41,391 nt of DNA from a virus. The position numbers and the translations under genes are program-made. This document shows, piece by piece, positions 1 through 41,391 of the stretch (position 1 is the stretch's first letter; every line of letters starts with the position of its first letter). The notes beneath the pieces were generated by a model that saw only the letters and a list, made by a program, of their open reading frames with translations, ran no database searches and had not been told where the DNA came from. The DNA lies in IMG/VR virus record IMGVR_UViG_3300050821_005480, positions 1 through 41,391 of that record; one strand, 5' to 3'.

Positions 1-98
1 CGTCAATACACCACGCTGATAGAATGCAATTAAAGAACCTGCACGTTGTGTCACACCCCAATAATTAATCCTTAAAGCATCTAATGCATTTGATGTAG
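1..98. repeat. Terminal direct repeat, left copy (assembly overlap)
   Basis: Bases 1-98 are identical to bases 41294-41391. The tail sheath gene reads in frame through the joined ends, so the repeat is best read as the overlap left when a circular or circularly permuted genome was assembled. The unit genome is then 41,293 bp. A real short terminal repeat cannot be excluded from sequence alone, but a packaged end inside a structural gene would be unusual. Confidence 0.95.
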
Positions 99-1122
99 GC
101 GTATCAGTAACTGTCGGAGTGAAAGTGAAATTAGTTTGATACATATAATTTTGTGTCGCATTGATTGAGTTATAATCAGTTGCAGCCAAAATCGTCATAT
201 CTGTCATTTCTTGAAATTCATTGACCAATGTAGATGGAACAAATGTCATTGCGGTTCCAGAATAATCAATCAATGCCGCACTCCATGTTGATTGATTGGC
301 AGGTAATATAGAAACCATAAACTTATAAGTAATGTTCTGTAAATCAGTCCATGAAGCTGCTTCTACAGTTTGTGGCAAATCTAATGCACAGCCATTTGTA
401 AATAAAAATGACCCAAAATTATCAGAAGCATTCGCAGAAGAATCTAAGCACTCCGTAATAGTTTGTGCATCACTACCATCAGATAGAATAGTTCCACTAC
501 CATTCCCGATAGGTGTACCCCATCCCAATAGATTCAATATTTCTTGTCCAATTCCTGCAAGTGCAGGGATGACATTTGCATTACCAATAGCACCACCAAC
601 AAAATTGAAACTTCCTCTGATTGGTTCATAAACTACTGTTGCAGAAGTCCACATGATTCCAGTTTGTGCATTGATTGCAGCTTGTAATATTGTTGCAACA
701 TCAACTAATGTGACAGCTGTTGTAAAATCCATACCAGTCAATACATTTGTTACTCCCCCAAGAGTTAATGACAAAGCGCCAGTTGATATGAAATTAAATG
801 GCATAATTGATTTAAAAGATGTATCACCAAAAATCAATGGAGCTGTTGCGACAGCAGGATAAAATGCATAACTCAATAGCTGAGGAGTTTTAATATTTTT
901 GCTGATAAATCTGAAATAAGGATTTGCAGCGCGCAAATATTCTTCAGATGTTGTCCCAAAATATGTCCCAACATCTGAAACATTTGTGAATTCAATAATA
1001 GTACTAGTTGGAATCAATGAATTAGCACTAAATATTCGACCGCATAAACTACGCTGTCCAACATTGGCAGCACCGCCAACCCCTGAAGTAATATTTATAT
1101 ATTTTTGAAATGAAATAGCCAT
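1..1122 (-). CDS. Tail sheath protein, DUF3383 family (N-terminal part; continues at 41293)
   Basis: This is the N-terminal 374 codons of a contractile tail sheath subunit. It starts MAISFQKYINI at 1122 and is open to base 1. Joined across the circular junction to the C-terminal part ending at 40880, it gives 511 residues in one frame, a normal size for DUF3383 sheath proteins. The chain is rich in Ser, Thr, Asn and Gly, with beta-type segments such as TFTPTVTDTP and a conserved DALRINYWGVTQRAG stretch at the junction. The tail tube gene lies directly downstream and neck genes lie upstream, as expected for a sheath. It would form the contracting outer tail cylinder. The family call is from recognition of the sequence style and neighbours. 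Confidence 0.85.
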   Translation of the reverse strand, partial: MAISFQKYINITSGVGGAANVGQRSLCGRIFSANSLIPTSTIIEFTNVSDVGTYFGTTSEEYLRAANPYFRFISKNIKTPQLLSYAFYPAVATAPLIFGDTSFKSIMPFNFISTGALSLTLGGVTNVLTGMDFTTAVTLVDVATILQAAINAQTGIMWTSATVVYEPIRGSFNFVGGAIGNANVIPALAGIGQEILNLLGWGTPIGNGSGTILSDGSDAQTITECLDSSANASDNFGSFLFTNGCALDLPQTVEAASWTDLQNITYKFMVSILPANQSTWSAALIDYSGTAMTFVPSTLVNEFQEMTDMTILAATDYNSINATQNYMYQTNFTFTPTVTDTPTSNALDALRINYWGVTQRAGSLIAFYQRGVLT

Positions 1123-1124
1123 TT

Positions 1125-1661
1125 TTATACCCTATATATGTTAATAGTTTGTCGTGTAATGATGTCAACTTCTTTTGTAAATATTTGTTTATGCGTTAAA
1201 GTAAAATCAAACGACGGAGATGCAGTATTTTGATCCCTATCATTTAAAAAATATGGATTTCTAACATCAGTCAACCTTAATAATCCCACATCATTTTCTT
1301 GTAAAAATTCTATAGTATCGGTGCTTTGCATAATATAAGCAGCAGTATTAACCAAATCAGATGCTGTATATCCAATATTATTTGGATCTTGCTTAACTAA
1401 AGCCGAAACTTGAAAAGTTGTTTCGTAATATTGAACTTCACTTCTAATCATCAAGTTATTTATAATATCTAACTTGCTTAAGTCACTCTTGAATCCATAT
1501 CTTTTGTCATACAATTTATAAAATGAAACAAGCGGTGTATCTATTATTCCTTGAGAAGTCGGCTGAAATGATTGTTGCACAGTAATATTGCTATATCCTA
1601 AATCTGTAAATCCAGTATTCAAGAGTGGCAAAAATAATCTAATCAGATCGTTATCAAGCAT
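1125..1661 (-). CDS. Neck/tail terminator-like protein (LIC_12616 / gp12-like type)
   Basis: This 178-residue protein sits between a head-tail joining protein and the tail sheath, the usual place of the tail or neck terminator in DUF3383-type myophages. The N-terminal LIRLFLPLLNTGF segment and the central YYETTFQVSAL segment (a strand typical of terminator folds) fit that family. It overlaps the upstream gene by 8 nt and ends 2 nt before the sheath start, so it is probably translationally coupled. It would cap the tail tube and sheath and meet the head connector. The assignment rests on position and length and on moderate motif resemblance. Confidence 0.6.
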   Translation of the reverse strand: MLDNDLIRLFLPLLNTGFTDLGYSNITVQQSFQPTSQGIIDTPLVSFYKLYDKRYGFKSDLSKLDIINNLMIRSEVQYYETTFQVSALVKQDPNNIGYTASDLVNTAAYIMQSTDTIEFLQENDVGLLRLTDVRNPYFLNDRDQNTASPSFDFTLTHKQIFTKEVDIITRQTINIYRV

Positions 1662-2025
1662 TGTCTATTTTCACACACAAAACTGCTTCCCATTCATCAA
1701 ATGGATACCATTCTGTTCTAGATTGAACCTGATATTCATCTCCTTCAAATACTAATTTATCACCAGAAGTTCCACGTGAAACGTCTATAATATTTTTCAA
1801 AACATAGAAATTAAAATATGATTTCTGAAAATCTAATCCATAACTCTCGTACAAGTTTCTAGGTATTGGCTGAAAGCTTCCTTCTACATTTATCGGCAAA
1901 TCATATGTTGCAACATATTCACCGACATCGTTCAAAGTTCGTCCATTTTCTTTGTAATACAATAATACTGATCTACCAATTAAGCTCAGCGCATCTGCTA
2001 ATAAATTTGAGCTTATTATGTTCAT
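1654..2025 (-). CDS. Head-tail joining / collar-like protein
   Basis: This is a 123-residue protein in the neck gene block. It contains a beta-rich core (VEGSFQPIPRNLYESYGLDF, DKLVFEGDEYQVQSRTEW) with the pattern of phage collar or head-tail joining proteins, in which a short strand after a proposed W/Y/F-rich turn closes the barrel. Its ATG overlaps the stop of the upstream gene by one base (TAATG), and its end overlaps the next start by 8 nt. It probably forms a ring between portal connector and tail. No catalytic motif is visible. Confidence 0.55.
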   Translation of the reverse strand: MNIISSNLLADALSLIGRSVLLYYKENGRTLNDVGEYVATYDLPINVEGSFQPIPRNLYESYGLDFQKSYFNFYVLKNIIDVSRGTSGDKLVFEGDEYQVQSRTEWYPFDEWEAVLCVKIDNA

Positions 2026-2534
2026 TATGGTTTTTGTTCAACAATGTAGGTCAAAGTGTTAAGCATAGTTTTAGTTTCAACTAACGGTTTATACAAAGTG
2101 TTCTCATTCGTAATTTTCCCATTCTTTTCTTTTGATCTTCTCGATCTTCTTGTAGATTCAGCCAATGGTGGATTTTGCAATTTGGTGATCGTTTCTTTTA
2201 TGTCACCAGATGATACTTGACCTATCACTTCCATTACATTATTTGCTGTTGTCTGTCCTTTTAAAACTTTCAATGATTCCAAACTTGCAATCTTCATCCA
2301 ATTATTTTTTTTCTTATTAATCGTCGATCTAATAAAAGGTCTTGGCGGTATATTCTTTGATTGGTTTCCAAATTCATTTTGTGCAGCAACAGTAGCAACA
2401 GGTACAGTTTTTCCATTTTCTGAATATTGAGCAGAACTAAACCAGCCCACACTTGTACTCAATTTATCGAAATCACCAATCAACTTTGAAAATTTTTCTA
2501 ATCCGCCATGATTGATTTGACGTGTTACTTTCAA
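2025..2534 (-). CDS. HK97 gp10-like neck / tail completion protein
   Basis: The motif VAAQNEFG followed by IPPRPFIRSTI (near residues 50-70) is characteristic of the HK97-gp10-like and related tail completion proteins of phage neck modules. I chose a TTG start at 2534. It gives a 169-residue product, overlaps the previous stop (TTGA) and lies 6 nt after a perfect GGAGG, whereas the upstream GTG at 2549 would place that site inside the gene. The C-terminal half is Lys/Arg/Ser rich (TRRSRRSKEKNGK). It lies between the DUF4054 adaptor and the collar protein. Confidence 0.65.
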   Translation of the reverse strand: MKVTRQINHGGLEKFSKLIGDFDKLSTSVGWFSSAQYSENGKTVPVATVAAQNEFGNQSKNIPPRPFIRSTINKKKNNWMKIASLESLKVLKGQTTANNVMEVIGQVSSGDIKETITKLQNPPLAESTRRSRRSKEKNGKITNENTLYKPLVETKTMLNTLTYIVEQKP

Positions 2535-2971
2535 CAAAAACCTCCCCACGAATTCCTAAAAGTTGGGCTCTGAGGCACACCGCCAACTGTAAAACCTCCA
2601 ACAGTCACTAAGCTTAGAAATGCCATAAGCTCTTGACCACGAGCTGTTTGACCTAGCCAGTATTGCCACTGATTTGCAAAAGGGGGTGGTTTGATAGCAA
2701 CAGATATTTTATCAATGGTCGTAGAAATTCTAATACCAGGCGATAATTTAGATAAAATATTGTCACCCATTGCAGTTAAATGCGCTGTCATGAAATATAG
2801 CGCATTCTCCCTTTTACAGCCTGCCAACCAGCATTCATCAAATGGAAAAATATAACATGTTGCTAAATCCCAATATCCTTGCAAAGTAAGATCAGGATAT
2901 AAGATAACGTCACTATATTCTGGAAACATAGTCCTAAATCTAGTGACGTCGAATGTGTACATTACTGCCAT
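2531..2971 (-). CDS. DUF4054 head-tail adaptor protein
   Basis: This 146-residue protein matches the DUF4054 pattern. An N-terminal FRTMFPEYSD is followed by YPDLTLQGYWDLATCYI, a central LTAMGDNILSKLSPGIR, then TIDKISVAIKPPP and WQYWLGQTARGQELMAFL. Members of this family are neck adaptors in myophage clusters that also carry DUF3383 sheath and DUF2184 capsid genes, exactly as here. It is preceded by the small post-capsid gene and overlaps the gp10-like gene by 4 nt. The role is inferred as joining portal to neck. Confidence 0.8.
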   Translation of the reverse strand: MAVMYTFDVTRFRTMFPEYSDVILYPDLTLQGYWDLATCYIFPFDECWLAGCKRENALYFMTAHLTAMGDNILSKLSPGIRISTTIDKISVAIKPPPFANQWQYWLGQTARGQELMAFLSLVTVGGFTVGGVPQSPTFRNSWGGFC

Positions 2972-2976
2972 TTAAT

Positions 2977-3369
2977 TTACTCTTTTGCGTCCTTCAATTC
3001 TTTTTGAAAAGTTTTATTTTTTCTCAAAGAAGGATTTTTCATATCTTCGGCAGTATAAGGTGTTGAATTATCCCTTTTTTCCATAGTTTCAATGGCTTTA
3101 TTGATAGACTTATCTTTTCTGTCAATAGTGATATAACCATTTTGCATATGAAGCCTAAAAGTTGGGTCTTTCTGCAATGATTCTAAATCTTCATCAGATA
3201 CTGGAGTAACTGCACCTTTTGGAGTAATTAAAGCGCCATCAACTTTTTGAAGAACATTTGCACCTCCATTTATCCTAATATCTCTTAAAGAAGTCGAATT
3301 GCCGCTAGCTTCTTTTTTGTAAACAGGATAAACATTTGTGCTACTTAATGTTGAATATACATAGTTCAT
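2977..3369 (-). CDS. Conserved capsid-associated phage protein, function unknown
   Basis: The preferred start is ATG at 3369, giving 130 residues. A GGAG lies 8-9 nt upstream and the start follows the capsid gene stop at 3372. The upstream ATG at 3402 lies inside the capsid gene with no ribosome site. The middle has a pattern I associate with small proteins next to DUF2184 capsid genes: GGANVLQKVDGALITPKGAV, then TPVSDEDLESL, then FRLHMQNGYITI. The C-terminus is Lys-rich and charged. No enzyme motif is visible. It may be a capsid-binding or connector accessory protein. Confidence 0.7.
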   Translation of the reverse strand: MNYVYSTLSSTNVYPVYKKEASGNSTSLRDIRINGGANVLQKVDGALITPKGAVTPVSDEDLESLQKDPTFRLHMQNGYITIDRKDKSINKAIETMEKRDNSTPYTAEDMKNPSLRKNKTFQKELKDAKE

Positions 3370-3371
3370 AA

Positions 3372-4487
3372 TTAAACTCCGGATGCTCTGTAAACTGCCC
3401 ATGGACGACCCAAATAGGTACCAGCGGTAGCATTAGAATATGCTTCACGATAACCATTTGTTAATTTCTCAACACCTAACGAAATAAATTTAGTTGGCAC
3501 ATATTGAGAAAATACTCGACCACCATCAGTAGAATTATCACTCACTTTATCAGCATAAAGATATGCTGCATTTGCGCCACCATTAGCACCATCAAGTTCT
3601 GGCGCACCAACAACACGCATGTTTTTATAAGTTTGATTGATATATTCTTGTACAGAATTACCAAATGTTGAAACAGTATTTAAATACTGAATAGCAGCAA
3701 GCGGTAATGCTAAAGTTAGATCATCTTTGAATGGATCAATATTACCTTTAGACTGTGTAATCAATGCAGATGAGAAAATCTGTATATCATTAACAATCTC
3801 AAGATATGTTTTTGTTGACCATTGTGTAAAACCTGAAACACCCAATGGCACCGTTACATATGCAGGTAACGTAGGATCATTTAAGAATCCGTAAGTTTGA
3901 CCAGCACCATTGTTATAACCAAAAAATCCGATTTGATTACGTAAAATTTCGAGCTGATTTACAGAAGATTCACGTTTTTGTGCGCCTGAATCTACACGAA
4001 TCTCGCTTGCTCTTTGCTCTTCTAAAGTATTAACTTGAATACCGTCATGGCCTCGGAAAATAGTACGAGTTTCAAAGTTGGTGTTGTATGATGATTGTGG
4101 AAAGTTATTGTAATCACCGTAAGGCTGTGGCAATCCTAAATTTTCCATAGTGGCAATAACTACTTGCTCCATATGCCAATTTGCTACTGTTGCAATACCG
4201 ACCAATTCATCAATCTTACGGACTGCTGTAATTACATAAATGAATCCAGGAACCCAGCTTTGCAAAAACTGCACCGGAGTCCCAATGCTTGGGGTTGTAA
4301 TAGGGGAGGGAATATCATCCATTGCATATGCCATTCTTTGAGCAAGTTCTTTATTAAAATGAATGCCAACTTTTTCCCACCCATCAAACGCATCTTTTTT
4401 AGTTACATCAAAATTTTTAAATTGCGCAATATTTCTACCAGAGATATAGCTATGCTCTTTAGAAACACTGTTAGTCATAATGTTCAT
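3372..4487 (-). CDS. Major capsid protein, DUF2184 family
   Basis: This 371-residue protein forms the phage head shell. Its length, its position after protease and cement genes and motifs such as VPGFIYVITAVRKIDELVG, FRGHDGIQVNTLEEQRA, FGYNNGAGQTYGFLND and a TYLGRPWAVYRASGV C-terminus agree with the DUF2184 major capsid family (HK97 fold). AGGA lies 10 nt before the ATG at 4487. An in-frame ATG nine bases later is a less well spaced alternative. It is followed 21 nt upstream by the cement protein gene, an arrangement typical of this head module. Confidence 0.9.
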   Translation of the reverse strand: MNIMTNSVSKEHSYISGRNIAQFKNFDVTKKDAFDGWEKVGIHFNKELAQRMAYAMDDIPSPITTPSIGTPVQFLQSWVPGFIYVITAVRKIDELVGIATVANWHMEQVVIATMENLGLPQPYGDYNNFPQSSYNTNFETRTIFRGHDGIQVNTLEEQRASEIRVDSGAQKRESSVNQLEILRNQIGFFGYNNGAGQTYGFLNDPTLPAYVTVPLGVSGFTQWSTKTYLEIVNDIQIFSSALITQSKGNIDPFKDDLTLALPLAAIQYLNTVSTFGNSVQEYINQTYKNMRVVGAPELDGANGGANAAYLYADKVSDNSTDGGRVFSQYVPTKFISLGVEKLTNGYREAYSNATAGTYLGRPWAVYRASGV

Positions 4488-4508
4488 AGTTTTTTTATCC
4501 TATTGTAA

Positions 4509-5024
4509 TTAAACTGGAATTTCTGGGGTTGTAGTTAATCGAATAACCGCTAAACCAGCACCCGACACTGTGTATCTGTCTACGACCGCATAAGCAGAAG
4601 ATTTACCAACAGGCAATGCAGTTCCGGGAGCAACTGTTTCCAATGCGCCTGTAATGTTGTCATATAGAACCAAATCACCAATTGCCGCTGCCGCAGGTAA
4701 TTGAACAATTACACAGCCCATGTTTAACATTTCAACGATTACATTATTTGGTACTGTTAAAGTAGGTGCCAATGGATTACCGATAATACCGACAGATTTA
4801 ACAGCTTTAGGATTTGCCATAATCCCGGCAAACACAGCTGTTCCCAATGGATTACCAGATTGTGCTACGCCTTCTGATAAAATTGTAAATGCTGTACCGA
4901 AAATATTAGTAGTTGGATCAGCAGATAACAAAGAAAATGGTTCGCATCTCACTGTGCCATTATCATACAACTCACCCGGAACACCGAAACCTTGTACAAA
5001 ATTTACACTAGTTTGAATACCCAT
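4509..5024 (-). CDS. Head decoration / structural cement protein
   Basis: This 171-residue, Gly/Ala/Val/Thr-rich beta protein has no long helices. It starts MGIQTSVNFVQGFGVPGELY and carries repeated short strands (TAFTILSEGVAQSGNPLG, VVDRYTVSGAGLAVIRLT). That is the pattern of the cement proteins found between the DUF2213 protease and the DUF2184 capsid gene, which stabilise the capsid at three-fold sites. It sits 3 nt after the protease gene and 21 nt before the capsid gene. Confidence 0.75.
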   Translation of the reverse strand: MGIQTSVNFVQGFGVPGELYDNGTVRCEPFSLLSADPTTNIFGTAFTILSEGVAQSGNPLGTAVFAGIMANPKAVKSVGIIGNPLAPTLTVPNNVIVEMLNMGCVIVQLPAAAAIGDLVLYDNITGALETVAPGTALPVGKSSAYAVVDRYTVSGAGLAVIRLTTTPEIPV

Positions 5025-5026
5025 GA

Positions 5027-6352
5027 TTATTTACCTCCATTGATATATTTCTGAACCTGACTACCAGATGATTTATGTTTAGAATCCATAGAAATCATTT
5101 TCCCCGCATGATCAGGTAATCCACGTGATAGAAACCCAGAAAGAACGGCATGCTCTTGGCCTAATTGACATTTGATCCCTAATTTTTTTACACCATATTG
5201 AGCAACTTCATTCAAAGTTTTATCAGCATGATCGAAAGTACCAATATGATGAGAAAGTTCAGAAGCCAATTTGTCTCTCTTTGTTATTTCTCTCATTAAA
5301 GTTTTCAAATTAAAAGAATCCATAGCTTGAGCTTTTAATTTCTTTTCAAGAGATTTCAAACGAGAGTCCATACTGTCTTTATCATCTTTATGGTCTTTCA
5401 TTTTATGATCTTTGTGATCCTTCATTTTATGATCTTTTTCTTCTTTAAGATTGTCTTCTGATTCTTCGTCTTCAACTTCTTCTTCTTCGACGATTTCCTC
5501 TTTCTCAACAACTTCTTCTTTGTCTTCCATTTCAGTTGTATCCAATAATTCTCCTTCTTCTTCCCTGACTTCTTTTTTAACAAGTTTAGCGATCATTTTT
5601 TCTAGTCTATCCATCTTTTCAGATAGATTTTCCATTGTTAGTTCGTTATCAGAACCTTCTTTTTTTTCGTACATTTTTGTGAACTCCTTACTGTCGATTG
5701 TAAAAACAAATTGATCTAGAACCGAAACATCAGGTCCTGATCTACCCTCATTTACTAAAGCTAAATGATTACCTCTAATTTTACGCTGTACATAATCATA
5801 TCGTTGACCATCATATACACCGCTCTCTTTCTCATACACACAGTTATATCCTATCGACAAATCCTTTTTATCGTATAAATCTATTTTGTCCTTCATACTT
5901 TCAGAAAATATTTTGATATTGGCCTTTAAATATCCATCATCAAAATAAACATCTTGTCCCACAACGCCTTCCGTTCCTTTCTTTTCTGCTGGTGTATATC
6001 CCTTATTTTCTTGACCCAACATGACATGATCATCAATAAAAGGAATTAATTTAAAAGATTCTATACATTCCTCATTATTTAATTCTTCTTCGGGCCTATA
6101 AACCTGAAATATTTCATCTGGTGGTAAATCTTTACTAATCTGCGCGCCCGAATATGGAAATACACCTACTTTCGAAATTGGATTATCCTTAATTTCTATC
6201 CATCCGTTTAAGTCAATTTCTCTATTAGTATCACTATCCCTTGCTTTGCTATATGCGATAGCAGCAGCTTGTTTTTCTGGATATCCAGAGTTAATCAATT
6301 CACCGATATTTTTTGATATCGTTTTTTCAGATGACCCAGACTTAAGCGGCAT
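5027..6352 (-). CDS. Prohead maturation protease (DUF2213) with scaffold-like C-terminal region
   Basis: The chosen start at 6352 gives 441 residues beginning MPLKSGSSEKTISKNI, a widely conserved N-terminal motif of these proteins. AGGAAG lies 8 nt upstream and the start overlaps the previous stop by 11 nt. The protease domain (about residues 40-235) shows DDHVMLG (His109), DLSIGY (Ser166) and GNHLALVNEGRSG (His196), consistent with the Ser-His-His triad of herpesvirus-type phage proteases. Residues 240-360 are extremely acidic and Lys-rich with repeated KDHKM units and coiled-coil potential, and residues 330-441 are helical. That part is likely the scaffold, cut away during head maturation. 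Confidence 0.85.
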   Translation of the reverse strand: MPLKSGSSEKTISKNIGELINSGYPEKQAAAIAYSKARDSDTNREIDLNGWIEIKDNPISKVGVFPYSGAQISKDLPPDEIFQVYRPEEELNNEECIESFKLIPFIDDHVMLGQENKGYTPAEKKGTEGVVGQDVYFDDGYLKANIKIFSESMKDKIDLYDKKDLSIGYNCVYEKESGVYDGQRYDYVQRKIRGNHLALVNEGRSGPDVSVLDQFVFTIDSKEFTKMYEKKEGSDNELTMENLSEKMDRLEKMIAKLVKKEVREEEGELLDTTEMEDKEEVVEKEEIVEEEEVEDEESEDNLKEEKDHKMKDHKDHKMKDHKDDKDSMDSRLKSLEKKLKAQAMDSFNLKTLMREITKRDKLASELSHHIGTFDHADKTLNEVAQYGVKKLGIKCQLGQEHAVLSGFLSRGLPDHAGKMISMDSKHKSSGSQVQKYINGGK

Positions 6353-7199
6353 TATATTCTTCCTCTTCTCCAAAATCGTAGACCGGTTTCATTGTGCAAC
6401 CACAATTTATTGCCTGTCCCGGTATTCCTCTTAATCCTGTTTTTTTATCAATTATGGGCGGATCATCAAAACTATATTTGTTTCCATCCATTTCAATATG
6501 ATCTTCACGTGGTTTCTGTCCACCACCGCTATGCAACCATATAAACTGGTTAATCCCTGCATTCTTCATCCGTTCTGCATTTACATTGTTATAGACCTTT
6601 CTTGTTTGATCTAACGCAATGTTTTTTGCTCTTCTTAAACTGATTCCTTTATATTTCTGTAATGCCGGTATTAAATTAGTTGTTCCGCTATTTGTCGTTA
6701 TTGATCTCATTACCTGACCTTTCACATCTGACAAATATTCATCTTTTATTGATTTAATCAAATTCACATTTTCAACAACTGAAGCCTTAATAATTTCCTT
6801 TAAAGTCGGACTAATTTTTTTTACATCTAATGTCAAATCATTTCCGAACTTCTGTAAACTTCTACTAAGAGATATACTGCTAGCCTGAACTTGTCTTTTT
6901 ACCATTAACTTTGCAATTAGTTTTGACTTAAAGTTAAACAAAAGACTAAACTTATCTGTTATTTTATTAGTCAATATTCTTGCTTGGCTACTAATACTTT
7001 CGTCTTGCGCAGAGCTGAAATACTGTTCTGCAAAATCACTATCGAACAATTTAAGAACTGATCTCTCAGTCTCATTGATTACTTTCATCATCAACTTCTT
7101 AATATTTCTGACATAATCAGCTTGTTCGCTAACGTTATAACTTAACCTTGTTCCCTGCATTCTTGATTCATTTTTTTTAATTCTTTTTTTACTAGCCAT
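6342..7199 (-). CDS. Minor head protein, SPP1 gp7 / Mu gpF family
   Basis: This 285-residue protein is Lys-rich and helical for its first 190 residues. The C-terminal domain is typical of phage head morphogenesis proteins: KNIALDQTRKVYNNVNAERM, GINQFIWLHSGGGQKPREDH, DGNKYSF, then GIPGQAINCGCTMKPVY with the conserved G-x-x-x-N-C-x-C. Such proteins bind the portal and are packaged in small numbers in the head. It lies between the portal and the protease, the normal place. Confidence 0.85.
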   Translation of the reverse strand: MASKKRIKKNESRMQGTRLSYNVSEQADYVRNIKKLMMKVINETERSVLKLFDSDFAEQYFSSAQDESISSQARILTNKITDKFSLLFNFKSKLIAKLMVKRQVQASSISLSRSLQKFGNDLTLDVKKISPTLKEIIKASVVENVNLIKSIKDEYLSDVKGQVMRSITTNSGTTNLIPALQKYKGISLRRAKNIALDQTRKVYNNVNAERMKNAGINQFIWLHSGGGQKPREDHIEMDGNKYSFDDPPIIDKKTGLRGIPGQAINCGCTMKPVYDFGEEEEYNAA

Positions 7200-7327
7200 T
7201 TAACATAATCTTCCAAAAATCCACCGTTATTTGATTTTATATCTAGTGGTGAAGGCGGTGGTGATGGCCTTGTTCCATCATATCTAGTATCGTGTATGGG
7301 TGGTGTATTCTCTTGTTTTTTACTCAT
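7142..7327 (-). CDS. Small proline-rich protein, unknown function
   Basis: This 61-residue ORF has its ATG overlapping the portal stop (ATGA) and a GGAA just upstream. It fills the otherwise empty 125 nt between portal and minor head genes and overlaps the latter by 58 nt in another frame. The N-terminal half is Pro/Ser/Thr-rich ([11 protein letters not shown]) and the C-terminal half is a Lys/Glu-rich helix ([14 protein letters not shown]). I do not recognise a family. The overlap arrangement supports it being translated. Confidence 0.55.
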
Positions 7328-8925
7328 TTCCAGAATCTTTTTAATTTCTTTTCGTGAATTTCTCTTTCATTTGGATCAGCCATTTCATTTTCATCATCAT
7401 CAGGATCACCAAAAAATTCTTGTTCTTCATTCTCTAAATCTTCATCATCGATACTTAATCCGTTATATCCACTATTCTTATCATTGACTAATTTTGTTCT
7501 TACATCATTTGGACTCAATACTGCTGCTGCAATATAAGCAACATCTTGTTCAGCTTTATGCTTATTAATTTCAGCTTTCTCTTTTGATGTAAAGCTATCT
7601 AAACTATTCCACGATATCGATGTACAAAAATAATCAATTCCATATTTCGGCATGATCTCAGATTTAATCAACAATTCATGATGACGTTCAACCAATGGTG
7701 TTAGATCATGCTCTTGTATGCTTTCCAGTTCTTCATGATAATTCGCTTCTTCATATTCACCTGTAGCATTAAACCCTTTTGGAGTAGTTCCCAACAATTT
7801 AACCGCTGGAACATTCGCCGCTGCCGCTACAATCTGATACTGAGACATCATGACTGCATCAAAATCAGCCAGACTCGTATCTAACTGCATGACTTCTTCT
7901 TCTAACCCTATAAACTTTTCTGCATAGTTATCTCTGAAATACTGACCATGCCTTACCCTTTGTTCAAACTTATGCTGATTCAATACTGCCTGCCCTAAAT
8001 CTATTTTTGTCACCAGTAATCGTTTCGTCATTGCAAGATGCGGTGCTTCATTAGCAGTACGTTCAGCAGCAGATACTCTCTCGTATATCTTTTGAGGAAT
8101 TGGAACGCCCCCATAAAAATATGTTGGTTTCAATTCATCCGCTACTTCAGTCGTACGTATAATCACCAAATGACTGCGATGTATTCTCTGACCGTTAACC
8201 TGCCACCAAGTCGGCTCATAAAAATATAAGCTTGCAGGATTAGCAGAAGCTTCCATGTCCAAATTTGGCACTATCCAGTACGGATCAATCTGAACAATAC
8301 CCTTGTAGCTCCCGGGTTCTACACCATCGATATTAAATGGCTTCAAATAATAATCAGGATCATTCGACAGAACCTTAAACATCGCAATTCTGATACCAAA
8401 TACCCGACTCATCTTTACAAACTCGACACAATTCTTATTAAGCTTGTATTTGATATCTAACTTCTTAATTTCTTCAAGAACTGCCGGATCAACTTCAGTC
8501 CCATCGTTAACTGTTAACTCAAACCCTTTTCGTGTCGCATCTTTTGCGGGCATCAAACATGCTTTATCAATAAGCCAATGTTGTGCCAAAATTGCGCACA
8601 TCTGATGACCGATAAATCCTTGCGATGCGTACCATGCTAAGTTAGCAACTGATACAGTATTTCCAAACTGATTAAACTGGTTACCACACGAATTAAATGC
8701 GTTATCCATTGCGGCGCCTTCAGGTAAATCTACTATGTCATCATGTACACTTCGTTGAATTGAAGTCTTCAGAGCTTGCTCAATAATGATAGGCTCGTCA
8801 GATTTATTACCTACAGCATTTAAAAACAAATCCTCTAAACTTTTATTTGAAAATGAAGTTTTTTCCTCAGTGACATTTTCTTGTTCAACTTTCTTTTTGA
8901 ACATGTTAGTAAATTTAAATGTCAT
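7324..8925 (-). CDS. Portal protein, DUF1073 family
   Basis: This 533-residue protein forms the ring at the packaging vertex. It shows the DUF1073 layout: [19 protein letters not shown] near residue 95, [20 protein letters not shown], a VFGIRIAMF segment, IHRSHLVII, a long helix, and [20 protein letters not shown] followed by an amphipathic stretch. It follows the large terminase with an 11-nt overlap and precedes the minor head gene. Some relatives carry an Acb1-type anti-CBASS phosphodiesterase domain. I see no paired H-x-T/S motifs here, and the end is simply an acidic, Lys-terminated tail. Confidence 0.85.
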
Positions 8926-10528
8926 AGAAACTTCTTCGTTTTCTTTTCGTATTGAATGCTATCATCACAGCATCAGCAAGATTAGGTGATCTAGCGCTAT
9001 CAGGTGCTTTGTCAATAATTATCTTTCCAACATTATTTTGTGAATACGTTGGTTGTGATAACTCAGAAATCAATTTCCTTCTTTCATCAAATCCACTAGA
9101 TATAGAAATAATATCATCAGGATTAAAATCTAATTTCTCAATAACTGCTCTATACGTAACTTCGAATCTTCTTCGTAATTGCCACCATGCTTGTGCTTTA
9201 GCATTAGCAAAAAAATCTGCATTTGTTCTAAACTTCTTAACTTTAATTCCGCGCTCATTCATAGAACTAGAGAATGGATCACCTTCTGGATCATCTACAG
9301 CACCAGAACCACGGAAAGGATTAAACACAAGCTTATTTTGTCTATCTTCGTTGATCTTATTGGCATCTCCTCTCACCCCTGCACCCAATCCGTCAGAGTC
9401 ATACTCTACTTCCTGATATTCTCTTTCATCACACTTAGAGAATACTTTTTGTGTAGTTTTGAAAATGTCACTATCTTTTCCCGACCAAGACTCTACATGT
9501 TCTAATAAAATTCCATGACGAAATGCGATCGCATTTAAATCCTTTCCTTCATCTGCTATATCTACACCAGCACGTCTCGTTCCCGATGGTTTTATTCCTA
9601 AAACCATATGAGCATCAATTGATGCCTGTATCCATTTCGCCGGAATCAATATCCCATCTTTTGATGACGTATAATCTAAGTCCAATTCTTGTGCTATAAT
9701 CACCGGGTCATTGATGACATCACACATCTTGTTATACCAATTAATATCTTTTCGAGGGTCTTCCTGCCATTTAAAACTAAATACGTCAATCTTGTTTTCA
9801 TGTCTCTTATAAGCAAACGGATTATCCATACCAAATGGAGTGGATATGTCGTGTCTGCTATCAGTGTTCTGAGACAATGATGCTTCTACTAACTCAGGTC
9901 TCGCTATAAACGCTGCTTCATCTACAATATAAAAACTAGTCGTACCACCTCGTCCAATATTATCTCCAGCCTCGCCCGTCAAAATTGATCCCATTTCTGG
10001 AATCATAATTCGCATGTGTGGTGCATGTTTTTTTATATCGAATCCACCCCTAAATTCAGGCGGCAGGAAAGATAAAAAACTCCGAGCTTTATAAAACAAA
10101 CACTTAGGATCACCAATCCTGTCAACATATTCTTCTTTCCTCGACCCAAATCCTGCTGTTATCCCTTCCCAAAATAAACATATCGATACCGCTGTTGATA
10201 TGGTCAAACATGACATACCGACTTGTCGAGACTTCTCAGTTAATCCAGGTCTCTTACTCTTCCAGCATTCTATAAACCAATTTACCCATTCTTCTTGCCG
10301 GTCAAATAAAATAAATGGACATAATGCTGGCAATCCACTTGACACATTTTTAGGATCATATGTCATACCCCAATCAGTAATAAATTGAGCAATGTTATGT
10401 TTATAGTACTCTTTCAAATCTACTAAACATGATGGGTCGCTTCTTATTTTTTGTAATTTATCGACCCTATATTCGAATACTTTTACATAATCTGGATTTC
10501 TAAAATCAAACTTAAATGGTAACGGCAT
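8915..10528 (-). CDS. terL: Terminase large subunit
   Basis: This is a 537-residue packaging motor. The ATPase domain has a Walker A-like EKSRQVGMS at about residues 98-106 and a Walker [11 protein letters not shown] at about 198-207 (Asp203, Glu204). The RNase H-like nuclease domain has [12 protein letters not shown] (Asp323), [11 protein letters not shown] (Asp377) and a late [13 protein letters not shown] carrying the last metal-binding Asp. Its ATG overlaps the stop of a 43-residue gene (TAATG), and its end overlaps the portal start by 11 nt. It is separated from the small subunit by a 2.7-kb fibre gene. Confidence 0.95.
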
Positions 10529-10659
10529 TATTTCTTTTTATTGTCTGTAACTTTTATTTTCGTAGCGCTTTTCTTTAATGTATCTTGGTTCTTAATATTG
10601 TTTACTCTATTTTTCAAAGTTTCTATCATCTTCATAATGTTTGAATGTAAATTTTTCAT
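10528..10659 (-). CDS. 43-residue lysine-rich protein
   Basis: This short ORF of 43 codons plus stop fills the space between the fibre gene (stop at 10688) and terL. Its TAA overlaps the terL ATG by one base, which suggests coupled translation. The product is a single basic amphipathic helix followed by a Lys-rich tail ending DNKKK. The ribosome site is weak (CGGA). No family is recognised. It may act simply to couple terL translation or may be a DNA-binding accessory. Confidence 0.5.
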   Translation of the reverse strand: MKNLHSNIMKMIETLKNRVNNIKNQDTLKKSATKIKVTDNKKK

Positions 10660-10687
10660 AATTAAATATCCGAAAATTGTAAGTTCA

Positions 10688-13417
10688 TTATGCTATCCTT
10701 TCTATCATTCCGGTTATGAAAATCAATCCCGCCGTATAATCAGTTGTACCTCCAGAATACATTGCTCTTATACTTGCCCCAGATGAAGTTGGTTGAGATA
10801 TACTAGCCGAAGCCGGGAACGGCAATGCCGTCGACCCCCAGGTTTGGTTAGTCAAGGTAAGTAAATTTGCAGAGGGTATTACGCTATACGAAGTTGTTCC
10901 ATCTGTAATAGATAAATTCCGATTACCGCCTATAAAAGCTATTCCTGCGCCATTTATTTTAAGGTCTCTGATTCTATATTGATTTGATCCAGAAGATGCA
11001 TATAAGACTTTTCCACCCCCTGCTAAATCTAAATAATTAACTGTAATGTCAAATGAAATTAGATTACTGCACGCGTCTACATTTTGTAATAAATTTATAG
11101 CGATAGCGCCATCTAAATTAACATCTGGCAAATAACATGTTCTCGCACCAGCTGAAGTATTCGGACTAATAGTAAAAGAATTAGACGCGCCGTTTGCTAC
11201 GGTTAATGATTTATATGGATTTACTGTTGTTCCCAAAGAAACTACGCCCACTGAATTTGCTCTCATTTGAGTAGCAGAATTATTTCCAATAACTATTTCA
11301 TTTGATGATGCTGTAGAAACATTATTACCAATGATAATGCTATTGGTATTTCCGGTACCTATTGTTTGTCCAGCGGTATTTCCCACAAAAATATTATTGC
11401 TACCAGTTGTTAAAGTAATCCCCGTATTATTTCCAACCGCAATATTATTTGACCCTGAGATTAAACCTGCAAGAGACCCATTTCCAACCGCAACATTAGA
11501 TGTACCAGAATACGTATTTTTTAATGCACTATTTCCCACACCTACACTACTATCTGCAGTAGCTCCAGATGACCCTCCATATCCTGCGCTAGGACCTATA
11601 AATGTATTGCTATTACCCGTTTGAAAAGTTCCCGCATATGCACCGATAGAAATTGTTTGTTGTGTAGTAGCAGATGATGCAGCATTGTTAGCTAACAACC
11701 CTATTGACACCATGTAATTAGCTGTTGAACTTTGACCCATAGAACTTTGGCCAATCGATATATTGAAATTTGCAGGGTCATCTATAACAAACGGGCCATT
11801 TAATGTTTGTATTCCAGCAGTATTTATTAAAGAAAAGTTTGCATTGGTTCTTACGTCCGGCAATGTGTAAACAATAGATGATACTGGTGTATTAACATTA
11901 AGAATTGTTGTATTAGTAGAACCAAAAGTTATTTGATCTGAAGAATTTTTGAGAGTAATGGCTGTAAAAGTATCTAGTGATGCTAAAGCATTATCAATGC
12001 CCGCTAAGTTATTTGTGATACACGTTTGTGGGTATGCCGTTGAAATAGGTAAAGAATAATTAACCGGCGTGAAATTATTATTTGCAAAAATTCCATCTGA
12101 AAGAGTTGAAGAAATTATTGAATCAAAACTAGCACCGTTCAAAAATGTAATGTTTGAAGTATAACTAATAGCATCAGTCAACCATAAAACATTTCCATCC
12201 ATTGTTAAATTGTCTAAATTACAATTTTGAGCAAATAGAACAGCTCCTTGTCCCCCGACATCCCCTTGTATCGAGACCACACCACTAGCGCCAGGCGTAG
12301 AATTATTTGCACATATCAACAAACTTTGGCTTGCAGAAGAAATTGAGTTCGACATTGATAAATTAGAAGTACTCGCAAGGTCAAAAACTCCGACCAAATT
12401 TGCTACTGAAAATATAGGAGGATTGAATATCGAAATGTCTAGAAGATTGATAAAAATTTCTGGGCTCTGTGAACCAGTTCCTCGTACGTTAACATATGAT
12501 GACGGATCATGGGGTGCATTATAAAACAGCATCACTGCATTTTGAGAAACACTGAAAATATAATTTGCACCAACATCGGAAGGTAGAAAAACGTTTGTTG
12601 CATAAAATATAGGATTTGGTGTTGTATCCCATGATGAGTCTAAAACAAAATTGCCAGTCGCTCTTAGACTTCCAGTGCTTGGACTATCAGACTGTATGAA
12701 TACAAACGGATACCATGTTACATCACCAGAAACAGTTGTAGAATCCATCAAAAATATTGTTGCAGGAGTAGAAGCCGTCGCAACTAATACCGCGGCCGCG
12801 GCGGCGGCAGGATATGACGCAAATGGATATACCGGAGAACCTGTACCATTTTCATCACTACCTTTATTTCCAGAAACGTAAAATCGATATGGTTCTTGAA
12901 CATCGCTCTGACTGACTAATCTTTCCCATCCAGAATTCCCAGTCGTATTACATTTCCAAAGATCAAAAGTTGACGTATCAAAATAGTAACTTACGCCACC
13001 AATACCAGTAACAATTCCATTTGGACTTCCAGAGCCACTAATTGTAATAGGTTGTCCACCAATATTTGATAACGAAGTAACGGTATTTGCAACATCGCTT
13101 AAATTGTTTGCTGCGAGCAATGCCCCGCCTTCAGATGCTGTCAATGTCCAAATTGCTATTGAAGAATCACCAGCTGTTGTACACACATATAAACTTGTGG
13201 TTGTCGAATCAACAACTTGATCACCAACTAATCCAGCAACATTTCCATTGGGATCACCATCGAATTCAGAAGTTCGAGGTACTTGCAAATTTAAACGTGA
13301 AGTCTGTATATCATCAACATCAGAAAGATTATTAGCAGATAGCATATCGCCACCACCAGCTCCTCGTTCGATGCCAAATATTTTTAGATTCTTGTAAAAA
13401 TCAGCCAGATTGCTCAC
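10688..13417 (-). CDS. Tail fibre / spike with YadA-like head repeats
   Basis: This 909-residue surface protein probably binds the host. The GTG start overlaps the previous stop (GTGA). The N-terminus has two LSANNLSDV-type repeats common at virion-binding ends of phage fibres. Residues about 165-500 are beta-rich with Ser/Asn-rich strands as in spikes. Residues about 585-745 carry repeats such as SNVAVGNGSLAGLISG and NNIAVGNNTG, the left-handed beta-roll pattern of YadA-type trimeric adhesins. The C-terminal 150 residues look like a trimerisation or tip domain. Its place between the two terminase genes is odd. Another fibre candidate is at 32736. Confidence 0.8.
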   Translation of the reverse strand: MSNLADFYKNLKIFGIERGAGGGDMLSANNLSDVDDIQTSRLNLQVPRTSEFDGDPNGNVAGLVGDQVVDSTTTSLYVCTTAGDSSIAIWTLTASEGGALLAANNLSDVANTVTSLSNIGGQPITISGSGSPNGIVTGIGGVSYYFDTSTFDLWKCNTTGNSGWERLVSQSDVQEPYRFYVSGNKGSDENGTGSPVYPFASYPAAAAAAVLVATASTPATIFLMDSTTVSGDVTWYPFVFIQSDSPSTGSLRATGNFVLDSSWDTTPNPIFYATNVFLPSDVGANYIFSVSQNAVMLFYNAPHDPSSYVNVRGTGSQSPEIFINLLDISIFNPPIFSVANLVGVFDLASTSNLSMSNSISSASQSLLICANNSTPGASGVVSIQGDVGGQGAVLFAQNCNLDNLTMDGNVLWLTDAISYTSNITFLNGASFDSIISSTLSDGIFANNNFTPVNYSLPISTAYPQTCITNNLAGIDNALASLDTFTAITLKNSSDQITFGSTNTTILNVNTPVSSIVYTLPDVRTNANFSLINTAGIQTLNGPFVIDDPANFNISIGQSSMGQSSTANYMVSIGLLANNAASSATTQQTISIGAYAGTFQTGNSNTFIGPSAGYGGSSGATADSSVGVGNSALKNTYSGTSNVAVGNGSLAGLISGSNNIAVGNNTGITLTTGSNNIFVGNTAGQTIGTGNTNSIIIGNNVSTASSNEIVIGNNSATQMRANSVGVVSLGTTVNPYKSLTVANGASNSFTISPNTSAGARTCYLPDVNLDGAIAINLLQNVDACSNLISFDITVNYLDLAGGGKVLYASSGSNQYRIRDLKINGAGIAFIGGNRNLSITDGTTSYSVIPSANLLTLTNQTWGSTALPFPASASISQPTSSGASIRAMYSGGTTDYTAGLIFITGMIERIA

Positions 13418-13599
13418 TGTTTAATCCAATTTGATATTGTCACTACGTTAGCACCCGAATAAGTTAGAGTTTGAATGTAAGTATTTTCGCGATAAACAAT
13501 AGTCAAAGTAGTTAGATTTGAACCCGTATAACCTAAAGTTACGGGCAAACTATCTAAATCCAATTGTGTATTATCAGTTGCTGTTGCGAATGTACTCAT
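13414..13599 (-). CDS. Small fibre-associated protein, unknown function
   Basis: This 61-residue protein overlaps its neighbours by 4 nt at both ends (ATGA upstream, GTGA downstream). The sequence is a run of short strands, LPVTLGYTGSNLTTLTIVY then YIQTLTYSGANVVTISNWI, ending in WIKQ. Similar small beta proteins occur next to fibre genes in other phages and may be a fibre base or assembly factor. That role is inferred from position only. Confidence 0.65.
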   Translation of the reverse strand: MSTFATATDNTQLDLDSLPVTLGYTGSNLTTLTIVYRENTYIQTLTYSGANVVTISNWIKQ

Positions 13600-14012
13600 T
13601 TCTCACCTTGCATAATCTGTATATATCGTTTCGAAGCCTGTAATGGATCTTTAGTACCTATAGATTCAATTTCTTTCAAGTCATGCTCAATATTCAAATC
13701 ATCAATCATATTCTCGCCAATTCCGCAAATTGTCTTAGCTGCGAAAATGGTAGCAGAGGTGTTATTTCCACTGGTAGCCATATGATAAAGGGTATTTAAT
13801 ATTGCCGTCTTTGAATGCGCCCTACCTTCTCTAATTATATCTCCATATTTAGAAGTCAAGGTTTTTTTGCAAATGGGCTGTATATCCTTGAGCAACAATA
13901 CTATGTCATTGACTCTCAGGCCTATTTTTGCAAAATTCTTTACTAATTTAAGTGTTTCTTCGGTCAATATAATTTCTGGTCTACCCATTGGCTTTTTAGT
14001 GTCATCAGCCAT
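13596..14012 (-). CDS. terS: Terminase small subunit (probable)
   Basis: This 138-residue protein is the first gene of the late operon. It opens with GRPEIILTEETLKLVKNFAK, followed by a helix-turn-helix-like LRVNDIVLLLKDIQPICKKTL, as in small terminase and resolvase-type DNA-binding domains. The second half is a helical oligomerisation region (SKTAILNTLYHMATSGNNTSATIFAAKTI). A strong promoter with an operator lies 65-100 nt upstream. The small subunit normally recognises the packaging site and feeds DNA to TerL. The call rests on the motif plus operon position. Confidence 0.75.
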   Translation of the reverse strand: MADDTKKPMGRPEIILTEETLKLVKNFAKIGLRVNDIVLLLKDIQPICKKTLTSKYGDIIREGRAHSKTAILNTLYHMATSGNNTSATIFAAKTICGIGENMIDDLNIEHDLKEIESIGTKDPLQASKRYIQIMQGEK

Positions 14013-14080
14013 AATTTAAACTTTATCCATTATTTTTATATTTTATACCGTATTTATTTAGTCTTTTGTATAATACATCC

Positions 14081-14109
14081 ATATAACACGATTATATATA
14101 TCGTGTCAA
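14081..14109 (-). promoter_or_regulatory. Late leftward promoter with palindromic operator in the spacer
   Basis: Read on the minus strand, TTGACA (14109-14104), a 17-nt spacer and TTATAT (14086-14081) form a near-consensus sigma-70 promoter facing terS. Plus-strand bases 14086-14106 form a perfect inverted repeat, ACACGAT/ATCGTGT around TATATAT, lying almost exactly between -35 and -10. A repressor or activator bound there would control the whole late operon. Confidence 0.75.
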
Positions 14110-14137
14110 ACAATTTAATTAAATTTAATTGTAAAAA

Positions 14138-14184
14138 TAATTGAAATAAAATGTTGCATTAAATATATTACGGTAGTAATATGT
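14138..14184 (+). promoter_or_regulatory. Early rightward promoter P1 with operator
   Basis: TTGCAT (14154-14159), a 17-nt spacer and TAATAT (14177-14182) form a sigma-70 type promoter facing the early genes. The palindrome ATATTAC-GGTA-GTAATAT (14165-14182) covers the -10 box. The 47-bp block is repeated with 5 mismatches at 18422-18468, so the same regulator and polymerase form should read both. Confidence 0.8.
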
Positions 14185-14223
14185 ACTCACTGCTTCACAA
14201 CAACAAAACAAAGGAGAACTAAA

Positions 14224-14394
14224 ATGCAAACATTAAACCAAAGGTTAAAAGAGGCTGTTTACGAGGGAAAATACAATACTGTTAGAGGATTAATAAAAGA
14301 TGGCGCCAATTCAAGTGATGAAATGGTTGAACTTGCTGTTAGAAATGGACACACAAAGATAGCAAACTTTTTATCAAAACAAATATCTAACTAA
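14224..14394 (+). CDS. Small ankyrin-repeat-like protein
   Basis: This 56-residue protein is the first early gene, with a strong AAAGGAG 8 nt before the ATG. It reads LKEAVYEGKYNTVRGLIKDG then MVELAVRNGHTKIANFLSKQ, which fits one and a half ankyrin repeats (A..G....V..LI..GA, then ..A...GH..I..FL). Ankyrin repeats bind proteins, so it could target a host factor early in infection. It is too short for a full stable ankyrin stack, so the call is a resemblance. Confidence 0.65.
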   Translation: MQTLNQRLKEAVYEGKYNTVRGLIKDGANSSDEMVELAVRNGHTKIANFLSKQISN

Positions 14395-14411
14395 AACAAA
14401 GGAGAATTTGA

Positions 14412-14756
14412 ATGGAAAACACTAAAACAGTTGCAGTCTTATTGGGTGAAGAAATATGTCAAATGATACTTGAAGGTATTTCTAATATATACGATTGTAA
14501 TGATGATGATTCTCCGATGAGAAAGGAATTTTATAAATTATTAGATTTTTCAGAAAAAAATAATAATTTACATAATGTTCCAATATTTATGAATGGTTAC
14601 ATCAAAATATTTAAAAGAAATTTATTTCAGTTAATAGACAGATATCTAGTAGAAGGTCTTGATGTTTTGTTCAAAAAGACATTATCTGATCTTTATCAAG
14701 AAACACTAGAAATGATGCCATTCTATTTAGAATATAACCATCTTTTAGAAGTTTAA
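14412..14756 (+). CDS. Unknown early protein, 114 residues
   Basis: No family is recognised. The protein is helical and acidic and ends EMMPFYLEYNHLLEV. A similar PFYLE ending occurs in the early protein at 19498, so the two may be distant relatives. AAAGGAGAATTTGA gives a strong ribosome site. It lies in the early operon after the ankyrin-like gene. Confidence 0.75.
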   Translation: MENTKTVAVLLGEEICQMILEGISNIYDCNDDDSPMRKEFYKLLDFSEKNNNLHNVPIFMNGYIKIFKRNLFQLIDRYLVEGLDVLFKKTLSDLYQETLEMMPFYLEYNHLLEV

Positions 14757-14777
14757 ATAAAACAAAAGAAACCCACA

Positions 14778-14930
14778 ATGAAAAACTTAATTACAGAAAA
14801 AAATAAAGAACTAACGAAACAAAATTATCCGGACTTCGTTGTATTAGACGACTCAATAGAACAATCAGCAACGTGTGAAATAGATTGTGTGTGTCATATG
14901 TGCTGTGAACTTCCTGATGATTGGAACTAA
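14778..14930 (+). CDS. Small Cys-rich protein, unknown
   Basis: This 50-residue ORF begins MKNLITEKNKELTKQNYP and carries CEIDCVCHMCCE near its end, a cluster of five cysteines and a histidine that could bind zinc. The ribosome site is weak (AAGAAACCC). It lies between two well supported early genes in the same direction with no other explanation for the gap. Confidence 0.6.
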   Translation: MKNLITEKNKELTKQNYPDFVVLDDSIEQSATCEIDCVCHMCCELPDDWN

Positions 14931-14948
14931 TAGAAAAGGAGACTTTCA

Positions 14949-15164
14949 ATGAAAAACTCATACTTAATCTGCGCTGGCATTAAAGATAACATGCACTCAA
15001 TCTTCAACAGCTCTGAAGACGCTGATAACTTTGTAAGAACTAGCGATATCAGAGTGTACAAGAAGTTCGGTTCATGGACATGTTCACGCAGATATATACA
15101 AGATCAAACTGAAAGTGGATTTGACTTTCTGAGAATTTTAACTACTACAATCACGGAGAAATAA
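14949..15164 (+). CDS. Unknown early protein, 71 residues
   Basis: AAAAGGAGACTTTCA precedes the ATG. The product (MKNSYLICAGIKDNMHSIF) looks like a single compact alpha/beta domain. No family is recognised. It is part of the early small-gene operon. Confidence 0.7.
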   Translation: MKNSYLICAGIKDNMHSIFNSSEDADNFVRTSDIRVYKKFGSWTCSRRYIQDQTESGFDFLRILTTTITEK

Positions 15165-15166
15165 AA

Positions 15167-15340
15167 ATGTCAATATTATCATATGCTTTAAGAGAAATTC
15201 AAAAAGATACTTTTAGTACCAAAAATGGAAAAGAAGTAGCTGAACTTTATAGAAGTAATATTTTAGATGATACCAGTTCCCTTTTTGTTATTGCTTATCT
15301 TTTAGATAGATTAGAGAAATTAGAAAACAAAAAAGGATAA
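15167..15340 (+). CDS. Unknown early protein, 57 residues
   Basis: The ATG lies 2 nt after the previous stop with CGGAG 9 nt upstream. The product (MSILSYALREIQKDTF, ending LLDRLEKLENKKG) is predicted helical with a short charged tail. No family is recognised. Confidence 0.65.
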   Translation: MSILSYALREIQKDTFSTKNGKEVAELYRSNILDDTSSLFVIAYLLDRLEKLENKKG

Positions 15341-15345
15341 ATATC

Positions 15346-15750
15346 ATGAAAAAATTTGTAGACATTATTAAATTATTAGATGAGAAATACAATGAAACTA
15401 TCGAAATTAGAAAAACAGAAACAGAAGATGATATAGAAACGTTATATCTAAAAAATGGTAATGTTTTAGTTTTTAAAAAACCGACTTTATATTTTGGTTA
15501 TCATGATGAATTAAAATACGATTTATCAATTTACTACCCAGATTACAAAACAATGTCAGATTATTTTAATAGATTCGACCCACTTTCAGATTATTTATTT
15601 CTTGATTATACTATTAAACCATTTAGTTGGGACTATATTAGCAGTCGAGAATTTATACCGTGGAAATTATATACTAAAGTACCGCATAACATTTTTAAAG
15701 AATACATAAACGTTATTGGTGTCTGTTATCCACAAAATTGGGAGAAATAA
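15346..15750 (+). CDS. Unknown early protein, 134 residues
   Basis: The protein is rich in Tyr, Phe, Asp and Lys, with alternating strands (TLYLKNGNVLVFKKPTLYF) and a Trp-containing C-terminus. AAAAAGGATAAATATC precedes the ATG. It has no recognisable family and no membrane segment. Confidence 0.7.
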   Translation: MKKFVDIIKLLDEKYNETIEIRKTETEDDIETLYLKNGNVLVFKKPTLYFGYHDELKYDLSIYYPDYKTMSDYFNRFDPLSDYLFLDYTIKPFSWDYISSREFIPWKLYTKVPHNIFKEYINVIGVCYPQNWEK

Positions 15751-15751
15751 A

Positions 15752-15970
15752 ATGAGAGAATCACAGAAAACTAGAAACCAAAAAGTCAATGATCTCATAG
15801 CTGTTTTATTGGAAGGCCCATCATTTTCTAATGTTAAAGACATGTTCACAGAGTCTTGCTTCAGAAAAGATGATGGAAATTATGTATCTAAGGAATTACT
15901 TAGAGTTCATAAAAAATGGGTAAAAGAATTTATAATTGAACAACTTAAAAAATTGGTTAATTCAAAATGA
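15752..15970 (+). CDS. Unknown early protein, 72 residues
   Basis: I chose the ATG at 15752 because GGGAG lies 8 nt upstream, overlapping the end of the previous gene. An upstream in-frame start at 15716 lies inside that gene. The product is basic and helical (KTRNQKVNDLIAVLLEG, ending WVKEFIIEQLKKLVNSK). No family is recognised. Confidence 0.7.
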   Translation: MRESQKTRNQKVNDLIAVLLEGPSFSNVKDMFTESCFRKDDGNYVSKELLRVHKKWVKEFIIEQLKKLVNSK

Positions 15971-16101
15971 CAATACTAATACCAGAATTATATTGTGTTT
16001 ATAAAACTCGTGGGGGACGCAAATGCGTATGTTCATACAAATTTCGGAGAGGGTCATTTGAAATGAAAATAGGTAGAAAAATTAACATATCGGCGCGGTA
16101 A
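15967..16101 (+). CDS. Small basic Cys-containing protein
   Basis: The ATG overlaps the previous TGA (ATGA). The 44-residue product, including YKTRGGRKCVCSYKFRRGSF, is very basic. It may bind nucleic acid, but no family is recognised and no separate ribosome site is visible. Confidence 0.45.
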   Translation: MTILIPELYCVYKTRGGRKCVCSYKFRRGSFEMKIGRKINISAR

Positions 16102-16127
16102 AACTTATAACTGGGATGATTATTAAA

Positions 16128-16472
16128 ATGAACATAGATGAAATTAAATACATTGTTAATGCTAGTGATATCCCTGACAGCTCAAAAAGGAGATTTATTA
16201 TTGCTATTATAGCTGCGGATAAAGAAGCAATCCCCGATATTCTTGAATTTCTAAAATTCGAAAGACAATCTAATCATGAGCTGATAATTGATTTAAATCT
16301 AGAAGTATCTCGTGCCGACAGTTTTATAGATTCATTGCCTAAAATTAAAGTTAGAAAAGGAAATGATTTCACTAGAGAATTTGTACAAGGCTGTATATCT
16401 GACCTTTATAAAAAATACAAAGGAAGAATAGGACATTGTTTCAATAAAAAATTTGGTAACTTAAAAAAATGA
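16128..16472 (+). CDS. Unknown early protein, 114 residues
   Basis: An ATG at 16116 is also in frame, but the one at 16128 has GGGAT at a usable distance and gives MNIDEIKYIVNASDIP. The protein is helical (FIIAIIAADKEAIPDILEFL) with a basic end (CFNKKFGNLKK). No family is recognised. Confidence 0.65.
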   Translation: MNIDEIKYIVNASDIPDSSKRRFIIAIIAADKEAIPDILEFLKFERQSNHELIIDLNLEVSRADSFIDSLPKIKVRKGNDFTREFVQGCISDLYKKYKGRIGHCFNKKFGNLKK

Positions 16473-16532
16473 GAAAAAACTTTATTTAATATTCTTTAGC
16501 AGAAAAAAGAGACGCAATAACAGATTAAAAGA

Positions 16533-16550
16533 TTAAAGGCGGTTTGGCAT
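16533..16550 (+). repeat. 18-bp imperfect direct repeat, copy 1 (before the HNH gene)
   Basis: TTAAAGGCGGTTTGGCAT matches 16995-17012 (TTAAAGTCGATTTGGCAT) at 16 of 18 positions. The two copies bracket the HNH nuclease gene. Confidence 0.75.
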
Positions 16551-16561
16551 GGAGGTGATTA

Positions 16562-16984
16562 TTGAAAACAAGGAAAGAACGAATTGACGAAATGATTTTG
16601 CTACTTAAAAAGTATAATCAACGTGTAAATTACAGAACTCGTAATTCTGAAACAAAATTAAGAAAACGATTAAGCCAAAAATTTTCTACAATGAAATCTG
16701 GCTTTAGGGGTTCATGTAATTTATGCAAGAGAAAAATTTATAATGATTCGTCAAAGATACTTGAAAACAGAAAATATTATTCAAAAAACAGGAACATTTT
16801 AAGAAAAATAATTATACAAAGAGATAGTGAAACTTGTTTTAAATGTAAAACTACAGAAAATCTATCAATAGATCACATAAGACCTCTTTCAAAACTTGGA
16901 ACAAATGATCTTTCAAATCTTCAGATATTATGTAGAAAATGCAATGTTATTAAGGGGGACTACTACGAAGACCGCCGCAAATAA
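16562..16984 (+). CDS. HNH endonuclease
   Basis: This 140-residue protein uses a TTG start 6 nt after a perfect GGAGG. The C-terminal HNH module has RDSETCFKC, LSIDHIRPLSKLGTNDLSNL and LCRKCN: Asp104-His105, Asn119 and zinc pairs Cys92/Cys95 and Cys124/Cys127. Another CNLC at 52-55 lies in the basic N-terminal half. Such enzymes nick or cut DNA and often behave as homing elements. It is flanked by imperfect direct repeats, which fits an inserted gene. Confidence 0.85.
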   Translation: MKTRKERIDEMILLLKKYNQRVNYRTRNSETKLRKRLSQKFSTMKSGFRGSCNLCKRKIYNDSSKILENRKYYSKNRNILRKIIIQRDSETCFKCKTTENLSIDHIRPLSKLGTNDLSNLQILCRKCNVIKGDYYEDRRK

Positions 16985-16994
16985 GATAAAAATC

Positions 16995-17012
16995 TTAAAG
17001 TCGATTTGGCAT
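16995..17012 (+). repeat. 18-bp imperfect direct repeat, copy 2 (after the HNH gene)
   Basis: This is the second copy of the 16533-16550 sequence. It precedes the ribosome site of the next gene in the same relative position as copy 1 precedes the HNH gene. Confidence 0.75.
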
Positions 17013-17026
17013 TGGGGAAATATAAA

Positions 17027-17287
17027 ATGAAAAAATATGTAGCTGAAGTTCCTGATATTTCGTTATTAGGTGTTCGAATGGTCACTGTAATATCTGATTC
17101 TTTATACAAAATTGACTCACACATAAGGCTTATTGGAAAATTCAACCAAATCGATACTGACTTAAATGGTGAGCTGGTCTTAACAAATCGTTATCATAAT
17201 CCCACAATATACATTTATGACACAGAAAATGAAGATGAATATAAAAAATTGAAAGAAATTGAGAAATATTCGGTATTTTTAAATTAG
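17027..17287 (+). CDS. Unknown early protein, 86 residues
   Basis: The ATG at 17027 is chosen for the GGGGAA 7 nt upstream. A TTG at 17006 is in frame but has no ribosome site. The sequence is mixed alpha/beta, starting MKKYVAEVPDISLLG. The gene ends in TAG, which shows that amber is a normal stop in this genome. No family is recognised. Confidence 0.7.
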   Translation: MKKYVAEVPDISLLGVRMVTVISDSLYKIDSHIRLIGKFNQIDTDLNGELVLTNRYHNPTIYIYDTENEDEYKKLKEIEKYSVFLN

Positions 17288-17603
17288 AAGTTAACCTTAG
17301 CGTTAACGGTTCTATCCTTAAATACTCAATCAGTGTTGGGCAGTGAAGACAGATCAAAGTCGTAAGTCAAATTCACCCCCCCATCCCCCTTCGGGGGAGT
17401 GTCGAGTACAAATCACTCGACGATATATATGTCAGCAGGGTTATTTTTTTTGCGATATTAAAGATGAATGTGTAAGAGTGAACTGCTCATCTAGTGCGTA
17501 GGTGCATTATAATAAAATCAAAAACACGTGTCAAGCACTTTGTTAAGTCATTGATTATAAAGGAAATTTAATTTAAAAATAAATACAAAATAAAGGTGAA
17601 TAT
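17288..17603 (+). promoter_or_regulatory. 316-bp non-coding region with hairpins, T-run and a -10-like box
   Basis: I see no gene here. It contains CCCCC-TTC-GGGGG (17385-17397), then GTCGAGT/ACTCGAC with a 7-nt loop (17401-17421), then a run of eight T about 20 nt later. Together these could be an end of transcription. A TATAAT at 17508-17513 has no good -35 partner. The region probably ends one early transcript and starts another. Confidence 0.5.
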
Positions 17604-17765
17604 GTGAAAAATATGAATAAACAAATATTAAAATATCTTGAAGATATTGAAATTCCTAACATACCCCCACATGAATATCTTGAAAGATGGCTTCCTGACT
17701 TCATAAAAAGAGTAGAACTCATTAAGAAATTAGAAGAAGAGTTTAAAAATGAAAAAAAAGAATGA
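17604..17765 (+). CDS. Unknown early protein, 53 residues
   Basis: GTG at 17604 follows AAAGGTGA. An ATG 9 nt downstream (17613) is the alternative. The helical charged product (LKYLEDIEIPNIPPHEYLER, ending FKNEKKE) overlaps the next gene by 17 nt. No family is recognised. Confidence 0.6.
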   Translation: MKNMNKQILKYLEDIEIPNIPPHEYLERWLPDFIKRVELIKKLEEEFKNEKKE

Positions 17766-17928
17766 ATTAAAATTTTGTTATAGTTGCAAGAAAAAAGTGA
17801 CACTTAAAAATTCAAGGGTGTGGTTCAAAATGGGGTTTATTGGGGGTGATCTGCCTGAAATAGATGTAGAGGTATATATATGCTACCAGTGCGATGAATC
17901 TAAAAATAAGGAGAATAGAAATGATTAA
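17749..17928 (+). CDS. Small zinc-ribbon-like protein
   Basis: This 59-residue protein has two Cys pairs, FCYSCKKK near residue 9 and ICYQCDES near residue 45, spaced like a zinc ribbon. It is one of several such mini-proteins in this genome. It overlaps both neighbours by a few bases, so the cluster is probably translated in a coupled way. Its role is unknown. Confidence 0.7.
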   Translation: MKKKNELKFCYSCKKKVTLKNSRVWFKMGFIGGDLPEIDVEVYICYQCDESKNKENRND

Positions 17929-18097
17929 ACTAATTAAATCAATTTTTAAGAATAAGGAATCTTTGAAAATAATCTACAAGTGCATGCGGTGTAATACTTT
18001 AACTTTCTCAAATAAACTATATACATTTTACCATTGTAATGAAAAAAAACAGGGTCAGCTTTGCAGATACTGCTACGAACAGATTAAAAAACATTAG
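17921..18097 (+). CDS. Small Cys-rich protein
   Basis: AAGGAGAATAGAA precedes the ATG at 17921, which lies inside the end of the previous gene. The 58-residue product has KCMRCNTL and LCRYCYEQ, again a four-Cys zinc site, with a basic N-terminus. The role is unknown. It ends in TAG. Confidence 0.7.
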   Translation: MIKLIKSIFKNKESLKIIYKCMRCNTLTFSNKLYTFYHCNEKKQGQLCRYCYEQIKKH

Positions 18098-18161
18098 CAG
18101 TCTATGAGCGCCAATTCCGTTTAAACATTGTAATTTATATTTGTAAATCGAGGATAAAAAA

Positions 18162-18350
18162 ATGACAAATCAAGAACTGAAAGCAATAAAAGAAATAGAG
18201 CTAATACTCTACAACATGCTAGATCAGAACCGAGCTGAAGGCGTCATAAGTGAATCTAAAGCGCATCAGAGCGGTATAGAAGCATGGGTAATGATTAAAG
18301 ATATAATAACAGAAGCAGAAGGTAATAACCCCCAATCATGGGTTTTATAG
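18162..18350 (+). CDS. Unknown early protein, 62 residues
   Basis: GAGGATAAAAAA precedes the ATG. The product is an acidic helical protein (LKAIKEIELILYNMLDQN). Its 3' end forms a short AACCC/GGGTT hairpin followed by TTTTAT that may stop transcription before promoter P2. No family is recognised. Confidence 0.7.
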   Translation: MTNQELKAIKEIELILYNMLDQNRAEGVISESKAHQSGIEAWVMIKDIITEAEGNNPQSWVL

Positions 18351-18421
18351 AATAGAGATAGATATCACAGGGAACAGAGACAAGCGAGGGAATTAGATGT
18401 CTATTTAATGAATATATCAAC

Positions 18422-18468
18422 TAATTGAAATAAAATCTTGCATTGATTATATTACTATAGTAATATGT
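18422..18468 (+). promoter_or_regulatory. Early rightward promoter P2 with operator
   Basis: TTGCAT (18438-18443), a 17-nt spacer and TAATAT (18461-18466) form the promoter. The palindrome ATATTAC-TATA-GTAATAT (18449-18466) covers the -10 box. The block matches P1 (14138-14184) at 42 of 47 bases. It starts the second early operon, 36 nt before the next ATG. Confidence 0.8.
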
Positions 18469-18502
18469 TGTTACTAGCTTATAACACAAAAGGAGAAATC
18501 AT

Positions 18503-18658
18503 ATGGATGGGCTAACAAAAGAAAAAATTTATGAAGAAATAGAATTATTATCTTATGAAATTAATCAACTTTTTGCAGATATTCTAACAATAACGGAAAA
18601 AATGAATTCTAAAAAAAGACAGAAAGAATGTTTTTTATCTTTTCTTGGAATCGAATAA
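18503..18658 (+). CDS. Unknown early protein, 51 residues
   Basis: This is the first gene after P2, with AAAAGGAGAAATCAT before the ATG. The product is one long helix pair (IYEEIELLSYEINQLFADIL) with coiled-coil character and a basic patch SKKRQK. No family is recognised. Confidence 0.7.
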   Translation: MDGLTKEKIYEEIELLSYEINQLFADILTITEKMNSKKRQKECFLSFLGIE

Positions 18659-18672
18659 AGGAGAATTAGATC

Positions 18673-19050
18673 ATGGAAATAAAAAAACCATTATATGAAT
18701 TAGAAAATTTTTATTTTGAGAGAGACTCTTTGCACTACTCTATATTATTTGATTTTTGCTTTAATGGGATGCGAAAACACGTTTCAATACATATACGCAA
18801 TCCAGTTGATGAATTTGAGTGGAAAGATGAGCTCTTAAAAGAAATCCAAGAAATGATATTAGATGCATATGACTGCGCTCTCTCTGATTTTATCGATTTT
18901 GTAGAAGAGAACTATGAGAGTTATTTCATAGACAGAGAGATATATAATATCATATTAAAAAATGTCTTCTACATAGAGCAACTGTTCTGTGCAGACAGAA
19001 ATGTTCTTAGTTATAACGATTTAGGGATAGATTTCATGGAGTCATTATAA
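18673..19050 (+). CDS. Unknown early protein, 125 residues
   Basis: AAAGGAGAATTAGATC precedes the ATG. The protein is acidic and aromatic with an N-terminal strand pair (YSILFDFCFNGMRKHVSIHI) and a helical remainder. No family is recognised. The next gene starts 1 nt after the stop. Confidence 0.75.
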   Translation: MEIKKPLYELENFYFERDSLHYSILFDFCFNGMRKHVSIHIRNPVDEFEWKDELLKEIQEMILDAYDCALSDFIDFVEENYESYFIDREIYNIILKNVFYIEQLFCADRNVLSYNDLGIDFMESL

Positions 19051-19051
19051 A

Positions 19052-19465
19052 ATGAAAAATCAAGAAATAATGCTTGAAGTATTTGAAGTATGTAATTTTC
19101 AAAATACATATAAGGTTTTTATGTCTAGAGATTTTACAATGCAGGCAATTTATGGAACCGGATATGAATTAAAAATACTTCCTTCTGATATTATTACGAT
19201 AAAAAACACTTCTTTAAAAAAATTACAATATTTTGTTAAAGCTGAATTATGCACTTTAACAAAATTTAAAAAAATAATGAAAGACTGTAGTTTATACGAT
19301 GGTGGAAAACAGGTTAATGTTCCTTATCTTATGGAAATTGGCATGGTTGGAGTTGTGGTAACTGATGAAGACAATATACCTTTATATTTCTGTGTTCATC
19401 GCGATTTAGTTAGAGAATATAAAAAAATCAGAAATAAAAGACAGTTCTTAAAATTTGCAGCATAA
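19052..19465 (+). CDS. Unknown early protein, 137 residues
   Basis: The sequence is mixed alpha/beta (MLEVFEVCNFQNTYKVFM; MEIGMVGVVVTDEDNIPLYF) with a basic C-terminus. It is closely spaced after the previous gene and lies in the P2 operon. No family is recognised. Confidence 0.75.
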   Translation: MKNQEIMLEVFEVCNFQNTYKVFMSRDFTMQAIYGTGYELKILPSDIITIKNTSLKKLQYFVKAELCTLTKFKKIMKDCSLYDGGKQVNVPYLMEIGMVGVVVTDEDNIPLYFCVHRDLVREYKKIRNKRQFLKFAA

Positions 19466-19497
19466 CTAATTTAATCACAACAATACGGAGGTTGTTC

Positions 19498-19890
19498 ATG
19501 AAAAAGTTAATCACGAAGTTGGCAGTGAATTATAAGTATTCTAGAAAAATAAGCAGATTAAGAGAGGCATTTCATAATATTTATATGAAAAATCATTTCG
19601 ATACTAGTAGAAGCAAACAATATAAATTTGGATATGAAGTGACTATCAGATATTTCGAACAAATGATTGATAGATATGACGTTTCATTTTTTAATAAAAT
19701 AATAAATTATAGTAATATGCTCAAAGCATTTGATCGGCACAAATATAACGATATATTGAAACATTCGAAATGCTATGACAATAAAGAAGCATTCAGAGGT
19801 TCTATAGATGCATGCGCAGATGCTAGGAATGCAATTGATTTAGTGCCTTTTTATTTAGAAATTGACATGTTATCGATTAACAAAATATGA
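19498..19890 (+). CDS. Unknown early protein, 130 residues
   Basis: GGAGG lies 6 nt before the ATG at 19498. The product is Lys/Tyr-rich and helical and ends VPFYLEIDMLSINKI, similar to the end of the early protein at 14412. No family is recognised. Confidence 0.7.
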   Translation: MKKLITKLAVNYKYSRKISRLREAFHNIYMKNHFDTSRSKQYKFGYEVTIRYFEQMIDRYDVSFFNKIINYSNMLKAFDRHKYNDILKHSKCYDNKEAFRGSIDACADARNAIDLVPFYLEIDMLSINKI

Positions 19891-19912
19891 AAATAAAAAA
19901 CATGGGGATTTA

Positions 19913-20128
19913 ATGAATTATATAACAGCAGCGCAGGCGGCGAAAATGTTAAATTTATCTAAACAACACTTTTTAAAAAAATGCCATCTCGGAGATTTCA
20001 CACTCTATAAATGTAATTGTAGTCGATCATATATCTTAGATGAAGAAGAAATTAAGAGTATTTTTTATGAAAAACATAATAGAAGTGGATATGATAAGTT
20101 TAATCAAAACAAAAAACAGGAAAGTTAA
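19913..20128 (+). CDS. Helix-turn-helix DNA-binding protein (excisionase/MerR-like)
   Basis: The ATG at 19913 has GGGGATTTA upstream. This 71-residue protein starts NYITAAQAAKMLNLSKQHFL, the winged-helix pattern of excisionase-type and MerR-type domains (hT..qAA.hL.hS...h). A turn and SYILDEEEIKSIFYEK follow, as in the second half of such folds. It could be a regulator of the early promoters. Its stop overlaps the methyltransferase start by one base. Confidence 0.7.
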   Translation: MNYITAAQAAKMLNLSKQHFLKKCHLGDFTLYKCNCSRSYILDEEEIKSIFYEKHNRSGYDKFNQNKKQES

Positions 20129-20553
20129 TGTTTAACAAAATACTTTTTAGTTCTCAATCAAATGAATGGAAAACACCAACAGACCTATTCAAAAAATTAA
20201 ATGATGAGTTTCTATTTACTGTAGATGTATGCGCTACAAAAGAAAATAAGTTATGTGAAAATTATTTCACAAAAGAAATAGATGGATTAAAACAAAATTG
20301 GGAGGGAGTTTGTTGGTGTAATCCACCATATAATCGAGAAATAGGAAAATGGTTAAAAAAAGCACATGAATCACGAAATAATGCGGCTACTATTTGTCTC
20401 ATACCAAGCCGTACAGATACAAAATATTGGCATGAATTTGTAATGGATTCAGATGAAATAAGATTTATAAAAGGAAGACTCAAATTTAATGAATCTAAAA
20501 ATAGTGCTCCGTTTCCAAGCTGCATTGTTATTTTTAAAAAACAGGAGAATTGA
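20128..20553 (+). CDS. Phage DNA N6-adenine methyltransferase
   Basis: This 141-residue protein belongs to the phage Dam-like family. The order WKTPTDLFKKLNDEFLFTVD, VCATKEN, CWCNPPYN (NPPY at 65-68, the adenine-flipping motif) and IGKWLKKAHE is characteristic. It transfers methyl from S-adenosylmethionine to adenine, probably protecting phage DNA from host restriction. It lies in the P2 operon after the helix-turn-helix gene. The C-terminus (FPSCIVIFKK) closes the fold, so the gene looks complete. Confidence 0.9.
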   Translation: MFNKILFSSQSNEWKTPTDLFKKLNDEFLFTVDVCATKENKLCENYFTKEIDGLKQNWEGVCWCNPPYNREIGKWLKKAHESRNNAATICLIPSRTDTKYWHEFVMDSDEIRFIKGRLKFNESKNSAPFPSCIVIFKKQEN

Positions 20554-20554
20554 A

Positions 20555-20731
20555 ATGTCTTATAAAGAACAATTAAATAAAATGACTGATTCTGAGTTAT
20601 TAGATGTTTATCAAAACACATACTATCCAGAATCTATTTTCGAAGAAATGATCATTCGATTATTCAAAGAAAAAATAAAAATGAATAAACGGGAACCATC
20701 CGGAGAAGTATTTGTTGATGCAGTTAAATAA
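20555..20731 (+). CDS. Unknown early protein, 58 residues
   Basis: AGGAGAATTGAA precedes the ATG at 20555, one base after the methyltransferase stop. The product is an acidic/basic helical protein (MSYKEQLNKMTDSELLDVYQ). It is the last gene before the terminator. No family is recognised. Confidence 0.7.
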   Translation: MSYKEQLNKMTDSELLDVYQNTYYPESIFEEMIIRLFKEKIKMNKREPSGEVFVDAVK

Positions 20732-20733
20732 AA

Positions 20734-20770
20734 AAACCCGTATTTCTACAACTAGGAAAAATACGGGTTT
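20734..20770 (+). terminator. Hairpin terminator of the early operon (bidirectional)
   Basis: AAACCCGTATTT (20734-20745) and AAATACGGGTTT (20759-20770) form a perfect 12-bp stem with a 13-nt loop. It begins 2 nt after the last early stop codon. The flanking A-run gives a T-tract for transcripts coming from the right, so it may also stop leftward transcripts. Confidence 0.85.
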
Positions 20771-21114
20771 CAGACTGCCTGCCCTTTTTTGATCATGAAT
20801 ACATAGAAAATATATCAAATATTATCGATATATTCAAGTTTTTTATTAGGTTTAAGTCATAGATAAAATCGGCTACGCAGATTATATCTACACAAGGAGT
20901 ATATCATCTATTTCATCGAAAACGTATAATTTTCGTCTATATTATTGCTATAGCAGTAATTTATACAAAATTACAACAATTATTAATTTAAATATCAAAA
21001 ATATTGTAATTTTTACTGTCTTAACAGTGAATTACTATAAATAACAATTATAATGTCGAAAAAACACGAAAAAATGTACATATAATCAAACTATGTCGAT
21101 TTGGTGTACATATC
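20771..21114. promoter_or_regulatory. 344-bp AT-rich region without genes, with palindromes
   Basis: I find no credible gene. The region lies between converging transcripts. It contains a 20-bp palindrome with one mismatched pair at 20941-20960 (ATTATTGCTATAGCAGTAAT), ACTGT-CTTA-ACAGT at 21015-21028, and ATGTACA/TGTACAT arms near 21074-21112. Candidate roles are a replication origin, operators or a transcript end. None is proven. Confidence 0.5.
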
Positions 21115-21519
21115 TCATTTACAGCATTTCACAGACAAGTATTCATTTATCTTCTTAATAGCCTCTTCCGCACCATAGGCTACACAAGTGCTATAACCCA
21201 CCCTTTCACACGTAGATAGCCATTCTGCCTGTTCTACGCTCAATTTAGATAGTGATTTATTAGACCGCTTAAGCTCAATCCATAAACCACTCTTGCCACC
21301 CCGTGGATATGCTAGGAAATAGTCACTTACTCCCTTTTTTTTACCTTGCGCTTTCATGCTCTTTCCATTTTGCCATGATGTCTTTGATTCATTAGCGATA
21401 TGTATTAAGTGGTTCTTGCAAATTGGATGATAATCAGCCCAACTTTTTAATAGTTTTCCTTCTTGTGATTCAAGCGCACAACGTAATTTTGTAGATTTAG
21501 GGTTTATAAAATTTTGCAT
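21115..21519 (-). CDS. VRR-NUC domain nuclease
   Basis: This 134-residue protein is the last gene of the leftward replication operon. It has the compact VRR-NUC layout of the PD-(D/E)XK superfamily: LIHIANESK, GKKKGVSDYFLAYPRGG (Asp66), LWIELKR (Glu82, Lys84) and a C-terminal LSVEQAEWLSTCERVGY. Stand-alone phage VRR-NUC proteins are structure-specific nucleases, probably acting on replication or recombination intermediates. Confidence 0.85.
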   Translation of the reverse strand: MQNFINPKSTKLRCALESQEGKLLKSWADYHPICKNHLIHIANESKTSWQNGKSMKAQGKKKGVSDYFLAYPRGGKSGLWIELKRSNKSLSKLSVEQAEWLSTCERVGYSTCVAYGAEEAIKKINEYLSVKCCK

Positions 21520-21629
21520 TTAGGTCAAATTGTTAAATAATGAATGAGAGTATTGTTAATTCTTTTTAAAAAAAGTGGTCTGTAATTTATTGAATAACAT
21601 TAATTATTATAATGAATTGTTAATTGTTG

Positions 21630-21878
21630 TTAGTTTTCATATCCATTAAGCATTCGATAAACAATTTTTTTAGAGGTTATCTCAATTGCTAAAATATTAT
21701 AGGCTTGGTCGCAACTTAATAATCCTAACCTGTAGCTTCTTTTTACAATCAAGTGAATTAAATCTCTTAAATCACAAAAAATCTCTGGATATGATTCATC
21801 TATATGTTTTATAATTTTCCTTATGTTTTCTTCAATATCTTTATTTTGATTTACAATATCAATAGTCAAAGTTTTCAT
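21630..21878 (-). CDS. Unknown protein, 82 residues
   Basis: ATG at 21878 has GGAA 8 nt upstream. The protein is helical with a charged N-terminal half and LRDLIHLIVKRSYRLGLLSC in the middle. It lies between tRNA-Asn and the VRR-NUC gene in the leftward operon. No family is recognised. Confidence 0.7.
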   Translation of the reverse strand: MKTLTIDIVNQNKDIEENIRKIIKHIDESYPEIFCDLRDLIHLIVKRSYRLGLLSCDQAYNILAIEITSKKIVYRMLNGYEN

Positions 21879-21982
21879 AATCTATTTCCGAACGCCTTAT
21901 TTAAAATTGGTGAATCACAATAGGTTCGACCCTATATCTCTCTCTAGAAGATTGTTTTTGTCCTCGACCTAGTTAAGCATCA

Positions 21983-22006
21983 CATATAATCGACGTCAAT
22001 TATATG
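21983..22006. promoter_or_regulatory. 24-bp near-perfect palindrome
   Basis: CATATAAT and ATTATATG arms surround a GACGTC core, with one mismatched pair in 12. It lies in the untranslated stretch just downstream of tRNA-Asn on the leftward transcript, so it may be an operator or an RNA hairpin that sets a processing or stopping point. Confidence 0.5.
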
Positions 22007-22050
22007 GATAGGCGCAGAATCTTCACACTTTAAACTATGTTATTCATGTT

Positions 22051-22126
22051 TGGCTGGCATACGTGGACTCGAACCACGGACATGGTGATTAACAGTCACC
22101 TGCTCTACCAACTGAGCTATATGCCA
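22051..22126 (-). tRNA. tRNA-Asn (GUU)
   Basis: This 76-nt gene has a perfect cloverleaf. The acceptor is TGGCATA/TATGCCA and the D arm GCTC/GAGC. The anticodon stem GGTGA/TCACC carries the 7-nt loop CTGTTAA (anticodon GTT). The T stem is CGTGG/CCACG, with discriminator G and an encoded CCA. It begins 2 nt after the stop of the upstream gene, so it is probably cut from the replication mRNA. Confidence 0.95.
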
Positions 22127-22128
22127 AT

Positions 22129-22491
22129 TTAATTATTGTTGTGTATATCTGGAACACACCCTAATTTTTCATAAGCTGATTGAAATAATTTCTCTACTTC
22201 TTGTACAGTTATATTATGCTCAATCAGTGGCTTAAAGTGTACTGTATAAAATTCATCTGCTTTAAAAGTAATTGGGATATAAAAATAAGTTTCTGAAGAA
22301 ACGCAATCTTGAATATTCGATACTGAATAATACTTTGAAAAATACCATATTTTGAAATGTATAAAATAAAGTTTTATATCATTACTAAAAAAAGTTTTAC
22401 CATATAAAACATTATCACATGTTTTATTTTCAATGCCATGGCAAGTAAACTCTTTATAACCTTTATCTAATAAATCTTGCTTATTTATCAT
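22129..22491 (-). CDS. Unknown protein, 120 residues
   Basis: The start is MINKQDLLDKGYKEFTCHGI, followed by aromatic strands (KLYFIHFKIWYFSKYYSVS). It lies 6 nt after the possible helicase loader and directly before tRNA-Asn. No family is recognised, but its position suggests a replication accessory. Confidence 0.7.
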   Translation of the reverse strand: MINKQDLLDKGYKEFTCHGIENKTCDNVLYGKTFFSNDIKLYFIHFKIWYFSKYYSVSNIQDCVSSETYFYIPITFKADEFYTVHFKPLIEHNITVQEVEKLFQSAYEKLGCVPDIHNNN

Positions 22492-22497
22492 ATCTAC

Positions 22498-23223
22498 CTA
22501 TCTTTTTAAATTTGTGATAAAATTACGGGATTCTGTAATCTCAACTTCCTTAAAAACTGAGGCTAAAGATGATCCTAAACCATACTCTCTATAATCTTTG
22601 TAATAATTCTCATATATTTTCACTTCTGCCCGATGTTCATCATCTAGTGACTCAAGCATCCGGTGTTTTATATTCATATCTCCTTTTAAATATTTATGTA
22701 TAAAAATCTCTGAATCTACATAAGACATGATTTTATTTTTACAAAATTGGAAAACTCCCTTATAACCGTTCCAGTACATTCCGTTTTGTTCTTTGTGCAT
22801 AAAAATATGAAAAGTACATATTGAAACAAAGTTTTTATATTTATTGCTATACTGTGCAACGGGCTCATATTTTTTACAAATCTCTTCTTCAAATTCTAAT
22901 AGATGTAATCCTTTTTTTTTCTTAAATTCAATTTCATAGCATACTTTGGGATTTTTTAATGCTTGTTGTTTTTCAATATTATTTACAAACTGCAAACATT
23001 TGAAGCTTAATTGCTTCGGCGTTGGCATTGAATCTTCTTTTTTGACCCATTCTTCGCAAACTTTAACAAAAACATCGAGGTCACATTGCGGCATTAAATC
23101 TATTAAAGCTTTTATTTTATCAGCAACCCATTCATCACTTACAGAATATGACGTTATTTTATTTAACATCATTTTATATTGATTTATCACCACTATCAAA
23201 CTTTCTTCATCTCCTAACTGCAT
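22498..23223 (-). CDS. Possible replicative helicase loader (P-like)
   Basis: This 241-residue protein directly follows the initiator-like gene, with AAGGAGGATTT before the ATG. The first 80 residues are helical (WVADKIKALIDLMPQCDLDV, then MPTPKQLSFKCLQFVN), resembling the N-terminal part of lambda P-type and related loaders that hand DnaB to the origin. No Walker motif is present, so it is not a DnaC-type ATPase. The assignment is based mainly on gene order (initiator then loader) and should be treated as tentative. Confidence 0.45.
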   Translation of the reverse strand: MQLGDEESLIVVINQYKMMLNKITSYSVSDEWVADKIKALIDLMPQCDLDVFVKVCEEWVKKEDSMPTPKQLSFKCLQFVNNIEKQQALKNPKVCYEIEFKKKKGLHLLEFEEEICKKYEPVAQYSNKYKNFVSICTFHIFMHKEQNGMYWNGYKGVFQFCKNKIMSYVDSEIFIHKYLKGDMNIKHRMLESLDDEHRAEVKIYENYYKDYREYGLGSSLASVFKEVEITESRNFITNLKR

Positions 23224-23258
23224 AAATCCTCCTTTATTTAAGCATTTATATAAACTTT

Positions 23259-23939
23259 TTATTTTTTAATCATTTCCAATATTCTGTCGCTAGAAGTTTT
23301 TACTTTTTGCTGTGGCTTCTCTATAAAAGCTATGTATTCATAGAATCTACATCTTCTAAATAATGTAGAAGGTTTTAAATTATTGCTCATCAACTCATTA
23401 TGTAGCCATTCACTGCATTTCAAATCAATTACCTTTTTACAAATATCTACTGTGATTCCCTTGTCTTTTAAAATAGAAACTATTGGTTTAAAATTAGAAT
23501 TAACAAACTTAAAATTTGTTCCGGTTTTGTCTATTAAATATTGCAACACTTCTTCATGATCTGAAATTTTTGGTTCTTTTATTTTCACATCCTCTTCCAT
23601 GTATTTACATTCTTCGGGAGAGGGTAATTCGCTCTCTATCTCTATATCATTCTCTGCTTGATACTTTTCCCAATCTGATATGTGACCATATATTTCTGAC
23701 CCATCAGTGTATTTCTGAATAATCTTGTAAAAGAACAATTCTTCCAGAACGTCAAACATATCAACAGAATCATACGGCAATACATCTAATTTAATCCGAC
23801 TTGGTTTCCAAACAAATCGGCCTTTTTTATCTGCATAAAGCAATAATCCCATGAATGCTACACGCAGGGGCAATTTGCAATAAATCTCTGCTTCAAAAAG
23901 CACCTCATCTCTTAAAACCTCTATATTTATAGTTCTCAT
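23259..23939 (-). CDS. Replication initiator-like protein with conserved phage C-terminal domain
   Basis: The chosen start is ATG at 23939 (226 residues), because the promoter -10 box lies at 23985-23990 and a TTG at 23999 would be upstream of the transcript start. The N-terminal 100 residues look like a winged helix (LPLRVAFMGLLLYADKKGRF). The C-terminal part, LQYLIDKTGTNFK, DICKKVIDLKCSEWLHNELM and LKPSTLFRRCRFYEYI, matches the Phg_2220_C domain found in phage replication proteins next to DnaD/DnaC-like genes. It probably recruits the loader and host DnaB. Confidence 0.75.
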   Translation of the reverse strand: MRTINIEVLRDEVLFEAEIYCKLPLRVAFMGLLLYADKKGRFVWKPSRIKLDVLPYDSVDMFDVLEELFFYKIIQKYTDGSEIYGHISDWEKYQAENDIEIESELPSPEECKYMEEDVKIKEPKISDHEEVLQYLIDKTGTNFKFVNSNFKPIVSILKDKGITVDICKKVIDLKCSEWLHNELMSNNLKPSTLFRRCRFYEYIAFIEKPQQKVKTSSDRILEMIKK

Positions 23940-23984
23940 ATCAATTATTTCCACTCCCTGGTGTATTAAAATAAGAAGAAATGC

Positions 23985-24013
23985 ATTATCTAATAACAAG
24001 TAATTTATGTCAA
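23985..24013 (-). promoter_or_regulatory. Leftward replication promoter
   Basis: On the minus strand TTGACA (24013-24008), a 17-nt spacer and GATAAT (23990-23985) form a near-consensus promoter. It starts the replication operon about 40 nt before its first ATG. Confidence 0.75.
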
Positions 24014-24048
24014 TCTTTCGCTATAAGTAAAGATAAGTAATAAAAAGA

Positions 24049-24076
24049 TTGCACTTATTTTTTTTTATGTTATTAT
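24049..24076 (+). promoter_or_regulatory. Rightward middle-operon promoter
   Basis: TTGCAC (24049-24054), a 16-nt T-rich spacer and TATTAT (24071-24076) face the tRNA-like gene and the recombination/lysis operon. It is divergent from the replication promoter. Between the two lie tandem ATAAGTAA repeats (from about 24023) that may bind a shared regulator. Confidence 0.6.
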
Positions 24077-24081
24077 GCGCA

Positions 24082-24151
24082 TGAGGTTTCTGTTAAGCGA
24101 ATATTAGCTGTCTGTTGTGCCAGTACTAATATGTAGCTCTCAGAAATCTCA
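24082..24151 (+). ncRNA. Structured leader RNA candidate
   Basis: An 11-nt outer stem (24082-24092 with 24141-24151, one G-T pair) encloses an internal loop. An inner stem ATATTAG/CTAATAT (24101-24107 with 24126-24132) follows, continued by CTG/CAG and closed by a 10-nt loop. It lies just after the promoter and 3 nt before the tRNA-like gene, so it would be the 5' leader removed or retained during tRNA processing. No known RNA family is recognised. Confidence 0.45.
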
Positions 24152-24154
24152 CCC

Positions 24155-24257
24155 GATATGAGTGGCTGAGTGGTTTAAGGCGCCGGTCATGGAATTAGAT
24201 GTGATCGGTAGGAGTTGATAGACAACTCCTCGTGGGTTCGAATCCCATCTCATATCA
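24155..24257 (+). tRNA. Class II tRNA-like gene with an expanded anticodon loop
   Basis: Acceptor ATATGAG/CTCATAT (extendable by G24155-C24256), D arm GCT/GGC with a GAGTGGTTTAA loop, an 8-bp variable stem AGGAGTTG/CAACTCCT and T arm GTGGG-TTCGAAT-CCCAT are all present, as in Leu or Ser tRNAs. The anticodon stem CCGGT/ATCGG holds a 16-nt loop (24188-24203) instead of 7, so no anticodon can be assigned. If the stem is extended to 7 bp the loop is 12 nt. CCA is not encoded. It may be a degenerate tRNA or a tRNA-like RNA with another role. Confidence 0.6.
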
Positions 24258-24283
24258 CTTATAATTGGACAATAAAACAGAAA

Positions 24284-24553
24284 ATGAAATATAAAACTAT
24301 AAATTTTTCAGAATTCACGCATTCTGTTCATAAAACAAATCTACCAGAGACTAAGATATCCGGCGAATTTTTATCAGAATTGTTAGATTGTTATATACAA
24401 AGATGTGAGCACTGGGATTTTAGGGGTGAAAAATCGGACGATATTGTAAGAGATTTTTATAATAAACTTGATTGTCGTTTAACAGTAACATATGAAGATT
24501 TAATGGAAGATCATAAAAACAGACATTATTATAGGTATAAAAATGAACAATAA
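24284..24553 (+). CDS. Unknown protein, 89 residues
   Basis: I chose ATG at 24284, because upstream in-frame starts lie inside the tRNA-like gene. The product (MKYKTINFSEFTHSVHKTNL, ending HYYRYKNEQ) is acidic in the middle. The ribosome site is weak. Its end overlaps the AlpA-like gene by 11 nt. No family is recognised. Confidence 0.6.
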   Translation: MKYKTINFSEFTHSVHKTNLPETKISGEFLSELLDCYIQRCEHWDFRGEKSDDIVRDFYNKLDCRLTVTYEDLMEDHKNRHYYRYKNEQ

Positions 24554-24755
24554 AAACTACTCAGATCAATTCATAAAGCTATCAGACATATTGAATATGC
24601 TTTCTATTAGCAGAAAGACATGGTTTGAATGGATAAAGGACGGTCATGCGCCAGAACCTGTCAAATTTGGCCCTAAAACTTTCAGATGGCATGAGAAGGA
24701 TATTAAAGAATATATAAACAAGAATCATCATTTAGATGATAACAAGGAGTATTGA
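24543..24755 (+). CDS. AlpA-type helix-turn-helix regulator
   Basis: This 70-residue protein has the AlpA/excisionase pattern. FIKLSDILNMLSISRKTWFE is followed by WIKDGHAPEPVKFG and then FRWHEKDIKEYINK. These winged-helix proteins act as transcription regulators or recombination directionality factors. No integrase is visible here, so a regulatory role is more likely, possibly on the divergent promoter pair about 500 bp upstream. Confidence 0.8.
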   Translation: MNNKNYSDQFIKLSDILNMLSISRKTWFEWIKDGHAPEPVKFGPKTFRWHEKDIKEYINKNHHLDDNKEY

Positions 24756-24757
24756 GA

Positions 24758-24964
24758 ATGACAGAGTTTAAAATTAAATCAGAAAATTTAATAAATTTAT
24801 TTATTGTGTTCGATGAACTTTATCAATATTCAGAATATGAAGATGTTTCTTTATCAGCACAATCATTTTTAAAAGAATCTAAAATTGATATAACTTTAGA
24901 CGAACTTTTAAAATTGCATAAAAACAAATTGGAGAAAGATATACTTGATATGGAGAATTTTTAA
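24758..24964 (+). CDS. Unknown protein, 68 residues
   Basis: The ATG at 24758 has AAGGAG 8 nt upstream, overlapping the end of the previous gene. The product is an acidic helical protein (LINLFIVFDELYQYSEYEDV; LDELLKLHKNKLEKDIL). No family is recognised. Confidence 0.65.
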   Translation: MTEFKIKSENLINLFIVFDELYQYSEYEDVSLSAQSFLKESKIDITLDELLKLHKNKLEKDILDMENF

Positions 24965-25014
24965 TAGATTTTTCTATGGTAGCAGTAAAAATAAAATAAA
25001 AAAGGAGAACTAAA

Positions 25015-25671
25015 ATGAGTAATGACACAATCTTAATAATCGGAGAAAGTGGCAGCGGGAAGTCGACTTCTATCAAAAATCTTGATCCGCGTGAAACATT
25101 CATTGTAAATGTGATGGGTAAGTCTTTGCCATTTAAAGGTTACAAGAACATGTACACATCTTTAAATAAAGACACAAACCCTAATGGCAACTACTTCGCG
25201 ACGACAGACTATAGAGTTATTTCACGGTTAATTGATGTTGTGAATAAAAAAGAATCCATAAAGACTTTGATAATAGACGATTTTCAATATCTCATGTGCT
25301 CCGAGTTTATGGATAACGCTATGAATAAAGGGTTTGATAAGTTTTCAATGATGGCAAAAAACGTATGGGATTTAGTTAAAAAACTCGGCGAATGTCGGGA
25401 CGATTTAACATGTATTGTTATTTCACATTCTAACGAAGATAACGGTAAATCAAGATTCAAAACAATCGGTAAAATGTTAGATGAGAAGGTGGTTGTAGAG
25501 GGTTTGTTCACAATCGTATTCCACACCCACGTTTCGGATGGAAGATACCTTTTTGTTACTCAAAACGACGGATTCCATACAGCTAAAAGTCCGCAAGGTA
25601 TGTTCGAATATTCTCATATCAACAATGATCTTAAAGAAGTTCTTGAAAAAGTAAAAGAGTATTACCAATAA
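25015..25671 (+). CDS. RecA-fold ATPase, Sak4-like single-strand annealing protein
   Basis: This 218-residue protein has Walker A GESGSGKS at 10-17, Walker B TLIIDDF (Asp88-Asp89), a conserved ISHSNED sensor region near residue 140 and a late FVTQNDGFHTAKSPQGMF. The size and single RecA core fit the phage Sak4-type recombinases, which anneal single strands with help from SSB. A DUF669/SSB-like gene lies about 900 bp downstream. AAAAGGAGAACTAAA precedes the ATG. A generic AAA-type nucleotide-binding protein is the alternative. Confidence 0.75.
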   Translation: MSNDTILIIGESGSGKSTSIKNLDPRETFIVNVMGKSLPFKGYKNMYTSLNKDTNPNGNYFATTDYRVISRLIDVVNKKESIKTLIIDDFQYLMCSEFMDNAMNKGFDKFSMMAKNVWDLVKKLGECRDDLTCIVISHSNEDNGKSRFKTIGKMLDEKVVVEGLFTIVFHTHVSDGRYLFVTQNDGFHTAKSPQGMFEYSHINNDLKEVLEKVKEYYQ

Positions 25672-25725
25672 TTTAAAAAAAATTTAAAGTTATGATTTAA
25701 TATAAAAAAAGAAGGAATATTATAA

Positions 25726-25983
25726 ATGAAGATACCTAATCAAGAAGATTCTCTATATATTCAAATCGGTGGCGATCATTATAAAACAATGAAAATACAA
25801 CCCGTTGAATATATTCATTTAAATGGAATATCTTTTATAGAGGGTTGCGTAATTAAGTAGGTGAGTCGATGGAAAGAAAAGGGTGGTATAGAGGATATAA
25901 AAAAAGCAAGACATTTTTTAGATATTTTGATCGATATAGAAGAAAATTTACTGAAACAGGAGAAGAGTGATGATAAATATTGA
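25726..25983 (+). pseudogene. DUF3310 protein gene interrupted by an in-frame TAG
   Basis: AAGGAATATTATAA precedes the ATG. The reading is YIQIGGDHYKTMKIQPVEYI, HLNGISFIEGCVIK, then TAG (25858-25860), then VSRWKEKGGIEDIKKARHFL and DILIDIEENL to a TGA at 25981. Known DUF3310 proteins (phage SaV-like nucleotide-metabolism-associated proteins) have a Tyr at the TAG position (VIKYVTR). Without the stop the protein would be a full-length 85-residue member. It is either a nonsense mutation, a base-call error or a site of readthrough. Confidence 0.85.
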
Positions 25984-26056
25984 AATCATTAACATGATAG
26001 AAATTTTAGACTACGCATTACATCCATTAAAACACAATTTAACAACAGGAGAATAG
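25970..26056 (+). CDS. Possible 28-residue peptide
   Basis: GAGAAG lies before ATG 25970, which overlaps the end of the DUF3310 frame. The product reads MINIEIINMIEILDYALHPL with a short polar tail and ends in TAG 2 nt before the next gene. It may only serve translational coupling. Low support. Confidence 0.3.
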   Translation: MINIEIINMIEILDYALHPLKHNLTTGE

Positions 26057-26058
26057 AT

Positions 26059-26349
26059 ATGTCACATCAAATGCTTAATCGTAGATGTTTAATTAGGACT
26101 TACTCCGCAGGGGTTCATATCGGAGATGTTGTATTTGTAGATGGTATGGAAGTTCACCTTAAAAATGCACTTCGATTATGGAAATGGTCTGATGGTGGTT
26201 TATCTTTATCAGCAATAGCTAATAATGGAATTAAAAATGGACGTTTAAATTTTACAGGTGAAGTATATTTGACAAACGCAATAGAAATAATTCCAACAAC
26301 TGAAAAAGCAGAGGATACTTATGTCAAATTTATTGAAGACAAAAAGTGA
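26059..26349 (+). CDS. DUF6948 family protein
   Basis: This 96-residue protein has the family pattern [38 protein letters not shown] and [17 protein letters not shown]. These small phage proteins are common but of unknown function, and they often sit near small Gly-rich proteins, as here. CAGGAGAATAGAT precedes the ATG. Confidence 0.8.
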
Positions 26350-26542
26350 TTGTACTAAAAGCAGACATCATGGTCATTATGGGGATGGGTCTGGGCATGG
26401 GTCTGGGCATGGGGATGGGCATGGGGATGGGCATGGGGATGGGTCTGGGGATGGGGATGGGTCTGGGGATGGGCATGGGCATGGGTCTGGTGATGGGCAT
26501 GGGCATGCGTCTGGTGATGGGCATGGGGATGGGCATGGGTAA
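26321..26542 (+). CDS. Gly-rich dipeptide-repeat protein (His/Asp/Ser-Gly)
   Basis: The ATG at 26321 lies inside the end of the DUF6948 gene, with AGAGGA 5 nt upstream. After a basic start ([20 protein letters not shown]) the remaining 53 residues alternate glycine with His, Asp or Ser ([18 protein letters not shown] and so on). Short phage proteins with alternating Gly and Tyr/Asp/Ser exist, which supports this frame over two others that are also open. The His/Asp content suggests metal binding. The role is unknown. Confidence 0.6.
26381..26539 (+). repeat. Hexanucleotide repeat with a long run of GGG tracts
   Basis: About 26 units of NNNGGG (GATGGG, CATGGG or TCTGGG) run without a break, with only GGT twice and GCG once interrupting the GGG triplets. 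GGG tracts spaced by 3 nt are an ideal G-quadruplex pattern on the coding strand and in the mRNA. It contrasts sharply with the AT-rich surroundings. Confidence 0.9.
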
Positions 26543-26593
26543 TATTAAAAAAATAAAAATTTAATAATTTCATAAACTAATAGGAGAATAGAT

Positions 26594-27085
26594 ATGCCAA
26601 TCAATTGGTCTTTCAATACACAAGAAGAAGCAAATGCAGCACTTCCCCAGAACAATCTAGAAGAAGGCAGATACTGGGGCACTGTTACAAAAGCAGAAAT
26701 TATCATTGGTGGTCGTCCTAAGACGGATGGAACTTACACTAAAGATTTTCTCAAACTGAATATAAAAGTCGAATTAAATCCCGGTGTTGCTTTTGCAGAT
26801 GCTTCTTTGTTTGATTCTGAGCATTTCTTTCACATGAGAAAACATTTCTGGGAATCTGCTAATGAAGAGCATCAGATTAGAAATACAGACGAAAGAGTAT
26901 ATATAGGAAGAAGAGTACAATTCGATGCGAAAGTAGAATCTTACACGGCGAATAATGGGCAAGAAAAGAAAAAACTTGTAATTGTTGATTTTATTGGGAA
27001 TTCTAAAAAACAAGAAGCGTCAATTGAGACAGGTGAACCTAAAATTGATGCAGCCCCATTTATTGAGGATGAAATACCATTCTAA
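26594..27085 (+). CDS. DUF669 / SSB-like single-strand DNA-binding protein
   Basis: This 163-residue protein contains an OB-like region (YWGTVTKAEIIIGG; DFLKLNIKVEL; VYIGRRVQFDAKVESYT; KKKLVIVDFIG). It ends AAPFIEDEIPF, an acidic tip ending in Pro-Phe just like bacterial SSB, where it binds partner proteins. DUF669 proteins occur with phage recombinases. Together with the Sak4-like ATPase it would make a strand-annealing pair. AGGAGAATAGAT precedes the ATG. Confidence 0.8.
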   Translation: MPINWSFNTQEEANAALPQNNLEEGRYWGTVTKAEIIIGGRPKTDGTYTKDFLKLNIKVELNPGVAFADASLFDSEHFFHMRKHFWESANEEHQIRNTDERVYIGRRVQFDAKVESYTANNGQEKKKLVIVDFIGNSKKQEASIETGEPKIDAAPFIEDEIPF

Positions 27086-27092
27086 TCAACCA

Positions 27093-27179
27093 GGGGTGAT
27101 ATCCAAGCGGTCAACGAAAGCTGACTGTAAATCAGCGGTCTTAACGGCTTCGTAGGTTCGAATCCTTCTCGCCCCACCA
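27093..27179 (+). tRNA. tRNA-Tyr (GUA)
   Basis: This 87-nt class II tRNA has acceptor GGGGTGA/TCGCCCC and anticodon stem GCTGA/TCAGC around CTGTAAA (anticodon GTA). It also has a variable arm, T arm GTAGG-TTCGAAT-CCTTC, A73 and encoded CCA. It begins 7 nt after the SSB-like gene. The canonical anticodon means it cannot read the amber codon in the upstream DUF3310 gene. Confidence 0.95.
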
Positions 27180-27201
27180 ATAGATAATAAGGAATAAATA
27201 T

Positions 27202-27369
27202 ATGAACTCTTGTAATTATTATAATAGCTCTAATATAGCAAAATGCTGCGCGCTTATTCATAATGGAGACCATGAATTTAAAGCAAAATTTTGTAAATTT
27301 TGTGGTAAAAAATTGGTTTATATGTCTGAATCAGACTATCGGGAAAAAGAAAAAAATAAAAGATATTAA
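27202..27369 (+). CDS. Small zinc-ribbon-like protein, 55 residues
   Basis: AAGGAATAAATAT precedes the ATG. The product contains KCCALIHNGDHEFKAKFCKF and CGKK, with FCKFCGKK forming a typical C-terminal zinc knuckle. It may be the front part of a longer gene whose second part is out of frame downstream. The role is unknown. Confidence 0.65.
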   Translation: MNSCNYYNSSNIAKCCALIHNGDHEFKAKFCKFCGKKLVYMSESDYREKEKNKRY

Positions 27370-27506
27370 GCCAGACACCAGAATACAAGTATTTTACAAA
27401 AAATTATTATCTACTGAATCCTGTAAATTCGATTCTGAGGATTACAGAGATATACTAATTCTGCCCATACTGCGGGGGTAATATAGTTGATGTTAAGGAA
27501 AAATAG
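27370..27506 (+). pseudogene. Frameshifted remnant of a Cys-rich mini-protein
   Basis: The frame open before 27459 encodes STESCKFDSEDYRDIL. The next frame over encodes FCPYCGGNIVDVKEK to a TAG at 27504-27506. The FCPYCGG ending is nearly the same as that of the intact protein at 28739 (FKFCPYCGGHIVEV). No start codon with a ribosome site serves either piece, so this looks like a decayed copy. Indel errors in the assembly are the other explanation. Confidence 0.55.
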
Positions 27507-27509
27507 ATT

Positions 27510-27665
27510 ATGAACGAATGTGCTTGGGTTTTTTATGAAGGAGACTACCGAACGGACTGCGGTTTTAATTGGTACGTCGATTGTATTTATGAGGACAATC
27601 CTCGAAATTTTATAAAATGTCCTGCGTGTGATAAACGGATAAAATGGAGTGAAAATGAAAACTAA
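27510..27665 (+). CDS. Small Cys-rich protein, 51 residues
   Basis: AAGGAAAAATAGATT precedes the ATG. The product has four to five cysteines, with CPACDKR as the clear zinc knuckle near the end (MNECAWVFYEGDYRTDCGFN at the start). It overlaps the DUF551 gene by 11 nt. The role is unknown. Confidence 0.65.
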   Translation: MNECAWVFYEGDYRTDCGFNWYVDCIYEDNPRNFIKCPACDKRIKWSENEN

Positions 27666-27698
27666 ATGGTTACCGATTGAAACTGCGCCGAAGGATGG
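27654..27698 (+). repeat. 45-bp direct repeat, copy 1 (start of DUF551 gene)
   Basis: These 45 bases, covering the start codon and first codons, are identical to 29193-29237. This indicates recent duplication or gene conversion between two DUF551 genes. Confidence 0.9.
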
Positions 27699-27852
27699 TA
27701 CTAGAATTATTTTAAAATTTACTGAGGGTGTAGATATAGGTAGTTATATAAAAATTGATATTTTGTATGCAACCGCTTTTGGTTGGATGTCTTCAGAAAA
27801 ATATAAATCTGAACCAACACATTGGCTACCTATTCCAAAATTTGAAGAGTAA
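27655..27852 (+). CDS. DUF551 family protein (paralogue 1)
   Basis: GGAGTGAAA precedes ATG 27655, and an upstream GTG at 27649 would overlap that site. This 65-residue protein shows WLPIETAPKDGTRIIL near the start and PTHWLPIPKF at the end, the DUF551 hallmarks. Function is unknown. Such genes are common among phage small-gene clusters. A second copy starts at 29194, and a diverged one lies at 28512. Confidence 0.8.
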   Translation: MKTKWLPIETAPKDGTRIILKFTEGVDIGSYIKIDILYATAFGWMSSEKYKSEPTHWLPIPKFEE

Positions 27853-27860
27853 TCATTAAA

Positions 27861-28349
27861 ATGAAACTAACGCTATTCAACATCAAACAAGAATATCTCA
27901 ATCTAGTATCAGAAATTGAAGATAACTATGGAGAGGTTACTGATGAACAAGCTCAACAGTTGCAAATAAATCAACATGATTTGAAAGAGAAGATACAGAA
28001 TTATGATGAAATAATCTCTGCAAAAGAGAGCTTCAATCATAGAATTGATGAAGAGATAGATGAACTTAAGCGTAAGAAATATACCAATCAACAAGTAATA
28101 AATAGGCTCAAGTCAAACATGGTAGATTCTATTAAAGTATTCGGAACTGTGGATACGGGCACCTATAAGTTTACTGTAAGAAAATCAGTATTAGTTGATG
28201 TTTTCGATAAAAATTCTATCCCAGATAGATATCAAAAAATAGAAACAGTTAAAACTCCAGATAAACTATCTATTAAAAAAGCAATACAAAATGGCGAATT
28301 AGTTTCAGGATGTGAACTTGTTGAAAATTACCATTTAAAGAAGGATTAG
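27861..28349 (+). CDS. Siphovirus Gp157-like protein
   Basis: This 162-residue protein begins with a coiled-coil half (residues 1-90, with EIDELKRKKYTNQQVINRLK). A C-terminal half follows: TGTYKFTVRKSVLVDV, IPDRYQKIETVKTPDK and IKKAIQNGELVSGCELVEN. That is the Gp157 family pattern. These proteins are linked to phage resistance or host take-over in Streptococcus phages and sit near replication and recombination genes. It ends in TAG. Confidence 0.8.
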   Translation: MKLTLFNIKQEYLNLVSEIEDNYGEVTDEQAQQLQINQHDLKEKIQNYDEIISAKESFNHRIDEEIDELKRKKYTNQQVINRLKSNMVDSIKVFGTVDTGTYKFTVRKSVLVDVFDKNSIPDRYQKIETVKTPDKLSIKKAIQNGELVSGCELVENYHLKKD

Positions 28350-28360
28350 AGGAGAAAAAA

Positions 28361-28504
28361 ATGATCTGGATTGATCGAAACTTACATGAAGTAACAGACG
28401 AAGGCTTGTTAATAACAGACTATGGTTATATGCCTGAAGTTTATTCAACGGAAGAATGGGAGAATCAATATTCACTTCCGGCGGCCGCATTTAGAAATGA
28501 TTAG
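28361..28504 (+). CDS. Unknown protein, 47 residues
   Basis: AGAGGAGAAAAAA directly precedes the ATG, a strong ribosome site. The product is short and acidic (MIWIDRNLHEVTDEGLLITD). No family is recognised. Confidence 0.6.
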   Translation: MIWIDRNLHEVTDEGLLITDYGYMPEVYSTEEWENQYSLPAAAFRND

Positions 28505-28511
28505 GTGATAT

Positions 28512-28724
28512 ATGACTAAGTGGAATCACATTTCAAATAAAAAACCAGAAGAAGATCAAGAAGTTATATTGATTGCTGATCCTGAATATGAAGATGTTGA
28601 TGTATGGTGCGGAGTATATAGAGGAGAAAAATTTTATGTATGCAGATTTAACGGGGAGCCAGAACAGGAATTGCAATCAAAAATTATTTGCTGGATTCCG
28701 CTTCCTGAATCACCATTTAATTAA
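28512..28724 (+). CDS. DUF551-like protein (diverged paralogue)
   Basis: This 70-residue protein begins KWNHISNKKPEEDQEVIL and ends IICWIPLPESPF, matching the DUF551 pattern with less identity than the other two copies. TAGGTGATAT precedes the ATG. Function is unknown. Confidence 0.65.
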   Translation: MTKWNHISNKKPEEDQEVILIADPEYEDVDVWCGVYRGEKFYVCRFNGEPEQELQSKIICWIPLPESPFN

Positions 28725-28738
28725 AAAATAAAATTATT

Positions 28739-28909
28739 ATGAAAAATAAAGAAAATAATTCTCCGTGTTTGTGGTCAAAATATGGAGATGATTTTTATTC
28801 AACTTCATGCGAACAATCACATGTTTTTTTTGATGGTAATTGTGAACAGAACATTTTCAAATTCTGCCCATATTGCGGCGGTCATATAGTTGAGGTTAAT
28901 GATGAATAA
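28739..28909 (+). CDS. Small zinc-ribbon-like protein, 56 residues
   Basis: The intact protein ends FKFCPYCGGHIVEVNDE with further cysteines at PCLW and TSCEQ, suggesting a zinc site. It is the full-length relative of the remnant at 27370. The ribosome site is weak (AT-rich leader). Its end overlaps the alpha-CTD-like gene start. Confidence 0.65.
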   Translation: MKNKENNSPCLWSKYGDDFYSTSCEQSHVFFDGNCEQNIFKFCPYCGGHIVEVNDE

Positions 28910-29204
28910 TGAAGAAATTTTACAAAATGCTTTTAATATTATAATGAGCTTTGAAAAAAGATTAATAAAATTAGAAAGTGGAATTTATGAAAATATTTTA
29001 TATAAACACACAGACTCTTTACAATTATCAGTTAGGGCACAAAATTGTTTAAAATTATTAAATATTAAAACCATCGGCAATCTTATAGAAAAATCATATT
29101 CTGAATTATATGATATTCCAAATCTTGGGAAAACATCTATCAAAGAAATAGAAAAATCTCTCGGAAAACTAAATTTAAAACTTAGGAAAGACAATGAAAA
29201 CTAA
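28902..29204 (+). CDS. RNA polymerase alpha-subunit C-terminal-domain-like protein
   Basis: I chose ATG 28902 (100 residues) for its GAGG 6 nt upstream. Residues 37-94 follow the bacterial alpha-CTD closely. LQLSVRAQNCLKLLNIKTIG corresponds to E. coli LTVRSANCLK...IHYIGDL, and IPNLGKTSIKEIEKSL to TPNLGKKSLTEIKDVL. The DNA-contact residues Arg45, Asn48, Cys49, Gly76, Ser79 and Glu82 are kept, and Lys298 of E. coli is Thr here. The first 35 residues form an unrelated helix. It probably binds UP-element DNA or activators and so redirects or blocks host transcription. Confidence 0.8.
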   Translation: MNNEEILQNAFNIIMSFEKRLIKLESGIYENILYKHTDSLQLSVRAQNCLKLLNIKTIGNLIEKSYSELYDIPNLGKTSIKEIEKSLGKLNLKLRKDNEN

Positions 29205-29237
29205 ATGGTTACCGATTGAAACTGCGCCGAAGGATGG
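29193..29237 (+). repeat. 45-bp direct repeat, copy 2 (start of second DUF551 gene)
   Basis: This is identical to 27654-27698. Beyond it the two genes diverge quickly. Confidence 0.9.
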
Positions 29238-29496
29238 GACTGAAATTGTTTTAATATCAAAAACTTCCGACTCGCACTTAGTAGACTTATCTGCGAAATA
29301 TTTTTTTCACGAATCCTTCATCGGAAGCTTTAGCTTTCATAGTAAAGAATGGATTGATCTGATTGGGCATATCCCAGAAGATAAACCAACGCACTGGATG
29401 CATATCCCAGAATTTGAAGACACAGAAGATGAAAAAAGTTCAGAAGAAGTCATAAAAAAATTTGTAGATGCGTATCATTCTCTTTTAGGATTTTAA
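29194..29496 (+). CDS. DUF551 family protein (paralogue 2)
   Basis: This 100-residue protein shares its first 15 codons with the gene at 27655. It then differs, carrying a longer middle and an acidic C-terminal extension after PTHWMHIPEF. It overlaps the alpha-CTD-like gene by 11 nt (AGGAAAGACA before the ATG). Function is unknown. Confidence 0.8.
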   Translation: MKTKWLPIETAPKDGTEIVLISKTSDSHLVDLSAKYFFHESFIGSFSFHSKEWIDLIGHIPEDKPTHWMHIPEFEDTEDEKSSEEVIKKFVDAYHSLLGF

Positions 29497-29497
29497 A

Positions 29498-29665
29498 ATG
29501 AAAAATAAACATCCACCAATTCCACCGCCGCTTAGAGATGATCCATGTCATAGCAAACATGACAAAACATTTGGGTTTGTTTTAATGACATTGGTAATTT
29601 TAATACCTATTCTAACATTTGTAGGGATTGCTATTATTTCTATATTTCCTTGTATTATAAATTAA
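29498..29665 (+). CDS. Small single-helix membrane protein
   Basis: This 55-residue ORF starts 1 nt after the previous stop. The polar Pro-rich N-terminus (KHPPIPPPLRDD) is followed by one strong membrane segment (FVLMTLVILIPILTFVGIAI) to the end. It lies upstream of the lysis genes and could be a lysis accessory. No spanin motif is present. Confidence 0.6.
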   Translation: MKNKHPPIPPPLRDDPCHSKHDKTFGFVLMTLVILIPILTFVGIAIISIFPCIIN

Positions 29666-29683
29666 AAAAATTTATATCATTAT

Positions 29684-30403
29684 ATGAAAATTAAAACTGT
29701 TGTAGAAGAATGGAGAGATGTTCTGGGGTTTGAGGGATATTATAAAGTATCAAATTTTGGAAAAGTTGCATCTTGTGATAGACAAAAAGAGAAAGGGGGA
29801 AGAAAAAGAAATGGAAGGATTCTTAAAACATGGTTAAGCAACGGTCAAGAATGTATTAAATTTTGTGTTTTTGGAGAAATAAAAAGTTTTTTGGTTTCTA
29901 GACTCGTCGCAGAAGCATTTATAAAATCCTTAAAAGAAGGAGAAATGGTTCTTCATTTAGATATGATAAAAAACAATAATAGATTTGATAACCTTGTTAT
30001 TAAAAATAACATGTCTGAAGTAATGCCTGTTGTAAATTCATTTATATGCGACGGTTCAGAAATAATAGAAAGAAAAAATATGACCTCAGAAAAGGCTAGA
30101 GAATATTTATATTATAAAGATGGAGATTTATTTTTTAAAAAAAAGACAGCAATTACAATAAATATAGGAGATAAAGCTGGATTTATGGGGGATGGTCATT
30201 GGCGTATTTATCTTTGTGGACATTCATATATGAGAAATCAGATAATATATTTAATAATGACCGGTAAATTTAGTGATTTTGTTTTGACAAAAAATGGAAA
30301 TAATCTTGATGGTAGAATAGAAAATCTATATGGATTAAGCGCAAGTGAATATGCAATACAACAAAATCGTATAAACAATATTATTAACCACACAATTTTA
30401 TGA
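29684..30403 (+). CDS. NUMOD4/HNH homing-endonuclease-like protein, double module
   Basis: This is a 239-residue protein. Residues 8-30 (EEWRDVLGFEGYYKVSNFGK) are NUMOD4. MVLHLDMIKNNNRFDNL near residue 90-105 is an HNH core. A second HNH-type module follows from about residue 140 (YYKDGDLFFKKK, GHWRIYLCGHSYMRNQIIYL), but its core reads DFVLTKNGNNLDGRIENLYG with the expected His missing. It is probably a mobile nuclease sitting just before the endolysin gene. The second module is likely a DNA-binding relic. Confidence 0.75.
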   Translation: MKIKTVVEEWRDVLGFEGYYKVSNFGKVASCDRQKEKGGRKRNGRILKTWLSNGQECIKFCVFGEIKSFLVSRLVAEAFIKSLKEGEMVLHLDMIKNNNRFDNLVIKNNMSEVMPVVNSFICDGSEIIERKNMTSEKAREYLYYKDGDLFFKKKTAITINIGDKAGFMGDGHWRIYLCGHSYMRNQIIYLIMTGKFSDFVLTKNGNNLDGRIENLYGLSASEYAIQQNRINNIINHTIL

Positions 30404-30410
30404 GATATTT

Positions 30411-30947
30411 ATGGCTAATTTCGAACTGATAAAAGCTCAAATAATACCAATAGAAGGTGGATATGTTTTCGACGCAGATGACCCTGGGGGTGAAACTAAA
30501 TACGGCATTAGCAAGCATAGCTATCCGGATTTAGACATTAAAAACCTCACACTAGATGAGGCGGCCGTGATATATAAGCGGGATTTTTGGGATGTGATGC
30601 GATTGGATGAAGTTAGCGATCAGAGTATAGCTGAAAGTATATTTTGGTTTGGTGTGAATTCGGGGACAAAAACATCGATACAGTATTTACAAAAATCTAT
30701 GAACATTCTAGAGGACGCTGCAATACTACCTATAGATGGCATAATTGGGAAAATGACTTTAAGATGGGTTAATTATGAATATACTATATGCGATTATTGT
30801 GAGTCTAGTGATATTCCCCGCTACCAAACTTTATTGTTAGAGGCTCTAAAACTTGAGCAAATCCATTACTATGCAAACATAGCAAATAATAAACCAAGTC
30901 AACAAAAATTTTTACTTGGATGGATAAACCGAGTATTTAAAACATAG
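30411..30947 (+). CDS. Endolysin, glycoside hydrolase family 108
   Basis: This 178-residue protein carries IEGGYVFDADDPGGETKYGI at residues 14-33, the GH108 signature with catalytic Glu15, then YPDLDIKNLTLDEAAVIYKR and FWFGVNSGTKTSIQYLQKSM. The C-terminal half (IDGIIGKMTLRWVN) is the usual peptidoglycan-binding region of the family. It cuts the glycan chain of the host wall at the end of infection. No signal peptide is present, so it should need the adjacent holin. Confidence 0.9.
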   Translation: MANFELIKAQIIPIEGGYVFDADDPGGETKYGISKHSYPDLDIKNLTLDEAAVIYKRDFWDVMRLDEVSDQSIAESIFWFGVNSGTKTSIQYLQKSMNILEDAAILPIDGIIGKMTLRWVNYEYTICDYCESSDIPRYQTLLLEALKLEQIHYYANIANNKPSQQKFLLGWINRVFKT

Positions 30948-30956
30948 GATAATTTT

Positions 30957-31166
30957 ATGAACTTCGGAATCAATCAATTATTCGAAAAAACACCAAAAGC
31001 CATGGTCGTTATAGGACATTTTTTGCTAGTTACTGCAGCATCTGCTGCATCTCTATCTACAATATATCCATCAATATCTAACACCATTACTATAGCATCT
31101 GTTGTAGGAACTCTTTTAACATCCTTATTTGGAGAGAAAAAAATTTCCGAAAATTTAAAAAAATAA
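30957..31166 (+). CDS. Holin-like membrane protein
   Basis: This 69-residue protein has two membrane segments (MVVIGHFLLVTAASAASLST and ITIASVVGTLLTSLFG), separated by a short turn, and a charged tail EKKISENLKK. It starts 9 nt after the endolysin stop. Size, topology and position fit a holin that lets the endolysin through the inner membrane. No family motif was confirmed. Confidence 0.7.
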   Translation: MNFGINQLFEKTPKAMVVIGHFLLVTAASAASLSTIYPSISNTITIASVVGTLLTSLFGEKKISENLKK

Positions 31167-31194
31167 TTTCAATTCTTAATATTTCCTTAATAAT

Positions 31195-31224
31195 TTATTG
31201 ATATGATGTGTTTCCCATCAATAA
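31195..31224. promoter_or_regulatory. Inverted repeat between lysis genes and the secreted-protein gene
   Basis: TTATTGAT (31195-31202) and ATCAATAA (31217-31224) form perfect 8-bp arms with a 14-nt loop, 27 nt before the next ATG. It may be an operator or an RNA hairpin controlling the next gene. I see no clear promoter boxes. Confidence 0.5.
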
Positions 31225-31251
31225 CAATAAATAAATTACGAGGATAAAATC

Positions 31252-31833
31252 ATGATTAAGAAAGCATTTTATTTTTTAATATCTCTTGCAGGTATAGTTT
31301 CTTCACCTTCCGCAGTTATAGCTCAAACAATTACTCATTCTCCAACGAGAACACCTACTCCTGAACCAACAATGGGACCAGATCCTGATTATCCAATTGC
31401 ATATTGTCCACCTACATTTAAATGTCCAGAAAATATCACAGATCCTAATAAAGAATGTGAAATGGATAGGCCAGATGGTTTGGTTCATTCAACTTTATTT
31501 GTTGATAAAATTAACAATGGTCATATACCTCCTCAATACATGCCCGGGAAATATGATTTTATTGGAGCAACATCTTTTCAACAACCAGATCCAAGATATC
31601 CAAATAGGATAATGGCAAGATGTAATTATCAATACAGTCTTGATAACAATCCGAGGTCATCAGAAAAGGCGAATATAGGTGTAGAACCAACACAGCATCG
31701 ATGGTTTGCTAATTTCTTTGATCCTAAAAACAAATGGTCAAAACAAGATTATGATTTTGGGAAACGATGTGAAGTTACGGATGTTTCTCCAGAGGAAAAA
31801 TCAGAAGAGTGTCCGTTTTTTGTTCTGAAATAA
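31252..31833 (+). CDS. Secreted Pro/Thr- and Cys-containing protein (possible cargo gene)
   Basis: This 193-residue protein begins with a clear signal peptide (basic MIKKAF, hydrophobic YFLISLAGIVS, cut near SAVIAQ). A linker THSPTRTPTPEPTMGPDPD follows, then a polar domain with six cysteines in pairs, likely disulphide bonded after export. ACGAGGATAAAATC precedes the ATG. It lies after the lysis genes with its own upstream control region, a place where phages often carry host-modifying cargo. No family is recognised. Confidence 0.75.
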   Translation: MIKKAFYFLISLAGIVSSPSAVIAQTITHSPTRTPTPEPTMGPDPDYPIAYCPPTFKCPENITDPNKECEMDRPDGLVHSTLFVDKINNGHIPPQYMPGKYDFIGATSFQQPDPRYPNRIMARCNYQYSLDNNPRSSEKANIGVEPTQHRWFANFFDPKNKWSKQDYDFGKRCEVTDVSPEEKSEECPFFVLK

Positions 31834-31854
31834 TGTTTTAATTAGGATTAAAAT

Positions 31855-31995
31855 ATGTGTGATTTTTTTTTAGTAATATGCGCAATTATTCTTCTTCTTG
31901 TAACTATTTTTTATGCGGTATTATGCGCATTTAATAATCCTGTTGAAACGATATATTCAGAAAAAAAATCGTACATTTGCAAACAAATTATTTAA
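31855..31995 (+). CDS. Small single-helix membrane peptide
   Basis: This 46-residue ORF has AGGA 7 nt before the ATG. It starts MCDFFLVICAIILLLVTIFY, one strong membrane helix, followed by a short charged tail ending YICKQII. It is the last rightward gene before the terminator. The role is unknown. Confidence 0.55.
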   Translation: MCDFFLVICAIILLLVTIFYAVLCAFNNPVETIYSEKKSYICKQII

Positions 31996-32004
31996 TCCTA
32001 ATAA

Positions 32005-32041
32005 ATTCCCTTTACTAATAAAAGTTTTTAGTAAAGGGAAT
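32005..32041. terminator. Bidirectional hairpin terminator between converging operons
   Basis: ATTCCCTTTACTAA (32005-32018) and TTAGTAAAGGGAAT (32028-32041) form a perfect 14-bp stem with a 9-nt loop. It sits 9 nt after the last rightward gene and 14 nt beyond the end of the leftward late operon, with T-rich sequence on both sides. Confidence 0.9.
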
Positions 32042-32055
32042 CTTATTTTATTTAT

Positions 32056-32472
32056 TTAAGAAATTGCATTAAGTAATTTATTTAAATCGAGCGGCTTCTC
32101 AATAAATGAATACGCCCTAAATTTAAAACATGCTACTTTCATATATTCTTCATGATATGACGTTAGAACTATTACTTTTCTCATATCATCTTCTTTAATA
32201 TTCATAATTTTTAGAACATCAATTCCACTAATATCAGGTAATCCAAGATCAAGAAATATGAAATCAAAATGATTGTTTTTTATTAAATATAGCGCATTCT
32301 TTCCTGTTCTAGCTGTGACAATATCTAAATAAAAATACAATTGATTTATTACTAAAGAACTATATTTTAAACATATTTTATCGTCATCTATCAATAATAC
32401 TTTTTTATTTATTGGTTTCCTATATTTCAAAAAACTTTTTAACAACATCGCTAACCCCATGGAAGACTTCAT
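32056..32472 (-). CDS. CheY-like response regulator receiver protein
   Basis: This 138-residue protein is the last gene of the late operon. The receiver fold is complete: KVLLIDDDK (acid pocket Asp29-31), FIFLDLGLPDISG (phospho-acceptor Asp75), VIVLTS (Thr104) and FIEKPL (Lys126). No output domain follows. The ARTGKNALYLIKNNHFDFIF part resembles receivers of Legionellales hybrid kinases. The start is uncertain: ATG at 32472, 32460 or 32448, all inside the previous gene. It could tap phosphate from a host two-component pathway. Confidence 0.8.
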   Translation of the reverse strand: MKSSMGLAMLLKSFLKYRKPINKKVLLIDDDKICLKYSSLVINQLYFYLDIVTARTGKNALYLIKNNHFDFIFLDLGLPDISGIDVLKIMNIKEDDMRKVIVLTSYHEEYMKVACFKFRAYSFIEKPLDLNKLLNAIS

Positions 32473-32734
32473 TAAACATTAAAGCTGAACCTATACTTAA
32501 TGCAATAAAGGTTATATATGCAACTTTTGCAGATGCCGAAATTAAAGCTGATTGCTTTATAATAACTTTTTCCATTTGATCTACTCTCAAATGTAATTTT
32601 GATACGCAAGTAGATAAATTTTCAACAGTTGAATTAAAGTTTTTTAAAGAATCTCCTATGCTTTTTTGAGATACAAAAAGTTCAGTGAATTTTTCATATA
32701 TATTATACTGGAAATCATCATTTTTTTTTGACAT
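32420..32734 (-). CDS. Coiled-coil protein with one membrane segment (XhlA-like)
   Basis: This is a 104-residue protein. Residues 20-65 form a coiled coil (SLKNFNSTVENLSTCVSKLH), followed by a membrane helix VAYITFIALSIGSALMF and a short amphipathic end. The layout resembles XhlA-type hemolysin or holin accessory proteins, and genes of this kind occur after tail fibres. It overlaps the receiver gene by 53 nt and starts 1 nt after the fibre gene. Confidence 0.6.
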   Translation of the reverse strand: MSKKNDDFQYNIYEKFTELFVSQKSIGDSLKNFNSTVENLSTCVSKLHLRVDQMEKVIIKQSALISASAKVAYITFIALSIGSALMFNEVFHGVSDVVKKFFEI

Positions 32735-32735
32735 T

Positions 32736-33857
32736 TTATTTGCCCAAATATTTCATTTGAAACTTAAATACAATGCTAGCAAGAGTATTTTTTCCTGCGC
32801 CGGAAAATCCGCAGAATATTTCATAATAATCACTGGCAGAAGATGCGAAATCCTCAACATAATTTGGAGGAACTGTATCACCTGTATTTGCTATAGCTGA
32901 AGTTTCTGCTATAGGAGAACCATTTTTATATAAAAAAACTGTCCCAATTCCAGAGCCTACGCCAGAAAATCCTATATTTGCATTAAATGAAAAATATCCT
33001 ATTTTGCCGACAATAAATCTATGATTTATGGGGTCAAATATCCCATTTGTATCATATATCGGAGTGTCGTAATTTATTTTTGTTGGGCCTGCTCCAATAC
33101 TTTGAGAAACACTTGACCATACAGATGCTCCATAGAAGTTTCCCGAATTGGTTGGATTAGTTAAAACCCAAACTGAACCATTAAAAATAAAATCATATAT
33201 TCCTGTATTTATTATTTCTCCGCCAGAAAGTGGTATTAATCCGGTTGGCCCAACTATATTTATAGCGATTGGTCCGCTACCGTTTCCTATATTAAGAGTT
33301 GTCGCATTTGTATTCGTTGAATTCGCAATGATTTTTATTTGTGTTCCTATCGTCAATGTGGACAAATAAGAATCATTAGGAGTAACTTGTAAAGAATTTG
33401 GTATCCCTGTTGAAGTATATACAATGAATTCTCCAGATCTTAATGTTTGTGGATTCAATGTATCTACTACCCATTTAGTTTGATCTGTTGGAAGAGATGT
33501 ATTTAAATCAACTAAAGAAACATAAGGCCGCAATCCATTGATTCCATCATCATATAAGGCCTTTGCATATTTGTCATAAGACCATGGACTTCCCAGATTA
33601 TCTGAAGTTGTTATAAAGTTAGGAACACCAGATATTTGATATTGTTTTAATGCGTTTGTTGCATCTAATAAAACTTGATTAGTCTCAAGTCTTGGAACTT
33701 CAAGCGCGGTAGGATCAATTGTAGGATCTAATTCATACTTCACAGTGAATCCTTGAGGATAACTTACTGCCCCAGACGGTTGTATAGTGTCAGGAATAGT
33801 AGCAACATCACCAACATTTGCAAAAGGATATACGAAAAATTTATTTGTAATAGGCAT
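32736..33857 (-). CDS. Tail fibre protein
   Basis: This is a 373-residue protein. The N-terminal NKFFVYPFANVGDVATIP, SYPQGFTVKYELDPTIDP and LKQYQISGVPNFI, then SPWSYDKYAKALYDDG, are typical of baseplate-attached phage fibres. LVDLNTSLPTDQTKWVV is a further common block. The C-terminal 130 residues (GKIGYFSFNANIGFSGVGSG; VFLYKNGSPIAETS; DYYEIFCGFSGAGKNT) resemble a C1q/TNF-like trimeric tip, likely for receptor binding. It follows the DUF2612-like baseplate gene. Confidence 0.8.
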   Translation of the reverse strand: MPITNKFFVYPFANVGDVATIPDTIQPSGAVSYPQGFTVKYELDPTIDPTALEVPRLETNQVLLDATNALKQYQISGVPNFITTSDNLGSPWSYDKYAKALYDDGINGLRPYVSLVDLNTSLPTDQTKWVVDTLNPQTLRSGEFIVYTSTGIPNSLQVTPNDSYLSTLTIGTQIKIIANSTNTNATTLNIGNGSGPIAINIVGPTGLIPLSGGEIINTGIYDFIFNGSVWVLTNPTNSGNFYGASVWSSVSQSIGAGPTKINYDTPIYDTNGIFDPINHRFIVGKIGYFSFNANIGFSGVGSGIGTVFLYKNGSPIAETSAIANTGDTVPPNYVEDFASSASDYYEIFCGFSGAGKNTLASIVFKFQMKYLGK

Positions 33858-33859
33858 TT

Positions 33860-34516
33860 TTATTGTTTTCCTATGAATTGACCGCGCGTAAAATTCAAAT
33901 GATTTGGATTAAATCCAAAATATTCTAAATCCGAATTTATATAGTTTATTAAAACTCCTGCACCTCTTGGTATCAAATCAAATACTTTTATCCAGTGAAG
34001 TAAAATTTGATTTATATTTCCACCACAAACAAATGTAATAGACATATCTAATCCATCTAGCATATAAGCTATAATTCCCATAGGATTAAACACAAATCTC
34101 AAAAAATTATTTATTTCTGGTATTGCACATCTTGATACTAATTTAAAATACCTTAATTTCAATAAAATTCTTTCTTCTTCAACAGTTAATCCTAATCCAG
34201 TACCTTGTATGAAATTTCCTCTTACAAAATTAACGTGATTATCTAAAAAATTAAATCCAAAAACATTTTTTATATTATTGTCTTGATTAAAATATAATGG
34301 TAATCCTAATATTATTGACCATACTTTCAATCCAAATTCATCAGCAGTCTGTAGATTAAAAACATTGTTATACCAATCATTCCAAAATTGAGTTTGATTG
34401 TCATTATACCAAAGCTGTTTATCATTCAATAAAGCTTGTAAATGTTCTGCTTCATTATATTGCCATAAAATAGCCTGCAATAAATTAGTAGAAAAATCAA
34501 ATTGTTGAATGTTCAT
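33860..34516 (-). CDS. Baseplate protein, DUF2612-like
   Basis: The ATG at 34516 overlaps the previous stop by one base (TAATG) and gives 218 residues. An upstream start at 34570 lies inside the gpJ-like gene. The protein is rich in Asn, Phe and Trp (LLQAILWQYNEAEHLQALLN; FGLKVWSIILGLPLYF) and ends with NHLNFTRGQFIGKQ. Position between gpJ and the fibre, and the repeated NFVRGNFIQG-type phrase, fit DUF2612 proteins that link fibres to the baseplate. Confidence 0.7.
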   Translation of the reverse strand: MNIQQFDFSTNLLQAILWQYNEAEHLQALLNDKQLWYNDNQTQFWNDWYNNVFNLQTADEFGLKVWSIILGLPLYFNQDNNIKNVFGFNFLDNHVNFVRGNFIQGTGLGLTVEEERILLKLRYFKLVSRCAIPEINNFLRFVFNPMGIIAYMLDGLDMSITFVCGGNINQILLHWIKVFDLIPRGAGVLINYINSDLEYFGFNPNHLNFTRGQFIGKQ

Positions 34517-35727
34517 TATAAGATAACTACCGTGATTGATGAATCTCCCGCTATAATTGCTTGCTGCCATACAGCTATTGGAATTTCAGCAGTATCATAA
34601 TTGATTAAAGATGCTAATGTTGTTTCAACTTTTACAACTTCGATTGTTGGTATTTGTATTTTCACTGCACCACCTATTTGAAAAGCTGATACTGTAGTTC
34701 CAACAGTTAAACCCAAATCGTACGGTAAAAATCCTCTGGCATAATCCAATACAGCTTGTCTTACTGCTGTTGTTATGTCGATTGGGGTATTATTGGGTCT
34801 TACTGTTACTTTAACCAATATTTGCAATTGATCTGGTCTGTCAAATGATACTGGATATATAACACCATATGGGCCCTCAATATTAACAGTTACTGGACTT
34901 GATGAAGCGCTATTTGTATATCCTGCACCACCACTTTTTTTATTAAATATTGTTGTGGCAACATCTAAATCAGTTCCACCCGCGACACTAAAATAAAATG
35001 AATGCGGCTGCATAGTTACACCTTCGACTATAACAACAGAAGCAGTAGGATTTTCTAATGCTCTTAAACTAGTAACACTTTGGATATCATATAATCCGGA
35101 TGAAATTGCTTCCAGTGATGCACTTCCTTGCAATGCCAAAGTATTATTTCTTCTTTTTCTTGCTAAATCATCCGATTCTGTTTCAACTCCTAAAATTCCA
35201 TCATTTGGATTTGTTGCTGTTTCTAACCCTAAAACACCCCTGTAGATAGTGCTAACATTTCCAGCTAATGCAGGAATTGGGCCGCCCTGCTGTGCTATAA
35301 AATAAGCTTGTCCGAGTCCAAAATCGTCTAAATTTATTGATGAAAATATCTGAAATATGTCTCCATCCGTGTTTGTCAATAATACGTCTGAGGGTATAAG
35401 TGTGTTTTGCACACCCGTCAAATTAACAAGTACAGTTGTAAATGTTTGTACTAATCTTTCACCACCCAACAAAGCCCAAATAGCATCTAAGAATATACCA
35501 CCCGCATAATTTGGGTTTATTTGATTAGCTAATGCAGCATTATTTCTTGCGATACTTATTCTAGATTCTGTTTCAGCAGTAATCAAAACACCTTGTGGTG
35601 TATCTGGTGTTACTGCTAAAGTTTGGTCATTAAAACCATCTTTGTACTCTTGCTGTACTTCAAATAGTATCTGATCGGTATCTGGAACTATAATACCGTT
35701 CAATGTTAAATATTCATATATTGCCAT
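34516..35727 (-). CDS. Baseplate wedge protein, gpJ / gp6-like
   Basis: This 403-residue protein carries the baseplate J pattern: TPQGVLITAETESRISI, YAGGIFLDAIWALLGG, GILGVETESDDLARKRR, and a C-terminal VRQAVLDYARGFLPYDLGL. These proteins form the wedge arms that hold the baseplate periphery and trigger sheath contraction. It overlaps the gp25-like gene by 14 nt. Confidence 0.85.
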   Translation of the reverse strand: MAIYEYLTLNGIIVPDTDQILFEVQQEYKDGFNDQTLAVTPDTPQGVLITAETESRISIARNNAALANQINPNYAGGIFLDAIWALLGGERLVQTFTTVLVNLTGVQNTLIPSDVLLTNTDGDIFQIFSSINLDDFGLGQAYFIAQQGGPIPALAGNVSTIYRGVLGLETATNPNDGILGVETESDDLARKRRNNTLALQGSASLEAISSGLYDIQSVTSLRALENPTASVVIVEGVTMQPHSFYFSVAGGTDLDVATTIFNKKSGGAGYTNSASSSPVTVNIEGPYGVIYPVSFDRPDQLQILVKVTVRPNNTPIDITTAVRQAVLDYARGFLPYDLGLTVGTTVSAFQIGGAVKIQIPTIEVVKVETTLASLINYDTAEIPIAVWQQAIIAGDSSITVVIL

Positions 35728-36067
35728 TTATAACACCATTGCCGTAAATTGTGGATATAGTTGCGGTATAATTTAATATATCATCTGTTCTTGTCGTATT
35801 TATATCAAGTACCGCTGTCACATCTGGAACAGCGCTTAAGGTACTTCTCAATGCAGCTTCGAATTGTGGAATGTTTGGCTGTCCCACCCAGACAACTTGA
35901 AAATTAGGCATACCAGAATCATTTGCAAATATCATTTCTCCCAATTGCGCCTTTGTTGCAGTTGAACAATTTTGAACAGCAGCAGAAAGTGCTGAAAAAA
36001 TAGCTATATTTCCCGTATCATCTAAAAACAAATCGTTATTTTCATTCAATCCCAATGTTATTGTCAT
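35714..36067 (-). CDS. Baseplate wedge protein, gp25 / gpW-like
   Basis: This 117-residue protein begins MTITLGLNENNDLFLDD and has the CSTATKAQLGEMIFANDSGM segment typical of the gp25-like lysozyme-fold wedge proteins, then a strand-rich C-terminus. It lies between spike and gpJ genes, the standard baseplate order. It probably connects sheath to baseplate. Confidence 0.75.
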   Translation of the reverse strand: MTITLGLNENNDLFLDDTGNIAIFSALSAAVQNCSTATKAQLGEMIFANDSGMPNFQVVWVGQPNIPQFEAALRSTLSAVPDVTAVLDINTTRTDDILNYTATISTIYGNGVINGNI

Positions 36068-36069
36068 TT

Positions 36070-36711
36070 TTAAGGCACGCTGGGCGTTATAGTTCCGCTT
36101 GCATTTATATTTCCCACAACTCTAAATAATGGAGTGGTGATCAATGCTCCTGCGGTTGCTATTACATTAAAATTTTCAGAATCAATCTCAACCGTTGGTG
36201 CTTTTATTTTTATCTTATCTGATCCAAGTGATATTTTTATTGTTCCATCAAGATTCTGGAGAACCATATTTTCTGAATCTTCAGAATCTATCGTATAGCC
36301 TTTCATGACATCTGGTATAAAAACACCATCTGAAAAACTCTTTTTTCTGTAAGTATTCGGCCTGGATTGATTATATGATTGTAGAAATATTGATATGTCC
36401 CTATCATTAGCCTTAATCCATCCCAAATCACCTGTGTTTAAATTGAAATTTAATACAAATCCACCGCCGCCCAATTGCAATACAGGGATACTTGCGACTT
36501 GACCTCTTTGTATTTGAGTTCCATTTGTATCAATCTGTAATATTAAGTGCTGTACTTGCACACGATTGGGATCATTTCTGTCAAATGCAATGACCTGTGC
36601 GGGCAACATATCATCTATGCCCTGCATGGATTTATTCAATACATGTCTCAATAACCCAGTTATTGAATCTAAATCAGCTGGATTTAAAGATGGATTAGCA
36701 TTTTGTGCCAT
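36070..36711 (-). CDS. Baseplate spike, Gp138 type
   Basis: This is a 213-residue protein. The N-terminal OB-like part (MLPAQVIAFDRNDPNRVQVQ; VPVLQ-type strand; GDLGWIKANDRDISIFLQS) matches phage Gp138-type spikes. The C-terminal part (GTIKISLGSDKIKIKAPTVE) is the repeated beta-helix that forms the membrane-piercing needle. It follows the hub gene with a 3-nt gap. Confidence 0.8.
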   Translation of the reverse strand: MAQNANPSLNPADLDSITGLLRHVLNKSMQGIDDMLPAQVIAFDRNDPNRVQVQHLILQIDTNGTQIQRGQVASIPVLQLGGGGFVLNFNLNTGDLGWIKANDRDISIFLQSYNQSRPNTYRKKSFSDGVFIPDVMKGYTIDSEDSENMVLQNLDGTIKISLGSDKIKIKAPTVEIDSENFNVIATAGALITTPLFRVVGNINASGTITPSVP

Positions 36712-36714
36712 TTT

Positions 36715-37536
36715 TTACCTTCTTGTTGCTTCTGCTATATAATAAAATGGTGTATCGCGACTGGATATTTCAAAATTTAATTTATAAATAACATAATCAC
36801 CATTAACCGCTGGATATATTTTGCTATTTATTCTAATAGAACCGCCTAGCTTTGTTCTATTGTCCAGCATAAATTTTACTTTAACGCCTTGCTCTGTTAA
36901 TTCTGGAATTCCAACCATTCCAGTATCCGCGCTCAATATTGTTAATGTGTTCGTTAAAGGTTGATTCCTATTTTTTACAACTAAAACATCATCATCCAAG
37001 TAAGCATCTATATTCCCCATTTCTCCTATTTTATCAATTTGCTTTATAGAAGAACCGGAATGACTATAGTTACTAATATTTATATCAGTTGCCTGAAAAT
37101 TTAATCCTGTTCCTAAATCTCTAGATACTTCTGTCGCGATATCAGATAACTTTGCTTGTGATGACTGATTTGTAGAAATTATATTTCCACCTAAAAAATA
37201 TCCAGTCATACATTTTAATGTTAAAGTTATATCAGGTGGTTGCGATGGACTAGAATTTGTTATATTTCCTGAGAAAATAATACTAGCGCCATACGATTCC
37301 CTGCCCGCATACAATATCAATTTCTTGGGAGTTCTATTTAAATTGAAAGGTGATGTTTCAGTTAAAATAAAATCCCTAGTTTCTTTATTTAAATTTGATA
37401 TCTTTAATTCACATGTATTCTGGTTTGCATTTGCATATTTAGTTCCAGATGCAATTATATTCAAACCCTCATAAGTTTTTATTTGACCATTAACTTCTAT
37501 ACCTACCTTTACAATTCTATTGTCAAATGCTTGCAC
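36715..37536 (-). CDS. Baseplate hub protein
   Basis: This 273-residue beta-rich protein (IVKVGIEVNGQIKTYEGLNI; TCELKISNLNKETRDFIL; KKLILYAGRESYGASIIFSG) carries the features of hub proteins of the T4 gp27/Mu gp44 type. It lies between the plug and spike genes. It would join tail tube and spike. It overlaps the plug gene by 14 nt. Confidence 0.7.
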   Translation of the reverse strand: MQAFDNRIVKVGIEVNGQIKTYEGLNIIASGTKYANANQNTCELKISNLNKETRDFILTETSPFNLNRTPKKLILYAGRESYGASIIFSGNITNSSPSQPPDITLTLKCMTGYFLGGNIISTNQSSQAKLSDIATEVSRDLGTGLNFQATDINISNYSHSGSSIKQIDKIGEMGNIDAYLDDDVLVVKNRNQPLTNTLTILSADTGMVGIPELTEQGVKVKFMLDNRTKLGGSIRINSKIYPAVNGDYVIYKLNFEISSRDTPFYYIAEATRR

Positions 37537-37837
37537 GTATTTGCTCCAATTCTAATGCGGAGGCGTATATTAAATTCTGAGTTTTTCCAAATTCCGTATA
37601 ATATGGTAAATCTTCGTTTGATGTTAAAATTACAAAATTTCCAGTCTCTAGATACCTATAAGGAACCATTAGAGTATTTGCAACTATTCTGATTCCAATT
37701 AATATGGTGACATTGTTTTTAACCATATCAAAACTCATACAACCGTTTGTTTCTTTTATTGTTATATCATAAAAATCATCATCTAGCCTGATTGATAATT
37801 TTTGATTAGGAATATCATCTAATGAGATTTCTATCAT
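37523..37837 (-). CDS. Baseplate plug-like protein (Pam3 gp18 type)
   Basis: This 104-residue beta protein starts MIEISLDDIPNQKLSIRLDD and continues DITIKETNGCMSFDMVKN, the pattern of the small baseplate plug family described in cyanophage Pam3. It lies between the Dit-like and hub genes, as in other small myophages. Confidence 0.7.
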   Translation of the reverse strand: MIEISLDDIPNQKLSIRLDDDFYDITIKETNGCMSFDMVKNNVTILIGIRIVANTLMVPYRYLETGNFVILTSNEDLPYYTEFGKTQNLIYASALELEQIRASI

Positions 37838-37839
37838 AA

Positions 37840-38409
37840 TTAAGAATCTCTATTTTTTACAACAGCATCATATCTTCTTACGAGAGTAGAACTTCCGTCT
37901 TTTATTGGTTGAGGTTGTTGTGTTCCTTTATCAACGGTACTTTTATTTCTTTTGTTTTTTGGTGCTAATGAAAATTGAGGTGTAACAGACTGTACCTGTC
38001 TCAATTTCAAAACCATTGCAACAGAATTATAAATTTCTGAACCCTCATCATGAGAGGGATCATAAATAATCATGTTGTTATATGTCCCTGCAAATGTCTG
38101 AATATTCAATAATTCTCTATTTTGATATATCTGTATGATAGAGTTGTATGTATCCCTATAATCCAATCCAAATAAAATAAGAGTTAATTCAACTTCAATC
38201 GGTAAAAATACCGTATAGTCAGATATAGTGCTACCATCCTCTACAGGATGATCCATAACCTTTGATTCATTTTTTACATGTAATTTTATTGTTCTCGCTT
38301 TCTTAGCTACTTGATTAAAATTTTCATCATATATACCAACAACATCAACGGCATACGTAGGGAAATATGCTGTACCCAATGTTTGAAAGGTATCGATTGC
38401 AGTAGCCAC
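37840..38409 (-). CDS. Dit-like baseplate/tail protein
   Basis: This is a 189-residue protein. NESKVMDHPVEDGSTISDYT followed by VFLPIEVELTLILFG is characteristic of the Dit-like N-terminal domain of myophage baseplate proteins. The C-terminal 50 residues are Lys/Pro/Gln-rich and probably flexible. It follows the tape measure gene with a one-base overlap. Confidence 0.75.
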   Translation of the reverse strand: MATAIDTFQTLGTAYFPTYAVDVVGIYDENFNQVAKKARTIKLHVKNESKVMDHPVEDGSTISDYTVFLPIEVELTLILFGLDYRDTYNSIIQIYQNRELLNIQTFAGTYNNMIIYDPSHDEGSEIYNSVAMVLKLRQVQSVTPQFSLAPKNKRNKSTVDKGTQQPQPIKDGSSTLVRRYDAVVKNRDS

Positions 38410-39851
38410 TATGCCAACACTCCATCGGTATAACTTCCGAAAGCCTGCTCAACTTCTTGTTTCATTGATTTTCCAAACTGTTTCGCAATATCATCCGGAT
38501 CAGTAGCCTGTGTTTCTATAGTTATATTTCCAGTAGTAAAATTTATATTTTTGTTTGATGATGTGGTATTTCCAAATCCGCCAGAAAATCCGGAAGTTAT
38601 TGGATAACTGTTTATTGCATCAAGAGTATTTTTACCTGCAAGTAAATTACTTTTTGATCCAAATTCATGGTTTACAGTAGCTTTTAAATCACTATTCCTA
38701 TTTCCAAAAACAGATGTAACTTTTTTATATAGAGATGACATTTTTTCTATGACATACTCTATGTATTCTATAGCATATTTTATTTCATCTATTAAAAATT
38801 TTCCCAAAGAAGATAAAACCTCATTAACTACATCGCCTGTCACATACAGGCCGTCCATAAATCTTTTCCAAGAATCTCCTAACGATAAAACTGTGTCGTG
38901 TATCACAGGAGCTTGTTTAACTAGCCTGCCATACATTGAATCAAAACCTTCATTGAAAGCACGTATATCATCATAAGCTAAAGCAAAAACCGTTGATATC
39001 AATGCAGCTATAGCTATAAGTCCATACAATGGAGCGTTTAAAGCTATAGATGCCGCTGCCGCACTTATTAGAGGAGGCAATAAAAATACAGTAATAGCTC
39101 CCCCTATGGCTATCATTGCGCCTTCTATAAATCCTTTATTGTCCTTTATGAACTTACCAGCATCTTCAAATTTTCTAGCTACCCATGACAACGCTGGCAA
39201 AATAAATGAATTTATACTTTCAGAAACGCCAGAAAATGCACGCTTAGTATCAAATAATTGTTCTTTAAATTTACGTACAATTTCTGTGTCTTTAGCGGTT
39301 ATGGTATTATATTCTTTTTGCTTGTTAATCAATTCATTTACTGATCTTTTTCCCTTTTGCAACAACAAAATAGTAGATTCATCAAGACCTAATTTACGTC
39401 CCAATTGATAAGACTTTGAATTGCTCAACTTTTCAAATGTAGAAGATAATTTCAATAATTCTTCAGTTGCAGACTCACTTCCCCTGCCCATCATGTTGAG
39501 CCTAGTATTTGTGAGATATAAAGATTGTTGAAAGGCTTGCGCGTTGCCACCCAATCTTTCTACTGCATTACCCCAAGCATCCAAATCCTTAACACTAACA
39601 TTTAAAGCGCGAGATGTTTTATCAAGTTGATCTACATAAGCTACAGATGCTTTTAGTGAAGAAACTAACGCACCAACAGACAAAAAAGCCGCAGCCGCAC
39701 CAGCTAATTTTCCGATAGTTTTTCCAAGAGATGACCCTAACTTATTACTAAGTTGTTCAGATGTCGTCAAAGATTTATTTAACTTATCAGTATCATCTTT
39801 GGTTTTTTTAGCATCACTTGTAAATAATATATTGAATACTTCTAGTAACAT
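38409..39851 (-). CDS. Tail tape measure protein (short)
   Basis: This is a 480-residue protein. The N-terminal KKTKDDTDKLNKSLTTSEQL coiled region, Ala/Gly-rich helices (LAGAAAAFLSVGALVSSLKA) and two membrane-like stretches near 265-315 (AMIAIGGAITVFLLPPLISA; YGLIAIAALISTVFALAY) are typical of tape measures. It follows the frameshifted chaperone pair, as expected. Its short length implies a short contractile tail. Confidence 0.85.
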   Translation of the reverse strand: MLLEVFNILFTSDAKKTKDDTDKLNKSLTTSEQLSNKLGSSLGKTIGKLAGAAAAFLSVGALVSSLKASVAYVDQLDKTSRALNVSVKDLDAWGNAVERLGGNAQAFQQSLYLTNTRLNMMGRGSESATEELLKLSSTFEKLSNSKSYQLGRKLGLDESTILLLQKGKRSVNELINKQKEYNTITAKDTEIVRKFKEQLFDTKRAFSGVSESINSFILPALSWVARKFEDAGKFIKDNKGFIEGAMIAIGGAITVFLLPPLISAAAASIALNAPLYGLIAIAALISTVFALAYDDIRAFNEGFDSMYGRLVKQAPVIHDTVLSLGDSWKRFMDGLYVTGDVVNEVLSSLGKFLIDEIKYAIEYIEYVIEKMSSLYKKVTSVFGNRNSDLKATVNHEFGSKSNLLAGKNTLDAINSYPITSGFSGGFGNTTSSNKNINFTTGNITIETQATDPDDIAKQFGKSMKQEVEQAFGSYTDGVLA

Positions 39852-40087
39852 TATTTATTACCTTGTTTCCTTGCATGTTCATGAGCAAGGTATTCGTTAT
39901 ACTTTGGTATTGCTATCGTCTCGAACAAATCAAGCGCATCTTCTAATGTGTAGATGGTTCTGAGTTCGTTGAGGGTTGCTCTTCTTTCTGCAACAATTGC
40001 CCCAATGAGTCCGTCAACATTTTTGTAATCAACGGAGGCACTTTCAGGGCGACATCTTCCAAGAAAGTCGAGACTCGCCCGTTCTGA
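39851..40087 (-). CDS. Tail assembly chaperone, frameshift extension (gpT-like part)
   Basis: This frame has no good start of its own. It joins the upstream chaperone by a -1 slip at TTTTTTT. The extension reads SERASLDFLGRCRPESASVD then YKNVDGLIGAIVAERRATLN and ends HEHARKQGNK, 78 residues. The predicted fusion is 187 residues. Such extended chaperones bind the tape measure during tail assembly. Confidence 0.8.
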   Translation of the reverse strand, partial: SERASLDFLGRCRPESASVDYKNVDGLIGAIVAERRATLNELRTIYTLEDALDLFETIAIPKYNEYLAHEHARKQGNK

Positions 40088-40413
40088 AAAAAAGAGCAAT
40101 TGTACTCGATCATCGCTGCTTCTATTCTAACAAGCGCTTCCCACGGAGATTTCAAACCATTTAACTGCGAGTTAATTAAATCTTTTGTCAATAGAACTTG
40201 ATTTGTTCCCGCGTCTGTTTTAATTGCGACATAGTTCATCAACTTGAGCATCATTTCTTCGCTTAACTTATAGCTACCAATTTTTGGAATGTTCGAATTT
40301 AAATAATTGCAAACAATCTCACGACCGCCAACAGCATCAAACTTTGATATGTAAAAAGTCTTATCCTGAATAATAATTTCAGATGGTTCTAATAATTGCT
40401 CAAAACTTTTCAT
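39943..40413 (-). CDS. Tail assembly chaperone, short form (gpG-like)
   Basis: This 156-residue protein lies between tail tube and tape measure, the standard place of tail chaperones (MKSFEQLLEPSEIIIQDKTF; LKSPWEALVRIEAAMIEYN). Its 3' third overlaps a second open frame, reached by ribosome slippage after residue 109. Ribosomes that do not slip make this short form. Confidence 0.8.
   Translation of the reverse strand: MKSFEQLLEPSEIIIQDKTFYISKFDAVGGREIVCNYLNSNIPKIGSYKLSEEMMLKLMNYVAIKTDAGTNQVLLTKDLINSQLNGLKSPWEALVRIEAAMIEYNCSFFQNGRVSTFLEDVALKVPPLITKMLTDSLGQLLQKEEQPSTNSEPSTH
40087..40093 (-). other. Programmed -1 frameshift site TTTTTTT
   Basis: On the coding strand the chaperone codons TCT TTT TTT CAG present T-TTT-TTT, a textbook -1 slippery heptamer in the correct phase. 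It lies at the very beginning of the second open frame. Slippage changes the following codons from CAG AAC to TCA GAA. Confidence 0.8.
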
Positions 40414-40414
40414 A

Positions 40415-40861
40415 TTAACTCCAAGTTAAATTTTCAAATGCGAAAATATATGTCTTTGTTTTCAATCTTCCAGCACTTGCAACTGAATTCCCTGGCATAC
40501 CATCAGTTAACTTGCCCTGTGATAAGGTTATTTTTTTACCGTTGGGATATATACCACTTATAGTGATAATGTCTTGAACAGATGCTTTACCCCTTCCTAC
40601 TCTATTGTTCTCAAATAAAATAGACATATTCACATCGTCTTCAGAATTTGGAACTAAACTTAAAGTCAAAGGTATTGGATTTGCTGTTGACCATGTTAGT
40701 AAATCACCATTTAATCCCATAGCTGCTTCAGCAATTTTTATAGATGCAAAATCAAATGGATCGGCATCATCAGCAAATTGTGTCAATGATAGACCGAAGG
40801 GAAAAGTCGATGTTGCGACTAGTTGGACTATAAGTCCGTAACCTGAAATATCGTTTGGCAT
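40415..40861 (-). CDS. Tail tube protein
   Basis: This 148-residue beta-rich protein lies directly after the sheath gene. PFGLSLTQFADDADPFDFAS, LTLSLVPNSEDDVNMSILFE and a C-terminal AGRLKTKTYIFAFENLTWS fit the tail tube subunit of small myophages. It would polymerise into the inner tube through which DNA passes. Confidence 0.8.
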   Translation of the reverse strand: MPNDISGYGLIVQLVATSTFPFGLSLTQFADDADPFDFASIKIAEAAMGLNGDLLTWSTANPIPLTLSLVPNSEDDVNMSILFENNRVGRGKASVQDIITISGIYPNGKKITLSQGKLTDGMPGNSVASAGRLKTKTYIFAFENLTWS

Positions 40862-40879
40862 GTTTTTATCCTAATATAA

Positions 40880-41391
40880 TTAAATTAAAATGTCCGAACC
40901 TTGGATTGTTCTAACAACATCGTCTTTGCTGTAAACAAATGTGTATCTGATTTCGTACTCAGTTGTACTGCTAGGAGTAATAACAGCAATAATATCAGCA
41001 CCCACCCAATACCCAATATTTTGAACTTGTTGCCAGGCATTAGGATCACCAGTAATGCTTCCAATATATAATTGTTGTGTAATATTTAATGGTTTACCCA
41101 CGCTAATAGTTCCATTAGATAATGCAAGATTCACTACACTTTGCAGTATGGCTAATACTTGAGATAATCCTTGGTTATTTGCAGAAACCTTGGGCAATGC
41201 TAGTAATAAATTCATTAACGCAGAACCTGCGGCAGATTTGAACCATTGTTCGTTTGCGAAAGTATTTGTGTCTTGTGGTGATGTAGTTGTTCCCGTCAAT
41301 ACACCACGCTGATAGAATGCAATTAAAGAACCTGCACGTTGTGTCACACCCCAATAATTAATCCTTAAAGCATCTAATGCATTTGATGTAG
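40880..41391 (-). CDS. Tail sheath protein, DUF3383 family (C-terminal part; continues at 1)
   Basis: This is the C-terminal part of the sheath gene that begins at 1122. Reading across the junction gives one 511-residue protein. The region includes WFKSAAGSALMNLLLALPKV, GSITGDPNAWQQVQNIGYWV and VRTIQGSDILI at the end, typical of the conserved C-terminal domain that interlocks sheath subunits. Bases 41294-41391 duplicate bases 1-98. Confidence 0.85.
   Translation of the reverse strand, partial: TSNALDALRINYWGVTQRAGSLIAFYQRGVLTGTTTSPQDTNTFANEQWFKSAAGSALMNLLLALPKVSANNQGLSQVLAILQSVVNLALSNGTISVGKPLNITQQLYIGSITGDPNAWQQVQNIGYWVGADIIAVITPSSTTEYEIRYTFVYSKDDVVRTIQGSDILI
41294..41391. repeat. Terminal direct repeat, right copy (assembly overlap)
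   Basis: This is an exact copy of bases 1-98. It supports circular closure of the contig. Confidence 0.95.

Follow-up and report, generated by a model that had tools for sequence, protein, structure and literature searches.

The closest described systems are the Sm/LSm proteins, some of which (SmB, SmD1 and SmD3) carry Arg-Gly dipeptide tails, and silk fibroin, which is built of Gly-X dipeptides in which X is mostly Ala. The phage gene pair analysed here likewise associates a low-complexity chain of glycine dipeptides with an Sm-like fold, in this case a predicted one. In contrast to the Sm/LSm proteins, the structured partner, a member of the DUF6948 family, has no sequence similarity to them in a Pfam search or in a comparison with two archaeal Sm proteins, the chain is encoded by a separate, overlapping gene, and X is Ser, Tyr, Asp or His instead of Arg. 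The chain, hereafter X-Gly, shares glycine at every second position with silk fibroin. Unlike fibroin, it has Ser, Tyr or Asp and little Ala at X, and is short and phage-encoded. Compared with low-complexity chains of the Gly-Tyr-Gly kind, X-Gly chains stand out by strictly alternating glycines and frequent Asp residues.

The window, which is the whole 41,391-nucleotide stretch of IMG/VR record IMGVR_UViG_3300050821_005480, derives from a tailed phage of about 33% GC. The features relevant to this report are the following.

25015-25671: Sak4-like annealing protein (library match), upstream of the DUF6948 gene.
26059-26349, plus strand: DUF6948 gene, 96 residues, first gene of the cassette, predicted Sm-like barrel (PF22253, E 1.1e-21).
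26310-26315, plus strand: likely ribosome-binding site AGAGGA, read from the sequence, inside the DUF6948 gene and about 6 bases 5' of the X-Gly ATG.
26321-26542, plus strand: X-Gly ORF, 73 residues, starting at an ATG 29 nt within the DUF6948 gene; 85 of 86 DUF6948 loci share the arrangement.
26321-26380, plus strand: leader of the X-Gly ORF, 20 residues, resembling the leaders of relatives (M-N-L-L-K-x-K-x-x-H-H-G).
26381-26539, plus strand: array of 27 six-base units (24 GGG, 2 GGT, 1 GCG), in which X is Asp (10), His (10) or Ser (6).
26594-27085: SSB-like protein, downstream of the X-Gly ORF, with an SSB-type acidic tail at the C-terminal end.

We infer the SSB label from the acidic tail, since the protein matched no family in the libraries searched. 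Its gene is followed by a tRNA-Tyr and a Gam-like gene. Elsewhere in the window, a tRNA-Asn gene (22051-22126, minus strand) includes 58 nt that are 96.6% identical to a cyanophage tRNA-Asn, and a repeat at 5378-5437, inside the ORF at 5027-6373 (minus strand), encodes a His/Lys/Asp-rich sequence of the KDHKMKDHKD type. A sister phage (contig L008), the Sak4 protein of which is 99% identical, has at 9445-9882 a gene for a separate repeat protein rich in His and Lys.

The preliminary description drew attention to an array of GGG runs within a Gly-rich ORF, and the array is confirmed. GGG fills 24 of the 27 glycine slots, two others being GGT and one GCG (Ala), and the window contains 14 matches to the pattern (GGGNNT)4GGG, of which 100 shuffles produced none. 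Because GGG accounts for 10.7% of the glycine codons in the 40 other ORFs of the window, the occurrence of 24 GGG among the 27 glycine codons of this ORF (P of about 1e-20) is not attributable to chance. Three frames had been described as open across the array; on the plus strand there are only two, X-Gly and a Met/Leu-Gly frame that opens with a GTG at 26346, because TGA codons arising at both GGT sites shut the remaining one. Two minus-strand frames are likewise open. None of the X positions is Tyr, a residue almost missing from the array. The X-Gly partner is absent from every protein family library searched, and searches using the array itself as query are nearly useless because of its low complexity. 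A similarity to TrAA12 (PF22807) was rejected as a composition effect, as it scores 26.3 bits, below the Pfam gathering cut-off of 30.9, and covers the Gly-rich stretch only.

The constant partner of X-Gly, overlooked in the first reading, is the upstream DUF6948 gene. A search for mixed GGG-X arrays among viral contigs retrieved unrelated phages of about 31-57% GC, again with Ser, Tyr, Asp or His at most X positions; in nearly all contigs for which upstream sequence was available, a DUF6948 homologue preceded the array, L208 being an exception. A second set was collected blind to the array: loci were chosen by DUF6948 alone, from annotated phages and from a scan of viral contigs, the first DUF6948 alignment having been too divergent for scanning. 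Of the 86 loci in which 100 nt or more follow the DUF6948 stop codon, 85 have an X-Gly ORF downstream, a count that does not represent independent events, as many loci and contigs are related. The ORF is clear in 83 loci, short in L240, degenerate in L319 and missing in L247. Clear ORFs lie within 110 nt of the DUF6948 stop codon in 80 of 83 cases, and in 75 of 83 the ATG is located upstream of the array and overlaps the DUF6948 gene, in both possible relative frames. In a control of 79 loci selected by Sak4 (782,415 bases), one DUF6948 gene and one X-Gly tract were found, adjacent to each other. The PF22253 scan gave no match in 398 genomes of a sample of one phylum or in the control genomes, which indicates little beyond rarity.

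Carriers infect both proteobacterial and non-proteobacterial hosts, and include phages of Vibrio, Iodobacter, Pectobacterium and Chlorobiaceae as well as metagenomic contigs. For instance, the pair is present in Vibrio phage IKEMa6-1, Chlorobiaceae phage CV-1-33 (gene 25), Dickeya phage Setonix, Iodobacter phage PhiPLPE, from the annotation of which the X-Gly ORF is missing, and the Pectobacterium phages Sabo, Pappous, Koroua, Taid, Ymer, Abuela and Amona. Records of Neisseria gonorrhoeae and Monoglobus pectinilyticus contain it as well, and a cyanobacterial MAG adds a case. The N. gonorrhoeae record (NZ_CP119142.1; L334, 2501-3500) is 2.17 Mb long, is filed as a plasmid and has three DUF6948 places per record; at the one that was read, the X-Gly ORF is Asn-rich. 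Some pairs sit among recombination genes. In phages of the Pectobacterium type, the pair stands alone between opposite-strand genes, with a CCCCCGAAAGGGGG hairpin and TTT behind it, and by its sequence layout would resemble a small independent transcription unit.

Taken with the frame comparisons given below, the X-Gly ORF and DUF6948 almost certainly form a conserved two-gene phage cassette in which the X-Gly frame is predicted to be translated. As judged from sequence comparison, the X-Gly protein represents a genuine protein type that has hardly been described, with Gly at every other residue, and belongs to a conserved phage module, not to a G-quadruplex element. The preliminary description had favoured the His/Asp/Ser frame, and relatives indeed keep this frame.

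Three loci depart from the usual layout. L211 carries, at 694-1457 on its minus strand, four tandem X-Gly ORFs (MIDGRG...WDEVIS), the starts of which overlap the preceding stops as ATGA, so that the X-Gly gene itself has been duplicated head to tail. At L208 (9788-10090, minus strand of the locus), an X-Gly ORF lies behind a DUF2201-type gene without DUF6948 upstream. The third, L230 (528-914, minus strand of the locus), is a highly regular array of Ser-Gly and Asp-Gly units from Luteolibacter marinus, and it too has no DUF6948 gene upstream.

Some phages encode X-Gly as the N-terminal arm of a larger protein featuring a conserved domain of about 155 residues (AHGETL ... WHH.LTGSC.MGR), as exemplified by L336 (1501-1974, alignment A7; about 155 residues, WHH..LTGSC..GR). 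Scanning with this C-terminal domain provided a second blind set of 80 loci (L336-L415), 61 of which have upstream sequence; the other 19 contigs begin within the X-Gly ORF. X-Gly in frame and DUF6948 upstream were found in 56 of the 61. Fusion in frame to a conserved domain fixes the X-Gly reading frame. The model of the domain reached a pLDDT of 94 and had no fold match in the PDB with E below 0.3, and no convincing family was found in Pfam, NCBIfam or PHROG. No direct fusion of DUF6948 to X-Gly was observed, so that we infer their physical partnership from gene order.

The upstream protein is a clear DUF6948 member (77.2 bits against PF22253, gathering cut-off 27) and matches no other Pfam family. 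DUF6948 is catalogued without function, no paper naming it was found in the literature searched, and the literature on repeat motifs, DUF6948 and phage Sm-like condensates yielded nothing relevant. The AF2 model, built from 65 sequences, has a pLDDT of 94.3. In Foldseek comparisons, its best 50 PDB matches are all Sm, LSm or SmAP chains or spliceosome entries; the best E value of the Sm/LSm matches is 1.7e-3, and TM scores by query range from 0.47 to 0.60. The model begins with a strand, lacks the Sm-type N-terminal helix before strand 1 and has helices at 50-56 and 82-91. Comparison by hhalign with two archaeal Sm proteins gave a probability of 0.1 and revealed no sequence similarity. DUF6948 is therefore described here as having a predicted Sm/LSm-like fold, resembling by prediction the bent five-stranded barrel of the Sm type, and is not called a member of the Sm family.

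Variation in repeat length, one of the possibilities raised in the preliminary description, was borne out in relatives. In eight Pectobacterium-type phages, X-Gly ORFs encode 53-89 residues and differ in length by multiples of 6 nt. Tract length changes in frame between near-identical phages; Ymer and Amona, for instance, have identical DUF6948 genes and different arrays. An assembly artefact was considered and is unlikely, because the gene type recurs in isolates and a second IMG/VR contig (L007), which matches 22137-26407 at 100%, ends inside the array; the array start has thus been seen twice, and its exact full length comes from one assembly. X-Gly tracts are unusually frequent break points of metagenome contigs, and 8 of 94 DUF6948 contigs stop within 100 nt of the stop codon (L253, L273, L283, L285, L306, L320, L322 and L328). 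The X-Gly gene is probably under-counted in assemblies.

The explanation that we prefer is as follows. The first gene would encode a DUF6948 protein with an Sm-like barrel fold, and the second, starting within the end of the first, a low-complexity chain in which Gly alternates mostly with Ser, Tyr or Asp (Asp, His and Ser in the window). Expansion and contraction in 6-nt steps would homogenise and resize the array DNA while preserving the frame. Translational coupling would ensure that both proteins are made together, the Sm-like protein serving as a structured core, perhaps one that binds nucleic acids, and the X-Gly chain as a flexible, multivalent partner that may cluster the Sm-like protein or its cargo during infection. 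As a whole, from cassette and frame to mechanism, this account has in our judgement about an even chance of being right. The mechanism itself, in which an Sm-fold core would be translated together with a disordered, multivalent partner, is put forward tentatively. A more specific version, in which a phage two-protein ribonucleoprotein module combines an Sm-like RNA-binding core with a separately translated, length-variable X-Gly partner that forms condensates during infection, is speculative and rather unlikely; if true, the module would be to phages what the Sm and FUS low-complexity systems are to eukaryotes. Phase separation by the X-Gly protein is possible, and the version in the window is devoid of the tyrosines that would best support clustering.

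The cassette might instead be an accessory gene pair (moron) directed against host defence, with X-Gly acting as an acidic, flexible counter-defence or DNA-mimic protein. The sister phage L008 lacks both DUF6948 and the array, showing that the cassette comes and goes between phages, as a moron gained and lost between near-identical genomes would; the ability of the pair to stand alone between opposite-strand genes, its rapid variation, and the presence of Asp and of few basic residues in most X-Gly chains agree with such a role. However, Ser and Tyr, and not acidic residues, dominate many arrays, some pairs are located among recombination genes, and neither DUF6948 nor the fusion protein had a PADLOC match, a library of defence systems that tests counter-defence weakly. 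The chance that the cassette acts in this manner is low.

Strict alternation could also build an ordered fibre, Gly occupying one face of a beta-strand and X the opposite face, in the manner of silk fibroin, itself a protein of Gly-X dipeptides. Alternation over 20-50 dipeptides survives synonymous divergence, as expected of such a structure, but expansion of a 6-nt repeat yields alternation as well, and the frequent Asp residues disfavour stacked sheets, X in fibroin being mostly Ala. An ordered fibre is improbable.

The choice of codons bears on whether the protein or the DNA is conserved. The preliminary description had named, as one of several possibilities, a function of the array through RNA structure, blocking translation of the downstream SSB gene. 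More generally, G-quadruplexes formed by the GGG runs in RNA or DNA could stall ribosomes, polymerase or replication and thereby regulate the downstream gene; the 24 runs of at least three G, spaced by 6 nt on the coding strand, speak for this reading, and some relatives also possess GGG arrays. GGG runs are not kept, however: the major glycine codon in the 83 array-blind loci is GGC in 68, GGA in 9, GGG in 4 and GGT in 2, and is GGG in 4 of 75 loci of the C-terminal-domain set. Arrays of GGC, GGA or GGT are incapable of three-tier quadruplexes of this kind. Ordinary RNA folding of the array is no more stable than that of shuffles (z 0.92, with a program setting that does not model quadruplexes), and no homologue of the SSB-like gene adjoins other X-Gly genes. 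A function of the array as nucleic acid is thus highly improbable.

The residues at X, by contrast with the glycine codon, are kept: Ser (35%), Tyr (27%) and Asp (24%) together account for 86% in the array-blind loci, and Tyr, in most relatives, is always found within Gly-Tyr-Gly. Products of the other reading frames shift with the class of glycine codon, and stop codons interrupt the other two plus-strand frames in 2 and 14 of 80 tracts. Within glycine slots, 173 departures from the local majority fall at the third codon position and 80 at the first two, against a neutral expectation of 1:2, in a comparison whose tract borders were placed according to Gly content and whose units, where duplicated, are not independent. 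A neutral or selfish minisatellite, lying by chance behind DUF6948 and only accidentally open, is strongly disfavoured as an explanation of the array, with barely any probability left to it: fast length change and a homogeneous codon within each tract are what repeat expansion predicts, but the array recurs behind one gene with unrelated codons and a preserved X composition, third-position changes are in excess, and many phages fuse it in frame to a conserved domain. Conservation of X composition, lack of conservation of the glycine codon and in-frame fusion together show that the protein is conserved and the G-quadruplex incidental. Selection on the protein maintains the X-Gly chain, and the G-quadruplex array is a by-product of this selection and of repeat expansion.

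A conserved phage module featuring a hypervariable, strictly alternating-Gly protein appears to have been overlooked, because low-complexity filters hide X-Gly and annotations either list the gene as hypothetical or omit it. Since cultivated phages carry the cassette, its role is directly testable. The array illustrates how a striking DNA pattern can arise from protein-level selection and repeat expansion, and the cassette pairs a low-complexity chain with a protein of predicted Sm-like fold, in viruses that infect several bacterial phyla.
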